DNA from: Methanosaeta sp. PtaU1.Bin112
GTDB taxonomy: Archaea > Halobacteriota > Methanosarcinia > Methanotrichales > Methanotrichaceae
NCBI GenBank assembly: GCA_002067705.1
Contig: MVRL01000112.1
Location: 1 to 64,000 of the forward strand
DNA length: 64,000 nucleotides
Direction of reading: 5' to 3'
Position 1 is the stretch's first letter, and the number at the start of each line of letters is the position of its first letter. Both the position numbers and the translations under genes were made by a program. The notes under the pieces are model-generated. The model made no database searches. It saw only the letters and a program-made list of their open reading frames with translations, and was not told where the DNA came from. This document shows positions 1 to 64,000 of the stretch, one piece after another.

Positions 1-3000
1 CATAGGATCCCTGGCTGGAACGGACCGTCTTGGATGTCGAGACAGATCCATTGCCCTGCACGGAGCGGTTGGTCAGGACGTTCTCACCGTATTCATCTGC
101 ATATTCGCTGATGTTGAATCGTCCTGTATAGTCCTCGCGAGATTCGTAGACCGGTTTTTCAAAGGGCTTTACAACATCAGACTGCTTCTTGAGAACGCCG
201 ATGTGTCCTGCTCCCTCGAATTCGACCTCTGTCTTCAGAGTGCTGCCGTTCTCGCTCATCTTTAGGCTCTGGTCCCGGTCTATGCTGGTGGCGTAGCGGT
301 AGGATTCCCTGACTGATGCCTTGGAGATCTCGTTCTTGCCCTGAACGTCCTCAGTCCAGCGATCTCTGTAATCTATCGATCTATTGCCGGGCAGGATGAA
401 ACTGGTGGGGCGGTGGGTGGCGGATAGGCTGGTAATGGACTCTGTGGTACGGTTCTCCAAAACGAAGCGAGAGATCTGCTCGGCCTTGTAGCTGCCACTC
501 CCGCTCTCCCTGATGCTAATTGCCGTTCCTGGCTTCTCCACCAAAGTCACGCTGGCCGATGTGCTGATCGGTCCGGTCTCGCTGCTGGTGATGCTGGCCC
601 TATTGGTTATAATGTAGGGCTCGGGCCTGGTGTCCATGTTATTGTACACCCTGACAAATCCATCTCCAGTTACGCTCTGATCCATTGTGAAGGTCAGATT
701 GGCGCGGTCCGGCATCCTCAGGATGATTTCCATCACCCCATACTCTCCTGGAGCGAGCGTTCCTATTGTCCAGACATTGTTCGTCCCCTGATCGGGAATG
801 ATGCTGGTCGAGATGAGAATGCTGCTCGCAGGATAATACTCAGTCAGGACGACGTTGTGCAGGTCAATGCTGCCGTTATTGGAATAGATGATGCGGAAGG
901 TGGCATCTCCTCCCGGTGTGACGTCCTTGGTGAGGCAGGTCTTGGAAAGATGGAGGTCGGCATGGGGCTCTATGGTCTTGTAGATGCCTGCGTCCCAGCT
1001 CAGATCGCTCTGCCCTGAGGCCAAGATAATGGTCGTGGTCTTGCCAGTTGTTGGGTCGGCGTCACTGTTCAGCGCATCATCTCCTCCCTGGCCCTGCAAT
1101 GTAAAGCTGTAGCCGTCCGGCAGGCTGAAGGTCAGATTGTAGCTGCCCGGAAGAAGGTTATCGAAATGATATCGTCCGCTGCCATCGGTTATTGCTGTCA
1201 GCGTCGCCGTCTCGTTCTTAAGAGTTACCGTGATCCCGGCAACACCAGGCTCATCCGCGTCCTGAATGCCGTTCTTGTTCAGATCATCCCATACATAGTC
1301 TCCTAACGATGCCGATCGGTACATTCCCGCGTCCCAGCTCAGATCGCTCTGGCCTGGGACAATGGTGATGGTAGAGGTCTTGCCGGTTGTGGGATCGGCA
1401 TCGCTATCCAGCGCATCATCTGCTCCCTGATCCTGCAATGTAAAGCTGTAGCCTTCAGGCAGACTGAAGGTCAGATTGTAGCTGCCTGCAAGAAGGTTAT
1501 CGAAATGGTATAGGCCACTAGCATCGGTTATAGTCGTCAATGTCGTCGTTTGGTTCTTCAATGTCACCGTGACTGCGGCAATTCCGGGCTCTCCCGCGTC
1601 CTGCACACCGTTTTTGTTCAGATCTTCCCAAACCAGGTCTCCCAAAGCGGCCCGCTCATAAAATCCCGCATCTATACTGTTATCGGTCCTTCCGGAAAAT
1701 ATGCTCACTATTCCGGTCCGTCCGCTTGAGTCGATATCGCTATCCAGGCCATCATCGCTGCCGGAGTTCTGCGGGCTGGCCTGATAGCCGCCGGGAGGAA
1801 TGAATTTCAGGTAATATTCTCCTGCCGTTAGATGGCCGAAGCCGTAGACTCCATTTTCGTCGGTGACTGTTGTGGCCACCAAATTATCATTGATGTCATA
1901 AAGCTCAACGGTAACTCCTGCGATCCCAGGCTCGCCGCTGTCCTGGATGCCATTGAAATTTAGGTCATTCCAGACAAGATCGCCGAGAGCAACGCTCCGA
2001 CTTAAAGCTGCATCCAAGCTCGTGTCGTAGGCTCCGGAGGATACTGTGAAGACATCCGACCTGCCACTGCCATCCACGTCGCTGTCCAGGTTGTCATCCG
2101 GCCCCCGGTCTTTGGGGCTGAAGCTGTATCCTTCCAGTGCATAGAAGACCAGGTAATAATCACCGGGAACGACCCCGGTGAAGTAGTAGTGTCCGCTGGC
2201 ATCAGTCGCGGTGCTTGCGGCCAAAGTGCCGTCAGCCCGGTAAAGCTCTACCATCACTCCCGGCAACCCCAATCCACGGCCCTGGTTGATGCCGTCGGCA
2301 TTCTGGTCATCCCAGACGTAGTCGCCAATAGTTGCCGGCCTTAGCAATCCGGCGTCGATGGTCAGATCCGTTTGGCCAGAGGTCAGCGTTGCTGCCGGTG
2401 TCCGGCCGTTTTGGTCTGCGTTGCTGTCTTTTGCGGAATCTGTGCCCTGGCCGACAGAGGTGAAAGTATAGCCCTGCGGTGAGCTGAAGACGAGATAGTA
2501 GCTGTCCGGTTGCAGTCCGGTGAAGTCATAGTAGCCGTCCACTCCGGTGAATGTGGTATCCACGAGGGTGCCGTCCGACAAATAGAGGCTCACCACCACT
2601 CCTGCAACAGGCGGCTCGCCGCTGTCCTGTATTCCGTTGCCGTTGGTATCTTCCCAGACATAGTCTCCCAAAGTCGCCTTCTGGTTGAATCCAGCCCACC
2701 AGCTCAGATCGGTCTCTGCTGGATACAAAGATATGATTTGAGTCTTGCCTCGAGTATCGGCATCGCTGTCTATAGTATCGTCATCGCCCTGATTGTCTGG
2801 GCTGGGGGCGAAGCCTGAAGGGTCATCGAATATCAGGTAATAGTCGCCGGGCATAAGGCCAGCAAACAGGTAGCGTCCGTCGGCATCGGTCGTGGTTGTG
2901 GCGATCTCAGTTCCGTCGGCGCGATACAGATGGACAACAACTCCCGGTATTCCTTTGCCTACGCCCTCGTACATTCCGTTGGCATTGTTGTCATCCCAGA

Positions 3001-6000
3001 CAAAGCCGCCTAAAGATGCCGGTTGGTAGAGTCCGGCATCCCAGGAAGGATCGTTCTGGCCGGATGCCAGAGAGATGAGGTCGGTGCGGCCATCTGCACC
3101 CGCGTCGCTGTCCATTGAGTTGTCTCCGTTATCCTTGGGGCTGAATTGATCGCCCTCTGGAGCCAGGAACTTAAGAGAATAGCTGCCCGGTGCAAGATCT
3201 TCAAAGCTATAGCGGCCGTTGATATCGGTGGATGTGGTCCTCACCAGCTGGCCATCGGCATCATAAAGCTCTACAGGAACGCCGAATATACCCGCCTCGC
3301 CTGTATCCTGCAGGCCGTTGGCGTTGACATCGTCCCAGACATAATCTCCCAATGAGGCCGGCCTGTAAATCCCGGCGTCGACGGAGTGATCATTTTGAGC
3401 ATAGCCCAGGTTCACAGGTCCGGTCTTGCCATCGGCTCCTGCATCGCTGTCTTTGTCATCATCGCCTGAATTGGGGGTGGTAAAGGCGTATCCTGTTGGA
3501 AGGTCGAACCGGACATAATAGGTTCCCGCGTCCAGGAAGCTGAATGCGTAATCTCCGTTGCTGTCGGTGAATGTGACGCTGAGCATACTGCCGCTCTGAT
3601 CCAGCAACACCACCTCAACCCCGGACAATCCAGGCTCACCAGAATCCTGGATGCCGTTGCCGTTTATGTCCTCCCAAACCCGATCGCCCAGGGAAGACTT
3701 GATTCCCAATCCCGCATCCCGGCTTAAGTCCCGGTCTCCAGACTGCAAGGTGAAGACCCCGGTGCTTCCATCTGCCCTGGCATCGCTGTCCTGATTGCCG
3801 TCCAGTCCCCGATGGGCCGGGCTGAATGTGTATCCCGCCGGGGCCTGGAAGATCAGATAATAGTCGCCTGGGGCTAGGCCGGAAAAGAGGTAATTTCCAG
3901 AGGAGTCGGTTGTCGTGCTACTTACAAATCCGCTGCTTGTGCTGTACAGGTCCACGGTTACATCCGCAATTCCGCTTTCTCCCGCATCCTGGATACCATC
4001 GCCGTTTGCATCTATCCAGACACGGTCACCGAGAACGATGGGCCGATACATTCCTGCGTCCTGGCTGAGGTCATGCTGTCCTGATATCAATACAAAGCTG
4101 GCCGTCCTTCCGCTGCCATCGGCATCGCTATCCAGGCCGTCATCATTGCCCTGATTCTGCGGGCTGAGGGCGTAGCCTGAGGGTGCGGAGAACTCCAGAT
4201 AATACTCGCCTGGAATCAGGCCCACAAAGCTGTAGTCTCCCGCGTTGTTGGTGGTGGTTGTGGAGACAAGAGTTCCATCCGACTTATAGATGGTGACTGT
4301 AACCCCGGATAGACCAACCTCGCCCGCGTCCTGGATGCCGTTTCCGTTGCTGTCCACCCAGACATGGTCTCCCACCGTGGCCGGCCTGATGATCCCCGCA
4401 TCGAGCGACAAAACGGTCTGGCCGGAGAACAATGTCACAGAATCGGTCTCCCCACTTGCTTTTGCATCGCTGTCCAGGCTATCGTCGCCTCCCTGGTCCG
4501 CGGAGGTAAAGCAGCAGCCGGATGATCTCACGAACCGGACATAATAGTCGCCGGGATCAAGTCCAGTAAATCCATAAAATCCATTTCCGTCAGTGGTGGT
4601 GGTCTTCAGAAGCGTGCCCGAAGAGGAATGAAGCTGTACCGTGACTGCGGGCACGCCCACCTCACCGCTGTCCTGGATGCCGTTGGCGTTGCTGTCCTCC
4701 CAGACATAATCTCCTAATGCACATTTCTGGTTTATTCCTGCCCACCAGCTAAGATCGCTCTCCCCGGAGAGCAGGGTTGTCGTCTCCGTCCTGCCATTCA
4801 CAGCAGGATCGCTATCTACGCTGTCATCATTGCCCTGATTTTGGGGGCTTAAGCTGTAGCCAGGCGGAGACTGGAAGATCAGATAGTAATCGCCAGGCAC
4901 CAGATCCGGAAACAGATAATAGCCGTTGGCATTGGTGGTTGTGGTGCCGGCAAGAGTTCCATCTGCATGGTAGAGGTTTACCGTCACTGAAGGAATACCG
5001 TTACCCCTGCCCTGGTACAGTCCGTCTGCATTCTGGTCGTCCCAGACAAATCCGCCCAATGACGACAGCATATAGTAGCCGGCATCCCAGGTGATGTCGC
5101 TCTCGCCGGATACAAGCGTGGTGAGAGGGGTCTGGCCATTCATTCCCGCATCGCTATCCAGAGTATCATCCCCACCCTGATCAGCCGGGCTTTGATAATA
5201 GCCGCTGGGGGTGGCAAACCTCACATAATAGCCAGCAGGAGGCAGGTCTGTGAAGGCATACTTGCCATCAGCATCGGTGAATCTCTCGGCGATCTTGTCC
5301 CCCAGAGCGCTGAAAAGCTCCACCTTGACATCGGCCAAGCCCGGCTCGTCCAAATCCTGCCGGCCATTGGCGTTCCTGTCCAACCAGGCAAGGTCGCCTA
5401 GAGCGGCCAGCCGGTAAGCTCCAGCATCCAGGTCCAGGTTAACCTCTCCTGATAGCAGGGAGACTATACCCGTTTTGCCCTCAAATCCGGCATCGCTGTT
5501 GTAGGCAGCGCCATTTGCTCCCTCGGGACTGAAGAAGTATCCGGATGGCAGCACAAACTGGACGAAGTAGTCGCCCGGATCCAGGCCAGGGAATCCGTAA
5601 AATCCCGAGGCGTCTGTGGTTGTCTCAGCCAGCTTTGTGCCTGAGGAGTCAAATAGCAATACAGTGGCTCCAGCTATGCCCGGCTCGCCTGATTCCTGAA
5701 TGCCGTTGGCATTGAGATCATCCCAGAAGAAGTCCCCAAGCGAAGCTTTCTGGTTAAGGCCGGCATCAAATGTGGGATTGCTCTCCCCGGAGATGAGGCT
5801 GAATGTATCCGTTCTGCCGTTCACTCCTGCATCGCTGTCCTTGCTGTTATCGCCGCCCGCATCCTTGGAGCTGAAGCTGTAGCTAACCGGGGCATGGAAT
5901 ATCAGATAGTAATCGCCCGGGGCCAGGTCAATGAAGCTGTAAGCGCCGTTTGCATCGGTAACTGCAGTTGCCGCCAGGCCTCCATCCGACCGGTGCAGCT

Positions 6001-9000
6001 CAACCACCACATCTGCCAGACCCGTCTCGCCCGGGTCCTGAATGCCGTTGCCATCCAGGTCCACCCATACAAAGTCGCCTATATTTGCCGGTCGATAGAT
6101 GCCGGCATCCCAGGAATTGTCGACTTCGTTAGAGCTCAGGGTGATGAGTGTAGTTCTGCCAGTATTGATGTTGGCGTCGCTGTCAATGTCGTCATCGCTG
6201 CCCTGGTTAGCGCTGGTGAATTTGTATCCAGAGGGAAGGCCGAACTCCAGCCGATAATCTCCCGGAGCCAGGTCTGCAAATGCATACAGTCCATTGGCAT
6301 CAGTTGTGGTCTGGCCTATCTGGGTGCCGTCAGGCAGGTAAAGCTTCACCGTCACGCCGGCGACGCCCGTCTCACCTGCATCCTGCAGTCCATTGCCGTT
6401 TGTGTCATCCCAGACATAATCTCCGATCGATGCGGTCCGATAAAATCCCGCATCGATTGTGGGATTGGTCTCGCCGGAAAGCAGGGCGACTGAAGCCGTC
6501 TGGCCGGCAGAATTGATGTCGCTATCTTTGCTGTCGTCTGTTCCCGCATTTTGAGAGGCGATCACATAGCCGCCGGGTGCGGTGAACTTGAGGTAGTAGC
6601 TGCCCGGATCCAAGTTCGTGAAACCATACAGGCCATTGCTGTCTGTGGTGGTCTCAGCCACCTTGCCATTGCTATTGAAGAGCTCTACCAAAACGCCGGC
6701 GATTCCCGACTCGCCCGGATCCTGGATGCCATTGTTGTTAATGTCTTCCCAGGCGTAGTCTCCCAATGAGGCTTTCTGATTGAGGCCGGCATCGCGGCTC
6801 TCATCGTTTTCGCCTGATGAGAGGGAGAAGATATCCGTCTTCCCGTTCACTTTTGCATCGCTGTCCAGGGAATCGGCCCCACCCTGATCGGCCAGGGTGA
6901 AGCTGTAGCCGGCAGGAGCCACAAAGGTCAGGTAGTAGTCGCCGGGAGTGAGGCCGGAGAAGCTGTAGTAGCCTGCTGCATTCGTGGTGGTGCTGTCGAC
7001 CAGCGTTCCATCGGACTGGAAGAGGCTCACGCTAACCTGTTCCATAGGATCCTCCCCGGCATCTTGCAGGCCGTTTCCGTCAATATCCTTCCAGACATAA
7101 TCGCCAACCGAGGCCAAGCGGTAGTATCCTGCATCCCAGGTGAGGTCATTCTCTCCCGGGTCGAGGGTTGTGGTTATGGTCTTTCCAAATGCATCCGCAT
7201 CGCTGTCCAGGGCATTGTCGCTGCCCTGATCCTGGAGGCTGATCAGATAGCCGGACGGAGTGGTGAAACGGAGATAGTAGTCGCCCGGCATGAGATCGAT
7301 GAAATGGTAATTGCCGCCAGCATCAGTTGAAGTCTCTGCGACCTTGTTGTTATTTCCCCGGTACAGTTCCACCAGGACATTTGCAAGGCCGGTTTCGCCT
7401 GCATCCTGGATTCCATTGGCATTGAGATCCTCCCAGACATAGTCGCCGATGCTTGCCACCTTCAGGATGTTGACAAGCGCAGCATCTGATGATATCTGGT
7501 CGAGTCCCTGAGACCGGTAGAGGACATCGATGTTGTTGGTCAGCGTCCTTCCCGCTCTGTTTTCGGCAGTATCCTTTACCAGAGCTTTCAGTCTTATGGC
7601 CAGGGTTCTCGGTCCATTGAAATCCCCCAGGGTCCAGGTGAGTATAGTATTCTGGCTGGCATCGGTCGTGATGACCGGGTCCCCGCCGCAAGCCGTGCAG
7701 CCGGAGCAGCTATCCGACAGGCAGCTAGACTCCTTATACTCAAGCCCGGAAGGCAGGGTCTCCACGATCCTGGTATTTCCGTAGGGAGTATTGCCGTAAA
7801 AGACGATGTTGATGGGAAACTCAATGGTTTGGCCGACGATGACGCTCACATCCGGTCCCTTGTTCACATCCACCAGGGTGGAGGTGGCGCTGTCCGTTGC
7901 CTGGCTGTATACGCATCCTGAAGCGCAGGAACCCTTCACCTGGACGTTGTTGCCCATGTCGCCATCTATATTGGTCGCACTGGCAGTGATCGTCCTCTGC
8001 CACACATTTGTGCCCTGGCTGATCGACAGTCCGGTCCATTTTATGGTGGTCCAGCCCGCTTGCGGCGTATCAGGAGATACAACTCCGTCGCCGGCGGAGA
8101 TCGAAGAATAGCCGTCTCCCAGGACATCGGTGACCTCCACGTTGCTTGCCGCCGCGGTGCCGGTGTTGCTCACCGAGACAGTCCAGCTCACCGCTCCTCC
8201 TGCCTTCTGAACCTTGGGGGTCTTGGATACCACGAGAACTGGCTTGGTGGGCGTGATTGACTTGGTGTTAGTGGCCGTCGGACGGGCGTTCCCGCAGCTG
8301 TCAAAGAAGTTGAAGGTGACCACGCTGTTAGAGGTCACCACCGTAGAGCAGCAGTCCGGGCAGTTTTGCAGAGAGAACTCGATGGTTATTGACTCGCCCT
8401 GCAAGATCTTGTCCACATTGGCAGAAGACCAGGTTAAAGTCCGTGCCACCGGGTCGTAAACGGGCTCGGCATTGGCGAAAGTTCGGCCCGCCTTGTTGCT
8501 GGTGATTTTGGCGCTGGCGCTCACATAAACAAATCCGGTGGGAAGAGTCTCAACGATGCTTCCCACAGTAGCCGTTGCCGCGCTGTTGGCAATGACGATC
8601 CGGTAAGTTCCTCCGCAGCTGGTCAGAGCATATGGCTGGCTGATGGAGATAGATGGCAGAGTCACCAGATTGGCGGTAGTGGTGCTGCTGCTCCCGGCTG
8701 AGGGACAGCAGCCCCAGTAAACGGTTGCTCGATCCTGAGTATTGGCCTGGCAGTTATTGACATTTGCCTTGAGAGTGACCGTAGATGTGGCGAGAGGGGC
8801 CAGATCGGCAATATTCCAGACCAATGGATCGGCAGAAGTGCCGCTGCCTGAACTTGCCGAGGGTGTGGATGAGACATATACCGCATTGGCGGGAAGAATA
8901 TCGTTGAGCACTACCTGCTTGGCGGTGTAGTCTCCGTTGCTGGTCAGCTTGATGGTCCAGGTGACCTCCTGGCCTGTCTCGGCATAAGTGGTGGCCGGCG

Positions 9001-12000
9001 TCTTGCTGACGGTGATGCTGGGGCTGTATCTAGCGACCGAGACCGGGCTGCCGGCTGAGAGTGAGCCGCTTCCGCAGGGCTGCTTGAAGTCGATCTGAGC
9101 ATTGGCGGTTCCGCCCGTGCCAAAGGCGCAGGCATCTGTTACCCGGGCTGTGAAGTCAATGGTTACTACGGTCCCGGGAGCCATGCCCTCCGGCTGAGAG
9201 AAATACCATTTTAGGGAGTTTCCGGAAAATAGCGTGCCCGTGGGCAAGAAGCCGCTGGGGCTGGAAGATGGTGTGTAGGAATCTATAACCATCCCTGCCG
9301 GCAGAAGCTCATTGACGGTCAGGTCATAAGCATAGGCATCGCCTGCGTTTTTAAACTCCAGCTTGAAGGTGGCAATGTCGCCGCAGGTATCGACCTTGCT
9401 TGCCTGATGCTTGGTGGCCTGCAAGGTGGTGGAGACCAGCTCTACCTTTGAAGAGTCCGTGATCTCCTGGCAGTTTTCGCCGCCGCAGCCCCATCGCGCC
9501 AGGACATTATTATTAAGATTGCTGCATCCGACGATCTTGGAATGGAACTCGATGATGTAACCCTTGTTGGGTGGCATATCGGGCAGATTCCAGGTGAGGG
9601 TCTGGCCGTTCACTGTGGGCTCCAAAGGCGTGCCGTCCAGTGTAGCGCTCCCCAAAACATAGCTCAAACCGGCATCTTGGGTATCTTCCACCTGGACGTT
9701 GTAGGCAGTTCCGCTGCCGCTGTTGGTTACATAGAGTCTCCAGGTGAGGACCTTCTGCGTCGCAAAGAATACCTCCGGGGTCTTTTTCAAGATCAAGCGT
9801 CCTTTATCGAGCAGCATGGGCGAACCTGAGAAGCTGCCGGTGCGCAGATTGTTGCAGTTGTCCCTGTAGCTCAGATCTGCCGATATGAGCTTGTCCTGGC
9901 TGCAGCTCTTTCTCACCTTGAAGGAAATTGTTCCCATCCCGCCATCGCAACTGATGTCATTTCCCAGGCTCCAGGTCAACTTGTTGCCGCTTCGGGTGGG
10001 CTCGATGGAGGGAACGGGGATTCCGCCCGAATTAATGCCGCTGATGGTGGCCGGGCCAACATATTTGAAGTTGGCATCATCGTAGATCACTTCCATCGCG
10101 TCTCCCGTCCATAACCCATTCTGATGCAGTTTTATGGTGAAGTCGTAGCTGCCGCATGATTCCATCTTCTGGGGATAGTCCATGTCAATGGAAAAATCGG
10201 ACTGGCTCACGGAGACGGATACACCTTCGTGAAAGGCCAGGTCCTGGTTGCATCCGGAGGGCTTGCCGGATATGATAAGGTCCGACCAGTCCACAAAGCC
10301 GCCTGTGTTGGGCTGGTAAAGGCTGTAGGTGATCTCCAGCTTGGCTCCATTTGCCAGCCAGGCCGCGTCCAGGAAGTCCAGAACAATGGGTGTGCCCAGG
10401 GTTATGGTTCTGGTAACGCTCCCACCAGGCGTGACTGTAAAGACCGCATCTCCGGTCATGGAGCCGCCCGGGAAGGTCTGACCGTTATTGCCCTGCTCAG
10501 TGAAGCTCATAGCCCCCCAGGTCAGACCGGTTACGTCTGTAAACTGGTAAGTTGTGCTGTAGGCTATCTCCCGGCAGTTCTCCTGGGGGGACGGGCCGGC
10601 AGTCTTGCTGGAGGTAAAAAAAGTATCCGCACATTCCACCAAAATGCTCTTGCCGGCGCTCCCAGAGAACTGGCAGCCGCAGCAGTCTGTGAGTGTGCTG
10701 GTTTTCAAGGTATTGGTGAAGGACTGGCCGCAGTTGCAGGGGTTATCGGAGGGCTTCATTACTATGCTGGCTCCGGGGCTCCAGGCCACGCCTGACTGAA
10801 GCTGTACTCCACTCCAGGTAATGGTGTGGGCAATTGCGTCTACCACACCTCCCGCAGCAGAAACGACTGAGAAGGTAGCCGGATAGGTATCGACGATGTC
10901 CACGGTGACGCTAGTGGTAGGGCAATTTCCCTGGCGGTAGAGTGCCGTGATAGAGTATGATCCGGATTGATCCAGATAAAGGGTATCAGGGCCTTCCTTG
11001 GTGACGGCTATGCCGGGCTTGCCGCTCCCATCCAAAGAGAAGCTAAAGACCTTGGTGGGAGGAGCCCACTCTTTATCGCACTCATCAAAATAGTTGGGCA
11101 CAAAGGCCAAAATTCCGCTGGACGGTGCGTCACAGGCGCCCTGTTTCATCTGCAGATTGAAGGCAATTGTCCCGGAAGACTGGCCAGGCACATCGCCCAA
11201 TACTAAAATGGATGTAGCGGGATCATAGTAGCCACCTGTTACGTCCACAATTTCGTACTGAGGAGCAAGTCCCTGAATATGGAAATGCACATCTTTGGCT
11301 TTGCCAAGGCCAGTGTTGCTGTAAGGGATGGTCACAAGGGCTTTTCCACAGTAGGGGACGACTATAGATGATGGAAGAGTGAAATCGAATCCTGGAATTT
11401 TCAGCAGTATTTTCACGCTGGCTTTGGCATAATTGTCCTGGCACAGATCACCGCTGCACCCCCAGTTGGCTTTTGCTTCCTCAAAAAGGTCCGTGCATTT
11501 GATGATCTTTTCTGTGATCGTTACAATTTTTCGCTCTCCCACAGCGATTGTGCCCAGATTCCAGGTATAATCGGGCGGAAGGGATGTATCTGGAAGTGGA
11601 TTTGCACTCAACTGGACAAGGCCGCTTCCCAGGCTGTTGGTCATTACCACATTGTAAGCTGTGCCGGTTCCAATGTTCTCGACAGCAATCTGGAAATCGA
11701 TCGAGTCATCCACACCGGCTGTGACCACAGTTGGCGTCTTGAGGATCTTGAGCAGGCCGCGATTGACGGTGAAGGTTGATGATGTGGTGAAGCTGGCCGA
11801 GCCGCCGGTATAGGCCAGATCGGCTTTGAGGTTCTGGCCGTCCTGGGCGCTGCAGCCTGCCTTCAGTGTGAAGCTGAGTGTAATGGTCTCGCCCACATTC
11901 AGGTCACCTCTGGTGCCGCCGTTGGTGATCCCCAGGGTGGCGGTCCTCCAGGCAAAGCTGGATGTACCGCGTGCCCCGTCCGGCAGGCTGGCATAGCTCT

Positions 12001-12727
12001 TGCCCTGGTTGGAGTTGCCTGAGGTGTAGCTGATTTTATCCCTCTGCGTTCCCGAAGAATCGAATAGCAGCACGTCGTCGGCATTGGTGTTAAGCCCTGT
12101 TGCCGCCACCACCAGAAAACCGCCCGGAGAAAGAGGCGTGCTGCCCGATATCACATCAGCAGGAATAGTAGCCACAATTGCCCCCGTGCTTCTCCTCAGG
12201 GTCCATCCACTCAGATCGACTGAAGAAACGCCGGAGTTAAAGATCTCTATCTGCTGGCTGACCGAGCCGGAGGGATTTGGGTAGATCTCGTTGATTAGGA
12301 CCGATCTGCCGCTTCTGATTATGGAGCTGAGATCCCAGTAAAGGACGCTCGAGCCGGTGGGGTTCTGGCTGGAAGTTACCAGTGGTACGGTAGTGCTGGG
12401 ATAAGTTATGCTAGTCGTTCCCGCGTAGGAGAATCCGGTGGGCATGGTGACGCTTACTGCCAGACTGTTGGCAGAGCTGCCTGAAGGATTGGTGATGGTC
12501 AGGGTATAGGTGATAGGAGTTGGATCGCATACCGTTATGGCCGAAGGACCGGAGCCGGTTATCTGTGGGGTGGCCGTGATCGTCGGCATGAAAAGCAAGA
12601 TGGCAATAAGTATCATTGGCGCCTTTGTGTGCAAATGCGTCAACATCTTATTGTCGGAATATTTGGTGAAGTTTTTCTTTTTATTATCCGCAACGCGATC
12701 TAGCTTTCCGGAATTTTTGAGTGACAT
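1..12727 (-). CDS. Giant secreted surface protein with lamin-tail, DUF11-like and SdrD B-like repeats (partial, runs off the left edge)
   Basis: The frame is open from an ATG at 12727 to base 1, giving at least 4242 residues; the C-terminus lies outside the window. A GAGGG ribosome site sits 7 bases before the ATG. The lysine-rich N-terminus is followed by a hydrophobic signal segment at about residues 37-51. Residues about 140-260 form a lamin-tail domain (VLINEIYPNP, then VDLSGWTLRR). Residues about 260-1750 are DUF11/CARDB-like beta-sandwich repeats with scattered cysteines. Residues about 1760-3920 are about 19 SdrD B-like (Cna-B fold) repeats, each with a YVWxDLNxNGIQD-type motif. After that come another DUF11-like domain and a polar tail domain of unknown type. 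The role is inferred as cell-surface adhesin, sheath or matrix stalk. No anchor can be seen because the end is missing. Confidence 0.9.
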   Translation of the reverse strand, partial: MSLKNSGKLDRVADNKKKNFTKYSDNKMLTHLHTKAPMILIAILLFMPTITATPQITGSGPSAITVCDPTPITYTLTITNPSGSSANSLAVSVTMPTGFSYAGTTSITYPSTTVPLVTSSQNPTGSSVLYWDLSSIIRSGRSVLINEIYPNPSGSVSQQIEIFNSGVSSVDLSGWTLRRSTGAIVATIPADVISGSTPLSPGGFLVVAATGLNTNADDVLLFDSSGTQRDKISYTSGNSNQGKSYASLPDGARGTSSFAWRTATLGITNGGTRGDLNVGETITLSFTLKAGCSAQDGQNLKADLAYTGGSASFTTSSTFTVNRGLLKILKTPTVVTAGVDDSIDFQIAVENIGTGTAYNVVMTNSLGSGLVQLSANPLPDTSLPPDYTWNLGTIAVGERKIVTITEKIIKCTDLFEEAKANWGCSGDLCQDNYAKASVKILLKIPGFDFTLPSSIVVPYCGKALVTIPYSNTGLGKAKDVHFHIQGLAPQYEIVDVTGGYYDPATSILVLGDVPGQSSGTIAFNLQMKQGACDAPSSGILAFVPNYFDECDKEWAPPTKVFSFSLDGSGKPGIAVTKEGPDTLYLDQSGSYSITALYRQGNCPTTSVTVDIVDTYPATFSVVSAAGGVVDAIAHTITWSGVQLQSGVAWSPGASIVMKPSDNPCNCGQSFTNTLKTSTLTDCCGCQFSGSAGKSILVECADTFFTSSKTAGPSPQENCREIAYSTTYQFTDVTGLTWGAMSFTEQGNNGQTFPGGSMTGDAVFTVTPGGSVTRTITLGTPIVLDFLDAAWLANGAKLEITYSLYQPNTGGFVDWSDLIISGKPSGCNQDLAFHEGVSVSVSQSDFSIDMDYPQKMESCGSYDFTIKLHQNGLWTGDAMEVIYDDANFKYVGPATISGINSGGIPVPSIEPTRSGNKLTWSLGNDISCDGGMGTISFKVRKSCSQDKLISADLSYRDNCNNLRTGSFSGSPMLLDKGRLILKKTPEVFFATQKVLTWRLYVTNSGSGTAYNVQVEDTQDAGLSYVLGSATLDGTPLEPTVNGQTLTWNLPDMPPNKGYIIEFHSKIVGCSNLNNNVLARWGCGGENCQEITDSSKVELVSTTLQATKHQASKVDTCGDIATFKLEFKNAGDAYAYDLTVNELLPAGMVIDSYTPSSSPSGFLPTGTLFSGNSLKWYFSQPEGMAPGTVVTIDFTARVTDACAFGTGGTANAQIDFKQPCGSGSLSAGSPVSVARYSPSITVSKTPATTYAETGQEVTWTIKLTSNGDYTAKQVVLNDILPANAVYVSSTPSASSGSGTSADPLVWNIADLAPLATSTVTLKANVNNCQANTQDRATVYWGCCPSAGSSSTTTANLVTLPSISISQPYALTSCGGTYRIVIANSAATATVGSIVETLPTGFVYVSASAKITSNKAGRTFANAEPVYDPVARTLTWSSANVDKILQGESITIEFSLQNCPDCCSTVVTSNSVVTFNFFDSCGNARPTATNTKSITPTKPVLVVSKTPKVQKAGGAVSWTVSVSNTGTAAASNVEVTDVLGDGYSSISAGDGVVSPDTPQAGWTTIKWTGLSISQGTNVWQRTITASATNIDGDMGNNVQVKGSCASGCVYSQATDSATSTLVDVNKGPDVSVIVGQTIEFPINIVFYGNTPYGNTRIVETLPSGLEYKESSCLSDSCSGCTACGGDPVITTDASQNTILTWTLGDFNGPRTLAIRLKALVKDTAENRAGRTLTNNIDVLYRSQGLDQISSDAALVNILKVASIGDYVWEDLNANGIQDAGETGLANVLVELYRGNNNKVAETSTDAGGNYHFIDLMPGDYYLRFTTPSGYLISLQDQGSDNALDSDADAFGKTITTTLDPGENDLTWDAGYYRLASVGDYVWKDIDGNGLQDAGEDPMEQVSVSLFQSDGTLVDSTTTNAAGYYSFSGLTPGDYYLTFVAPAGYSFTLADQGGADSLDSDAKVNGKTDIFSLSSGENDESRDAGLNQKASLGDYAWEDINNNGIQDPGESGIAGVLVELFNSNGKVAETTTDSNGLYGFTNLDPGSYYLKFTAPGGYVIASQNAGTDDSKDSDINSAGQTASVALLSGETNPTIDAGFYRTASIGDYVWDDTNGNGLQDAGETGVAGVTVKLYLPDGTQIGQTTTDANGLYAFADLAPGDYRLEFGLPSGYKFTSANQGSDDDIDSDANINTGRTTLITLSSNEVDNSWDAGIYRPANIGDFVWVDLDGNGIQDPGETGLADVVVELHRSDGGLAATAVTDANGAYSFIDLAPGDYYLIFHAPVSYSFSSKDAGGDNSKDSDAGVNGRTDTFSLISGESNPTFDAGLNQKASLGDFFWDDLNANGIQESGEPGIAGATVLLFDSSGTKLAETTTDASGFYGFPGLDPGDYFVQFVLPSGYFFSPEGANGAAYNSDAGFEGKTGIVSLLSGEVNLDLDAGAYRLAALGDLAWLDRNANGRQDLDEPGLADVKVELFSALGDKIAERFTDADGKYAFTDLPPAGYYVRFATPSGYYQSPADQGGDDTLDSDAGMNGQTPLTTLVSGESDITWDAGYYMLSSLGGFVWDDQNADGLYQGRGNGIPSVTVNLYHADGTLAGTTTTNANGYYLFPDLVPGDYYLIFQSPPGYSLSPQNQGNDDSVDSDPAVNGRTETTTLLSGESDLSWWAGINQKCALGDYVWEDSNANGIQDSGEVGVPAVTVQLHSSSGTLLKTTTTDGNGFYGFTGLDPGDYYVRFVRSSGCCFTSADQGGDDSLDSDAKASGETDSVTLFSGQTVLSLDAGIIRPATVGDHVWVDSNGNGIQDAGEVGLSGVTVTIYKSDGTLVSTTTTNNAGDYSFVGLIPGEYYLEFSAPSGYALSPQNQGNDDGLDSDADGSGRTASFVLISGQHDLSQDAGMYRPIVLGDRVWIDANGDGIQDAGESGIADVTVDLYSTSSGFVSSTTTDSSGNYLFSGLAPGDYYLIFQAPAGYTFSPAHRGLDGNQDSDARADGSTGVFTLQSGDRDLSRDAGLGIKSSLGDRVWEDINGNGIQDSGEPGLSGVEVVLLDQSGSMLSVTFTDSNGDYAFSFLDAGTYYVRFDLPTGYAFTTPNSGDDDKDSDAGADGKTGPVNLGYAQNDHSVDAGIYRPASLGDYVWDDVNANGLQDTGEAGIFGVPVELYDADGQLVRTTSTDINGRYSFEDLAPGSYSLKFLAPEGDQFSPKDNGDNSMDSDAGADGRTDLISLASGQNDPSWDAGLYQPASLGGFVWDDNNANGMYEGVGKGIPGVVVHLYRADGTEIATTTTDADGRYLFAGLMPGDYYLIFDDPSGFAPSPDNQGDDDTIDSDADTRGKTQIISLYPAETDLSWWAGFNQKATLGDYVWEDTNGNGIQDSGEPPVAGVVVSLYLSDGTLVDTTFTGVDGYYDFTGLQPDSYYLVFSSPQGYTFTSVGQGTDSAKDSNADQNGRTPAATLTSGQTDLTIDAGLLRPATIGDYVWDDQNADGINQGRGLGLPGVMVELYRADGTLAASTATDASGHYYFTGVVPGDYYLVFYALEGYSFSPKDRGPDDNLDSDVDGSGRSDVFTVSSGAYDTSLDAALSRSVALGDLVWNDLNFNGIQDSGEPGIAGVTVELYDINDNLVATTVTDENGVYGFGHLTAGEYYLKFIPPGGYQASPQNSGSDDGLDSDIDSSGRTGIVSIFSGRTDNSIDAGFYERAALGDLVWEDLNKNGVQDAGEPGIAAVTVTLKNQTTTLTTITDASGLYHFDNLLAGSYNLTFSLPEGYSFTLQDQGADDALDSDADPTTGKTSTITIVPGQSDLSWDAGMYRSASLGDYVWDDLNKNGIQDADEPGVAGITVTLKNETATLTAITDGSGRYHFDNLLPGSYNLTFSLPDGYSFTLQGQGGDDALNSDADPTTGKTTTIILASGQSDLSWDAGIYKTIEPHADLHLSKTCLTKDVTPGGDATFRIIYSNNGSIDLHNVVLTEYYPASSILISTSIIPDQGTNNVWTIGTLAPGEYGVMEIILRMPDRANLTFTMDQSVTGDGFVRVYNNMDTRPEPYIITNRASITSSETGPISTSASVTLVEKPGTAISIRESGSGSYKAEQISRFVLENRTTESITSLSATHRPTSFILPGNRSIDYRDRWTEDVQGKNEISKASVRESYRYATSIDRDQSLKMSENGSTLKTEVEFEGAGHIGVLKKQSDVVKPFEKPVYESREDYTGRFNISEYADEYGENVLTNRSVQGNGSVSTSKTVRSSQGSY
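965..7450 (-). repeat. About 19 tandem coding repeats of about 340 bp (SdrD B-like domains)
   Basis: The unit recurs every 320-345 bp inside the giant gene. Each unit reads as an Ile-Gly-Asp-Tyr-Val-Trp strand, a Leu-Asn-x-Asn-Gly-Ile-Gln-Asp calcium-loop-like segment, a Gly-Tyr-Tyr/His-Phe strand, a Gly-Asp-Asp-x-x-Asp-Ser-Asp-Ala acidic loop and a Trp-Asp-Ala-Gly end. The copies are diverged but clearly homologous. The Asp/Asn-rich loops match the calcium-stabilised B repeats of Sdr proteins; that function is inferred from the family. The period is a multiple of three, so copy-number changes would keep the frame. Confidence 0.85.
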
Positions 12728-13276
12728 TATTTTCCCTCATGTAATAGTCAAATATGTAATTTGATACCTCGTTTGTATATCAAAATTGTGCTTTCATCTA
12801 ATAAAAATAATTTATAATGTAAACTTTGATTCCGGATAATATTTTATAAATAAATTTTAATTTTATTATATCTTTGATCATTATTTGTGCTAATTGTCAC
12901 TATAACTGATTTATATATTTACATTATTCATTATTATGAATGTATGATTTAGAAGAGATTTAGCTGCTTTTGCCCCGATATAATCTAATAATAATACTAA
13001 TTTTTAATAATAAGTTGGTTTTTTCTGTAATATTGCAAATATTGAATTAGATTCCACTGATTCTGTCCGAGACACATAATGGCCTTCAAAGAAGCTGCGC
13101 GGCGGGTGGCCAAAAATCGGCGATGCCTAGGTTGGATAATAGACCGAAAGATGGGGGCGAATCTCATTTCTGCCGCAGATCCCCCTCAACTGACCCGGCC
13201 TTTGATAAACTAATTTAGTCCTAAGACAAGATAGCTTTATATTGCAGGATATGTTTGCCATTGCAATGGTGATGTA
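12728..13276. other. Divergent A+T-rich intergenic region with a G+C-rich island
   Basis: No gene is visible. The left part is very A+T rich and must hold the promoter of the giant gene on the minus strand; TATA-like stretches lie near 12765-12785. Bases 13080-13200 are markedly richer in G+C than their surroundings. They contain a hairpin at 13153-13185: GGGGG, a 3-base bulge, ATCT, a 12-base loop, AGAT, CCCCC. A structured RNA or a protein-binding site for the cobalt operon is possible. Confidence 0.5.
13236..13243 (+). promoter_or_regulatory. TATA box of the cbiMNQO operon
   Basis: TTTATATT lies 34-41 bases before the cbiM ATG. This predicts a transcription start about 12 bases before the gene, typical of an archaeal promoter with a short leader. 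Confidence 0.5.
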
Positions 13277-13972
13277 ATGCATATAATGGAAGGCTTCCTG
13301 CCCCTCAACTGGTGCGTGTTCTGGTATGCGCTCTCCCTTCCAGTAGTGGTTTATGGAGCCTGCAAGATGAGCGGATTGATGAAAAATAGCCGCGATGTCC
13401 TTCCCCTGCTGGCGGTGTCCGGTGCCTTCATCTTCGTCCTCTCCTCACTGAAGATGCCATCCGTCACGGGAAGCTGCTCCCACCCCACCGGCACAGGCAT
13501 AGGCGCGATTCTCTTCGGGCCCTGGATAACCTCATTGCTATCGGTCATTGTCCTGATCTACCAGGCCATATTTCTGGCTCACGGCGGCCTGACCACCCTG
13601 GGGGCAAACACATTCTCGATGGGCATAGTCGGACCGTTGGCTGGATTTCTGGTCTACAAAGCATGCATGAAAAGAGATGTGAATATGTACGTCGCGGTAT
13701 TTTTGGCGGCGACGCTCGCTGATTGGCTGACCTATATCGTCACCTCCATACAGCTTGCTCTGGCCTTTCCAGCCGCAGTCGGCGGAGCTCTAGCCTCCTT
13801 TGAGGCGTTTCTCGCCGTATTTGCCATTACCCAGGTCCCATTGGCCATCGTCGAAGGGGTTGTAAGTGCGCTCCTGTTCAAGTATATCGTCCAGCTAAGA
13901 AGCGATGTCCTCTTAAAGCTCAATGTGGCATCGCCCAGTGTTCTAAAAAAACTCAAGGAGGCTTGTGCATGA
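13277..13972 (+). CDS. cbiM: CbiM, substrate-specific (S) component of a cobalt/nickel ECF transporter
   Basis: This 231-residue membrane protein binds the metal ion of an energy-coupling-factor transporter. The N-terminus reads MHIMEGFLP, the conserved start of CbiM/NikM proteins, in which the free amino group and the early His coordinate Co2+ or Ni2+. SCSHPTGTG and the following hydrophobic segments also match the family, with about six to seven membrane helices. It is the first gene of cbiMNQO, with its TGA overlapping the cbiN ATG. Sequence alone does not settle cobalt against nickel; the N-type partner gene favours cobalt. Methanogens need both metals, for corrinoids and for F430. Confidence 0.93.
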   Translation: MHIMEGFLPLNWCVFWYALSLPVVVYGACKMSGLMKNSRDVLPLLAVSGAFIFVLSSLKMPSVTGSCSHPTGTGIGAILFGPWITSLLSVIVLIYQAIFLAHGGLTTLGANTFSMGIVGPLAGFLVYKACMKRDVNMYVAVFLAATLADWLTYIVTSIQLALAFPAAVGGALASFEAFLAVFAITQVPLAIVEGVVSALLFKYIVQLRSDVLLKLNVASPSVLKKLKEACA

Positions 13973-14304
13973 AACTGGAGTACATAACCATCCTGGTTCT
14001 GGCATTATTCATCGCCGCCTTTGCGTATGTCAGCTCCACAGGGAACCACGAGTGGAGCGGCGCAGATGATAAACCGGAGGCGGTCATCGATGTGCTCACC
14101 GGCGGATCTTATCACCCTTGGGCAGAGAGCATATGGACGCCTCCCAGCGGTGAGATAGAGAGCCTGCTCTTCGCCTTGCAGGCGGCCTTCGGCTCGATCA
14201 TCATCGGCTATTTCCTTGGGTATTATCGCGGCCTGGCCAAGGCCAGAGGTTCTCTGCAGGCCGAGGAGAGAGAAGGAAATTTGAATGCACGATCTGCTAG
14301 ATGA
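13969..14304 (+). CDS. cbiN: CbiN, small auxiliary membrane subunit of the cobalt transporter
   Basis: This 111-residue protein has an N-terminal membrane helix (about residues 4-20) and a second one near residues 65-85 (the IIIGYFLGYYRG region). That is the two-helix layout of CbiN, with an extracytoplasmic loop rich in Gly, Trp and acidic residues. CbiN inserts into CbiM to allow metal loading in Cbi-type systems. The ATG at 13969 is chosen over an upstream TTG because GGAGG lies 8 bases before it and it overlaps the cbiM stop as ATGA. Its C-terminus overlaps cbiQ by 20 bases, so the genes are probably translationally coupled. Confidence 0.88.
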   Translation: MKLEYITILVLALFIAAFAYVSSTGNHEWSGADDKPEAVIDVLTGGSYHPWAESIWTPPSGEIESLLFALQAAFGSIIIGYFLGYYRGLAKARGSLQAEEREGNLNARSAR

Positions 14305-15067
14305 CTACGCCCACTCTAATGCTCTGCGGGAGACCAGTGCCAGGCTCAAGCTGCTGCTTGGCCTGGGAGCCATTCTCCTCTGCGTCTCCTCATCCTCGCC
14401 GATTGCGCCTCTGTTCATAGCCCTTACCATGAGCCTGGCAACTGTGAGGCTGGCCAAGATCCCCGCGCGCTTTTACTGCACATTGCTCTTGATACCGTCC
14501 TCTTTCTCAATTCTGAGCGCGGTAGTGGTGGCATTCATGCACGGCGGAGGGGAGCAGCTATTTGCCCTCAATCTCCTGGGCATCGACCTGGGCATACGGG
14601 AAGAGGGAGGAAACCTTGCTCTGCTTCTGATCGCCAGGACCTTTGGTGGCATGTGCTCCCTGTTCTTCATCGCCCTGACCACCCCCATGTTGGAGCTCTT
14701 CTCCATAGGCAAGTCCCTGGGTCTGCCGGACTTTCTGGTCGAGCTTTCCATGCTGATGTACCGGTATATCTTCGTCTTTTTGGATCAGGCTGCCAGGATC
14801 CACAGCGCTCAGGTAATGCGGCTGGGCGACGCAGGATTCAAGAGCACCTTAAGCTCCTTCTCCATGCTCAGCAGCGTTCTATTCCTTCGTTCCTGGGAGC
14901 AGGGAGAAAGGCTCATAGTCGCCATGGACTGCCGCTGTTATGATGGCAAGCTCGATCTTATGGATCAGGGAGAGCGGGCTAAACCTGCCGCGATCATTGC
15001 AGTGGCGGTCTATTTGATCGCCACGGCGGCCATAGCAGTTTTAACCAGGAACATTCTGATCCTGTGA
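14285..15067 (+). CDS. cbiQ: CbiQ, transmembrane coupling (T) component of the ECF cobalt transporter
   Basis: This 260-residue protein has about six hydrophobic segments. A cytoplasmic region carries AARIHSAQVMRLGD and a later EQGERLIVAMDCRCYDG segment; these match the coupling helices of EcfT/CbiQ that contact the ATPase. The start overlaps cbiN and the gene ends 8 bases before cbiO. It links ATP hydrolysis by CbiO to toppling of CbiM in the membrane. Confidence 0.92.
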   Translation: MHDLLDDYAHSNALRETSARLKLLLGLGAILLCVSSSSPIAPLFIALTMSLATVRLAKIPARFYCTLLLIPSSFSILSAVVVAFMHGGGEQLFALNLLGIDLGIREEGGNLALLLIARTFGGMCSLFFIALTTPMLELFSIGKSLGLPDFLVELSMLMYRYIFVFLDQAARIHSAQVMRLGDAGFKSTLSSFSMLSSVLFLRSWEQGERLIVAMDCRCYDGKLDLMDQGERAKPAAIIAVAVYLIATAAIAVLTRNILIL

Positions 15068-15074
15068 GGCTACT

Positions 15075-16241
15075 ATGACTACCATCCTTGAAACCAGAAG
15101 TCTCTGCTACTCTTATGGAGATGGGACGCAGGCATTAAGGGACGTCTGCATCTCATTAGAGCAAGGGAGAAAAGTTGCCTTGGTGGGACCCAATGGGGCA
15201 GGCAAATCCACACTCATGTTAATGTTCAACGGCATCTTGCGGCCCAGCAATGGCGAGGTCATCTTCCGGGGCCGGCCCATGAGTTATGATGCCGCAAGCC
15301 TGCGATCCATCCGGCGAACGGTGGGAATGGTCTTTCAGAATTCCGATGACCAGCTCTTTGCCCCAACCGTCTTCCAGGATGTGGCCTTCGGCCCCACAAA
15401 TCTGGGCTATTCTGCTGAGAAGGTCAGCAGGTACGTGGGCTTTGCCCTGCAGTATGTGGGCCTATCCGGATATGAGCGCCGTCCGCCGCATCATCTCAGC
15501 GGCGGGGAGAAGAAGAGGGTGGCCATCGCCGGCATTCTGGCCATGGAGCCGGAGGTGATGATTCTCGATGAGCCCACCTCTAACCTTGATCCTGCCAGCT
15601 CGGAGGAGATCATGGAGATGCTCGATGAGCTGAACTCCGGCGGAAAGACACTGATCATCTCCACCCATGATGTGGATCTGGCCTACCGTTGGGCGGATGA
15701 GGTCATCCTCATGAAAGAGGGCAGTGTGGCGCGACGAGGAACAGGGCAGGAGGTATTTGGAGATTCCAGGCTGGTAAAGGACGCTCGCCTCAAGCTTCCC
15801 CTTCTGGTGGAACTCTACCAGGAGCTGACCGGCAGGGGCATTGCCCAGAGATCTGCACCTCCCAGGAACATTCTTGAGCTCTGCGATCTCCTGCAGCCGA
15901 AAGCAGAGACAGAAACCTTGGGCAGGATCTACATCTGCAATGTGGATGGGGCTGAAGAAAAGCAGATTTCTGCGGTGCTGGAAAGAATTTCCGTCAGCTT
16001 CAAGGGCGCGATGGGCACCAGTGCCAAGTCCCTGGCGGAAAGGTGCGGCATATCCATGGATTTTACCTACGGCGTCATCGACAAGTGCATACTTAAAGCA
16101 CTCCTGGGCAAGAACTGCATCATCTTGACCTCGGGAGGGATGGTAGATCACATTATGAAGAGAATCAAGGCTTACGGCCAGGAGTCCGGGAGGAGGATCG
16201 AGGCGACGTGTCTATGTCACGGCACCGAAAAGCTTAAGTAA
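15075..16241 (+). CDS. cbiO: CbiO, ATPase of the ECF cobalt transporter, with an extra C-terminal domain
   Basis: This is a 388-residue ABC ATPase. Walker A is GPNGAGKST at residues 38-46, the Q-loop is near FQNSDDQ (87-93), the signature LSGGEKKR is at 141-148, Walker B VMILDEP is at 161-167, and the H-loop is STHD at 196-199. The core ends near residue 230-280. A further region of about 110 residues (about 281-388), with ICNVDG, CGISMD, ILTSGGMV and a C-terminal CLCHG, lies beyond the usual length of about 270 residues. Its function is not recognised; the Cys/His residues at the end could bind metal, which is inference. It is the last gene of the operon. Confidence 0.92.
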   Translation: MTTILETRSLCYSYGDGTQALRDVCISLEQGRKVALVGPNGAGKSTLMLMFNGILRPSNGEVIFRGRPMSYDAASLRSIRRTVGMVFQNSDDQLFAPTVFQDVAFGPTNLGYSAEKVSRYVGFALQYVGLSGYERRPPHHLSGGEKKRVAIAGILAMEPEVMILDEPTSNLDPASSEEIMEMLDELNSGGKTLIISTHDVDLAYRWADEVILMKEGSVARRGTGQEVFGDSRLVKDARLKLPLLVELYQELTGRGIAQRSAPPRNILELCDLLQPKAETETLGRIYICNVDGAEEKQISAVLERISVSFKGAMGTSAKSLAERCGISMDFTYGVIDKCILKALLGKNCIILTSGGMVDHIMKRIKAYGQESGRRIEATCLCHGTEKLK

Positions 16242-16432
16242 AACCAGATTGAGTAAAGAAAAGTACATTGGAATAGATAGTTATTCCATGCGTCCATTCA
16301 GAACCTGGGGCGAGGGCCAACTGGCTGGCAGTCCGGCACTCGCTCAGGATCTCCCAGAAACGCATTCCTGTTATGCAAAGGTATTTTAGTCTGTATGGTT
16401 TATTGATGGTAATAGAGTTGGATGGTGATAGC

Positions 16433-16588
16433 ATGGGATATTTTATTGTCAAGAAGGAGTTTACCAATGAAGATAAAGACAAAAAGACCACATATCAGCC
16501 AGGTGGCGCTCAGATCAGCGATGCAAATTTCCCTAAACGTCGATTGGAGAAATGGGAAAAGCTGGGATGGATCGAGTGGCATAAATAG
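16433..16588 (+). CDS. Small hypothetical protein, 51 residues
   Basis: The ORF begins MGYFIVKKEF and has a charged middle and an end rich in Trp and Lys (WEKLGWIEWHK). The ATG at 16433 is preceded by GGTGAT at a normal distance, so it is preferred over upstream in-frame starts. The composition looks coding, and ends of this kind are seen in small basic regulatory or DNA-associated proteins, but I do not recognise the family. It lies alone between cbiO and a hairpin, convergent with larB. Confidence 0.5.
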   Translation: MGYFIVKKEFTNEDKDKKTTYQPGGAQISDANFPKRRLEKWEKLGWIEWHK

Positions 16589-16622
16589 GCGGCCCACATA
16601 TCTGTTTTTTAATCAGCTCGAT

Positions 16623-16672
16623 CCCCTATCCTCGAAGCTATAAAGGCATAATAATTGACGAGCGGGTAGGGG
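16623..16672. terminator. Hairpin between convergent genes
   Basis: CCCCTATCC followed by TCG pairs with CGA and GGGTAGGGG across a loop of about 24 bases, with one wobble pair and a short bulge. It lies between the small ORF (plus) and larB (minus), a place where both transcripts could end. Confidence 0.35.
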
Positions 16673-16755
16673 AGTGGGGGTTAGTGAAAAAGATGTGTAT
16701 ACCCGCTCTTATTCAGTCAACCTGCTGATGATATAAATACTTTTCTGGCAATAAT

Positions 16756-17535
16756 TTAAAACTGTTTTTGACCATATGCTTTTTGTCTGGCAATCTTTGC
16801 CGCAAAAGCGCCAGCTACGAAGCCTGCATCTATATTGACCACGGTCAGCACAGAGCAGGACTGAAGCATAGAGTAAAGAGCAGCCTGTCCGCTTCCACCC
16901 AGACCGTAACCGGTGGAGACCGGAAGGCCGATCACCGGAGCTTCGACAAGTCCTGCCACTACAGCCGGCAGCGTCCCTTCCCGTCCGGCTGCCACCACAA
17001 AGGCATCGACATCTGCCATTCTCTCCAGGCAGGGAAAGAGCCTGTGAATGCCGGCCACACCTACATCGTACTCGGAGATGACATTGCATCCCATCTCATC
17101 AGCCACCACCGCTGCCTCCTCAGCCACCGGCATGTCGGCTGTGCCTGCTGCCAGGATGCCCACCGTTCCCATTTTATCCTGCCGTTTTGCAGAGCGAATG
17201 ACCACCGTCCTGGCCTTCGAGTTGTGCTCCAGCGTGCTTTCCTCGGGCAGCTTGGCGGACTGCAGTAGATGCAGCTGCTCTGGCGAGACCCGAGTAATGA
17301 TCACACTGCCGGTCGCCTTCAGATGAGCCAGGGAGATGGCCACAAGATCTGTGCCATCCTTTCCTTCTGCGAGAATGGCTTCCGGAATGCCGATGCGATC
17401 CGCCCGGCTGATATCCAGCTTTGCTATCTCCCCCACCGCCAGGAAGCTCTGCCTCTTGATGCGCTGCAAAGCCTCTTCCTCGTCCATCTCCCCTCTGGCA
17501 AAGCATTGCAGCAGATCTCTCAGACTCTCTTGCAC
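16756..17535 (-). CDS. larB: LarB-type pyridinium-3,5-biscarboxylate mononucleotide synthase
   Basis: This 259-residue protein resembles PurE in its C-terminal half. The helical N-terminus (LLQCFARGEMDEEEALQRIK) and the motifs GILAAGTADMPVAEEAA, SEYDVGVAGIHRLF, VAAGREGTLPAVVAGL and GYGLGGSGQAALYSML are typical of LarB. In bacteria LarB carboxylates and hydrolyses nicotinate adenine dinucleotide on the way to the nickel-pincer cofactor. No larC, larE or larA is visible here. The start is a GTG; no convincing ribosome site precedes it, so it may be near-leaderless. The gene is divergent from the EndoQ gene, 60 bases away, and close to the Co/Ni transporter. Confidence 0.88.
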   Translation of the reverse strand: MQESLRDLLQCFARGEMDEEEALQRIKRQSFLAVGEIAKLDISRADRIGIPEAILAEGKDGTDLVAISLAHLKATGSVIITRVSPEQLHLLQSAKLPEESTLEHNSKARTVVIRSAKRQDKMGTVGILAAGTADMPVAEEAAVVADEMGCNVISEYDVGVAGIHRLFPCLERMADVDAFVVAAGREGTLPAVVAGLVEAPVIGLPVSTGYGLGGSGQAALYSMLQSCSVLTVVNIDAGFVAGAFAAKIARQKAYGQKQF

Positions 17536-17595
17536 AGCTTATCAAACATATCGTCAAGCATAAAGGGTTTATCCCTGCATAACGAACAAAAAAAG

Positions 17596-18804
17596 ATGCT
17601 TGTAAACCTTGATCTTCATATCCATTCCAAGTACTCGATGGCAGTCTCCGCCGATATGCAGCTGCCGGAGATCGCCAGAGAAGCGGCGCGCAAAGGTGTG
17701 AAGGTTGTGGCCACTGGCGACTGCCTGCATCCTCTCTGGCTGGATGCCATAAAGAGGCTTCCTGAGGAAGATGGATTCTTTATCCTGGGCGATACATATT
17801 TTGTCCTCAGCGTGGAGGTGGAGGATAACAAGCGCGTTCATCATCTCATCTTCCTTCCGGATACTGCCAAAGCGGAAGAGCTGCAAGAGGCCTTTTCCTT
17901 CCACTCTTCAAACCTGTCGAGCGACGGCAGGCCACGGCTCTCTCTTTATGGTTCAGAAATTGCCGATCATGTTCTCGAGGCAGGCGGCATCTTGGGGCCG
18001 GCCCATGCATTCACCCCCTGGACTGGCATCTTTGCCTATTACGACTCAATAGCCGAGTGTTACCAGGAGAAAGCGCAGCATATCCGTTTCATCGAGCTTG
18101 GCCTCTCTGCGGACACCGACTATGCAGACCGAATTTCTGATCTGTCCACCCGGACCTTTCTCTCCAACTCCGATGCCCACTCACCCCGCTCCAATAAGCT
18201 GGCTCGGGAATTCAATCAGATGGACCTTGACTCTTTCAGCTATTCTGATCTCATCCTCGCCATCAAGCGAGAAGCAGGACGGCATCCCACAAAGAACGTA
18301 GGCCTCTTCCCCGAAGAAGGAAAATACAATCGCACGGCATGCACCCGTTGCTATCGGCAGTATTCTCTGCCCGAAAAGGACGAACTGATGGGGCGCTGTC
18401 CGGATTGCGGGGGAAGAATCAAGCTGGGAGTGGCCGATAGGGTGAATCTACTGGCCGATTATGAGAGGCCGGTTCATCCTTCTCACCGGCCGCCTTACCT
18501 TCATATTATTCCCCTGGCAGAGATCATTGCCCTGGCCCTGGGGCACAAGAGTGTTGCAACCACCGGAGTGCAAAAGATCTGGAGCGAGCTGACGCAGTCC
18601 ATGACGGAGATTGAGGTCTTGATGCAGGCTGATCTTGACAAGATCTCAGCCGAGCCGAGGGTTATCGAGGCCATCCGGAGCTTTCGCGCTGGACGGGTGA
18701 AGGTGCAGCCCGGAGGCGGGGGAAAGTATGGAATGGTCGGCCTCGCTGAGCCGGTCATGGCAGGCGGTCATAAAGGTGGTCAGAGGTCTCTCTTCGACTT
18801 TTGA
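17596..18804 (+). CDS. Endonuclease Q (EndoQ), PHP-domain deaminated-DNA endonuclease
   Basis: The 402-residue protein starts at ATG 17596, giving MLVNLDLHIHSKYS. This is the metal-binding first strand of the PHP domain (HIHSKYS near residues 8-14). A long upstream extension of the same frame is noncoding. Later metal-site segments include ATGDCLHP, GPAHAFTPW and SNSDAHSP. A C4 zinc finger (CTRC then CPDC) lies near residues 249-275, followed by the helical C-terminal domain. EndoQ nicks DNA 5' of uracil, hypoxanthine or abasic sites in Thermococcales and some methanogens. The length is close to the roughly 420 residues known for the family. The gene stands alone, divergent from larB. Confidence 0.85.
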   Translation: MLVNLDLHIHSKYSMAVSADMQLPEIAREAARKGVKVVATGDCLHPLWLDAIKRLPEEDGFFILGDTYFVLSVEVEDNKRVHHLIFLPDTAKAEELQEAFSFHSSNLSSDGRPRLSLYGSEIADHVLEAGGILGPAHAFTPWTGIFAYYDSIAECYQEKAQHIRFIELGLSADTDYADRISDLSTRTFLSNSDAHSPRSNKLAREFNQMDLDSFSYSDLILAIKREAGRHPTKNVGLFPEEGKYNRTACTRCYRQYSLPEKDELMGRCPDCGGRIKLGVADRVNLLADYERPVHPSHRPPYLHIIPLAEIIALALGHKSVATTGVQKIWSELTQSMTEIEVLMQADLDKISAEPRVIEAIRSFRAGRVKVQPGGGGKYGMVGLAEPVMAGGHKGGQRSLFDF

Positions 18805-18889
18805 GCAGCGAGCCGGCCAAATGACATCGGACAGGCGAATGAGACCATCAGGAGGATAATCGCGATTACGTCGATCATCTGGCTCATGA

Positions 18890-20914
18890 TCAAGTGATAA
18901 CGCCACCAAGACCATACCAATCAAAATCTGCTGGATTATTCGAGCCCATCCTGTTGACCCATAGTGCTCCGTCTGCTCCCTGAACCGCTATATCGATCTT
19001 AGCCGTATTCGGGTTCATTAAGGGCTTGGGATCGGATGTGATTACACCACCTAGTGAATGCCAATCATGTGTATACACGCCGTTTGCCCAGATTCCCTCG
19101 TTATCCCAAAGTCCATTGTCACCGCCTCGAGCAAAGGTGTGGATATTGCCGTTTGTATCGAATACAACATACGGGTTTGAGGTTATGATTCCGCCTAATG
19201 AGCTCCAGGCAGATTCAAGTTTGCCGCTGGGAGAGGCAACCAGATCAATATCGCACATCCAGAGGGCATTGTCCGAACTCCGACCGGCCACCTTGAGAAA
19301 GCCGTTTGTGACCGGTTCAATCGCACCGCTTAAGTCTGAGGTTAAGCTCCCGCCAAATCCATACCATGCGACCGAGCTAATGGGCGTTGACCCGGACTGT
19401 GCTTTATTGACCCATAGTCCATCGTCACCACCCCTTGCAAGAGTGTACACATAGCTGGACCCATCATTTGAGGCAATCAAGAATGGGTCTCCCTTGATGT
19501 ATCCCCCCATGCTGCTCCAATCACCGGCTGCCATTGTATCGGCATGGAGGTTGCGCATCCAGAGAGAGTTGTCTGTTCCTCTTGCTGCAATTGCAATCCC
19601 GGTGGGATCAGAAGGCTCTATGACTGCACTGGGAGATGAGGTGATTAACCCGCCCAGACCGGTCCAATCCCCTCCCATGCTGCTCGTAAGCTGCCTGCCC
19701 CAGAGGCCGAGATCACCGCCCTGTACAAAGATATGGATATTGCCATTGCCGTCCTTGACTGCAGATGGATTGAGGTTAAAATACCCACCCAGTGAGTACC
19801 AGTCTCCGCCCTTGTTATCCCAGAGAGAGCCATCTCCGCCTCGAACAAAGATATGTTCGATATTATCATTGTCAATTATTGATGACGGCCTGGTCGAGCT
19901 GGGCAGAGGCAGGGCAAAGAGATCTGCACCAGAAAGCGGTGTGGATTCCAGTAATATGTTCTCCGTGTCTCCTGTGAGGTCTTCGCCAATGAAGGGCAGC
20001 CCGTCAGTGGAAGCGACTATGCTGCCGGAAGCAAAGCTAGCTTCTTTTGCGATAGCCAGCAGATCTGTTGCATCTCTGGCACTGGCATAGGCCATGATGC
20101 CATTTAGCGCCGTTATATCTTGCTGCACCCCGGCATGCTCACAGGCATTTGCCATGAGCGTCGACTGCAGCTCGTCACTGGAGGAGAGATAGGAATAGCT
20201 CTCCTCTTGAGCGGATGTGGCTCTTGAGGTCGAGTAGGATTTGCTCTCCTGGCTTATGCTTCTAACCGCTCCTGATGCACTGGCTTCATCTGAGGCACTG
20301 GCGGTCATTTGGCTGAATACAGTGCCTTGGCCGTTCAGCCCTCCAGTAATCTCTGCCTCTTTATCTCCTAGCCGGCAACGACCTAATGAATAACCAAGGG
20401 TGCCAATTATGCCGGTACTCTGATCCGCTCTTACTCTGTCGCCCTGCAAGAATATGGCTTGATTTGAGTTCAGGATGCCTCCAGGTGTCCAAGCCTCCTG
20501 CAAAGCAGAGGAGGAGCCTATCGATCCGTATAGCTGACTTTTGGTTTCGCCAGCTGCTCTTAAGTTAGTGCTCAGGCTCAAGGTCGCTTCTGTAGCCCAG
20601 GTGTTGGAGTTAAGGCCGAAGCGGCTCTCGGAAGAGACTTCACTGTATGCATTTTGATAGCCATTGCTCAACGACTGGCTGATTCTGTTGTTGCCGAGGC
20701 CTGATGCCCACTGAGTCTGCGTGATGGTGCCTTCCTTAAGGACAGTTTGGACTTTGAGATCGGTTGATTTATCGATATCATATCTCTGGATTAAGTATGC
20801 CTCAGCCTTTGCATTATTGGAGCACATGGAGATAGTTATAGAGGATACAGGGATGAACAATGCATTAAATATGACAATGAGCATGAGAATTGCATTACAC
20901 AAAGACTTCTGCAT
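18890..20914 (-). CDS. Secreted protein with a C-terminal seven-bladed DUF346-like beta-propeller
   Basis: The start at ATG 20914 (MQKSLCNAILM) is chosen because GGTGAGAC lies just upstream and a hydrophobic signal segment follows. It is a 674-residue protein. The N-terminal half is rich in Ser, Gln and Ala. The C-terminal half has seven copies of a motif of the form FxRGGDxxLWxN...W.xLGG.I.S.P (for example GGDGSLWDN, GGDDGLWVN, GADGALWVN), enough for a closed seven-bladed propeller of the DUF346/PLL lectin type. Lectin activity is inferred. The ATG overlaps the ribosome-site area at the end of the upstream protease gene, so the two are co-transcribed. Its N-terminal half resembles that of the protease. 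Confidence 0.82.
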   Translation of the reverse strand: MQKSLCNAILMLIVIFNALFIPVSSITISMCSNNAKAEAYLIQRYDIDKSTDLKVQTVLKEGTITQTQWASGLGNNRISQSLSNGYQNAYSEVSSESRFGLNSNTWATEATLSLSTNLRAAGETKSQLYGSIGSSSALQEAWTPGGILNSNQAIFLQGDRVRADQSTGIIGTLGYSLGRCRLGDKEAEITGGLNGQGTVFSQMTASASDEASASGAVRSISQESKSYSTSRATSAQEESYSYLSSSDELQSTLMANACEHAGVQQDITALNGIMAYASARDATDLLAIAKEASFASGSIVASTDGLPFIGEDLTGDTENILLESTPLSGADLFALPLPSSTRPSSIIDNDNIEHIFVRGGDGSLWDNKGGDWYSLGGYFNLNPSAVKDGNGNIHIFVQGGDLGLWGRQLTSSMGGDWTGLGGLITSSPSAVIEPSDPTGIAIAARGTDNSLWMRNLHADTMAAGDWSSMGGYIKGDPFLIASNDGSSYVYTLARGGDDGLWVNKAQSGSTPISSVAWYGFGGSLTSDLSGAIEPVTNGFLKVAGRSSDNALWMCDIDLVASPSGKLESAWSSLGGIITSNPYVVFDTNGNIHTFARGGDNGLWDNEGIWANGVYTHDWHSLGGVITSDPKPLMNPNTAKIDIAVQGADGALWVNRMGSNNPADFDWYGLGGVIT

Positions 20915-20919
20915 TTGTC

Positions 20920-22446
20920 TCACCGTCCATATAGAGCCCAAATGGCCTGACGATCTCCATTTCCCAGCCATAGAGGATGATTGTACTGGTAGTTCATTAT
21001 CTGCTGAACCTGCGCCTTGTAGAGGGGGGCGCTATTCTTGTTATATAGATCCGCCAGTCCCAGGGTATGGCCAAGCTCGTGAACGGCGATGGTCTCTACA
21101 TCATAATTTGTTCCACCGGAAATGCCGTTTGTATTCCATTGGTAATATGTATTGTAATCAACATCCGTATCGGTGATCTGGTAGAAGCCATCCTCTTGGC
21201 TGCTGGTGGTGTACCAGACATGGGCGTGGCCTGGGGAATAGACTCCATTGGAGGCTCCAATATTCTCCCAGGAATGAACAGATATCCCATCCGGAACATC
21301 GCGGGAAACGCTGCTGCTGGGTATTACAGTGCTGGCGAAGAGCACTTGGGATGATGCAGCATCCCATATGTTAGCCGCGGTCTCTATCGCCGTGCAGACA
21401 GAGTCGGTGTCCAGGGACTCAGCATTGTAATTGGCATCGGTGAGAAGATACAGCTGAATGGTCGGATTCTCCTGGTTCCATCTCCTGGCTGGCCCATAGG
21501 TCCCTCCATCGTAGCTATTGCCCAGGGGCAGCCAACCCCAGAAGTTTCCCACCTGGCCGCCGTATGTCTGGGATGGCAGCGCAGAATCACCTGATGCCTG
21601 TGCCTGGCTGCCTTGAGAGGCGCTGGAGAACGCCTCACGATCCATGTTAACTGCATTGGCTTGCACAGATCCCCTATAAATTGGGGTGGAGCTGGCGTCT
21701 TCACTCTCAGAGACATAACTCGAATCGACGGAAAGGCCAATGCTTTTCGAGTTGATCAACCTCAATGTATCCGCATCCAGACAATCATCTCCGTATGCGG
21801 ATATATCTCCCGTTGTCCAGGCATTTCCCTGGGATGTGGAGGTCAAATCTGCCGTTATATCCTCCACTTCATAAAAAAAACCATTTACCAACATCACATT
21901 CTCACGGGAAAAAGAATTGGCCTGCAGCAGACAAGAGCTGCCGCTCATCTCAGTTCTCTGGCTTGATGAAAGGATGCCGCCGGCTTGCAGGCTTTGGGAT
22001 AAAGACATGTCTCCCGCGATCACATCAGTCTTCTGCTCCACAGAATCGGCCCCCTGAGACCCGCATAATTCTACAAAGATATTTCCCATTCCCTTCACTG
22101 ATTGTGACACTGATGCAGACAGAGGAGAGGCGGATGTTGATGAGAAAATGCGCAGTGGGCCCGAACTCTCAATGCTATTTTTCGAATTATAATTAGATCC
22201 TTGCACGCTATGGACGAGAACATTATTGCCGTCACCTACGAGCTGGCGATCCTGGTGGATATTATGTCCGTCAAGAGCCGATTCGGATCTCAGGGATGTA
22301 TCCTTAGATAATTCATAGATATCGAAAATTGCTGCATCTCCGCTCCAGTCTCCGGATGATAAGCTGATCCTCACTGCAAATGCGGAGCCCATCAGAAACA
22401 CGCCTGTAAAATATACTGCCAATAACATATTAGTTATATTATTCAT
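20920..22446 (-). CDS. Secreted matrixin-like zinc metalloprotease
   Basis: This 508-residue protein starts at ATG 22446 (MNNITNMLLAVYF, signal peptide); the frame extends to an upstream ATG at 22482. The zinc site HELGHTLGLAD starts near residue 456, with an HExxHxxGxxD pattern, and a QIMNYQ Met-turn follows about 28 residues later. This places it in the metzincins, close to matrixin M10. The catalytic domain occupies roughly residues 320-508, at the very end. A Ser/Gln-rich N-terminal region of about 290 residues could be a pro- or targeting domain. The stop is 6 bases before the start of the propeller gene. Secretion to the outer face of the membrane is inferred. Confidence 0.85.
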   Translation of the reverse strand: MNNITNMLLAVYFTGVFLMGSAFAVRISLSSGDWSGDAAIFDIYELSKDTSLRSESALDGHNIHQDRQLVGDGNNVLVHSVQGSNYNSKNSIESSGPLRIFSSTSASPLSASVSQSVKGMGNIFVELCGSQGADSVEQKTDVIAGDMSLSQSLQAGGILSSSQRTEMSGSSCLLQANSFSRENVMLVNGFFYEVEDITADLTSTSQGNAWTTGDISAYGDDCLDADTLRLINSKSIGLSVDSSYVSESEDASSTPIYRGSVQANAVNMDREAFSSASQGSQAQASGDSALPSQTYGGQVGNFWGWLPLGNSYDGGTYGPARRWNQENPTIQLYLLTDANYNAESLDTDSVCTAIETAANIWDAASSQVLFASTVIPSSSVSRDVPDGISVHSWENIGASNGVYSPGHAHVWYTTSSQEDGFYQITDTDVDYNTYYQWNTNGISGGTNYDVETIAVHELGHTLGLADLYNKNSAPLYKAQVQQIMNYQYNHPLWLGNGDRQAIWALYGR

Positions 22447-22591
22447 TGACGCCCACTTGGCAATCGTGTAGCTTACTGGCATATATAATATACCCAACTT
22501 TTTTAAATACCAACATTTTTTTTATTTTGTATACTATTATATTATTTGCAGATAAACGTCATTTCGGATTATGAAGCATCAGCAAGGAACA

Positions 22592-22600
22592 TTTTTATAT
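22592..22600 (+). promoter_or_regulatory. TATA box of srp54
   Basis: TTTTTATAT lies about 32-40 bases before the srp54 ATG, which predicts a leader of fewer than 10 bases. No clear ribosome site is present, consistent with near-leaderless translation. Confidence 0.5.
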
Positions 22601-22631
22601 GGTTTGTCGGCCTTAGCATGCCTGAAGCATT

Positions 22632-23978
22632 ATGGTCCTGGAAAACTTAGGCGGGTCGCTGCGCAATGCGTTAAAGAAGATTGCATCGGCGAATAGAATA
22701 GACAAGGCATTGGTAGATGATGCCGTGCGGGAGATTCAGCGGGCGCTCCTGCAGGCAGATGTGAATGTCAAGCTGGTGATGGCTCTTTCCACCACCATCA
22801 AAAAGAGGGCCCTCGATGAAAAACCTGCTCCAGGCATGAACCCGCGCGAGCACGTTATCAATATAGTCTATCAGGAGCTCATCAACCTGGTAGGCCGTGG
22901 CTGCGACATTCCTCTGAAAAAACAGAACATCATGCTCGTGGGGCTGCAAGGGTCGGGAAAGACCACTACGGCAGCGAAACTTGCCACATTCTTCCAAAGA
23001 AAGGGGCTGCGAACGGCCGTTATATGTGCCGATACCTTTCGCGCCGGGGCCTATGACCAGCTAAAGGCACTGTGCGAACGGCAGGGAATCTTCTTTTACG
23101 GAGACAAGGGCAACCCCGATGCCCCTGCCGTGGCCAGAGCAGGCCTCGATGCCGCCAGGCGATATGATGTTCGCATCGTCGATACAGCCGGCAGACATGC
23201 TCTGGAGGGTGATCTGATCCAGGAGATGAAAGACATTCACGCCGTGGTCAATGCCGAACAAAAGCTGCTGGTGATGGATGCCGCATTAGGACAACAGGCT
23301 TCCGAGCAGGCGCGCGCCTTTAACGAAGCGGTGCAGATCACAGGCGTGATCATCACCAAGCTGGATGGCACAGCCAAGGGTGGAGGAGCTCTATCCGCCG
23401 TCGCCGAGACCAAGACCTCCGTGGCTTTCATCGGCACGGGCGAGACGCCCACGGACCTGGAGAAGTTTGAAGCAGACCGATTCATCTCCCGGATGCTGGG
23501 CATGGGCGACATCAAGACACTCATCGAGAGGGCCCAGGAGGTGCAGACCGACACCGAAGTGGATGTCGAGTCGCTCATGCGGGGCAAGTTCACCCTGAAA
23601 GATATGTACCACCAGATGGAGGCCATGAACAAGCTTGGACCCTTAAAGCAAATCATGCAGATGCTGCCCATGGGCGGACTGGGCCTGGAGCTTTCTGATA
23701 AAGAGTATCAGATGACCAAAGACCGCCTGGACAAGTATCGGGTGATCATGGACTCCATGACCGCCGAGGAGCTGGAGGATCCCAAGATAATAACCGCGTC
23801 ACGCATCAAACGCATATCCCTGGGCAGCGGCGCCACCCCGGATTTAGTCCGGGAGCTTCTCAAGTCCCATCAGGCCATGCAAAAGGCGATCAAAGGCATG
23901 AGAGGCGGAGCAGGCAAAATGAATATGAAGCGGCTCATGAAGAGATTCTCACCAGGATCGAAACCGGGAGATGCATAA
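22632..23978 (+). CDS. srp54: Signal recognition particle 54 kDa protein (SRP54/Ffh)
   Basis: This 448-residue GTPase binds SRP RNA and signal sequences and delivers ribosomes to the membrane with FtsY. It has an N-terminal helical bundle (about 1-90), G1 [14 protein letters not shown] near residue 104, the [12 protein letters not shown] segment, G3 DTAGRH, and G4 [12 protein letters not shown] Met-rich M domain follows (about 300-430: [15 protein letters not shown]). The length is normal for an archaeal SRP54. It has its own promoter and stands next to a run of secreted-protein genes. Confidence 0.97.
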
Positions 23979-24187
23979 AATCGAGTTACTATTTTCCGAG
24001 CAATGCCAGCTGGAGGAATGGCGCGCCTCAGGCGCTTAGATGGCAGTTACATCAAAAGACAGCCAGTTGCCTGATAGCCGTCCTACCGCCTCTGCCGGCT
24101 CGTTGATGCTGCCCATCGTCGCATTTCCTCTGCCAAGCATGCGTCCCTCGGCATTCTCTCATCAGCATCACTCTCGTACCGGATACC

Positions 24188-24760
24188 TTATTTATTGATG
24201 CTCTGCGTGGCCTTTCCAACCCATGCGCCCGCAGTTGCACTGGGACTTGCGCTCTTGCCCAGCGCCGTTGCCCGGTTCTCATGAACCGCGAAAGAAATGC
24301 GACCGGTCGCGGTCCCCGATTCGCTAGATTGTGCTTGAGAGATGCAGTCATATTCTCCTGCGAGAGATTCTCCGGAGAGAGAGAGCTTGAGCCGGAAAGC
24401 TTGTCCGGCATCAATTACAGAGATGAATATGGTCGGTCTGTCCCCGGACACAGATCCGGCTGCGGTCACCGCCTGGCCTGAGGACAATTGGCCCGCCCCA
24501 AGAATGAGATCGCCCTGCTGATACATCTGCAAGTCTATATGTCTGATCGAGTCACCCTTCAGATCAAGAGACCAGCCGCCCGTTAAATTGGCCTGCGATG
24601 TCAACGAACCCACGTTGGTGGCAGAGATCGAGTTCTTGCCCACGGTTAAAGCAGGAATTATTCCTGTGCCGGTGCTTACCGTGCCCATGTAGCCCTGTCC
24701 GGAAGCACAGGCTATGAGGCTTAAGAGCAGCAATAGGATGAAAGCGGAGTTCTTCGCCAT
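24188..24760 (-). CDS. Secreted hypothetical protein, 190 residues
   Basis: A clear signal peptide (MAKNSAFILLLLLSLIACASG) with a Cys near the cleavage site is followed by a Gly/Ser/Thr-rich beta-type mature domain. Segments such as NLTGGWSLDLKGD and SLSGESLAGEYDCIS resemble small extracellular beta-barrels of the 'LTGxW' type. No enzyme motif is visible. The gene is divergent from the next secreted gene, with 82 bases between starts. The function is unknown. Confidence 0.7.
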   Translation of the reverse strand: MAKNSAFILLLLLSLIACASGQGYMGTVSTGTGIIPALTVGKNSISATNVGSLTSQANLTGGWSLDLKGDSIRHIDLQMYQQGDLILGAGQLSSGQAVTAAGSVSGDRPTIFISVIDAGQAFRLKLSLSGESLAGEYDCISQAQSSESGTATGRISFAVHENRATALGKSASPSATAGAWVGKATQSINK

Positions 24761-24842
24761 ATCTGGCCTTTATCGTGACTCATTTGATATAAATATCATG
24801 CCTTCATAAACATGAATATGACCTTAATATGGAGTGAAAAAC

Positions 24843-25385
24843 ATGAAGCCATTTTCAGTAATTGCGCTGGCCATGCTTCTCCTGGCCTGCCTGTCTTTGC
24901 CTGCCTCGTCCCTGGAATCCAAGTTCTTGACGGTCACAGAAAAGACGATTTCTCTGGACCTGGGTTTCAACTTCGAGATGGCAAAGGGGGAATTCAACAC
25001 CAGCAGTAACGGAATGGTCCAGCAGGAGTTCCTGATCAATGACACGGCAACGCCCGGAGCGGCATTCATCTCTATCATGAGCGTTTATGATGACATCATG
25101 AGCAGAATGAGCAGCGATGCGCTCTCCGAGCTTCTGCTATTGGGAGGAATCTCCGGGGCGGAGGACAGAGGGGACAGAGAGATAGGCAGATGGACGGCTG
25201 CAGACCATCAGGGAAAGAACGTGACAGTTCATGCCATGAGCACCAAGGATGAGCGCATTGGTGAGCTTGGCGGCAGATACGATATGGCAGTCTGGAATCT
25301 GGATGGCACCACTTATGCGGTAATGGTATCTCTTCTCGATCAGAATAATACCGCCCAGATCATCAAGACCCTGGCAATCAGTTAG
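24843..25385 (+). CDS. Secreted hypothetical protein, 180 residues
   Basis: ATG 24843 is preceded by GGAGTG at a good distance, so it is preferred over the in-frame GTG at 24834. A signal peptide (MKPFSVIALAMLLLACLSLPASS) is followed by a domain whose strands (ISLDLGFNFEMAKGE, AVWNLDGTTYAVMVSLLD) and end (IIKTLAIS) recall the proteins encoded at 32386-32976 and 49834-50568. These three may be one family of secreted proteins. No catalytic residues are evident. Confidence 0.72.
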   Translation: MKPFSVIALAMLLLACLSLPASSLESKFLTVTEKTISLDLGFNFEMAKGEFNTSSNGMVQQEFLINDTATPGAAFISIMSVYDDIMSRMSSDALSELLLLGGISGAEDRGDREIGRWTAADHQGKNVTVHAMSTKDERIGELGGRYDMAVWNLDGTTYAVMVSLLDQNNTAQIIKTLAIS

Positions 25386-25423
25386 GCTTAAGCCCTCTTT
25401 TTGCCAACTCTTTTGCCCGAAAG

Positions 25424-25930
25424 CTATCTTTTTTCATTTGGAATGTTCTCGCCCTGATACACACCGGTGTAGACCTCCTCCGCCTCATTTTCCAGACGCA
25501 GGAATACCAGTTGCATGAGGCGGGCGTTCTTCTTGAGCCTGAGGCCGTGGGGATTGTTGACCACCAGCAGGCTCTGGCTGCGTCCCCGGTATCCCGGATC
25601 CCAAAGAGCCGTCTGCAGGCTGGCCCCACAGCGCAGAAGAGTGGAGCGAGCCCGAGCCAGGGCGGCCACGTCCCTGGGGATGCTGACGATCTCATTGAAT
25701 GTCACCAGGTAAGAGCCCGCAGCAAGATCGATCCATCCGGAAGAATCGAAATCCAGAGGCTCGGTCCTGGGCAGAACTCTCTCATTGTTGTCAAAAGCCA
25801 CTGCGCCGGAACTGGCGAATCGCTCGATCTTTTGCAGCGTCAGCTCCATGCCGCACATCTGGGTCTGTGTCTTTGGGTCGATCATGGATTGCACAAGGGC
25901 TTGCGCCTCGCCGCCGGTAAGAACTGTCAT
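25424..25930 (-). CDS. dUTPase / dCTP-deaminase family nucleotide hydrolase
   Basis: The 168-residue protein starts at ATG 25930 (MTVLTGGEAQ), preceded by AGGTG. Conserved trimeric dUTPase-fold motifs are visible: ALARARSTLLRCG (motif 2-like), ALWDPGYRGRSQSLLVV (motif 3-like, with the Asp and Tyr that bind the deoxyuridine) and KNARLMQLVFLRLE near the end. The likely role is hydrolysis of dUTP to dUMP, which keeps uracil out of DNA. A plain dCTP deaminase or a bifunctional enzyme cannot be excluded. It is divergent from the DUF1614 gene. Confidence 0.82.
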   Translation of the reverse strand: MTVLTGGEAQALVQSMIDPKTQTQMCGMELTLQKIERFASSGAVAFDNNERVLPRTEPLDFDSSGWIDLAAGSYLVTFNEIVSIPRDVAALARARSTLLRCGASLQTALWDPGYRGRSQSLLVVNNPHGLRLKKNARLMQLVFLRLENEAEEVYTGVYQGENIPNEKR

Positions 25931-25993
25931 CTCTAAACACACCTGCAAAGCTCTATTAACTATCAAAGATAACTTGGTTGCGGGTGCTAAACA

Positions 25994-26749
25994 TTGTTCG
26001 AACTGCTATTCCTGCCCCTGACAGTCGTCATCCTGCTGCTCATCCTGGTCGCGCCCCTCATTATAGTCTACCTCTTTCTCCGCCTCTCCGAGACCGCTTT
26101 TGAGATCGTGGGCTTCTCCCACTGGCACGCCACCCTGGCGGTCTTCGGCTCCATCCTGGGCAGCCTTGTGGACTTTCAGCTCATCGAGAAGCCCATATCG
26201 TCCTATCCGGAGTGGTACATCTACCTTCTGAGCCTGACTGGAATAGAAGTCCCTACCTCATTTCATCCTCTGTATCTGGCGGTCAACCTGGGAGGATGCA
26301 TCATACCATTGATCATCTCGATGCATCTTTTCTTGCGCGGCCAGGTCAGCCTCAAGAAGGCTCTCCTGGGCATGGCCGTAGTGGCTGCCATCACCTACTG
26401 GGCCGCCCAGGCGGTTGCCGGCGAAGGCATCGTCCTGCCGGTCTGGCTCTCGCCACTGCTCGCTGCCGCCATGGGCCTGCTCCTGGCAAGCGGCTTTCGC
26501 CGCGCCCCGCCCCTGGCCTACATCAGCGGCACCCTGGGAACGCTGATTGGAGCTGACCTTCTAAGCCTGATCACCCCAGGAATACTGCCTGCCCTCTCCC
26601 CGCTGGAGCTGCACCAGGCCAGGCCTCTGACCCTCTCCATCGGTGGAGCGGGGGTATTTGACGGCATCTTCCTGACGGGAATCATTGCCGTTCTCTTTGC
26701 CGCGGGAATCGTCTGCCTCCTGGGAGGAAATTGCAGGGAAAGAAGATGA
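25994..26749 (+). CDS. DUF1614 integral membrane protein
   Basis: This 251-residue protein has about seven hydrophobic helices. The C-terminal half carries ISGTLGTLIGADLLSL and LSIGGAGVFDGIFLTGI, the signature segments of DUF1614 proteins common in methanogens. The start is a TTG with GGGTG upstream. The biochemical role of the family is unknown. A gap of 63 bases separates it from the divergent dUTPase-like gene. Confidence 0.82.
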   Translation: MFELLFLPLTVVILLLILVAPLIIVYLFLRLSETAFEIVGFSHWHATLAVFGSILGSLVDFQLIEKPISSYPEWYIYLLSLTGIEVPTSFHPLYLAVNLGGCIIPLIISMHLFLRGQVSLKKALLGMAVVAAITYWAAQAVAGEGIVLPVWLSPLLAAAMGLLLASGFRRAPPLAYISGTLGTLIGADLLSLITPGILPALSPLELHQARPLTLSIGGAGVFDGIFLTGIIAVLFAAGIVCLLGGNCRERR

Positions 26750-26868
26750 TGGAATTGATATGAACTCAAGGGCCGCCACGCTGAATACGGCCGGTCGGTC
26801 GAGGACCCGGCGGAATTCATCCCGAAAAGAGCAGGCGACCAATGAGCGCCTGCTCTATCAAAAACAGC

Positions 26869-27519
26869 TCACGGATCGGAAAGATACTGGAGCACAAATG
26901 GCGTTCCAGGATAATTGTTATCGATTGTGCCAAGCGAGAAGTCCTTGCCGAAATGGTATTGGGACCCATATTTGGGAATAACGATTCCATTCCGGTGATT
27001 CATGATATGAGCGCCCACAGGACGATACTCAAGGATCATCGGATAGCTTGCCGACCCCCGTGAGAGGGAGACAGACGGAATGCGGGGCACGACGCAAACG
27101 GATGTTGCGCGAATGCTCGCTTGAGGCATGGCACAGGGCTCGGGCCTCAGCGAGGGCGTTGGGCATTTTTTGGGGGCAGGAGTGCCCTGCACATCAATCG
27201 CCACGGTGTTGCTCGCTTTGCCATTCAGGACATAATGCAATACATGCCGCCCGGGTGCATTCGCGTGAAAAGGCAGACGATCTTTGCATAAGAAGTAATG
27301 GGCGCATTCATGAACGCTTCCGTCCGAATATTGATCATAAAGTACGCCGTCGCCTTCTTTTGGAGTCAGGACAACGAGAGTTGCGGTCGATCCCTGGGCT
27401 ACTTCCAGATGCTTTGTCCAGCCACCCGGCCCCTCTATACTCAGGGTGTTTCCGGCTGCCTGGGCAGCAGAGCAGGATAGCAGCAAGACAGAGATTAATA
27501 CTACTATTTTTATCTTCAT
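26869..27519 (-). CDS. Secreted hypothetical protein, 216 residues
   Basis: A signal peptide (MKIKIVVLISVLLLSCSAAQA) with GAGGG upstream is followed by an Ig-like N-terminal domain (TLSIEGPGGWTKHLEVAQG, then FHANAPGRHVLHYVLNG). A Pro-rich cysteine-containing linker and a C-terminal region end at VLQYLSDP. The arrangement suggests an extracellular beta-sandwich joined to a second small domain. I do not recognise the family. Confidence 0.7.
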   Translation of the reverse strand: MKIKIVVLISVLLLSCSAAQAAGNTLSIEGPGGWTKHLEVAQGSTATLVVLTPKEGDGVLYDQYSDGSVHECAHYFLCKDRLPFHANAPGRHVLHYVLNGKASNTVAIDVQGTPAPKKCPTPSLRPEPCAMPQASIRATSVCVVPRIPSVSLSRGSASYPMILEYRPVGAHIMNHRNGIVIPKYGSQYHFGKDFSLGTIDNNYPGTPFVLQYLSDP

Positions 27520-27965
27520 TGCATATCCCTCAGACCATTATTCTTGATCTCAGCAATTGATTATAGATGTAACTCATACTATTTTAAAAATTATGGTGCA
27601 AGCATCAATGGGCATCTGGAAAGAATCCGCCACGTTCACCACTCCACCCGGAGCCTGTGGCGGCTTGGACTCAGCCGGCTGCCTTCCGGGCAGTTATCCC
27701 GGCATCCCTCTCCTGGATTATGACCGCTCTTATCGCCAATGATCCCCGCAGGGTTACGGTAGAACGATGCGCTGCTTGTCCTGGTTCAAAGCAGTCATTC
27801 CAGCACTTCAACCCCGATGCCGGCATCTTAGCAGGATGGCTTCTGAGCACTTCCTGGAAGGTTCTTTTCATGAACTCTATCAGATAGAATTTTATATTTA
27901 AGACGCATAGATCTGCCGGAACAAGGCTGTGCAGCCCTTTCAATGGGCAACAGTGCAAAAGGAGA
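27520..27965. other. Intergenic region without a convincing gene
   Basis: Short ORFs on both strands here lack good starts and coherent composition. Bases 27600-27860 are richer in G+C than the flanks, which could reflect a decayed gene, but I cannot identify one. Confidence 0.4.
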
Positions 27966-27974
27966 ATGGTGGGA

Positions 27975-28340
27975 ATGAATAGAAATTTAACATCTATTGT
28001 CCTCATCCTATCATTGATGGGATGTGTGGCGGCAATAGATTTTGAGAATGGCGTAGAGATGAGGCCGGGAGAAAAAGCCGCAGAGCGGCTCTTTGAGAAA
28101 GGCATTGGCAAGCCCTGGGTTGGAGGCAATCCGCCCGCTTCAAATTGGGGCAGGGGTTTTGACCCATTTACCTATTACAGCTATCAAGGCAAGACCTATC
28201 ATCGATACCTTTACGGGGATTACCTCTATCCGGGCAGCTACTGGTACCCGCCCTACTATGGCTACTACCCATACTACCCATACTCATATCGCTATTATTG
28301 GTACCCTTACACGTACCACAGCGGCTACTGGTGGTCTTGA
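27975..28340 (+). CDS. Secreted protein with a Tyr/Pro-rich C-terminal tail
   Basis: The start at ATG 27975 (MNRNLTSIVLILS) follows GGTGGG. The 121-residue protein has a signal peptide, a short charged segment (EMRPGEKAAERLFEKGIG) and a tail of about 60 residues made mainly of Tyr, Pro, Gly and Trp (for example YYGYYPYYPYSYRYYWYPY). Such tails are found in self-associating or sticky extracellular proteins, and this function is inferred. A second protein of this kind is encoded at 53585-53959. Confidence 0.7.
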   Translation: MNRNLTSIVLILSLMGCVAAIDFENGVEMRPGEKAAERLFEKGIGKPWVGGNPPASNWGRGFDPFTYYSYQGKTYHRYLYGDYLYPGSYWYPPYYGYYPYYPYSYRYYWYPYTYHSGYWWS

Positions 28341-28482
28341 TCGAATATGCGAGAAGAAGCGATCCCAGTCCAATAGGATCGCCACAAACCTTTTCTGTCT
28401 AAACAACGCACTATATTGTCTCAATAATTCCTCCTTTCACTTTTCTCTTGATTATCTCATTCGGTTTTATCCATTGCGGCAT

Positions 28483-29334
28483 CTAATTTGGGCATTGACC
28501 TGATGCAAGCAGCAAAATGCTCTGCAATTGGAGCACCTCCTCATTTTCAGGATCGAGAGCAATTACCCTGCCATAAGCTTTATTTGCTTCGGAGAAGTTG
28601 CCCAGGTGGGAATATGCCTTTCCCTTTCCCAACCAAGATGCCTTGAAATCAGGATCCAGATAAAGGGATCTTTCATAAGAAATGATGGCTTTTTCATAGA
28701 GGCCTAGCTCCAGAAGAGCGTCACCCTTTTTGCTCCATGCTTCCGGACATAAGCTGGAATTAACAGAAAAAACAATAGGAATAATAATAGACTTTTTGCC
28801 ATCCGCACACCTAATGGTAATATTTGATTTATATGTATGAGGAGCTAATGACGGCCTGAATTTTATGGCAATTAACTTATTTTCACCGCCCACTAGTTTT
28901 TCAATAGCATTTGGTTCTATTTGAATAGATTTTAGATCATCTTCCACCATTCCTGTTAATGATATCGATATATCCTTTAAAGATCGGCCTAAATTGGTCA
29001 TTGAAAGCTGCATAGCATCACTGGATGGCCATTCCATTTCGTCGCAAATGCATTCATTGAGAGAGCTGGGAGAAATATCCAGGCAAAATGGTGGAAATAA
29101 TACTAGAACCATAAGAGACAAAAAGTACGTAGATAATATAATAGTTATTGCTCTTAATCCATAACGCCATCTAGATGAATAGTAAATGATGACTAATGAG
29201 AGGGCAATTAATATATCCAGCATTATAAGTGCTAAATCATTAGATGACCCTAGAGAGGATAAAAAGAACGTTAAAAAGATGGAACAGATTATGCTGATAA
29301 AAAAGAGCTTGAGTACATCGAGTTCAGATCGCAT
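28483..29334 (-). CDS. Membrane protein with a C-terminal TPR domain
   Basis: The 283-residue protein has three hydrophobic helices in the first 90 residues, a beta-type middle domain (about 100-200) like an extracellular Ig-like fold, and two to three TPR units at the end (AWSKKGDALLELGLYEKAIISYERSLYLDPD pattern, then WLGKGKAYSHLGNFSEA). TPRs normally mediate protein contacts. It lies 13 bases after the next gene in the same direction. Both are visibly richer in A+T than their neighbours, which may mean later acquisition. Confidence 0.72.
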   Translation of the reverse strand: MRSELDVLKLFFISIICSIFLTFFLSSLGSSNDLALIMLDILIALSLVIIYYSSRWRYGLRAITIILSTYFLSLMVLVLFPPFCLDISPSSLNECICDEMEWPSSDAMQLSMTNLGRSLKDISISLTGMVEDDLKSIQIEPNAIEKLVGGENKLIAIKFRPSLAPHTYKSNITIRCADGKKSIIIPIVFSVNSSLCPEAWSKKGDALLELGLYEKAIISYERSLYLDPDFKASWLGKGKAYSHLGNFSEANKAYGRVIALDPENEEVLQLQSILLLASGQCPN

Positions 29335-29347
29335 CCTAGCACCACCC

Positions 29348-30262
29348 TCATTTGGATCTAGGCGCTGTTTTTGTGGCAGTTGTTACCTCGGTTCCAGGAA
29401 GTGTTACTTTAGTTGTTTCCTTTGTCGGTCCCTTTGTTGTTTCCTTTGCGGGTTCCTTTATTGATTCTTTTGCGGATTCCTTTATTGACTCATTTATTGG
29501 ATTTCCTGCTCCGCTTGCAGAATATTCTTTTGTATATTCTGTGCTTGTTGCTGTTTCGACCTTAGTTACCGTCGTTTCAACAGATGTTAATTTTGTGTCA
29601 ACATATCCCCATATTGCGGAAACTAGTGCCTTGTTATACCTATTATAAGCAATAAAGCTGCTATATAAGCATGAAATTGAAATAACAAAAGATGCTAACG
29701 CCAATAATGCGGAATAAGCTGCTGAAATTCGAAGAGCCACTGGAAGGTATAATGGCAATACACAACTTAATAGAAAAAGAGAGATAAATGTATTTGAATA
29801 GAACTCAGAATAACTATAAAACTCCTCAATAAGATATTGATTAATACTGGTTCCATCAAGCGCCTTGAAAAAAAAGTGGCGTGTAGGATCCTCACCACAT
29901 TCATTTTTATTCCCTAAGCATTTTCTTAAGCAATATGCCCTTGTGTTTTTGATAAAATCCAGATCATTTTTATAATTCTTTCTATCAAAGAAAGAAAGAA
30001 GACCACTGTCGAAACACCAATCCTCGATTATCGAATGGTGAAATCCATCGATCAATATTCCCAAAATTGATCCAACTAATAAAATGAATCCTCCAAAAGC
30101 GATTAACCCATCCAAACCCTGTGAAAATGTTTTTGACGTTAGATCCATCGGGCTCAAATAATCAAATACCATAAAGAGCGTTATAGCCGAGAAAAAACCT
30201 GGAAACGTATGTGATAATAGGTGTTCAAATTTAAATTGCGTAGGAATTTCTGCCACATCCAC
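29348..30262 (-). CDS. Membrane protein with a charged Lys/Glu/Thr repeat tail
   Basis: This 304-residue protein has four hydrophobic helices (two near residues 18-70, two near 155-215). A cytoplasmic or external loop with CLRKCLGNKNEC lies between them. A tail of about 80 residues is built of short ESIKESAKE / EPAKETTKG-like repeats. The start codon is GTG; nearby GTG codons are also possible. It is the first gene of an A+T-rich pair with the TPR protein. No known family is recognised. A two-component membrane complex is the simplest reading. Confidence 0.65.
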   Translation of the reverse strand: MDVAEIPTQFKFEHLLSHTFPGFFSAITLFMVFDYLSPMDLTSKTFSQGLDGLIAFGGFILLVGSILGILIDGFHHSIIEDWCFDSGLLSFFDRKNYKNDLDFIKNTRAYCLRKCLGNKNECGEDPTRHFFFKALDGTSINQYLIEEFYSYSEFYSNTFISLFLLSCVLPLYLPVALRISAAYSALLALASFVISISCLYSSFIAYNRYNKALVSAIWGYVDTKLTSVETTVTKVETATSTEYTKEYSASGAGNPINESIKESAKESIKEPAKETTKGPTKETTKVTLPGTEVTTATKTAPRSK

Positions 30263-30336
30263 ACCCCGGAAGTATCAGTACACATCATACTAATTTTGGG
30301 CGAAGTTAGAAGCCGTTTGCTAATAAATGTTTCGGT

Positions 30337-30471
30337 ATGTATCAAAAAGAGAAGAGAGAAGCGTGCGAGTACTTATGCAAATTAGCAGAAGATTTTGTCA
30401 AAGAGGCATATTATCAGGAAAATATATTTGAGTATGTCATAGCAATCTTTAATTCAAAGATGGTATGTTGA
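30337..30471 (+). CDS. Possible 44-residue helical peptide
   Basis: An ATG ORF reads MYQKEKREACEYLCKLAEDF, followed by a hydrophobic helix and a stop. The amphipathic pattern resembles a TPR or helical-hairpin fragment, so it may be the start of a decayed gene. No strong ribosome site is visible. Confidence 0.3.
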   Translation: MYQKEKREACEYLCKLAEDFVKEAYYQENIFEYVIAIFNSKMVC

Positions 30472-30513
30472 TATAATAAAATTTAATTTTACTGACATCC
30501 ATTTAAGTTCGTA

Positions 30514-30718
30514 CTACTTTTTTTTAATCGCGAATGAGTAGTTATTAATTGCACTGGGCGACAGATCTGCATCAGGTAGGATAATGTTATATTTCGTGAA
30601 TTCTTCTACTTAAGGTGCATCATCATGTGCAAACTCCAGAATTATCGCTTTAATGCCGTTTGAAGTCTTCCTTGCAAGCCTCTCTTTCCCAGTTCACAGC
30701 CAACCGCTTCTTTGCCAT
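30514..30718 (-). pseudogene. Probable decayed small gene
   Basis: On the minus strand ATG 30718 begins MAKKRLAVNWEREACKEDFK. After an apparent frameshift the reading continues as GIKAIILEFAHDDAP, then an in-frame stop, then VEEFTKYNIILPDADLSPSA to a TAG. The pieces read like one protein of about 70 residues, broken by a frameshift and a stop. The family is not identified. Confidence 0.3.
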
Positions 30719-30811
30719 CTCTCATCATCCTGAAAGCGGCTCTGGAAAAGAATCCTGCCACCCAAAGAAAAATTCTCTGGGTGTAATATAACAAAAATCG
30801 ATATGCACTAA

Positions 30812-30895
30812 TGCGGGGTACGGGATTCGAACCCGCGAACTCCTGCGAGACGGGATCTTAAGTCCCGCGCCTTTGGCCAGCTTGGCAAACCCCGC
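30812..30895 (-). tRNA. tRNA-Leu, anticodon UAA
   Basis: On the minus strand an 84-base class II tRNA folds with a 7-bp acceptor stem (GCGGGGT with ACCCCGC), anticodon loop ACTTAAGA giving TAA, a long variable arm (GTCTCGCAGGAG region) and a TTCGAAT T-loop. The 3' CCA is not encoded. The long variable arm and anticodon identify leucine. Confidence 0.93.
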
Positions 30896-30924
30896 TCCAA
30901 TCTAATAGATACTGCTGCCCATAT

Positions 30925-30936
30925 CGTATTATAGAA
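30925..30936 (-). promoter_or_regulatory. TATA box of the tRNA-Leu gene
   Basis: TTCTATAATACG on the minus strand lies 30-41 bases before the tRNA 5' end, a good archaeal promoter position. Confidence 0.45.
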
Positions 30937-31076
30937 TACCAAGGCGATTTTGAGCACTTAGCATGTATACTTCTGGAATAAGTACTTTCCCGATGCCATA
31001 AGCCCCTTTACCACTATTTCAATTTTAAGAAAAATGGAAAAAGAAACGAAAAAAAGAAACAATATGCAAGTCCTCC

Positions 31077-32216
31077 TCACCTCACCGCAGACCAGGTCCC
31101 GCCCGGTGCCCGCTCCACGGTGTAGGTTCCTGAGGATATTGAATTCTCTGAGACCGACCGCGATACCCACCTGGTCTGTCCGCCGCCCGGCGATGTCCAC
31201 TCCAGGGTGAGGACCGTTCCGTCAAACTGCCAGGTCCCCTTCCGGCTCGCTCCCACATTTGCCCCCTCCGTCTCGGTCCAATCCAATGTGCCGTCCCGGT
31301 TCAGATTGAGGTCCCCCTTCCAATCGTTAAATCCCTCCTGATGTCCGGACATCTTCCAGGAGCCGGCCAGGTTCAGACCGCTGCCCAGCGGCCCATCGAA
31401 GCATACCGCATAAGCGTCCTCAGTGCTGAGCTTCAGCCAAACCAGGGCCTCACCGGGGGCAGGATCGGTAAGCATGGGGTTGACCGTCTGAGGCGTGCTC
31501 TCAGACAGGCGAGCTGCCGGCACATCGAAGACATAGAACTTGCCGCCAGCCAGCTCCTCAGGCCCCAGCTTATTCCATCTATCCGGCGTTCCTATCTGGG
31601 TGCCGGTCCTCTTGCCGTACCAGATATTGTAGCTGCCCGGAGCCAATCCAGGACCGGCGGTATATAGATCTGTGGGGCTGCGGGGAGAATAGTCCACTGC
31701 CTCTCCGGCGCATGGTGGAGACCGCCCGCTATCACCGCCGACCTTGAGCCCGATTACAGAGGCCAGTCCGCAATCATTGCTCTCATAGGTGTAGGACCAG
31801 GTCGACTGGCTGGAGTCGATAATAGTATAGGTTCCGGCGGGAAGCTCCAATGCCGGACTTAAATAGACGATCCAGTAAGCATCTGGAACTCCGCCCTGGC
31901 CGGGTTCTCCTTCCGCCTGCCAGGGGCCATAGATCCTGCCCTGCTCGTCTCGGAGCCCGATCGTCCCCGGCGACACTCCGGAACCGTAGTGGTATGTCCC
32001 CAATTTGGTTATGGTCCTTGGCTCATCTATTGTAAATACGGTTGGGTTGGGCGGGTCGCTGCTGACTCCGGCACAGGCGCTCTGAGCAAATATGCGCTCT
32101 TCTCCCTCACCAGGAGAGGGAGGGCCGTAGCACTGGCCCAGACCCGGCAGGGTCATAATAAAAGCGGCCAGGAGAGGAAATAATAGGAGAGTTGACAGTT
32201 TCCAGTATCTGATCAT
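31077..32216 (-). CDS. Secreted multidomain hypothetical protein, 379 residues
   Basis: GAGGTGG precedes ATG 32216. A signal peptide leads into a domain (about residues 50-155) with ITKLGTYHYGSGVSPG, GRIYGPWQAEGEPG, YWIVYLSP and GTYTIIDSSQSTWSYTYES. The same pattern occurs in the protein at 38210-39817. A middle beta domain (PGSYNIWYGKRTG) follows. The C-terminal 90 residues (LAGSWKMSGHQEGFNDWKG, GTWQFDGTVLTLEW) look like a lipocalin-type barrel. The protein is extracellular; its substrate or role is unknown. Confidence 0.75.
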   Translation of the reverse strand: MIRYWKLSTLLLFPLLAAFIMTLPGLGQCYGPPSPGEGEERIFAQSACAGVSSDPPNPTVFTIDEPRTITKLGTYHYGSGVSPGTIGLRDEQGRIYGPWQAEGEPGQGGVPDAYWIVYLSPALELPAGTYTIIDSSQSTWSYTYESNDCGLASVIGLKVGGDSGRSPPCAGEAVDYSPRSPTDLYTAGPGLAPGSYNIWYGKRTGTQIGTPDRWNKLGPEELAGGKFYVFDVPAARLSESTPQTVNPMLTDPAPGEALVWLKLSTEDAYAVCFDGPLGSGLNLAGSWKMSGHQEGFNDWKGDLNLNRDGTLDWTETEGANVGASRKGTWQFDGTVLTLEWTSPGGGQTRWVSRSVSENSISSGTYTVERAPGGTWSAVR

Positions 32217-32385
32217 TCAAATCCACCTCGACGCATTTATGGGTTTTAAGCCCCCAAAGGATATAAACCTTTAATTGAGACGGATTTGGCAGATGGGAAT
32301 TGGTCTGATTGCGCAGAAGAAATGACTGGGAAATGATGCTTTTGCCTCATTTCCCGCAGCTATTATCTCAGATATTTCAAATGGT

Positions 32386-32976
32386 TCAAGCAGGAGGCAG
32401 AATCTGTCCGCCCTGGACGGATGCTGCTGCTGTTGAGGCCTGGCCCTGCACTATTTGCAGGCTGGAGAGCAGGCCCTGGGTGACATCCAGAGGATAGGTT
32501 GAGGTGATGACAACGCTGGTCTTGCCTACCGATACCGGCCCGCAATCGCAGTCCTGGCTGTCCATCCAGTACATGGCCCGGTAAACCTTGCTGGGCGCAC
32601 CTGCTATTGCCTCCATAGGCTCGCTTGTGACCAGGAAGCCTTCCTTGCCATCAATTGTCATATCTTCGACATTTGTTACATTCAGGCCCTGTAGCATCAT
32701 GCTCATCGGCAGCATGCTCTTGAAAACCATCAACGTAGAATCTGTCAGATCGACATACTCGGTTATGCTGACGGAGGCATACGTGGAATTATCAACAAAT
32801 AGGCCCATCTGATAAGCATTGGCAGTCTCCATTTCAATGGGCTGGGCAACTTGAGCCTGATAATTGGCATTTAGATCAAACGATACTGCATAAGGGCCAA
32901 GCTGTTGGCTGTCCGGCACAGCCATAGCTATGGCTGAAAGCATCAGCATCATGGTTGCTGCTAATAATAGCTTCAT
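32386..32976 (-). CDS. Secreted hypothetical protein, 196 residues
   Basis: GGTGA precedes ATG 32976. A signal peptide (MKLLLAATMMLMLSAIAMA) is followed by a beta-rich domain (YAVSFDLNANYQAQV, TIDGKEGFLVTSEPM) and a QDCDCG segment. The layout of a mature start of the AVSFDL type and a segment on Gly-Lys-Glu-Gly resembles the proteins at 24843-25385 and 49834-50568. No catalytic motif is seen. Confidence 0.72.
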   Translation of the reverse strand: MKLLLAATMMLMLSAIAMAVPDSQQLGPYAVSFDLNANYQAQVAQPIEMETANAYQMGLFVDNSTYASVSITEYVDLTDSTLMVFKSMLPMSMMLQGLNVTNVEDMTIDGKEGFLVTSEPMEAIAGAPSKVYRAMYWMDSQDCDCGPVSVGKTSVVITSTYPLDVTQGLLSSLQIVQGQASTAAASVQGGQILPPA

Positions 32977-33038
32977 TTAATTTTCACCAATAGCAAGTTG
33001 CTCATTCATCATAGAAAAGACTTGGCTTAATATGCCCC

Positions 33039-33046
33039 TTATATAT
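33039..33046 (+). promoter_or_regulatory. TATA box that decides the start of the DUF123 gene
   Basis: TTATATAT lies inside the upstream part of the frame that begins at 33032. Transcription would therefore start near 33065-33075, and the in-frame ATG at 33107 is the likely start. Confidence 0.45.
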
Positions 33047-33106
33047 TTCCTACACGGATCCTCTACAAAGCAGCAAGCTCAAATATGCGCAATCAAGAGA
33101 ACGGGC

Positions 33107-33547
33107 ATGCAGCCGCAGAGAAATGAGCCGGGAATCTACACGCTGGTGCTCTCTCTGCCGCAGCCAGCTCAGATAGCAGTCGGATCGCTGGGTGTCATTG
33201 ACTTATCCAGAGGCTTCTATTCATACACAGGCTCTGCTATGGGTCCAGGCGGCCTTAAAAGGGTGGACCGCCATATCCAGGTACTGAAAGGTATAAAAAC
33301 AACAAGACGCTGGCACATCGACTATCTTCTGCCCCACACCAGCCTGTTAGAGGTATTCATCTCCAGGACCAGCCGGGACCTGGAGTGCATCATCGCGAGA
33401 GCTATCGGAAAACGGCTCCCGGCGGTGCCCCGCTTCGGGTGCACAGATTGCCGCTGCCCTAGCCACCTGCATTATGCTCAGAAGCAGCAGGAGATGCTGG
33501 CAGCGGTGGCCACGGCCCATAGCGAAGCCTCGCAAAACGATGCGTGA
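33107..33547 (+). CDS. DUF123 / GIY-YIG nuclease-like protein
   Basis: This 146-residue protein starts at ATG 33107 (MQPQRNEPGIYTLVLSL). The motifs GIYTLVL, GFYSYTGSAMGPGGLKRVDRH, RRWHIDYLLPH and the Cys-rich end FGCTDCRCPSHLHY match the DUF123 family. This family resembles GIY-YIG nuclease folds, and GxYxYTGSA supplies the second Tyr motif. DNA cleavage or binding is inferred only from the family. The Cys residues near the end could bind zinc. The gene stands alone. Confidence 0.82.
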   Translation: MQPQRNEPGIYTLVLSLPQPAQIAVGSLGVIDLSRGFYSYTGSAMGPGGLKRVDRHIQVLKGIKTTRRWHIDYLLPHTSLLEVFISRTSRDLECIIARAIGKRLPAVPRFGCTDCRCPSHLHYAQKQQEMLAAVATAHSEASQNDA

Positions 33548-33600
33548 GGCTTGATCCAGAGGCACATCTCACGGACGGTCTGCGAACAACTGCGGATTTT

Positions 33601-34245
33601 CTATGGACAGGGCAAGGTCAGGACGGAGGTATTTCCCGCAATAGTTTCCGATCTGATCTGCGCGTAGCCCACATACATCCCGTTCATCATGAAGGACGGC
33701 ACCGTATTGGCATTCTTCTGCACCCGCTGGCCGATCCTGGCAGTCCCCTGGATCTCAGAGCTGATCTGATAGACGGAGAAGCTGTCGTTTTGGTAGATAT
33801 TGGTATCCTTAATGAGGTCCTTGTCGATGTTGTACGACTCTGAAAAAACCGAGCCTACCTCATAATTTTTGGCGCACAGAGCATTCCTGAGATCGCTCTG
33901 TGTGAGCGGTGGTACGTATGGCCGATAATCATAATTGGCCGATATGGTGAGTGATGCTTCGTCCATATTGGAATCCCGATAGACTTCGGAATCTATCGTC
34001 CTGGTGGCCATTCCGCTTCCGCTTGTGGTGAGGGCGATCTTCTGGCCATTGAATCCCTTCTGAGTCTGCAGTATCCTCGACTCTTCCATGTATCCGTTGA
34101 CGAATATCCAGGAGTGCTCTGTATAGTTCTGGGCCAGTCTGTCGCTTGCCGATTGCACCTCAGCATCATCATCCGCACATACAGTCGCCACAATTGCCGT
34201 TGTGCAGGCAAGAGACAATAGCATCGCAAGAATCACCCATCTCAT
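33601..34245 (-). CDS. Secreted hypothetical protein related to the tail of the giant protein
   Basis: GAGGCG precedes ATG 34245. The 214-residue protein has a signal peptide (MRWVILAMLLSLACTTAIVA) and a polar beta domain with no cysteine-rich or catalytic motifs. Segments ISSEIQGTARIG and MYVGYAQIRSE line up by eye with TEVEFEGAGHIG and DYTGRFNISE in the last residues of the giant protein at 1-960. It may be a stand-alone copy of that tail domain. The function is unknown. Confidence 0.7.
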   Translation of the reverse strand: MRWVILAMLLSLACTTAIVATVCADDDAEVQSASDRLAQNYTEHSWIFVNGYMEESRILQTQKGFNGQKIALTTSGSGMATRTIDSEVYRDSNMDEASLTISANYDYRPYVPPLTQSDLRNALCAKNYEVGSVFSESYNIDKDLIKDTNIYQNDSFSVYQISSEIQGTARIGQRVQKNANTVPSFMMNGMYVGYAQIRSETIAGNTSVLTLPCP

Positions 34246-34371
34246 CTTTGCGCCTCACTTAGTTGCAAGCAAGTGAGGTGCATTCAAATATAAATATGAT
34301 CCCAAGACCATCCCCCTCAGAACATCTCTGTTCCCGAAAAAGATGTGGATATTCCTGAAGCTAAATGAATA

Positions 34372-37300
34372 ATGCCTAAGAGTAATCAGAAAGAAGAAGA
34401 TAATAATTCAGGCAATCCATCTTATATCAATCCTTCCAATAGATGTATCAATCAGAACGAATCATTAATGATAATCATGGACAATGATGTCCCCTATCGC
34501 CCTCCTGCAGAGGTGGAGCTACTGAAAGCCTTGCAGGCCGCTCAGGTCCGCGAGGAGCTGTATGATAGAGCGATCTCTATAATGTCCGAGATCTCCTGGC
34601 GTTATGATGTCAATGCTCGGGGAGCGCTCGTCAGCTCCAGCATCTCTACAGCTGCAGATAGGATCCTAGGGCTGCCACCGGGCAGTATTGACGACAGCAT
34701 TGAAAGATATCTCTCATATATTTTTGTAGAAGATCTGCCAGCCGTGCAAAGGACCCTTCAGGAGGCAATGCAATCAGCCGGCAAGGAGGCTCCGAAGGAT
34801 TATTCGGCAGAATACCGCATGCTGAAGGCCGACGGCAGTTTGCTCTGGGTTCGTTCCAGGATCTTGTCATATTGCCATACGGATGGCCGGGTCACGGTCA
34901 TCGGCACAACATCCGACATCACCGAAGCCAAGCAGGCAGAGCAGAACTACAGGACGCTATTCAAGGAGATGCGAGATGGTTTCGCGCTGCATGAGATCAT
35001 CTGTGATGATCAGGGTAGGCCCATAGACTACAAGTTTCTTGATGTAAATCCAGCCTTCGAGCGCCTGACCGGTCTTCAAAAGGAGGATCTCATAGGCCGC
35101 AGAGTACGGCAGGTGCTGCCAGGAGCTGAAAATCTATGGATTGAGACTTGCGGCCGGGTGGCTCTCACCGGCGAGCCGGCATTCTTTGAGAGCTATTCCT
35201 CTGATCTCGATAAGCACTTTGAGGTGAGGGCCTTTCGAAGCTCGGCAAACCAGTTCGCCTGCATCTTTGCCGAGATAACCGAACGCAAGCGGACGGAAGA
35301 GGCTTTGCGGGAGAACGAGGTACGCTACCGCAGTTATATGGAGAATGCTCCCTATGGCATCTTCATTGTCGATGAGAATGCAAAGATCCTACAAGTAAAT
35401 CCAATAGCCTGCAAAATCACAGGATATGATGAGCAGCAGCTGCAGCAAATGAGAATTTCGGATCTCCTGCCGCCTGATGCTCATGATGCCGGCCTCAGCC
35501 ATTTTACAAAGCTGAAGGAAGATGGCCATGCGTTTGCAGAAATGCCTTTTCTGACCAGGAATAGAGCGCGAAGGGTCTGGTCGGTAACGGCCGCAAAAGT
35601 ATCAGAAAAAAGATTCATGGGATTTGTGGAAGATATCACTGAACGAAAGAAAGCGGTGGAGGATCTGAGGCAGAGCGAGTTGAGGCTGAGGACCATCTTC
35701 GAGACCTCCAGCGCGGGAATAATCATAGTTGATGCCAAAGGGAATATCATACAAGCTAACCAATTCATGGCGGACATGTTTGCCTGCCCGCTGGATGAGA
35801 TGATCGGCAAACCATATCCTGCATTTATTCATCCTGACGAGCGCCCGGATGCGACCGATATCATGCAATCGATGCTGCTGAAAGAGAAAGACACTATCTT
35901 CACAGAGAGGCATTACCTTCGAGCTGATGGGAGCGATTTCTGGGGATATATAAGTGGCAGACGAATGATCGACTCAAGCGGAGAACTAATGGGTTTGCTG
36001 GGCATCATATCCGATATCACCGACCGAAAGCGAGCCGATGATGACCTGCGACGGAAGACCGCAATACTTGAAGCCCAGGTTGAGACCTCACTGGATGGTA
36101 TCATCGTTGTAGACAGCCAGGGGAAACGATTGATCACCAACCAGCGGCTTTTGGACATGTGGAATGTTCCTGCTGATATGAGAGAGGAGAAGAACATCGA
36201 GGTCCTTCTTCAGCATGCTGCAGGCAGTATACGGGACCCGGAGCAATTCATCAGCAAAGTGAAGCATCTATATGATCATCGAGATGATACCGGCAGAGAT
36301 GAAGTGATTTTTTCCGATGGCATGGTATTGGATTGGTATTCATCACCGGTGGTCGACAGGGATGGAAATTATCATGGAAGGATATGGATATTCCATGATA
36401 TTACCAAGTACAGGCATGCTGAAGAAGCTCTGCGCGAGTCGGAACAACGTCTGGCCGATATCATAGATTTTTTGCCCGATGCCACCTTTGCCATAGACCG
36501 AGAAGGAAGAGTCATCGCCTGGAATAAGGCCATCGAAGAAATGACTGGCATTTCAAAGGCAGAGATGATCGGTAGGGGAAATTACGATTATTCGGTGCCA
36601 TTCTACGGCAAGCACAGGCCTGTTCTGATAGACCTGATATTTATGGACCGAAGAGAGATTGAAGCAAATTATTACTTTGCCCTGAGAAAAGGCGATCAAT
36701 TGATCGCAGAGACCTTTATTCCCAAGTTCAATGGAGGAGAAGGGGCTTTTCTCTGGGGAATAGCATCACCCCTATATGATCACAGCGGCTGCATTGTCGG
36801 TGCCATCGAATCCATCCGCGATATTACCAGGTATAAGAAATTCGAAAACGATCTGAAGAGGACCAATCTGCAGCTTGAGCAAGCCAGCAATCATGCCCAA
36901 CAAATGGCAGAGATAGCAGAGCGAGCCAGTGCCGCCAAGAGCGAGTTTCTGGCCAATATGAGTCACGAGATCCGGACCCCTCTGAACGGTGTCATCGGCA
37001 TGATCGGGCTGCTTTCAGACTTGGACTTGAATGCAGAGCAACGCGAGTATGTGGAAATTGCCCGGATCAGCGGCGAGATGCTGCTATCTCTCATCAACGA
37101 TATCCTGGACTTCTCCAAGATAGAAGCCCGAAAACTGGAACTTGAAATGCTGGACTTTGATCTCAGGTCACTTCTAAAGGATACCACCGACCTCCTGGCA
37201 CTCGATGTCCATGAGAAAGGACTGGAGCTGATCAGCCAGATAGAGAAGGAGGTACCTTCGCTCCTTCGAGGTGATCCTGGAAGGCTTCGTCAGATTCTGG

Positions 37301-38148
37301 TCAACCTGGGCGGCAATGCCGTGAAGTTCACAGATAAGGGCAAGATAGTGATTCAGGTCAGCCTGGTGAGCGAAGACGACAATAATGCCACGCTTCGCTT
37401 CGCAGTTATCGACACAGGCATCGGCATCCCGGAGGACCGGCAGAAGATTCTCTTCTCTCCTTTCACTCAGATAGACAGTTCGACCACGCGCCAGTATGGA
37501 GGCACCGGCCTGGGACTGGCCATATCCCGACAGCTCGCCGAGCTGATGGGAGGAGAAATCGGCCTGGAGAGCAAAGAAGGCGAAGGATCTACCTTCTGGT
37601 TTACCGCGGTCTTCAAAAAGCAGCTGGATGGGCGATCAAGAGTCAAGAAGTCTGCCAGTGTGCAAGGAGAAAACAGCACAGACGACTGCAGAGATCGTGT
37701 TACTGAGACGGAGAAGATATCTATCAAAGAGGACGTCGGGCACAGGATTAGAATCTTGGTGGCGGAGGACAATCCCGTCAACCAGAAGGTTGCTCAGGCG
37801 ATGCTGAAGAAGATGGGGCTTTTCTCAGATGTGGTGGCCAATGGCCGGCAAGCCCTCGATGCGCTTGCCATCAATAATTACGATCTGGTATTGATGGACT
37901 GCCATATGCCTGATATGGACGGCTTCGAAGCCACAAGGATCATCCGCCAGGATGGATCGAAGGCGCTGAATCCGGAAGTTCCTATCATCGCCATGACGGC
38001 TGCCACCATGCAGGGTGACCGGAATAGATGCATTCAGGCGGGAATGAACGAATTCATTGCCAAGCCGGTTCAACAGAAAGAGCTGGCCAAGATGCTTGCC
38101 AAATGGCTGAGGACAACGGCGAATTACAATGCAACCTCAGAAAAATAA
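34372..38148 (+). CDS. Hybrid sensor histidine kinase with six PAS domains and a receiver
   Basis: The protein has 1258 residues and no obvious membrane helix, so sensing is probably cytoplasmic. Six PAS/PAC modules span about residues 45-840; each ends in a DITERK/DITDRK-type linker. The HisKA domain has [15 protein letters not shown] with the phospho-acceptor His at about 865. The HATPase has the N box ([11 protein letters not shown]), G1 (DTGIGIP) and G2 (GGTGLGLAI). The C-terminal receiver has LVAEDNPVN, phospho-acceptor Asp at about 1176 ([11 protein letters not shown]) and the FIAKPV lysine. No response regulator or HPt gene is adjacent, so its partner is unknown. The start is uncertain: no strong ribosome site precedes 34372. 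Confidence 0.93.
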
Positions 38149-38209
38149 TTGGGCCTGCCGCTAACGGTGCGGCAGCTGTCCAGCCTCACTTCCGATCTCA
38201 TGCTTGCCA

Positions 38210-39817
38210 TTATAACGGATAGAGGGCACATTCAGGGCTGCATATTACTCCTTCATTTCCGCAGACAGGGGTGACTATGCCTGTGATTCGCCCATCTGGC
38301 CCTACCCCGGCGATCTGCTCCAATCTTTTTCGTTCCTCTTCAGGATAGGAGCCCTTGCACCTGTAATCGAATGTGAGATACACCTCATCAGCCGGATCCG
38401 GCATCGATCCTTCCTGCTCCTTCTCCATGCCCTTGACTGCGGTCTTGAGGATGAACTTCGAGCCGGCAGGCACATCCTGGAAATAAGCCATTCCGTTCTC
38501 GTCGGTCGTTTCCCGGAGTGTATTGGGTGTGTCTTCGGAATAAGCGGGGGGTACGTATGTAAAGGTCAATTCCACCGGGATGTCGGGCAGGCCCGCATCA
38601 CAGCCGGAGGTAAGCATTTCAATGGGACTGCTGCATTCTCCATCCACGGATATGCCTGCTCTTACGGTCCCTTTGCTCTCAGACGGGCTATCTCTTCCAT
38701 CTTCAGGAGCTGGATTTGATTGCACAGGATATCCTTCAATCTTGACAAATCCGCATGGAGATTCTGCGTTCCAGGACCACGTCTCCGGCTGGGAATCAAT
38801 TATTATGTAATTTCCCGCCGCAATGACCTCATTGGGGCGAACGATCCACCAGGCATTGGCTGCCCCAGAGGCGGTCTCTGCCTGGACCTGCCAGGGACCG
38901 AAGGTCTCGCCGTTACCATTTTGCAAACTGATGCTTCCGCTGGATTCTGTTCCCTGGCCATAGTTCCAGTGATAGGTATCGATATAGGTGATCATATGCG
39001 GTTTTGAGAGGGTGAGTGTTGGGCTGCAAGTGGGATTGTTGTTTACTGAACCGATGTTCCAGGTATCCAGGATTGCCGCTGCAGTGGAGCCTGCGGAAGC
39101 AGAGGATTGCCCTTCTGATCCTGATTCAGTTGATCCGGATTCAGACGATCCTGATTCAGATGATCCCGATTTGTATGACCCAGATTCGGATGATCCGGGA
39201 TCGCCCTGCAGAATGCTCTCAATTTTAGATCTTCCGGAGCCTGGCTGCCGTTCTTCGGATGGGATGGCAGAGGTGCCGACTGAGGTATCCGCAGAGGGTC
39301 TTATCTCGGAGCTTTCAACAGGCCAATCGATGGACTCTCCGATGGTGGTCACTCTCTTTAGCTCTGTGCCATCTGCCAGGGTTACCGCTACTGAAAAACT
39401 GTACCCATCCATAAACCGACTTGAGGCAGCCGCATAGAGGTCGAATTGAACATCCCCTGAGAAGGTACCCAGAGAAGGCACATGGGCATGATACAGCTGC
39501 ATTCCCTGGTCGAAGACGCCCAGAATGTAGTATCTGGTGGCGGCGGTATCCCAGAATTGCCCTCCCTCGGGATTGCCGTTCTCGTCAGAAGTGTAAAGCA
39601 AGATGGACTTTACCTCTACAGGATCGGGAAGGGACAGACCGATGCGAAAATGCCCATCCAGGCTCCCATCAGGATCCCCGTTATCCCATGTGCCTACCTT
39701 GTCATCATCTTGGCCGATCCACCCGAACCGGTAGATCTCTGATGCCGCAGCCGGCAACAGGCCAATGAAAACCACCAATAGCACTATTATCGCCAATTTC
39801 GGCTTAACTATGTTCAT
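38210..39817 (-). CDS. Secreted multidomain protein with a Ser/Gly/Glu linker
   Basis: This 535-residue protein has a signal peptide and an N-terminal beta domain (about 28-160). A Ser-Gly-Ser-Glu repeat linker follows near residues 205-240. A domain at about 255-365 (YIDTYHWNYGQG, ETFGPWQVQAE, WWIVRPNE, GNYIIIDSQPETWSWNAES) is shared with the protein at 31077-32216. A Cna-B-like domain with TTDENGMAYFQDVPAGSKF comes next, and the end is Cys-rich (CGNEGVICSPECALYPL). It is extracellular and may be bound to the surface through the Cys-rich end, which is inference. Confidence 0.75.
   Translation of the reverse strand: MNIVKPKLAIIVLLVVFIGLLPAAASEIYRFGWIGQDDDKVGTWDNGDPDGSLDGHFRIGLSLPDPVEVKSILLYTSDENGNPEGGQFWDTAATRYYILGVFDQGMQLYHAHVPSLGTFSGDVQFDLYAAASSRFMDGYSFSVAVTLADGTELKRVTTIGESIDWPVESSEIRPSADTSVGTSAIPSEERQPGSGRSKIESILQGDPGSSESGSYKSGSSESGSSESGSTESGSEGQSSASAGSTAAAILDTWNIGSVNNNPTCSPTLTLSKPHMITYIDTYHWNYGQGTESSGSISLQNGNGETFGPWQVQAETASGAANAWWIVRPNEVIAAGNYIIIDSQPETWSWNAESPCGFVKIEGYPVQSNPAPEDGRDSPSESKGTVRAGISVDGECSSPIEMLTSGCDAGLPDIPVELTFTYVPPAYSEDTPNTLRETTDENGMAYFQDVPAGSKFILKTAVKGMEKEQEGSMPDPADEVYLTFDYRCKGSYPEEERKRLEQIAGVGPDGRITGIVTPVCGNEGVICSPECALYPL
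39118..39200. repeat. Short in-frame repeat encoding Ser-Glu-Ser-Gly-Ser units
   Basis: Degenerate copies of a 15-base unit (GATTCAGATGATCCG type) encode the flexible linker of the protein at 38210-39817 on the minus strand. Copy number could vary by slippage without breaking the frame. Confidence 0.6.
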
Positions 39818-40139
39818 AGAATTTCATCTCCTCTTCTATCTCAATGATTTCAGAGATTCGTCTATCTTCCAAAGACTATGCAGATAAAATCATCCCAGAG
39901 CATTCAGAGGATGACCTGCAAATCACTTCCCAGCTAGCCTTCTGAGTCAGAGACTAATATCTGCGGATCAATGTATCTTCTGTTTGCCAAATAAAGTCTC
40001 CTATAAGTAGGAAAATATTGCAAACAAATATGGCTCCAAGCACCATCACAGATTATAAATGCTTAAACATCATAATTAATTATTAGCTTTCCGCTTATGC
40101 GCTGGACACGGGGATAAAGATCGTCCAAGGTGGGCAATT
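39818..40139. other. Divergent intergenic region
   Basis: No gene is seen between the two divergent secreted-protein genes. The region is A+T rich (notably 40050-40090) and should hold both promoters. Confidence 0.4.
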
Positions 40140-43100
40140 ATGAATAGAGTATTCGATTCTCAGTGCTGCAATCTGGATATTGGCTCAAATGATCGCAATC
40201 TATCTGCAAAAAAGCTTTCGAAGGCATTCAAAATCTTCATTATCGCTTTTCTGATCATATTGCAGCACTCAGGCTCGCAGGCTGATCTTGACTACTGGGA
40301 CAGGCCGTTTGATAAACCGCAGTACATGGTCCACTCAACAGACGCCAGAAATACTCAGAGCTGGAGCATCAGCTACGAGCCAAAAGATTGGGCTGCAGAG
40401 AATCGGGCTTCAAGCGGCATAATTGAAGTCATGGGCCCATTTAATACACCAAGACAACTTTGTGATTGTATGGCCGCATCAGGAAAGGTCAATATGGAGA
40501 CATTCAATATTATCAGCTGTTCGCTTATGCCGAAAACGCCTGAAGAGAGCAAATTGTCCACCAATTGCCCGCAAATTATATCCGAAACAGACACTAAAAC
40601 AGGATCTGGTGCAGGCACGCCTTCTGGAGAGGCAGAAAATCCCGGCGATCTGGTTCTTCTCAGGAATCAAGTCCGGACAGGGATTCGTCAGGGGGAAAAG
40701 TTCACATTATCTCCACAAGATAAAATTGAATTAAAGGTGAGTTGTGATAAATTGGTTGACCTGTTTAGGGCCAATATGGGAAAAGATAAAGACATCAATG
40801 CGGTGGTATCTGCTGCTTGCCTGCATCTATTGGTAAATATACACGCAGAGTATCCGGAAACCATTGGCATTATTTCAAGAGCAATTATAGTATGCGGGAA
40901 ACTGTATTCAGGTGGATATGATCAACGAACGGCAAAACGATTTGTATCTGAGATTCCGTCGGAACTTCCTGCACAGTCAGAACCTCCTGCACAAATCGAA
41001 CTGGATTTGGAAAAGGGGCCAATGGTCCTTGAAGCAGTCAACGATCAAGCACTCTTGAGCATTGATACTGCCACAATGACCGTAACTTCAATCGGCAAAA
41101 ACACGTTCGGAGTCGTCTATGATCCAATTAATGGAATCGGATTGGCTATTGCTTTCGATAATCCAATAAACGTCACGCCCAAGAATAGCAGTCTTGCACC
41201 ATTCATCCTGGGAGCAGGTCAAATGGTTGCGATTGGAATGGAAGAAATAAGTCCAATTGTCCTGATAGATCAAACCGGGACCAATGGCACAGCCCCTGGA
41301 TCGGGAGCAACAGCGGTCGAGACAGAGGTCCTTCGCACCCTTGCATATCATGAGATCACCTCACTAACTGATACGATAGACTGCCATAACGGGGCCATGC
41401 CGGTCATAAGTGACAACGGCGAAAACGCGGCATTCATTGCCCATCCAGATGGACGGGCGCACATTTATGTGGTAGAAACAGATGGTGTGCAGCCGCCGCA
41501 AGATGTTTGCTCTATAGATTATGGCTATGATACGCCGGTCGCCATAAGTCCCGATGGTACAAAGGTTGCAGCCGGTGCCCAGGGTCATCTCGGATTCGCA
41601 GATATCTCAAGCGGAAGGACGACCGATTTCCCCTATGATGGGGGATTGGGCGATTTCAAAATAACCGATTCAGGCCAGGTATATTTCCTTGCCTGGGGAG
41701 ATATCAAAATCGGCACTGATCCGGACATTCCAGTAACGCGCGGCCTATGGAGGGTAAACTTCGATGGCAAGGCGCTCACTCCGATTGCAGGTTTTGATAA
41801 GATCGCTGCATTGTTAGGGGCATCTCCTGATAGCGTTACGCCCACCAACGCAGGTATACTGGATCTGTCATCAGATGGGTCGCACATAGTCTTCTCTATG
41901 TCAAGTGAGAAGGGAAAACATATATTGAGCATCAACTCCGATGGAACCGAGCTGAAAGAGTATGCTTTTCCCAGGGATTACATGTGGAACATTCTGGATA
42001 TCGGGATAAGCGGAGACGGCTCCAGGATATTCTATATCATAAATCCCAATCCATGCTGCTATACACCCCAGGAGGTGGGCGTGATCAACTTTGATGGCTC
42101 TGACAGACGCGCGCTGATCAATGGCACAGGGCCAACGCAAGATCTAGGTAAACTCAGCTATGATGGTTCCCAACTCCTTGTGGGCAGTGGTCATGGCTGG
42201 TTGATGAATACCAGGACAGGAGACAAGCTGGAGCTGACAGCATTGGGTGGCTGGAACAGCGAAGATCGGGCACTGGTCGGAGATGGAATGTATCTTCCCT
42301 CCATGGATGGCAGCGCAACCAGGTTCCTTTACCTGCAAAAAGACAATAGAGACATTTGGCAGTTGGTCGTTGCGGAGATGAACCCATACAGCCTGAAAGA
42401 GGCTCCTGTTATCACGAATCCGAAGATAGAGCCGCCCTTAGTTCTCACCAGAGAAAAATCTGTTGCGAATATGAGCGCATCCGTTACGGCGAGCAATACA
42501 TTAGTTGCAGTCGGCACGGAGTTCCTTTTAAGCGGCTTGAGAGATGAGAGCGGCTGCGGCAAGGTGTCGCTGAAATCCGCTGGCGGTGGCATATTTGCGG
42601 GGGCGATAGATGGCAATAGAGACATTCCGATAGGTCCGAGAATTGTGAGGTTGAAGGCAGAGGTGATAGGAAGCGATGGCAGGAGGCATGCTACTGCAGT
42701 CGACTTATGGCCTTTTGCCGTAGCGGAGGGCAAAGATCAGGCAACGGACATAATCAATACTCAAGCGCCGACTTTGCCGCTTTTGCAGCCGACAGTTGTG
42801 CCTGCGGCAAGTACCTCTCCCCCGATACAAGAAGGAGGGCAAGATGGGGGACAAGGGGAACATGAGGACGGTCGGGTGTGGGAGATCATCAATTTGACCG
42901 GAGTATGGAGCTGCAATGACGGCGGAGTCTATTACATCCGGCAGATTGGAGATCACCTCTGGTGGTTTGGGCAAGAGCCTGCTTCAAGTCCTCGCTGGGC
43001 TAATGCTGCTTGCGGAACCATCCAGGGCAAGAGCCTGACGATAAAATATGCAGACGTGCCCGCAGGCATATCTACTGGCTATGGAACGATTGAAATGGAT

Positions 43101-43178
43101 ATTGTCTCCAACGATGAGCTGGCGGCAACGGACAAGCCAGAAAGTTACGCGGGATCGCACTGGATTCGTGAGCGGTGA
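40140..43178 (+). CDS. Large extracellular protein with TolB/WD40-like propeller repeats
   Basis: AGGTGGG precedes the ATG. The 1012-residue protein has a membrane/signal segment near residues 30-48 (FIIAFLIILQ) and a helical region of about 80 residues near 190-280. A propeller of TolB/PD40-like repeats spans about 400-760 (AISPDGTKVAAG, DLSSDGSHIVFS, GISGDGSRIFYI, KLSYDGSQLLVG). A beta domain and a C-terminal domain of about 90 residues follow (LTGVWSCNDGGVYYIRQIG, WWFGQ), like the 'LTGxW' extracellular barrels. It probably binds or presents a ligand at the surface. No enzymatic motif is seen. Confidence 0.8.
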   Translation: MNRVFDSQCCNLDIGSNDRNLSAKKLSKAFKIFIIAFLIILQHSGSQADLDYWDRPFDKPQYMVHSTDARNTQSWSISYEPKDWAAENRASSGIIEVMGPFNTPRQLCDCMAASGKVNMETFNIISCSLMPKTPEESKLSTNCPQIISETDTKTGSGAGTPSGEAENPGDLVLLRNQVRTGIRQGEKFTLSPQDKIELKVSCDKLVDLFRANMGKDKDINAVVSAACLHLLVNIHAEYPETIGIISRAIIVCGKLYSGGYDQRTAKRFVSEIPSELPAQSEPPAQIELDLEKGPMVLEAVNDQALLSIDTATMTVTSIGKNTFGVVYDPINGIGLAIAFDNPINVTPKNSSLAPFILGAGQMVAIGMEEISPIVLIDQTGTNGTAPGSGATAVETEVLRTLAYHEITSLTDTIDCHNGAMPVISDNGENAAFIAHPDGRAHIYVVETDGVQPPQDVCSIDYGYDTPVAISPDGTKVAAGAQGHLGFADISSGRTTDFPYDGGLGDFKITDSGQVYFLAWGDIKIGTDPDIPVTRGLWRVNFDGKALTPIAGFDKIAALLGASPDSVTPTNAGILDLSSDGSHIVFSMSSEKGKHILSINSDGTELKEYAFPRDYMWNILDIGISGDGSRIFYIINPNPCCYTPQEVGVINFDGSDRRALINGTGPTQDLGKLSYDGSQLLVGSGHGWLMNTRTGDKLELTALGGWNSEDRALVGDGMYLPSMDGSATRFLYLQKDNRDIWQLVVAEMNPYSLKEAPVITNPKIEPPLVLTREKSVANMSASVTASNTLVAVGTEFLLSGLRDESGCGKVSLKSAGGGIFAGAIDGNRDIPIGPRIVRLKAEVIGSDGRRHATAVDLWPFAVAEGKDQATDIINTQAPTLPLLQPTVVPAASTSPPIQEGGQDGGQGEHEDGRVWEIINLTGVWSCNDGGVYYIRQIGDHLWWFGQEPASSPRWANAACGTIQGKSLTIKYADVPAGISTGYGTIEMDIVSNDELAATDKPESYAGSHWIRER

Positions 43179-43256
43179 TTGCTTTGATCTCGCAACGTTG
43201 CTTGACAATAATCTTAAGCGCTAAAAAATTGCCCGAACAGCTTCCGTCCGGGACCC

Positions 43257-43730
43257 TCAAACATAAGTCCTGGTCCCATCAGATGGCGGGGCATAGATTG
43301 AGATCAGATCCAGGTTTTCATCTCCGAGAGCATACACGGCGCTGGGCATATCCACCGGAAGATGGATCAGGTCGCCTGATTCTATGGTGTAGTTCATTCC
43401 GGTCGCGTTGATGATGCCACGGCCTCCGACGACCAGGATCAATTCTTCGATTCCTTTATGATAGTGCATCTTTATCTCTGTCCCGGGAGATAGCTGCACA
43501 TGGTTGGCGCTGAGATTATCACCCAATACCAGTCTGGAGATCGATGACCGGTTTCCTTCTGCGATGGGATTCTGAATGGTATCATCAGTGAGATTGATTA
43601 AAAGAAAACCGTTTGTATTCCACAGCTGTGGGCTATTGGCTCCTGGAATAGATCCGGAATCCTCTGCTGATGCCGAAAAGGCTTGGGCAAAGATCAATGC
43701 CAGGATAAGGGCTAAAGCATGAGATCTCAT
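43257..43730 (-). CDS. Secreted cupin-domain protein
   Basis: GAGGTAG precedes ATG 43730. After a signal peptide (MRSHALALILALIFAQAFSASA) the 157-residue protein has a cupin barrel. The first metal motif is GTEIKMHYHKGIEELILVVGG (two His, one Glu); the second is GDLIHLPVDMPSAVYALG, where the usual last His is not clearly present. A secreted cupin is unusual and could be a metal or sugar binder. It has no operon partner. Confidence 0.82.
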   Translation of the reverse strand: MRSHALALILALIFAQAFSASAEDSGSIPGANSPQLWNTNGFLLINLTDDTIQNPIAEGNRSSISRLVLGDNLSANHVQLSPGTEIKMHYHKGIEELILVVGGRGIINATGMNYTIESGDLIHLPVDMPSAVYALGDENLDLISIYAPPSDGTRTYV

Positions 43731-43889
43731 ATTTTTCTACCTCTATAGATGAAGTTGTTTATTTATGTTGATAAATTTTTCTTGCCTGAGGTGGAAGCCA
43801 GATTGAATGATGGATAAAGATATTTAAAGCGGCAACCGCACTTGGTCTGGCAGATAATTTTAAAACTTACCACACCCATCATAGTGGCC

Positions 43890-44705
43890 ATGCATAGCAA
43901 TATCGCTGAGGCACTTAAGCTTCGAACCGAGCCGGTAGCTATTTTGTGGACCAATGAAAAGCCTGAGGGCGCGCTGGGATTCAAGGGCCGCGGAGCAGGC
44001 TGCGCCCTGGTCCTTTTGGCTCAGGCAGCTTCACGAGGAAGAACGGCGGCTTTCGACCGGGAGAATTTTGGTTGCATGGGGGCAGGCACTGGCCTGGGAT
44101 TTGGAAGGCAGCAGGACAACTTTCCTCTGGGCGGCGTTGAGGCTTTCAGGTATTTTCTATCAACGGGTCTGGAAGGCCAGGGGAGAGATGACCTTCTGGA
44201 GAAAGCCAGAGGACTAGGCAGCAGCGAGATGAGGGAGAACTTCCAGAAGGGTGAGGGCTACAAGAAGACGCCGGACCTCGTCGGCGATTTCCTGAGGGAG
44301 CTTCCAGTAATTGAGGTTCCGACAAAGTATGTCGTCTTCAAGCCGCTCAGGGATCTGGATGAGCAGGATGAGCCGATCGTCGTGGTCTTCGTTGCCAATT
44401 CGGACCAGATCTCGGCGCTCGTAGGCCTGGCAAACTACGACCGCCCTGGTATTGAGAACGTCGTGATCCCAATGGGGGCGGGCTGCCATCAGATATGCAT
44501 CGCAGCTTACCGGGAAGCAGAGAAAGAGAAACCAAGAGCCGTGCTAGGGCTGACGGATCCATCCGCGAGGAAGAATGTTCGACCGCTTCTGGGCAGCGAT
44601 GTATTCACCTTCGCCATACCATACAAGCGCTTTCTGGAGATGGAAGCCTGTGCTGGTGAGAGCTTCCTTTCGAGGAGCACCTGGAAGAGCCTGGCACAGC
44701 CATGA
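43890..44705 (+). CDS. DUF169 family protein
   Basis: The 271-residue protein starts at ATG 43890 (MHSNIAEALKLRTEPVAILWT). The segments LRTEPVAI, GRGAGCALVLLAQAA, NFGCMGAGTGLGF, VFVANSDQISALVGL and MGAGCHQICIAAY are typical of DUF169 proteins, which are common in methanogens and anaerobes. The conserved Cys residues suggest metal or Fe-S binding, but the activity is unknown. The upstream in-frame extension lacks a ribosome site. Confidence 0.8.
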   Translation: MHSNIAEALKLRTEPVAILWTNEKPEGALGFKGRGAGCALVLLAQAASRGRTAAFDRENFGCMGAGTGLGFGRQQDNFPLGGVEAFRYFLSTGLEGQGRDDLLEKARGLGSSEMRENFQKGEGYKKTPDLVGDFLRELPVIEVPTKYVVFKPLRDLDEQDEPIVVVFVANSDQISALVGLANYDRPGIENVVIPMGAGCHQICIAAYREAEKEKPRAVLGLTDPSARKNVRPLLGSDVFTFAIPYKRFLEMEACAGESFLSRSTWKSLAQP

Positions 44706-44815
44706 CCAAATCTTATGTTGTATCCTTATTATCGGGATCCTGGTAGCGCTCATTTACTTGGGCATAATCTCATCGCCTCTTTGAGCGAACCTTGCCTACC
44801 GATTTGCTGATGCTC

Positions 44816-45832
44816 TCAGGGGACCATCACCAAAACTGCCGCTCCCGTGACTCTGCCCTGCCGAAGGTCTTCCAGAGCCAGGTTGGCGTCCTCCAGGCGA
44901 TAGGTATGCACGTCGGTCTTCACCGGCACACGGGGGGCGATCTCCAAAAACTCCTTACCGTCCCGGCGGGTGAGGTTTGCCACGGAGCGCAGCACCCGCT
45001 CCGCCCATAAAATCTCGTAGGGAAAAGAGGGAATATCGCTCATGTGTATCCCGCCGCAGACGATGATGCCGCCTTTGGCTGTGGCTCTGAGAGCGGCGGG
45101 AATCAGTGAGCCGACGGGGGCAAAGATGATCGCCGCATCCAGAGGCTGGGGTGGCATCTGGTCTGAGCCGCCTGCCCAGGCTGCCTTCAGCCGGAGGGCA
45201 GACTCCTGGGCGCTGCTGTCACCGGGCCTGGTGAATGCATAGATCTCCTTTCCCAGGTAGACCGCCACCTGACAAATGATGTGAGCCGCCGCACCGAAGC
45301 CGTAGATGCCCAGGCGCGTGACATCTGGCTCTATTGTTGCCAGGCGGTATGATCGGTAGCCGATCAGCCCGGCGCACATCAGGGGAGCAGCTTGAACGTC
45401 CCCGTAAGAAGGAGGTAGGAGAAAGCAGTACCTACCGTCGGCAACTGCGTATTCAGCGTAGCCGCCGTCCAGGGTGTAGCCGGTGAACCGGGCGTTGTCG
45501 CAGAGGTTTTCCTTGTCTTTTAAGCAGTAGCTGCAACGGCCATCGGTGTATCCCAGCCAGGGAACGCCAACTCTCTGCCCGATGGCAAACTGATCCGCGT
45601 TTTTGCCGCTTCCTACCACTGTGCCCACGATCTCATGGCCGGGAATGAGGGGCAGCTTGGCGTTCACAAGCTCGCCGTCCAGGATATGAAGGTCGGTGCG
45701 GCAGACTCCGCAGGCATGAACCTTGATGAGAACCTGCTCCGGTCCGGGCACAGGAATGGGGATGTGTTTGAGCTTCAGCGGCTCGCCAGGCCGGTCCAGG
45801 ATCATGGCACGCATAAGGTCGGGGTTGGGCAT
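44816..45832 (-). CDS. Zinc-dependent alcohol dehydrogenase family protein
   Basis: This 338-residue MDR enzyme has the catalytic zinc ligands in HACGVCRTDLH and PGHEIVGTVV. The structural zinc site is reduced to CSYCLKDKENLC, with at least three cysteines visible. The nucleotide-binding motif appears as GIYGFGAAAHIICQV in place of the usual GxGxxG. It is likely an NAD(P)-linked alcohol or aldehyde oxidoreductase; the substrate is not predictable. The family is rare in acetoclastic methanogens, so acquisition from bacteria is possible. Confidence 0.88.
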   Translation of the reverse strand: MPNPDLMRAMILDRPGEPLKLKHIPIPVPGPEQVLIKVHACGVCRTDLHILDGELVNAKLPLIPGHEIVGTVVGSGKNADQFAIGQRVGVPWLGYTDGRCSYCLKDKENLCDNARFTGYTLDGGYAEYAVADGRYCFLLPPSYGDVQAAPLMCAGLIGYRSYRLATIEPDVTRLGIYGFGAAAHIICQVAVYLGKEIYAFTRPGDSSAQESALRLKAAWAGGSDQMPPQPLDAAIIFAPVGSLIPAALRATAKGGIIVCGGIHMSDIPSFPYEILWAERVLRSVANLTRRDGKEFLEIAPRVPVKTDVHTYRLEDANLALEDLRQGRVTGAAVLVMVP

Positions 45833-45920
45833 CGGAGATCTAGTAGGGGCTGCTATATCTTAATCTTTGCCGGGAAGATGGCAGTTGAATCATAGTTGTG
45901 CCCTCTTCTTGCACGCAATG

Positions 45921-45929
45921 CTTATATCG
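45921..45929 (+). promoter_or_regulatory. TATA box of argS
   Basis: CTTATATCG lies about 50 bases before the argS ATG. A GGTG ribosome site sits 7 bases before the ATG. Confidence 0.4.
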
Positions 45930-45977
45930 CTCCGTTCGATTCAGGGTTAAGATATCTATTCACATTGGTGTGTTCCC

Positions 45978-47702
45978 ATGTTTCTCGATTTTATGAGCGA
46001 GGTCGAGGGTCTTCTCAATGCTGCCCTTGATCGCTGCGGCTACAAGGTAGAAAAAGGAGCAAACAACCTCGGGCTGGAGCTGAGCCCTCATTCCGATCTG
46101 GCCTCATCAGTGGCCTTCCGTCTGGCTCCGGTGGCTAAGAAGAGCCCGGTGGCGATCGCGCGGGAGATCCACCAGGCCCTAAGCGACAATTTCAGCTATG
46201 TGCAGAAGGTAGAGCTCTCCGGCCCCTATCTTAACTTCTTCATGAGCCAGAAGTTTCTGAACAGCGTCCTCCAGGAGGCCCTGGCAGACAATGCCTGGAC
46301 GGGCCGAATGAAGGAAAAGGTCATTGTGGAGCACACCTCCGCCAATCCGGACGGGCCGCTGCACGTGGGCCATATCAGAAATTCGGTTATTGGCGACACT
46401 CTGGTTCGCATCCTGCGCCGGGCAGGCTGCACCGTGGATGCCCAGTACTACGTCAACGATATGGGCCGCCAGGAGGCGATGGTTGTCGTGGGCTGCGATC
46501 ACTTCCAGCTGGACGGCAGCAAACCTGACCATGCCATAGCCAAGGTCTACATCGCCGCCAACAGGCTCATGGAGACCAATCCAGAAATCAAAGTCGAGGC
46601 AGACGGGGTTATCCAGCGCTACGAGGCTGGCGATGAGGAGACGGTATCGAAGATAGAGAGCGCTATAAAATACGCCATCTCGGGAATCGAGCAGACCCTG
46701 CACCGAATGAACATCCGCCATGACAGCTATCACTGGGAATCCCAATTCGTGCGAAAGGGCGATGTCTCCGAGATCCTGGCTCTGCTCGAAAAAACTGGTC
46801 TCACAGAGTACGAGGATGGCGCTTTTCAGCTCGACCTCACCCAGTATGGCTTTGAGAAGAAGATGGTCCTTAAGAGGGCGAACGGAACATCCCTTTACAT
46901 CACCCGCGACCTGGCCTACCATCGCTGGAAGTCCCTGAACTCCGACCGCTCAGTGGATGTTCTGGGAGCAGACCACAAGCTGGTATCGGGACAGCTCTGC
47001 ACCGCGCTTCGCCTTTTGGACGTACGCGAGCCGGAGGTGGTAATCTTTGAGTTCGTCTCCCTGCCCACCGGCTCCATGAGCACCAGAAAGGGCAAGTTCA
47101 TCTCCGCGGATGAGCTGCTCGATGAGGTGGAAAAGCAGGCCTACGAGGAGGTCAGGCTGCGCCGTCCGGGTGAGAGCGAGCAGTTCCTGCGTGTTGTGGC
47201 AGCCCAGGTGGCAGCGGGCGCGGTGCGCTACGACGTGGTCAAGGTCTCGCCTGACAAGGCCACCACCTTTGACTGGAAGCAAGCCCTGGACTTTGAGAAG
47301 CTCTCTGCTCCCTTCATCCAGTACTCTCACGCCCGAGCCTGCAGCATTCTCCGCAAGGGTGAAGATTCATTAAAGGCGGAAGCAGGCCAGGATGGCGAGA
47401 AAGCCCCCGCCCAGACAGACCTGACAGAACTGCTCCGAGGCGAGAACGAGATCGCCCTCATCAAGAAGATTGCGGAGTTTGATCTGGTCATCGATCGGGC
47501 CGCTCGGGAGCTGAAGCCTCATCAGCTTGCCACCTACGCTCGGGAGCTTGCAGAGAGCTTTAACCTCTTCTACCGCTACAGTCCGGTGCTTGATGCCGAG
47601 CCCAGGCTCCGCCAGGCAAGGCTCGCCCTGGCTGGAGCGGCGAGGAATGCTCTGCGAACAACTCTGGAGACCCTGGGAATTGACGCACTAGAGACGATGT
47701 AA
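45978..47702 (+). CDS. argS: Arginyl-tRNA synthetase
   Basis: This 574-residue class I synthetase charges tRNA-Arg. It has the N-terminal ArgS-specific domain (about 1-90), the HIGH-type motif HVGH at 129-132 inside SANPDGPLHVGHIRNS, the Rossmann catalytic domain, and a KMSKS-equivalent loop MSTRKGKFI near residue 357. The DALR anticodon-binding domain lies at the end (FIQYSHARACSIL, FNLFYRYSPVL). The length is normal. The next gene starts directly after its stop codon. Confidence 0.97.
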   Translation: MFLDFMSEVEGLLNAALDRCGYKVEKGANNLGLELSPHSDLASSVAFRLAPVAKKSPVAIAREIHQALSDNFSYVQKVELSGPYLNFFMSQKFLNSVLQEALADNAWTGRMKEKVIVEHTSANPDGPLHVGHIRNSVIGDTLVRILRRAGCTVDAQYYVNDMGRQEAMVVVGCDHFQLDGSKPDHAIAKVYIAANRLMETNPEIKVEADGVIQRYEAGDEETVSKIESAIKYAISGIEQTLHRMNIRHDSYHWESQFVRKGDVSEILALLEKTGLTEYEDGAFQLDLTQYGFEKKMVLKRANGTSLYITRDLAYHRWKSLNSDRSVDVLGADHKLVSGQLCTALRLLDVREPEVVIFEFVSLPTGSMSTRKGKFISADELLDEVEKQAYEEVRLRRPGESEQFLRVVAAQVAAGAVRYDVVKVSPDKATTFDWKQALDFEKLSAPFIQYSHARACSILRKGEDSLKAEAGQDGEKAPAQTDLTELLRGENEIALIKKIAEFDLVIDRAARELKPHQLATYARELAESFNLFYRYSPVLDAEPRLRQARLALAGAARNALRTTLETLGIDALETM

Positions 47703-48572
47703 ATGTGTTCTTGGTGCCAACATTGGGGCAAAGCTCTTGCGTTTGCCTCCGCAATTCTCCTTTTTTTTGCAAATACCGCTGGGGCGGTGCCCAGCGGAGG
47801 ATATGCGAGCTGGACCGAGGTGCCCTGGATAAAACCGGCCGATGCGTCTCAGGATGACGGTCTGCCGGAAAGCCCAGAAACGACACTCTCAGATCCCGTT
47901 TACTTCAACCTGAGCGGCAATGAGCCGGAGTCGATCCGCCTGGGCGATAGAAAGATAAACTACTCCGATTACGCTTGCGGCACCGCAGGCGCGCCCCTTT
48001 TCAGCGAGATATGGATTTCTAAGGACTCTGTCTGGAGCCGGTACGGAGAGGTCACGGCGGGAGAAGCAGTCGACCTGATAATACGCACGGCACGGGAAAG
48101 CAGCGGCGACATCTATCTCGTATCTTATGCTAAAAATACAACCATTCACTGGAATTTCAAATTCCTGGCAGGATGCTACAGACTCAGATTGCAGCCTGAG
48201 GAGAGCGGCAGGCTTTTCATGCTGCTATCTCAGGAAACCGAGCCGGGCAACGCCCTCATCCTGGATGTCCTGCCCAGACAGAGCGAGAAGTCATTCTCGC
48301 CACTGGACGTGAATTCAATCGCCATAGGTGAGGCTTTTATTACCATAAGATCTCAGAGGCTCAGGGGCTATGATGTCTTTGTGAATGGCGTCTTCTTCTG
48401 CAATGATAACAGCGATGGTTCCCTGGACGGGGTGGCCAGCCTGACAATAGGTGGAGGCAAGACTCACACCATCACCATCTCTCAGAGGGACGGACGGGGC
48501 GGCATCATCAACAAGAGCGAGCACACGAGGAGCTTCGCCCGGGATACTCACTACACTTTGCAGATGGATTAA
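47703..48572 (+). CDS. Secreted hypothetical protein, 289 residues
   Basis: The ATG follows the argS TAA without a gap, so translation is probably coupled. A signal peptide (ALAFASAILLFFANTAGA) is followed by beta-rich segments. The end is GYDVFVNGVFFCNDNSDGSLDGVASLTIGGG-like, resembling a PEGA-type carbohydrate-binding domain. The function is unknown; its co-transcription with argS is probably incidental. Confidence 0.72.
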   Translation: MCSWCQHWGKALAFASAILLFFANTAGAVPSGGYASWTEVPWIKPADASQDDGLPESPETTLSDPVYFNLSGNEPESIRLGDRKINYSDYACGTAGAPLFSEIWISKDSVWSRYGEVTAGEAVDLIIRTARESSGDIYLVSYAKNTTIHWNFKFLAGCYRLRLQPEESGRLFMLLSQETEPGNALILDVLPRQSEKSFSPLDVNSIAIGEAFITIRSQRLRGYDVFVNGVFFCNDNSDGSLDGVASLTIGGGKTHTITISQRDGRGGIINKSEHTRSFARDTHYTLQMD

Positions 48573-48668
48573 TGCCGAACTGCACACCTACTGCAATCGT
48601 TCAAACCAAATAGCTTTAAAAAGGAAAGTTTGCCTCCCGCTGCTGCAAATCGGCAGAAGAGGCCAAAA

Positions 48669-48682
48669 AATTTTGTTTTTTT
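48669..48682. terminator. T-rich stretch between convergent genes
   Basis: TTTTGTTTTTTT lies about 97 bases after the plus-strand gene, at the very end of the convergent lamin-tail gene. Oligo-T runs are the usual archaeal termination signal. Confidence 0.35.
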
Positions 48683-49151
48683 AGCGGACGTTGGATCTGC
48701 CTTTGCTGGCCATCATGAAAGCAAAGTCCGCTCTCGTGCCGGTCTTCTTGCCATCCGGCAGACGACCGTAGGTAAAGTCGCTATGGGAGTTATCGTTCTG
48801 CTGGGATGTCTTGTCCAGCTCAGCGCCGGATGCGTCATAGAGAAATACAGTTCCATTGCCGGTGGCAGTCCAGGTATTCTGGCCGTCAAAGGCCACGAAT
48901 CCCTTGGGCTCGATGCTTCCTTTCAGAAGGATTGGGCCCTGCCAGGGCTCGTCTACGATATTTATCTTCCAGCCGGTCAGATCCACAGCTGCATCACCCG
49001 TATTGTAAAGCTCTACCCATACGGTGCCGTTGTCGGGCGGGCTCAGCTCGAACTCATTGATTACTACGTCGCCCATGCCCAGGCTGCAGATGGCCAGGAG
49101 TCCGAAGAAAGCCAGGAGCGCCTTGATGCCCATTTCGCAATTATGCTTCAT
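48681..49151 (-). CDS. Secreted lamin-tail domain (LTD) protein
   Basis: The 156-residue protein is a signal peptide plus one LTD domain. The motifs are VVINEFELSPPDNGTVWVELYN, DLTGWKIN, EPKGFVAFDG and an end LPDGKKTG...KGRSNVR. The LTD fold is an Ig-like beta sandwich found in lamins and in many secreted bacterial and archaeal proteins, often as a nuclease or matrix appendage. The start at 49151 has GGAG slightly far upstream; an in-frame ATG at 49133 is possible. It is a close relative of the next gene upstream. Confidence 0.82.
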   Translation of the reverse strand: MKHNCEMGIKALLAFFGLLAICSLGMGDVVINEFELSPPDNGTVWVELYNTGDAAVDLTGWKINIVDEPWQGPILLKGSIEPKGFVAFDGQNTWTATGNGTVFLYDASGAELDKTSQQNDNSHSDFTYGRLPDGKKTGTRADFAFMMASKGRSNVR

Positions 49152-49189
49152 CTTCTTTTCACACTCCTCTGATTCGCGTATCCTTCATG

Positions 49190-49657
49190 TTAGCGTATAT
49201 TCGATTCGCCCTTGGTGGCAGAGCCCAGTCCCCAGTCGCCATCGTTGTTTGTATCATGGCCGTCCGGATGCCTGCCATAGGTGAAGTCATTGTTCATGGA
49301 GTCCTGCCTGCTTGCCGTTTTATCCACTTCCTCTCCGGCGGCATTGTAAAGCGTGGCAAATCCTCCATCATTATGATTCCAGGACGACTGGCCATTGAAG
49401 ACATAGAAGCCCTTGGCTGTAAGAATAGTTCCTGCTGGCACGGATGGGAACTGTCCGACCCAGCTTCCATCTGTGATCTTGGCCGTCCAGCCGCTGATGT
49501 CCACGTTCTCGCTATCCGGGTTGTAGATCTCAACCCAATCCACCCCGCCTTCGGGTGGATTCAGTTCCATCTCGTTTATGACAACCGATGCGCTGGAGCT
49601 TATGGTTAATAACATCAAAGCTATTGAAAAATATTTAGCCAGTGATTTTGAATCCAC
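49190..49657 (-). CDS. Second secreted lamin-tail domain protein (tandem paralogue)
   Basis: The GTG at 49657 (MDSKSLAKYFSIALM) is chosen because GGAGG lies 8 bases before it. The 155-residue protein has a signal peptide, then VVINEMELNPPEGGVDWVEIYN, DISGWTAKI, TAKGFYVFNG, NDFTYGRHPDG and an end KGESNIR. It shares all motifs with the neighbouring 156-residue protein, 38 bases downstream, so they arose by duplication and form a probable operon. Confidence 0.82.
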   Translation of the reverse strand: MDSKSLAKYFSIALMLLTISSSASVVINEMELNPPEGGVDWVEIYNPDSENVDISGWTAKITDGSWVGQFPSVPAGTILTAKGFYVFNGQSSWNHNDGGFATLYNAAGEEVDKTASRQDSMNNDFTYGRHPDGHDTNNDGDWGLGSATKGESNIR

Positions 49658-49833
49658 GATTATTTCCTCCACTCATGCTTCTATCCTGAATTCGTACACA
49701 GATTATTTCAAGTATATTATCATATCGGAGCTTTCTATATTGGAAAACGGCTATATAGTTTGAGAGGTATAAGCGAAAACAAATATTTAGAATCTGCAAG
49801 GGAGTTTATCAAATTAGCAATGAGGTGGATTGG

Positions 49834-50568
49834 ATGAAATCTAATAAATTGGGGGCCGGATCGATGCCCCTTAGAAAGCTGCTGCTTTTCTGCTGCATCG
49901 CCCTTGGCCTTATGACAGCACTCTCGGCTGCTGCCGACCAGAATAAAGACGTTTGCACAGGAGCAGAGATGGGTGATTATGCAAAACTGGTCTTCTGTCT
50001 TCCCCCAGAGGTAGCTGTGGAGCCGGAGAGCATGGCAGAATCAAATTACACCGATGGAAGAGAGGTCGGGGCGTCAATGCTGCTGGACGGATACAGAGTC
50101 GAATTGCATCTTCTCTACCCCTGCCAGGCACCCCAGAGAGAGCTAGCGCCTGCAGAGCTGAAACCCTATCTGGAAGCCTTTGACCCCATCATGTCACAGA
50201 CCGTCTACAATGAATCCGAAACGGGACCGGCTCTGTTGGGACGGTTGGGAAATCGAAATCTCATCGCTTACCAGCCGAACAACGTGACTGTGGCCTTGAT
50301 CCTCACAGATGTGAACATGAGCGCGAACTTGATGGGAAGCTTCCTGGGAAATTTGAGCATCTCCGTAAATGAAGCAATAACGCCGCCAGGAAATTGTCCA
50401 GGTATTGAGAATGCCGTCGATACTGCTTCGCCTTCTGAAACAGCCACGGTGCAGGAGAAGCCTGCTGTCAGCACGGCTGCAAAAGCAAAGATGACTCCTG
50501 CTGAGAAGATGAAGGCAGATCGGGAGAGGATACAAGCGGCAATGAATGCTGCAAGGAATAAATTGTGA
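49834..50568 (+). CDS. Secreted hypothetical protein, 244 residues
   Basis: ATG 49834 lies 6 bases after GAGGTG and is preferred over an in-frame GTG. A signal peptide (KLLLFCCIALGLMTALSAAA) is followed by a beta domain (YAKLVFCLPPEVAVEPESM) and a segment GNRNLIAYQPNNVTVALILTDVN. An Ala/Thr/Lys-rich, probably unfolded, C-terminus ends in a charged helix (EKMKADRERIQAAMNAARNKL). It belongs by layout with the proteins at 24843-25385 and 32386-32976. Confidence 0.7.
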   Translation: MKSNKLGAGSMPLRKLLLFCCIALGLMTALSAAADQNKDVCTGAEMGDYAKLVFCLPPEVAVEPESMAESNYTDGREVGASMLLDGYRVELHLLYPCQAPQRELAPAELKPYLEAFDPIMSQTVYNESETGPALLGRLGNRNLIAYQPNNVTVALILTDVNMSANLMGSFLGNLSISVNEAITPPGNCPGIENAVDTASPSETATVQEKPAVSTAAKAKMTPAEKMKADRERIQAAMNAARNKL

Positions 50569-50811
50569 TCAAGCCAGATCGAAAAGCCGCTATCGGAAAG
50601 ACGGCACCTCCAGGATTTTTTCTGGATTTGCCGAACTAGGAAGCATGTTTCCGACCGGTTCTTCTTTTTTTCTCAAAGGAATTGCTCGCTTTTGATTGCA
50701 TTTATGAATCATCCCTGAACAGAGCCATTTCTTGTCTGTCTTTTCCGGCAAGAAGGCGAAACTTCATAAACAAGCAAACAGATTTGCATTAAGAATAACG
50801 GAGAAATGAAC

Positions 50812-52209
50812 ATGAGAATGACTGCTTTTTATCTGATTGCATGCTATTTAATGCTCTCTCAGGGAGTTGCGGTTATCAGCGAATCAGGATCAATTGATGG
50901 CCTTTTGGCATTGAATTCAAGCAACAAAACTGAATTTAATCAGACTGCATGCAATTACACGACATTGAATTGCACTAGCGCCAATTCGCCGGTTTTTAAT
51001 TCGTCCAAGATGGTATCGTCATTCTTTGATTCATTGGATTTGAACTCCTCTGATAGTGGCCGATATATATCAGACTCATCAAACCTAGAATCCTCAGAAT
51101 ACGAATTTAGCGACCTGGACTATTATGATGGCTATTATGACGACTATTATGATGAATCTCATTTCTCCCTGCCCCAGAGCGAACCGCAGGTCATCAGCCT
51201 GGCATTTCCTGCAGATGATCTTGATGGAGACAATGCTACCGACCTGCTGATCATGAATATCAGTAGCGATGCCAGTAATGGTGCATTTGACTCGGAAATC
51301 TCTGCCTTGAGCGGCAGAAACGGCAGCGTATTCTGGCAAAGAGAGTATCCCGGCTCGCTGGTCTCTGCCCAGCCTGCTGGAGACCTCAACGGAGATGGGC
51401 GGACGGATATCATGGTCAACGAGATTCTGGATGCAGGAAGCATAATCCCTTACAGCAGCATCTCCGCAGTTTGCGGTATCAATGGCACGGTCATTTGGAG
51501 CAGATCACAGATTCTGGCATTAACCCTTGCCTACCCTGTCCAGGATACCGGCAGAAGCAATTCCACTCTATTTCTGGTACACATAATCGGCATGGATAGC
51601 ATCAACAACAGAATATTCACCAGCATTGCCAGAGTGAACGGATCCAATGGTGCAAATATTGACGAAAGAATGTTCTCTGATGCTCTGGCAATCGAATATC
51701 CTGCCGGAAACCTCACCGATGACATCGTGCCGGACAGCATCACTGCCATCTATCAGTTAAATGGATCATTGACCGGCGTCGAAAGCAATGGTGCTGGCGG
51801 AAATACCCCTCTCAACCTCACAGCAACCATGCTTGAAGCCAAAGATGGCCTGATGCGCAGAACGCTCTGGAACTACAGCTTTGCCTGTCCGGCCCTGGCT
51901 ATGCCGATAGTGGATCTTACCGGCGACGGGCGGGATGAATTACTGGTTTATCTCATAAGGTATTCCGAGTATGGTCCAATTAGCAGCGATATAGCCCTTC
52001 TTAGCGGATCAGAGGGAGAATTTCTCTGGCAGCACTCGTTTTCAGGGTTGGCATTCGCTGCCGTCGGACCGGATCTGACCGGAGAAGGACTGCGGGACCT
52101 AATCGTCTACAATTGGGGCGAATCTGAGAATGCAGAGGTTATTGCAATTAAGGGCGACGATGGTAGATCCTTGTGGAGCAAGGAAGGGATGATCTTCATT
52201 CCTTCTTGA
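50812..52209 (+). CDS. Secreted FG-GAP / integrin-alpha-like repeat protein
   Basis: ATG 50812 has GGAG 8 bases upstream. After a signal peptide the 465-residue protein has a Ser/Asn-rich, acidic and Tyr-rich stretch (DYYDGYYDDYYDE). Repeats of the form DxDGDxxxDLLI then follow: FPADDLDGDNATDLLI, AGDLNGDGRTDIMV, VDLTGDGRDELLVY, GPDLTGEGLRDLIVY. These Ca-binding loops mark FG-GAP (integrin-alpha) propeller blades. Surface adhesion or matrix binding is the likely role; it is inferred. Confidence 0.78.
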   Translation: MRMTAFYLIACYLMLSQGVAVISESGSIDGLLALNSSNKTEFNQTACNYTTLNCTSANSPVFNSSKMVSSFFDSLDLNSSDSGRYISDSSNLESSEYEFSDLDYYDGYYDDYYDESHFSLPQSEPQVISLAFPADDLDGDNATDLLIMNISSDASNGAFDSEISALSGRNGSVFWQREYPGSLVSAQPAGDLNGDGRTDIMVNEILDAGSIIPYSSISAVCGINGTVIWSRSQILALTLAYPVQDTGRSNSTLFLVHIIGMDSINNRIFTSIARVNGSNGANIDERMFSDALAIEYPAGNLTDDIVPDSITAIYQLNGSLTGVESNGAGGNTPLNLTATMLEAKDGLMRRTLWNYSFACPALAMPIVDLTGDGRDELLVYLIRYSEYGPISSDIALLSGSEGEFLWQHSFSGLAFAAVGPDLTGEGLRDLIVYNWGESENAEVIAIKGDDGRSLWSKEGMIFIPS

Positions 52210-52306
52210 TTCCTTCACTGTTGTATGATCCCAAAACCTTTTAACTAGGATCTTCATAGTAAGCTGGTTACCAAAAAAGCTCAAACATCAACAGGAGGTG
52301 TATCAG

Positions 52307-52612
52307 ATGCCGTTTCAGAGCATAAGCGAGCTGCCCAAGAGCGTGCGCAATCTGCCCAGCCGCGCCAAGACCCTTTACATGAAAGCTTATAATGGCTGCT
52401 GGGAGGAGTTAGATAGTATTGACGATGCAGCTCGCGAAAAGGCATCTCACGAAGCTGCCTGGTCGGCCGTGAAAGAGCAATATGAGAAGGACGACGAGAC
52501 AGGTGAGTGGGTAAAGAGCGAAGAGGTCTCGGGAAGACGCTCGCGTCATGTCATAAGGCATCGCAAGAGCAGGCCAAGTGGGGCTGCCTCGCAGGCAAAG
52601 GCACACGCATGA
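52307..52612 (+). CDS. ChaB family protein
   Basis: The strong ribosome site AGGAGGTG lies 6-7 bases before ATG 52307, which starts MPFQSISELPKSVRNLPSRAK. SISELPxxVRxxLPxxAK and the following helices (YNGCWEELDSI, ASHEAAWSAVKEQYEK) define ChaB, a small helical protein. ChaB was first named with a bacterial cation antiporter, but its activity is unclear. The C-terminal tail is basic. It is upstream of the siroheme protein, with 192 bases between. Confidence 0.85.
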   Translation: MPFQSISELPKSVRNLPSRAKTLYMKAYNGCWEELDSIDDAAREKASHEAAWSAVKEQYEKDDETGEWVKSEEVSGRRSRHVIRHRKSRPSGAASQAKAHA

Positions 52613-52804
52613 AGTCTTTCAGAGCAATGCTGATGAGGAATCGGTCCACGAATGGTTCCTGAATAAGCTCCTCATCAGCAAGCCTCGTTGCACATGTTCT
52701 CTTCTTATCAGACGTTTCAAATCCCGCCGCGAATCTTCATAATGTATTAGAGAAATGCTTTTTGCTGGGAAGAACTGTAACTGCTCAATTGGTGAGCTAG
52801 GACC

Positions 52805-53470
52805 ATGTCTAAAGATATTCTGGATAAGGGCGCAATTGTGCAGAGGGACAAAGAGACCTATGCCATAGCGCCGCATATAGCCGGCGGCATAATAGATCCT
52901 GCCGGACTGCGCCGGATTGCCGATGTAGCAGAGAAGTACAATGCCAAAGCTCTCAAGATCACCTCCGCACAGAGAATCGCCATCGTTGGCATTGATCCCA
53001 AGGATATTGATGATGCCTGGAAGGATCTGGGAATGAAGGCGGGGGCGGCCATTGGTCTATGCGTTCGAAGCATCAAGATCTGTCCCGGAACCACTTTCTG
53101 CAAGCGAGGACAACAGGATTCCGTAGGCTTAGGCCTGAAGCTGGATGAATTATATCATGGCATGCCGCTTCCCTGGAAATTCAAGATAGGCGTATCCGGA
53201 TGCGCAAACTCCTGTGCCGAACCTGCGGTAAAAGATGTCGGCTTGATCGGAATGTCCAAGGGGTGGAAGCTTCTGGTAGGAGGAAGCAGCGGAGTTAAAC
53301 CTCGGTTGGGCGTGGTGCTGGCTGAGAATCTCTCCGACGAGGAGGTCCTCTCGCTAATTAATAAAATAATCAACTACTATAAGGACCACGCCAAGAAACA
53401 GCGTTTGGGCGAGTTCATTGATGAAATCGGCTTCGATAACTTCAAGCGAGACATCCTTGCTAAGAATTAA
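52805..53470 (+). CDS. Small siroheme/4Fe-4S sulfite-reductase-like protein
   Basis: This 221-residue protein matches the small dissimilatory-sulfite-reductase-like proteins of methanogens. The siroheme-[4Fe-4S] ligand pattern is present: C93 and C99 (KICPGTTFC) and C133, C137 (GCANSC). SGCANSCAEPAVKDVGLIG is the conserved second motif. There is no ferredoxin insertion and no second nitrite/sulfite-reductase half, so it is the short form. Sulfite or another small anion is the possible substrate; the role in methanogens is not established. Confidence 0.86.
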   Translation: MSKDILDKGAIVQRDKETYAIAPHIAGGIIDPAGLRRIADVAEKYNAKALKITSAQRIAIVGIDPKDIDDAWKDLGMKAGAAIGLCVRSIKICPGTTFCKRGQQDSVGLGLKLDELYHGMPLPWKFKIGVSGCANSCAEPAVKDVGLIGMSKGWKLLVGGSSGVKPRLGVVLAENLSDEEVLSLINKIINYYKDHAKKQRLGEFIDEIGFDNFKRDILAKN

Positions 53471-53500
53471 AAACAGCTCCAATGCGGGATCGGCAAGGAT

Positions 53501-53559
53501 TTCTCACGATACAGGCTTGAATGTGAGAAAGATTTTAGGCAGGGGGAAGATCATCCCCC
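53501..53559. terminator. Two tandem hairpins between convergent genes
   Basis: TTCTCAC (53501-53507) pairs with GTGAGAA (53523-53529). GGGGGA (53542-53547) pairs with TCCCCC (53554-53559). They sit between the plus-strand siroheme protein and the minus-strand Tyr-rich protein, and could end either transcript. Confidence 0.4.
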
Positions 53560-53584
53560 ATTCGCCATTTGATTGATAAAATAT

Positions 53585-53959
53585 CTAGACGCCATATCCA
53601 TACGCGTAGGGGGGTTGATAGTAATAAGGATAATTGTATGGGTACATGTTGGGAAAGTAAGGAGCGCTGTATATTCCGTCGTCGTAAAGGAAGCGGTAGG
53701 CCTCTGACATCCACATTGCCTGTTCGTAGTACTCTCGTCCTGGGCAGGTGCCATTGTAAAAGGATCGAAGCTCACAGTAGCTACCGTCCGGAAAATGGCA
53801 GTATCCGTCTCTAGGACAGCCGCCATGATTTATGCAGTACGCTTCGATTGCATTTCTTGCTTCACAGTGGCCTGAGCCATAAAATCCTAATGCATAAGCT
53901 GGTGCTGCCAGCATTAGCGCCAGAAGGCCTGTTAACACGCACATGGCTTTTATCTTCAC
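53585..53959 (-). CDS. Secreted protein with a Tyr/Pro-rich C-terminal tail (second copy)
   Basis: The frame extends to ATG 53965; GTG 53959 is preferred because GGGGGA lies 5 bases before it. A signal peptide (CVLTGLLALMLAAPAYA) is followed by a small Cys-containing domain (CEARNAIEAYCINHGGCPRD, CHFPDGSYCEL, six cysteines in all, suggesting disulfides). The tail YPYNYPYYYQPPYAYGYGV-like region is Tyr/Pro rich. It resembles the protein at 27975-28340 in the tail but not in the domain. Confidence 0.72.
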   Translation of the reverse strand: MKIKAMCVLTGLLALMLAAPAYALGFYGSGHCEARNAIEAYCINHGGCPRDGYCHFPDGSYCELRSFYNGTCPGREYYEQAMWMSEAYRFLYDDGIYSAPYFPNMYPYNYPYYYQPPYAYGYGV

Positions 53960-54098
53960 ATACATCCCCCAAAATATGAAACAACATATTATTGCCCCTC
54001 AACCTATGAAAGATTATTGGTTGAGTTCATGGTGATGAAAAAAGAGAAAATAGCGGCCCCGGGTCGCCAGGGTCGCGTTTTGCCAGCGGTTCTTAGTT

Positions 54099-54971
54099 CT
54101 AAGCAGTAGCGTTACCAATGGTTGCATTAGTGGTTATTGTCACGTTCTCTGCAACAACAGGCGCAGCTGCGACAACTGGAATAAGCTGATTTACAAATAC
54201 CAGATCGGTCACGTTGGCATCGCTGATGTTCACAGTAGCTGTTCCCTCTGCGGGAGAGACGACATTCCAGCCCTCCATGATCAGCTCGGAGACTGTGTAC
54301 TCTCCGGCAGCCAATTCTGGGAAGGCAAACTTGCCGTCGGCTGCGGTGGGAACGCTATTGATGACTGCTCCGTCCTTTGTCAGGTTTACAGTCCAATCGG
54401 CCAAGCCGGTCTGGTTATTATCTACGACTATCCCTTCAATAGAGAAGGTGGTAGGCGCTGCCGCCTCAGGTGCAGCTGCGGGAGCAGCTTCAGCGGATGT
54501 TGTTGATGCGACTGTGGCTTCGGCTGATGGCGCGGGTGTGGTTGCAGTTTCGGCGGATGGTGTGGATGCGGCTGCTATTTCGCCAGCGGGTCCGGATGCA
54601 GCTGCATCATTAATGCTGCCCGTCATGCTGCCCAGCTTTGCGGTAGCCTTCACAGTCTTCATGCCCTCTGCAACTGCATTCTCGACACCTACCAGATTAA
54701 AGGAGTATCCTGCATTGTCTCCCTTCTGGAAGGAGTAGGCCAGCCTGGTGCTCTTAACGCCGGCAGACTTGAAAGAATACTTATTTGCCACCATATCCGG
54801 AGTCAGGTTATGGGCGGGAACATTTATTGTTTCTAAGCTATATCCGACAGGATTTCCTGATTTTACAGAATAAGATTGATTTCCTGCAGCTTGATTAGTG
54901 TACCCCAAAGCAGGCATTACAACGATGGCTGCTATCATGAGGGCCACAGTGATAGCCAAAATCTTCCTCAT
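54099..54971 (-). CDS. Secreted surface protein with an Ala/Ser/Thr linker and a Cna-B-like domain
   Basis: AGGAGGT lies before ATG 54971. The 290-residue protein has a signal peptide, a beta region, and an Ala/Ser/Thr/Pro/Glu linker (about 130-175, APSAEATVASTTSAEA type). A Cna-B/SdrD-like domain of about 80 residues (IEGIVVDNNQTGLADWTVNLTK, GKFAFPELAAGEYTV, VFVNQL) and a Thr/Asn-rich end follow. It may be a short relative of the repeat domains in the giant protein. Confidence 0.8.
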   Translation of the reverse strand: MRKILAITVALMIAAIVVMPALGYTNQAAGNQSYSVKSGNPVGYSLETINVPAHNLTPDMVANKYSFKSAGVKSTRLAYSFQKGDNAGYSFNLVGVENAVAEGMKTVKATAKLGSMTGSINDAAASGPAGEIAAASTPSAETATTPAPSAEATVASTTSAEAAPAAAPEAAAPTTFSIEGIVVDNNQTGLADWTVNLTKDGAVINSVPTAADGKFAFPELAAGEYTVSELIMEGWNVVSPAEGTATVNISDANVTDLVFVNQLIPVVAAAPVVAENVTITTNATIGNATA

Positions 54972-55184
54972 ATTAAATACCTCCTATTCCTCTAGCGCAT
55001 AGCATTTATGACTGTAGTTGAACTTCCTCCCCTTTGAGAAGAATCGTCGTGATGTCTAGTTATTCTTCATATAAATAGACTTTCATGGACTGAGACCACA
55101 ATTGAGGGGCAGCATCGCAATTTATGCTCATCCTTCATCCGGCGGGGCAGCGGAAGAGAGCAAGCAGAAAAACCAGTATATCTC

Positions 55185-56120
55185 TCAGTCCCTCTGTTTT
55201 ATTTTTATGGTTGAGTCTCCCGTATGAAATAGGGGACTATGCATGAGACTATGCTCATTGCTGCCAATAGCAGATAATAAATGAGATCCATCGCAACTAA
55301 TCCCCGGAACCTTTGCCCATCCTTCCCGGCAGGTGGAAAACGTCATCTTCTCCCGTCGTGCACTCTCGTTTACCCTGTGCATCAAATCGCGTCTGATCTC
55401 CTCAGGAAGATATCCGCTGCCTGCAACCTTGCATCCTCGGGAAAACAGTCTCTCTAAAGCCTTCCCTTCCTGAGCAAAGACGGAGATGATCTTTTTCATG
55501 TTTCCCGGTCGGGTCTTAAAGGTCGAGGAAGTTATATGCCGGGCTCCTGCTCGTGAGACCGCGGCTGCCAGTTGATCGATCTCTTCGTCGTTTATGCCGG
55601 GAATGATGGGATCGATTCTGGCCGAAATGGGAACGCCTTTTGCCGATAGCTTAGCCATAGCATCGAGGCGTCTTTCCGGCGATGGCGCACCAGGCTCCAG
55701 CTTGCGGCATATGGATTCGCTCAGCGATGTGATGGTTATGGCCACGCAGGCCTTCATCTCGGAAAGAAGATCTGCGTCTCTTGCTACCAGATGCGACTTT
55801 GTCACCACCTGAGCACACAGACCTCGCTCTTTCAGGATCTGCAAGCATCCTCGGCTGAGCCGAAGCCCTTCTTCTTGAGGTGGGTAGGGGTCTGAGCTAT
55901 TGGATAATGAAACCAGTGTGCCCGGGCTGATCCTGGATGACTCCCGGACAAGCCTTCTCAGGAGATCGGCCTTGGGGCGGCACTCGGCAAAGCGGAGGAT
56001 GTAGGATGAGGCGTAACAGTAGAGACAGCCATGCGGGCACCCTGTGTAAGGATTGAGGCTCAACTTGGCCGGGCAGGTGCAAAGCTCGCTCTTCCAGGGA
56101 TCAAATGGTCTGAGGATCAT
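55185..56120 (-). CDS. SplB-like radical SAM protein
   Basis: The 311-residue protein carries the radical SAM cluster motif CPHGCLYC (Cys 28, 32 and 35) inside NPYTGCPHGCLYCYASSY. It also has the segments SLSNSSDPYPPQE, KSHLVARDADLL and RIDPIIPGINDEE found in the SplB (spore photoproduct lyase-like) radical SAM group. The start codon overlaps the ligase-like gene's stop (TAATG), so they are translationally coupled. The substrate is unknown; DNA repair is a guess from the neighbour and the family name. Confidence 0.85.
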   Translation of the reverse strand: MILRPFDPWKSELCTCPAKLSLNPYTGCPHGCLYCYASSYILRFAECRPKADLLRRLVRESSRISPGTLVSLSNSSDPYPPQEEGLRLSRGCLQILKERGLCAQVVTKSHLVARDADLLSEMKACVAITITSLSESICRKLEPGAPSPERRLDAMAKLSAKGVPISARIDPIIPGINDEEIDQLAAAVSRAGARHITSSTFKTRPGNMKKIISVFAQEGKALERLFSRGCKVAGSGYLPEEIRRDLMHRVNESARREKMTFSTCREGWAKVPGISCDGSHLLSAIGSNEHSLMHSPLFHTGDSTIKIKQRD

Positions 56121-57742
56121 TAGCTGCGGATCTCCTCCAGCCTGCTCAGCTCATCTGCATCACCAGGGGAGGCATTCAGAACGAACCCTTCAATTACAGG
56201 ATGATCAATGACATATCTTCCTGCACGTTTATGCGCTCCTTTAATCTTAAGGTTCAGGAGAACCTGCGCAAGGACCGGTTCCTCTGAATCGCCACCGACT
56301 TCGCATTCACCTTTGTTGATCGCCAGGGATTTCAAGGCATGAAAGAGTCTCAGCCGGTCAGGCTCAGATAGGCCGAATCCTGTCCATCCCACGGGCACTA
56401 GCTCATCATCGTTCCTCAACGCGACCTGATATTTCCCTGCCATGATCTCATTCTTGCCCTGGCCCCATGAGACCCGCACGATCATGGCAGCAAGCTTCTG
56501 CTCCGCTCCGATGATGAAATCTTCTTTGGAAATCATACCCGGCAGGTAAGGGGCCTCGGGATCTCTCATGAGCAATGCTCTGGCTCCTGCTGCCTTGCTG
56601 AACAATTCATCAACAGCCCCCGGGTCGGTGAGGACATACTCTGGGGCGGGAGATATTCCCTGAAATGGCATGATTTGGGGATTGCCGAGCATAGACACAA
56701 GCTTTTCTCGTCGATGTTGATAAGGCATGCTGCAGATGTCTTTGCCCTGCCAGGCAATGAGATCATAAGCCATAAGCGCGGGTCGAATTCTGCTCTTTCT
56801 GGAGAGATGACGGCGGTTTATGTACCACAGCATTTCCGCTTGGCTGCAGATGACATTTCTCAGGCTGCCGCGGTCTTGAAATCCTATGAGAAGGCAATCT
56901 GCGACAAAATCAGATTCGACTCTATCGAGCTGAAGGGTTATGTTGCTCAGGAACGCGGTGATATTCCGCAGATGGCTGGTGAAGATGAACGTCTCTTTTT
57001 TTCCTTTATGAACCTGCACCCTCAAGCCCGGATATCTGGGCAGAAAGCATCCCGGCACCTCTGGATCTCTCTGGCGAAATAGCATAAATCGGATGGGGGT
57101 TTTAGCCTGTACGGTAGCTTCATTCAGCTTTCGCCATTGAGCCATGACGGCAATGCTTCCCAGATCCGGCTTGAGGCTGTAGGCCCTCTCTATCTCCTCC
57201 GGATCGCAGTTCAGCGATGAAGAGATGGCGGCGATCATGGTCTTATGACCGATGCCTGCTTGCAGATTTCTCAGGGCCGTACGGGCGATAAACTTTCCTT
57301 CCTGTGGTGTCGCTTCCAAAAATAGGCCCCTTAACAGGGCGTTCTTCCGCTGCTCCGATTCTTTACCCCTCATCTCGGAGATACGCCGGAGACTTTCGTA
57401 TACCGACAGGGCTTTAAGAGGCTCGTGAAAAAGTGAGTGCTGCCCTTTCTGCTCCAACGCGGCTTCCGCCACCTGTCCTATATCAGAAAATCGTTCCCAC
57501 AGAGAAGGTATATCTTGGTCGGATACCTCAGCCAGCGCCGTCATGAGGGCCTCCGGGCCGATGCCCATCTCCCTTTCCTCCCAGGGCGGCCAGAGTTCTC
57601 CTAAAAGCAGCCGTACCGCTGGACAGAGCATCTCGCTATCAGGCTCTATCTCAGAGAGAAGGCCCGCCGCTAGATCGGCTTTACATCCACGTGATGCACG
57701 GGAGATCTCTTGCAGAGCCTGGGCGATTCGAGAGTAATGCAT
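56120..57742 (-). CDS. DNA-ligase-fold protein lacking the catalytic lysine (probable pseudoenzyme)
   Basis: The 540-residue length and layout match archaeal ATP-dependent DNA ligases: a helical DNA-binding domain (about 1-200, KNALLRGLFLEATPQEGKFIARTALRNLQAGIG), an adenylyltransferase domain and an OB domain ending IKGAHKRAGRYVIDHPV. Motif I, normally KYDGxR, is RYPGLR with Arg at about residue 236. Motif III (FSRRLED) is FTSHLRN, the motif IIIa Glu is lost (DFVADCLLI), motif IV EGLMxK becomes RALLMR, and the motif V lysines are absent. The DNA-binding fold is kept, so a nick- or lesion-binding role is inferred. It is the middle gene of a three-gene operon. Confidence 0.85.
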   Translation of the reverse strand: MHYSRIAQALQEISRASRGCKADLAAGLLSEIEPDSEMLCPAVRLLLGELWPPWEEREMGIGPEALMTALAEVSDQDIPSLWERFSDIGQVAEAALEQKGQHSLFHEPLKALSVYESLRRISEMRGKESEQRKNALLRGLFLEATPQEGKFIARTALRNLQAGIGHKTMIAAISSSLNCDPEEIERAYSLKPDLGSIAVMAQWRKLNEATVQAKTPIRFMLFRQRDPEVPGCFLPRYPGLRVQVHKGKKETFIFTSHLRNITAFLSNITLQLDRVESDFVADCLLIGFQDRGSLRNVICSQAEMLWYINRRHLSRKSRIRPALMAYDLIAWQGKDICSMPYQHRREKLVSMLGNPQIMPFQGISPAPEYVLTDPGAVDELFSKAAGARALLMRDPEAPYLPGMISKEDFIIGAEQKLAAMIVRVSWGQGKNEIMAGKYQVALRNDDELVPVGWTGFGLSEPDRLRLFHALKSLAINKGECEVGGDSEEPVLAQVLLNLKIKGAHKRAGRYVIDHPVIEGFVLNASPGDADELSRLEEIRS

Positions 57743-58051
57743 TTACCTCGCTATCTTGATCTTTAAAAGGTCCTCTGTCCTCTTGGCCAGATCCTCAATC
57801 ATGCCATCGAGCTCTCTCAAAAAAGACTGCGTTTCCTCCGTAGTCACCGCGCCTGGGGCGGAAGCCTTGATCAATCCTTCCTGCTCTAAGACTCGAAGAG
57901 AATAGCGTACCTTATGACTGGGTATCTTTGTCTCCTCGGCCAGCTTGAGGATGCCTATGGGCTCATTCTCCACGACTTTATTGAGGACGACCAGGTGCCG
58001 TTGTAGCATCTCAAGCTCGCTGCTCACCTTCTCGGTCAGAATCTCTATCAC
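57743..58051 (-). CDS. Small HTH DNA-binding protein, first gene of the ligase-like operon
   Basis: This 102-residue winged-helix-type protein begins at GTG 58051, with GAGAGG close upstream; the exact start is uncertain. The HTH region is GILKLAEETKIPSHKVRYSLRVLEQEGLIKAS, followed by a C-terminal helix (FLRELDGMIEDLAKRTEDLL). It abuts the ligase-like gene with no gap, so it probably controls or assists that operon. It is archaeal in type. Confidence 0.8.
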   Translation of the reverse strand: MIEILTEKVSSELEMLQRHLVVLNKVVENEPIGILKLAEETKIPSHKVRYSLRVLEQEGLIKASAPGAVTTEETQSFLRELDGMIEDLAKRTEDLLKIKIAR

Positions 58052-58088
58052 ATCCTCTCACGGAATATTATCTTTAATTCGATTGCGG

Positions 58089-58100
58089 CCTTATAATTCC
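58089..58100 (-). promoter_or_regulatory. TATA box of the HTH / ligase-like / SplB-like operon
   Basis: GGAATTATAAGG on the minus strand lies about 38-49 bases before the first gene of the operon. Confidence 0.45.
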
Positions 58101-58195
58101 ATCGATTGACATGGCGCGTGTTAGCACATATCATTTTGCATTCGGAAATTCAAATCTGATCAAAACCAAAAAGAGCCAAGAAAAAATATGGAAGA

Positions 58196-59314
58196 TCAGT
58201 AGCGCGCCCGGCGAGGGAGGAAGTCTATGCCATGCCGGGATGTCACACGCCGATTCAGATCCTTTCCCAGTATCTGCGGCGATGATACACCGGTGACCAC
58301 GAGCATTGTTCGCAGAGTATGCTGCAAATTTGGATCGATCTGTGCGCCCCAGATGATGCGGGCATCGGGATTGATCTTCTGATATACCTCATCAACTACC
58401 GTTTCGGCATCTGTGATGGTCATATCCGGGCCGCCTACCACGTTAACCAAGGCGGAGTTTGCGCCGGATACATCTACATCCAATAGAGGGCTGCGCAGAG
58501 CCTTCGTAACAGAATCACGTGCTTTCTCTTCGCCTTCCGCCTCACCCATGCCGATCATGGCGACGCCACCATTGGTCATGACCGTTCTTACATCGGCAAA
58601 GTCCAGATTGATCAGTCCAGGACGGGTGATCAACTCCGTGATGCCCTTGACCGAGCGCATCAATACTTCATCCGCCACTTTAAAGGCCGCTTGCAGGGGA
58701 AGATTGGGGACGACGTCCAGTAGACGGTCGTTGGGCACCACGATTACCGTATCAGAAACCTCTCGCAGCCTCTTTAGTCCTGCTTCAGCATTCTGCATTC
58801 TGATGGTGCCTTCCGCACTGAAGGGGATGGTGACGATGGCAATGGTAAGAGCTCCTGCCTCTCGCGCAGCTTCTGCGACCACGGGTGACGCGCCTGTGCC
58901 TGTGCCACCACCCAATCCGCAGGTAACGAAGACCATATCCGCACCTTCCACAGCGGCTTTGATCTCATCGATATCCTCCTGGGCAGCCTCTTCTCCGATG
59001 GCCGGCAAGCTTCCCGCCCCCAGGCCGCGAGTGGTGCGTCTGCCTATGAGAAAACGCCGATCGGCATTGATATGCAAGAGATGCTGGGCATCGGTATTTA
59101 AGGCAAAAAGCTCTGCGCCTTGGATGCCGCACTCTGCCAGGCGGTCGATGGTATTCGAGCCGCCTCCGCCGCATCCTATGACACGGATAACCGTGGTCAG
59201 CTCCTCCAGAACCCCAACCAGCTCTTCATCGCTCTGGATTAAGCTGGACGGCTTGATTCTGCTCTCGGCCTCAGATCTGCCCAGGGCTTCGTCGATGATG
59301 TACTTAATCTCCAT
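58196..59314 (-). CDS. ftsZ: FtsZ cell-division GTPase
   Basis: This 372-residue tubulin homologue forms the division ring. The N-terminus has the archaeal FtsZ extension, then [19 protein letters not shown], the tubulin signature GGGTGTG at 135-141, and [11 protein letters not shown], which corresponds to the T7 synergy loop. A short C-terminal tail follows ([13 protein letters not shown]). It is a single-copy gene with its own promoter. The GTPase residues are intact. Confidence 0.97.
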
Positions 59315-59351
59315 CCCCTCTTCTTTTTTCTACTTTATTTGCCAATCAATT

Positions 59352-59360
59352 GGTATATAG
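59352..59360 (-). promoter_or_regulatory. TATA box of ftsZ
   Basis: CTATATACC on the minus strand lies 38-46 bases before the ftsZ ATG, which is itself directly preceded by GAGGGG. Confidence 0.5.
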
Positions 59361-59394
59361 TTTTTTGCATATAGAAAAGAAGATGCTGCCCTGG

Positions 59395-59772
59395 TTAATT
59401 GGATCGCAGGGATTTAAGCTTTTCAATCTGCCTCATCACCCTCTCGGATTCCTTCGATTTCTCGCCCTCCAGGTAATCGACGATCTCCGGAAGGCTTTTA
59501 TTCAATTTATAAATGCGATACGGCCGCCCTTTTCCGGGATTCTTTTCATCCCTTTCCACAATCCATTCCAATTTCCGGATCTCTCGCATGGCAATGCTCA
59601 CTTCCGGTTGGCGAAGATCCGATCCGATCTCTATCTCTCGGGACGTTGCTTCTGTCACTCCCGCCAGATAGGTCAGGACTCTGGCCACGTTCCTCTTCAG
59701 TCCCACCTTCATGAGAATAGAGGCAAATTCATCGCGTTCAACTTTAGGGTCTGAGGCTGCTATTGTATTCAA
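59395..59772 (-). CDS. Archaeal winged-helix transcriptional regulator
   Basis: The HTH region is KRNVARVLTYLAGVTEATSREIEIGSDLRQPEVSIAMREIRKL, a winged-helix core related to TrmB/ArsR-type archaeal regulators. A basic wing (EKNPGKGRPYRIYKL) and a C-terminal helix follow. The frame runs to an upstream ATG at 59835, but a TATA box overlaps that part. GGTGA before the TTG at 59772 makes it the likely start (125 residues); ATG 59805 is an alternative. Its target is unknown; it is upstream of ftsZ but in its own transcription unit. Confidence 0.78.
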   Translation of the reverse strand: MNTIAASDPKVERDEFASILMKVGLKRNVARVLTYLAGVTEATSREIEIGSDLRQPEVSIAMREIRKLEWIVERDEKNPGKGRPYRIYKLNKSLPEIVDYLEGEKSKESERVMRQIEKLKSLRSN

Positions 59773-59803
59773 TACGGTCACCTTGGGCTTAACGAATGAT
59801 AAC

Positions 59804-59812
59804 ATATATATA
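59804..59812 (-). promoter_or_regulatory. TATA box of the winged-helix regulator gene
   Basis: TTATATATA on the minus strand lies 32-40 bases before the chosen TTG start and inside the longer reading of the frame, which argues for the shorter protein. Confidence 0.45.
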
Positions 59813-60066
59813 AGTTTCGTCGAAAATAATTCCATTGCGATTGGATACCGCCTTATCTTATTAATTATTTTTTTATATATATGATCTTTTTAGAAGAAAT
59901 TCGCTATAATTCACTATTATAGCAGGACCCTTCCTTGGCTATTGATCGAGCAGGTAAAGAGAAATCATATTAAGGACATCAACGGGATTGAGGATATGAT
60001 GATGATCATAGGAGAGTGGCCAAGGCAAAATTCCGTCGGAGAGGCTGGCACTCTCTGGAGGACTAA

Positions 60067-60912
60067 ATGCACATAATGGAGCTATTAGGCAAATCCCGAG
60101 TCAAGGTGGAAGAGGAAAAGGTCCAGGATGCCAGCGAGCCCCTGATTGATTGGTGCCCGCTCTTTGATAAGATCAGGGGGATAAAGAAGGTCTCTGCCGA
60201 ATCAGCCGCAGCAAATATGGAATTTAGAATAAAGACTCATGGCATGTTCTCGGCGCGACGGAAGCTGCAGATGGACACATTTGTGGGCTTTGGGGCCTCG
60301 GAGTCCATGATGACCGGCATCGAGGCGGGAATCATCGACGCTGCTGTTACCGTTTGCGACGGTGCGGGCACTGTGATCTCGGAAAACGCCGACCTCATTC
60401 AGGGCATGGGCGGCTATCTTTCTGGGCTCGTAGAGACCGAGCCGATACCTGAGGTCATAGAAGGCATCCGTGAAGCTGGCGGGCATGTTCTCTCCGCTCA
60501 GGATGGCAAAATCGACCAGATTGAAGGCGCGCTTTATGCAATAGCCGCAGGATTTAAAAAATTCGCTGTCACTGTTGCCGATTGCGCCTCAGCAGAGAAG
60601 CTGCGCGCTCTGGAGAAGACCGCAGGGGTAAGAATAATGATAATCGGCGTTCATCTTACAGGAATAGGTCTTGAGGAGGCATCGAGGCTTCTGGCGGTTG
60701 CCGATATTGTAACCAGTTGCGCTTCAAAGCACATTCGCGAGCAGGCAAAGCCTCTGGTTCAGGTGGGAACGGCTGTGCCTCTCTTCGGCCTGACAGCTTG
60801 GGGCAAGGAGCTGCTGGTGGAAAGGGCAAAGAAAGTAGAGCAGCCTATTCTGATAAACACCATGCCTCTGCCGGTGTTGCCTGAGAAAAAGCAGCCCAGG
60901 CCATTGGTTTAG
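60067..60912 (+). CDS. Methanogenesis marker protein 8 (DUF2099)
   Basis: GGAGG lies 5 bases before ATG 60067. The 281-residue protein has the family segments PLIDWCPLFDKI, FVGFGASESMMTGIEAGIIDAAVTVCDGAGT, NADLIQGMGGYLSGLVET and ADIVTSCASKHIRE. The family is restricted to methanogens and their relatives. Its function is not settled; the Cys residues suggest a redox or metal role. It stands alone, divergent from the regulator gene. Confidence 0.93.
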   Translation: MHIMELLGKSRVKVEEEKVQDASEPLIDWCPLFDKIRGIKKVSAESAAANMEFRIKTHGMFSARRKLQMDTFVGFGASESMMTGIEAGIIDAAVTVCDGAGTVISENADLIQGMGGYLSGLVETEPIPEVIEGIREAGGHVLSAQDGKIDQIEGALYAIAAGFKKFAVTVADCASAEKLRALEKTAGVRIMIIGVHLTGIGLEEASRLLAVADIVTSCASKHIREQAKPLVQVGTAVPLFGLTAWGKELLVERAKKVEQPILINTMPLPVLPEKKQPRPLV

Positions 60913-61013
60913 CCGCTAATGGCTCAATGGCATAATTTTTCTCGTTTTTAATCTAAAACAGGAGGTAGTGGCCCGGAAAGAATCACGCGATCTTTGCCGG
61001 CTGTGGTGCGTCT

Positions 61014-61295
61014 TCAGAAGGCAATGGTGCAGAGTCCAGGTGCCGGACCATTAGGTGTGAGCTTGCAGGTTCGATCCTGCAGACCGACCTCTACATAATC
61101 GCCTTTGGGTTGAGCATCGAATTCGTGAGTTACCAGATAGAATGCCAGGTCCTCGGCATTCATGCGGGGATCGTCAAATGAGGATATTGTGGACTTCAAT
61201 TCCGTGATGGTGGTCTTGGTTGCACTGACGGTGGGCAGCGCCAGCATGATCACAATCGATATGAGACATATTGCGCTTATCTTATTCCAGGCCAT
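61014..61295 (-). CDS. Small secreted hypothetical protein, 93 residues
   Basis: ATG 61295 (MAWNKISAICLIS) has GGGAG 4-5 bases upstream. A signal peptide is followed by a domain of about 65 residues with two cysteines near the end (RTCKLTPNG, GLCTIAF), probably one disulfide. No family is recognised. Confidence 0.65.
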   Translation of the reverse strand: MAWNKISAICLISIVIMLALPTVSATKTTITELKSTISSFDDPRMNAEDLAFYLVTHEFDAQPKGDYVEVGLQDRTCKLTPNGPAPGLCTIAF

Positions 61296-61403
61296 AGATC
61301 TCCCTGAGCGATTCAAGGATCATATAGACGATTGAGTACAACTCATGTGCCAAAATTCCAACAGATCTGAATGAATTAGCATGCTACTTGCTCCCCTGCG
61401 GCA

Positions 61404-63812
61404 TCATACCTGAGACAAATTTGAGCCCGCTGAGACGGTTGCATGCGTATTCCTCCACATAGCATGATCGGTTCCGATGACAAATGCCTGGGTCTCACTC
61501 GCGATAAAAGCCCCGGGTGTGTGTATTAGCATCAATCCGCCAATGTATTTCCACTGGCTTCCCACCGGATTTCCTGGAGAGATGACGACTGTGTTCTCCC
61601 ACAGAGCCGAATCGGTGCCGCGTACAAATGCATGTATCTTGCTGGCAGATGGGTCTGCAATGACAAACGGGTCCGAGCTGATGACTCCTCTCAGTCCATG
61701 CCAGACTCCAGTCTCCGGCTCACTGCTCGAGTTCACATCGCACATCCACAGAGCATTGTCACCACCCATAACATAGACTGCAATGTGATTGTTGACACCA
61801 GTCTCTATTGCGGCGATCGGCCCATTGGCCAGGAAGCCACCCAGGAAGTTCCAGGTTCTGGCATACGATGATCCTCCCCATACACCTTTCTTATCCCAGA
61901 GTGAATAATCGCATCCTCGAACCAGTATGTGCTCAATGCCGGAGGGATCAAAAATGATGTATGGACGTGTTGAAAGGCATCCGCCCAGAGAGGTCCAATC
62001 GCCGGTTTCTGCGTTTATGTCAAGGTTGAAAATCCAAAGGGCATTGTCCCCGCCTATGACTGCGACTCTCATAATGCCGTGATTGGATGGATCCTGTGCT
62101 GCTGTGGGCTTCTCTGTGATGTATCCTCGCAGACATTTCCAGTGTCCCGTTTTCATGATGGGATCGTGGATGAAGTCCCAAACGCTTCCATCGCCTCCCC
62201 GAACCAGGACGTGTATCCTGCCGTTATAATCTGCTACTGCAAAGGGATCTGATGTCAGGAAACCTCCTTTGCCATACCAGGTCCCATCCACATTAGCCCA
62301 TAGGGCACCATCTCCTCCTTTCACCCAAATTTCCGTCCTGCCCATGCAGTCCACCACTACGCTCGCCGCACTGGTTATGTAGCCTCTGAAACTGCTCCAT
62401 CCCAAAGGAGGGGTTTCGAAGCATCCCCTATCGTAACCCTTTCCGGAAAGTCTTGGCCTGTGCAGGAGGTCGTCATTCGGCGCTCCGGTCGAGGTTCCGG
62501 AGTCTACTGCCGGGCTATTCTCCTGAAGCTGGTATCCGGAAGGATCGGCAGAGCCATAGGCAACATACCGGGGATCGCGAGCGAGGTTTCCCGGTCCCAG
62601 GGTACCGGATTCTATCTGGGCGCAGGTGTAATCCTGATCGCCGACCTGCACAGGAACATCTGAATTCGGGCGGTAGAAAAGGTTATTTTCTGAGGTGAAT
62701 GCCACCGACGGTCCGATCCAGAGAGCACCCTGTCCGTGAGAGATTATGCAGTTTTTCATGGTAAGCATTATTGGCACCTGCCGGTCATCGTACTGGACGT
62801 ACATGGGGTATCCCTGTCTCTCCGGATTGTCGGATACGACTGTGTTTGTTATCGTGAACCGGGCATTGGGTTTGGTGGAGTGCGCCACCAGGCCGGACCA
62901 GGGAGACGGGCTGGCATCGCCGTCGCCCGTGTCGTACACCAGGCAGTTTTCGATATGGGTATCATCGCCCCAGATCTTGATTCCGTCGCAGGAGTTGTGA
63001 TTGACTATGCAGTGGTGGATGTAGGTTCGATCCGCCTTGCTGTCCAGGCCGTCACCGCGGTTGTGTGTTGATATGGTATCTGCAATCTCAATGGGCCCCT
63101 CTGAGGGCTCGATGCCGAATCCATCCGGCCGGTCATAGGGAGAGGGGCCTGGCGTGCCCTGATAGTAGTGGCCGCTGTAGGCGAAGCGGCAGTTCTTTAT
63201 GAGAACATTCCTCCAGCCGCCGGATGTCCCGGCTGCGCCACCTACAGCGCCAAAGCCGCAGTATTCGATGCGACTGTCCAAAAGACTCAATCCATCGATG
63301 TCCTGGATATCTATTCCAAACCCGTCGATATGGTGGATGTAGATTTCGCTAAGGACTATATTTGAAGCCGGCTCCCAGCTGGCTATGGCATCGCGGAAGG
63401 GATTGGTGCCATCGCTCTTTATCTCGATGTTCTCGATCCTGACGTAATGCACTGCCGATAGATCGATGGCATTGGCTAGGTTATTTTTGCCGATGAGCGA
63501 AGGCCTGCATCCGTCTTCCCCCTTGATAGTGACCCATGCAGCCGGGCTCCCCGAGTTGGGAAGAATCCGGTCCTGCCCAAAATCCTGCAAAATATATTCC
63601 CCGTCTCGAATGATCAGCGTGTCTCCTGGCTGAAGCTGGCCGGCTCCGTGGGCGGGCGTCGCCCAGGGCGCTTCAATAGTGCCGGGATTTCCGTTGCTGC
63701 CGCCGGGAGCGACATAATATGTAGCTGCATGGGCTTGCCAAACCAGTAGCACCATCGAGATGAGCAATAAAAAAGACTTCCTGGTGCCAGCATGGATATC
63801 ATTCTTCGCCAT
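61404..63812 (-). CDS. Secreted beta-helix protein with a C-terminal seven-bladed DUF346-like propeller
   Basis: The start at ATG 63812 (MAKNDIHAGTRKSFLLL) follows AGGGAT. After a signal peptide the 802-residue protein begins TYYVAPGGSNGNPGTIEAPWAT, the typical entry of right-handed parallel beta-helix/polysaccharide-lyase-like proteins. The helix runs to about residue 450 (RIENIEIKSDGTN, HCIVNHNSCDGIKIWG). The C-terminal half has seven GGDxALW-type repeats (GGDGALW, GGDGSVW, GGDNALW, GCDYSLW, GGDNALW, GTDSALW, GTDHAMW), one seven-bladed propeller like that at 18890-20914. Sugar binding or cleavage at the surface is inferred. Confidence 0.84.
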   Translation of the reverse strand: MAKNDIHAGTRKSFLLLISMVLLVWQAHAATYYVAPGGSNGNPGTIEAPWATPAHGAGQLQPGDTLIIRDGEYILQDFGQDRILPNSGSPAAWVTIKGEDGCRPSLIGKNNLANAIDLSAVHYVRIENIEIKSDGTNPFRDAIASWEPASNIVLSEIYIHHIDGFGIDIQDIDGLSLLDSRIEYCGFGAVGGAAGTSGGWRNVLIKNCRFAYSGHYYQGTPGPSPYDRPDGFGIEPSEGPIEIADTISTHNRGDGLDSKADRTYIHHCIVNHNSCDGIKIWGDDTHIENCLVYDTGDGDASPSPWSGLVAHSTKPNARFTITNTVVSDNPERQGYPMYVQYDDRQVPIMLTMKNCIISHGQGALWIGPSVAFTSENNLFYRPNSDVPVQVGDQDYTCAQIESGTLGPGNLARDPRYVAYGSADPSGYQLQENSPAVDSGTSTGAPNDDLLHRPRLSGKGYDRGCFETPPLGWSSFRGYITSAASVVVDCMGRTEIWVKGGDGALWANVDGTWYGKGGFLTSDPFAVADYNGRIHVLVRGGDGSVWDFIHDPIMKTGHWKCLRGYITEKPTAAQDPSNHGIMRVAVIGGDNALWIFNLDINAETGDWTSLGGCLSTRPYIIFDPSGIEHILVRGCDYSLWDKKGVWGGSSYARTWNFLGGFLANGPIAAIETGVNNHIAVYVMGGDNALWMCDVNSSSEPETGVWHGLRGVISSDPFVIADPSASKIHAFVRGTDSALWENTVVISPGNPVGSQWKYIGGLMLIHTPGAFIASETQAFVIGTDHAMWRNTHATVSAGSNLSQV

Positions 63813-64000
63813 TTCATGGATCCCTGCCATAAGTGCAATTATCTAACAGAGATCGGATCTTGTCAAGAGATATAATCTTATCTGAAAATTAGATGATGTT
63901 CCGGATTGGATGTCTGCAGATAATGCCTATGTGCAACGCCACAGGGATGGCACCCAGAGAATGGGCAAATTGTCAATCAATGGTATTTAATGGCTTTAAT

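Follow-up and report, generated by a model that had tools for sequence, protein, structure and literature searches.

Gene, domains and neighbours

The window, the whole stretch of 64,000 nucleotides that was analysed, carries on its reverse strand a gene for a degenerate paralogue of the archaeal DNA ligase LigI, referred to below as the pseudo-ligase. The gene, its domains, its altered motifs and its neighbours are as follows.

58196..59314 (-): ftsZ, a conserved upstream neighbour
57743..58051 (-): winged-helix protein, 102 aa, directly upstream of the pseudo-ligase, TAA and ATG abutting
56120..57742 (-): pseudo-ligase coding sequence, 540 aa, degenerate archaeal LigI paralogue
57128..57742 (-): DNA-binding domain, aa 1-205, the most constrained domain (Pfam DNA_ligase_A_N, PF04675, 6.8e-33, above cut-off)
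57428..57442 (-): QHSLF, aa 101-105, a PIP-box-like loop that aligns with QKSFF of archaeal ligases
56510..57109 (-): degenerate adenylyltransferase (NTase) domain, aa 212-411 (Pfam DNA_ligase_A_M, PF01068, 4.7e-8, weak but above cut-off)
57020..57043 (-): motif I site LPRYPGLR, aa 234-241, Arg236 replacing the adenylated Lys
56564..56581 (-): motif IV site, aa 388-393, Glu replaced by Arg388 and Lys by Arg393
56507..56521 (-): motif V site, aa 408-412, I410 and G412 in place of the two Lys
56123..56509 (-): OB-fold domain, aa 412-540, motif VI lost (Pfam DNA_ligase_A_C, 0.15, below cut-off)
55185..56120 (-): radical-SAM protein, PA0069/Rv2578c-like below the family cut-offs, its start overlapping the pseudo-ligase stop by 1 base

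The intact frame of 540 codons claimed by the sequence-only reading was confirmed, running from ATG (57740-57742) to TAA (56120-56122) with no internal stop. A phmmer search against archaeal ligase structures gave about 4e-45 across residues 1-537. All three domains were visible in the AlphaFold2 model (mean pLDDT 88.7), and its best Foldseek matches were archaeal LigI structures (E 1e-37 to 1e-25; TM to query 0.63-0.73). The large rmsd in these matches suggests that the domains of the model are arranged differently from those of the LigI structures.

The junctions in the window were TAAATG between the winged-helix gene and the pseudo-ligase (abutting) and TAATG between the pseudo-ligase and the radical-SAM gene (overlapping). 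The order ftsZ, winged helix, pseudo-ligase, radical SAM was kept in most genomes. The radical-SAM gene was absent in genera g4 and g9, unlinked in g5, and otherwise family-wide; the winged-helix gene was likewise unlinked from the pseudo-ligase in g5. The winged-helix gene is older than the pseudo-ligase operon, because it was found across Methanosarcinaceae in another context and without a pseudo-ligase. An obligatory partnership with the winged-helix or the radical-SAM gene was ruled out, and the operon suggests joint expression rather than an obligate complex. The link of the pseudo-ligase to repair is loose, because two genera lack the radical-SAM partner and one more has it unlinked. We know of no tested function for the PA0069/Rv2578c families.

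The winged-helix gene was among the most conserved of the region after ftsZ, and almost every sampled genome of the class had it; in Methanosarcinaceae its abutting neighbour is a fumarylacetoacetase-like gene, and a gene read from its sequence as probable gltX lies nearby. A secreted SdrD_B/SpaA-like protein with an Ala/Thr-rich linker is encoded at 54099-54971 (dN/dS 0.21-0.38, weaker constraint), and such a gene lies downstream of the operon in many relatives.

Catalytic motifs

Motif definitions and roles followed PMC4609770, and residues were counted in an alignment of 38 pseudo-ligases with 25 true ligases. KxDGxR of motif I was RYPGLR in the window protein, with Pro in place of the KxDG Asp and R236 (codon AGA, 57035-57037, one transition away from a Lys codon) aligned with the motif I Lys of archaeal ligases. 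Motif III was changed from DGE to DCL (Glu to Leu), motif IIIa from FD to YD, motif IV from EGxxxK to RALLMR, and motif V from KxK to I-I-G. Motif VI (R..R..DK) contains the RxDK required for step 1 (PMC4609770), and no RxDK was found in the window OB domain by alignment. None of the residues that identify a LigI enzyme was present (motif I Lys, motif IV Glu and Lys, motif V Lys-x-Lys, motif VI RxDK); the motif I Arg (R241) and the motif IIIa Asp (D327) were retained and every catalytic Lys was absent. The earlier claim that all catalytic Lys had been lost agreed with the alignment, where those of motifs I, IV and V were gone. Its claim of a lost motif III and a lost IIIa Glu stood for the Glu of motif III and was imprecise for motif IIIa, in which the Asp was kept.

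The motif I residue of the 38 pseudo-ligases was Lys in 17, Arg in 15, Ala in 3 (all from one divergent genus, where the alignment is uncertain), Val in 2 and Leu in 1, and the site required at least 10 changes on the tree. The sequence-only reading had asked whether Arg replaces this Lys throughout a clade, which it did not, and had proposed a selected loss of the Lys; motif I was not where selection acted. The KxDG Asp, the motif IV Glu and the first motif V Lys were each found in 0 of 38 pseudo-ligases vs 25 of 25 true ligases, and the motif IV Lys and the second motif V Lys each in 1 of 38 vs 25 of 25. The three residues found in no pseudo-ligase, together with motif VI, make up the clade-wide losses as read from the alignment. 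Given its mixed residues and repeated changes, the motif I site appears to have been free to drift, mostly among basic residues, after catalysis fell via other motifs; the Arg of the window is incidental rather than the defining event. The catalytic death of the pseudo-ligase is well supported, being as secure as sequence can make it, in agreement with the pseudo-ligase proposed by the earlier reading.

Members with a motif I Lys might still act as a nucleotidyltransferase or nucleotide sensor, and the conservation of G239, R241, Q243, H245 and D327, together with a motif IIIa aromatic retained in 30 of 38, would suit such a role as much as the 17 Lys. This is nevertheless very improbable, in view of the three residues missing from all members, of a motif VI absent or lost, and of the free exchange of Lys and Arg at motif I.

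Distribution, OB domain and selection

The pseudo-ligase was present as a second copy beside a normal LigI in 36 of 37 Methanotrichaceae genomes (11 genera), the sole exception being 56% complete; the copy is conserved across the family. No pseudo-ligase was found in two other families of the same class, and in a 295-genome sample of the phylum the type was confined to Methanotrichaceae, all 23 outside matches inspected having canonical K[YF]DG. A scan of one genome per species (84,980 species) returned 32 pseudo-ligase loci, titled Methanothrix, Methanosaeta, Methanotrichaceae or, for some, just Methanosarcinales or "uncultured archaeon"; save for the last, no locus in the scan was titled outside Methanotrichaceae or its order.

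The pseudo-ligases formed one clade (support 100/100) with a long stem of about 1.3-1.4 changes per column, placed on this long branch outside the group of Methanotrichaceae and Methanosarcinaceae LigI. A recent duplication of Methanotrichaceae LigI was not supported by this position, although the branch is long and the AU test against grouping the pseudo-ligase clade with the family LigI was marginal (p = 0.0485), and non-significant with Methanosarcinaceae included (p = 0.225). Some Methanosarcinaceae (L067, L069, L070, L072, L073) encode a second ligase with intact EEKYDGER, which is a different paralogue.

The retention of all three LigI domains, claimed by the earlier reading, held for the window protein by structure alignment, AlphaFold2 and Foldseek, and did not hold as a family trait. 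The LigI-type set of DNA-binding domain, adenylyltransferase and OB fold was incomplete in 25 of 38 pseudo-ligases, which lacked the OB domain and ended shortly after motif V. The state of the OB domain required at least 10 changes on the tree, and on the aligned sequences the domain is judged to have been lost at least 10 times, regain being implausible. Four genomes kept remnants: G020 has an in-frame deletion, G021 a frameshifted piece, and G013 and G032 pieces further downstream. Loss of the domain is not an assembly effect, since both states occurred in genomes of one or two contigs (G004 full length; G130 and G252 without OB). A member without the domain had a confident predicted fold (pLDDT 90.3). 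Because the OB domain is dispensable, the pseudo-ligase cannot need the closed three-domain ring of LigI around a nick.

The dN/dS of the window gene against nine same-genus relatives (Nei-Gojobori; dS partly saturated, and some dS values >1 and indicative only) was 0.15-0.24 for the whole pseudo-ligase, 0.09-0.15 for its DNA-binding domain, 0.13-0.31 for its NTase domain and 0.24-0.35 for its OB domain; the neighbours had 0.01-0.03 (ftsZ), 0.05-0.11 (winged helix) and 0.12-0.17 (radical SAM). Entropy was compared by its order inside each set, the two sets differing in depth: the NTase domain (1.13 bits) was more conserved than the DNA-binding domain (1.40 bits) in true ligases, and the DNA-binding domain (1.56 bits) more than the NTase domain (1.85 bits) in pseudo-ligases. 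The order of conservation is inverted in the pseudo-ligases relative to the true ligases.

A decaying pseudogene could account for the fast evolution seen in the stem and for the stops and frameshifts that interrupt OB remnants of some genomes, but residues about 1-411 were open in nearly all genomes, with a dN/dS of 0.09-0.31 there, and decay is scarcely credible. The earlier claim of a retained rather than decaying protein was upheld by the overall dN/dS and the intact frame, the gene being under purifying selection that is centred on the DNA-binding domain. That the pseudo-ligase has been kept by selection for a non-catalytic role is well supported.

Putative role and comparison with known ligases

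The loop QHSLF aligned with QKSFF of Thermococcales ligases, which is important for PCNA binding in the Pyrococcus furiosus (Pfu) ligase (PMC6212441). It also resembles the atypical PIP of human Lig1, 390-QRLML-394, whose Gln and +4 residue sit in PCNA pockets (PMC9767926). Q101 was found in 38 of 38 pseudo-ligases and Leu or Ile at position 104 in 38 of 38, in a loop that was otherwise hypervariable; the aromatic at +5 was variable. Among 411 positions this was the only conserved-x-x-conserved pair with hypervariable surroundings, and Gln101 was the only invariant polar residue in predicted coil. The loop has the Gln at +1 and the aliphatic residue at +4, within a DNA-binding domain, that define the PIP_DBD type. 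The Q-x-x-L/I loop is the best sequence clue to a putative function, a motif this short being weak evidence of PCNA binding. In the true LigI of the family, Pro occupied the site of the PIP Gln in 11 of 11 genomes sampled (e.g. L087:5946-7619), with Phe or Leu at +4 and a longer loop; LigI of Methanosarcinaceae retain the Gln.

Residues R161, E166, G167 and R170 surround the Gly turn G163-G165. True ligases show no or almost no variation at these positions, and in pseudo-ligases most of them were changed. The net charge of the window DNA-binding domain was -6, and the DNA-binding domains of the family's true LigI are likewise acidic. DNA binding by the pseudo-ligase may therefore differ from that of LigI, and may be altered or absent, because the Gly-turn residues are changed and the window domain is not basic overall.

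The pseudo-ligases also had invariant residues of their own (R44, W54, R132, P192, N309) that differ from those of true ligases, and a clade-specific basic segment, YINRRxLSRK (aa 307-316). These residues, and tight coupling with the winged-helix gene in most genera, would fit a novel function in binding DNA or RNA, independent of nicks and of PCNA. In it the DNA-binding domain and YINRRxLSRK would contact nucleic acid or a partner protein, and the pseudo-ligase might be a co-regulator alongside the abutting winged-helix protein. Such a function is rather unlikely: it leaves the invariant PIP-like pair unexplained, and the winged-helix gene occurs without the pseudo-ligase in Methanosarcinaceae and apart from it in g5.

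The reading that we favour, with a probability of roughly 0.55, is that the pseudo-ligase is a LigI paralogue without chemistry, kept as an adaptor that binds PCNA and DNA but does not seal, with a possible part in repair. A LigI-type paralogue would have lost its chemistry before or early in Methanotrichaceae and been kept as a binding protein. It would dock on PCNA via the Q-x-x-L/I loop, and its DNA-binding domain would hold DNA without sealing it. Since this loop and the DNA-binding domain were retained, it could act without catalysis as an adaptor or placeholder where PCNA marks a nick or gap and, for example, delay LigI or present the site to a repair enzyme. More tentatively, and with odds somewhat against it, such a family-wide natural pseudo-DNA-ligase, occupying PCNA and DNA without sealing, would be a non-catalytic regulator in archaea, dedicated to nick sealing or to the hand-off of repair.

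Were the pseudo-ligase a decoy or an inhibitor, it would compete for PCNA or DNA ends with LigI or with the NHEJ ligase. That explanation would draw on the shared position of the PCNA-docking loop, on the contrast of Pro in true LigI with Gln in the pseudo-ligase in all 11 genomes sampled, and on the Ku and LigD-type ligase of the window genome. It is improbable as a separate explanation. Ku was found in 22 of 37 family genomes vs 36 of 37 for the pseudo-ligase, so that NHEJ is not a shared target, and a competing protein would be a variant of the adaptor model, inseparable from it here. A general role in NHEJ was rejected on the same patchy occurrence of Ku, and for anti-phage defence PADLOC gave no match of the pseudo-ligase to a known defence family.

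Other enzyme families have well-known pseudoenzymes. No natural pseudo-ligase or inactive LigI paralogue in Methanothrix/Methanosaeta was found in the open-access literature searched, and a natural dead LigI paralogue fixed in one family seems to be undescribed there. The second copy seems to have been overlooked, since a survey of 2006 gave Methanosaeta only one ATP-dependent ligase (PMC1684257). The gene should not be annotated as a DNA ligase. If its binding of PCNA and DNA is real, the family would offer a natural system, whose members have or lack OB and carry either Lys or Arg at motif I, in which what a ligase does as a scaffold could be told apart from its chemistry. Engineered inactive LIG4 is currently used to address this question (PMC9638927).

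The window genome encodes a normal LigI, a LigD-type ligase beside Ku, and the pseudo-ligase. Its LigI (G000 C148, 558 aa) belongs to the same family as the pseudo-ligase (28% identity), but has EWKYDGAR and all motifs intact, and Pro at the PIP Gln. The LigD-type ligase (G000 C104, 321 aa) has the PF01068 domain in common with the pseudo-ligase, with catalytic and OB domains intact above cut-off and no DNA-binding domain. It forms a two-gene NHEJ cassette with Ku (282 aa) at about 46.3-48.2 kb (G000 C104; L166:2365-4194).

The pseudo-ligase shares domain order, fold and the position of the PIP-like loop with LigI-type ligases (Thermococcus 6wbo/9dfa/3rr5, Archaeoglobus 3gde, Pyrococcus furiosus 2cfm, human LIG1), and differs from them in the loss of the catalytic Lys, the motif IV Glu and motif VI, in an optional OB domain, and in a constraint shifted to the DNA-binding domain. 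Inactive human LIG4 (K273A) remains able to promote repair in a scaffold role (PMC9638927) and is a functional precedent for a ligase without catalysis; LIG4 K273A is an engineered NHEJ mutant with other partners, whereas the pseudo-ligase is a natural paralogue.
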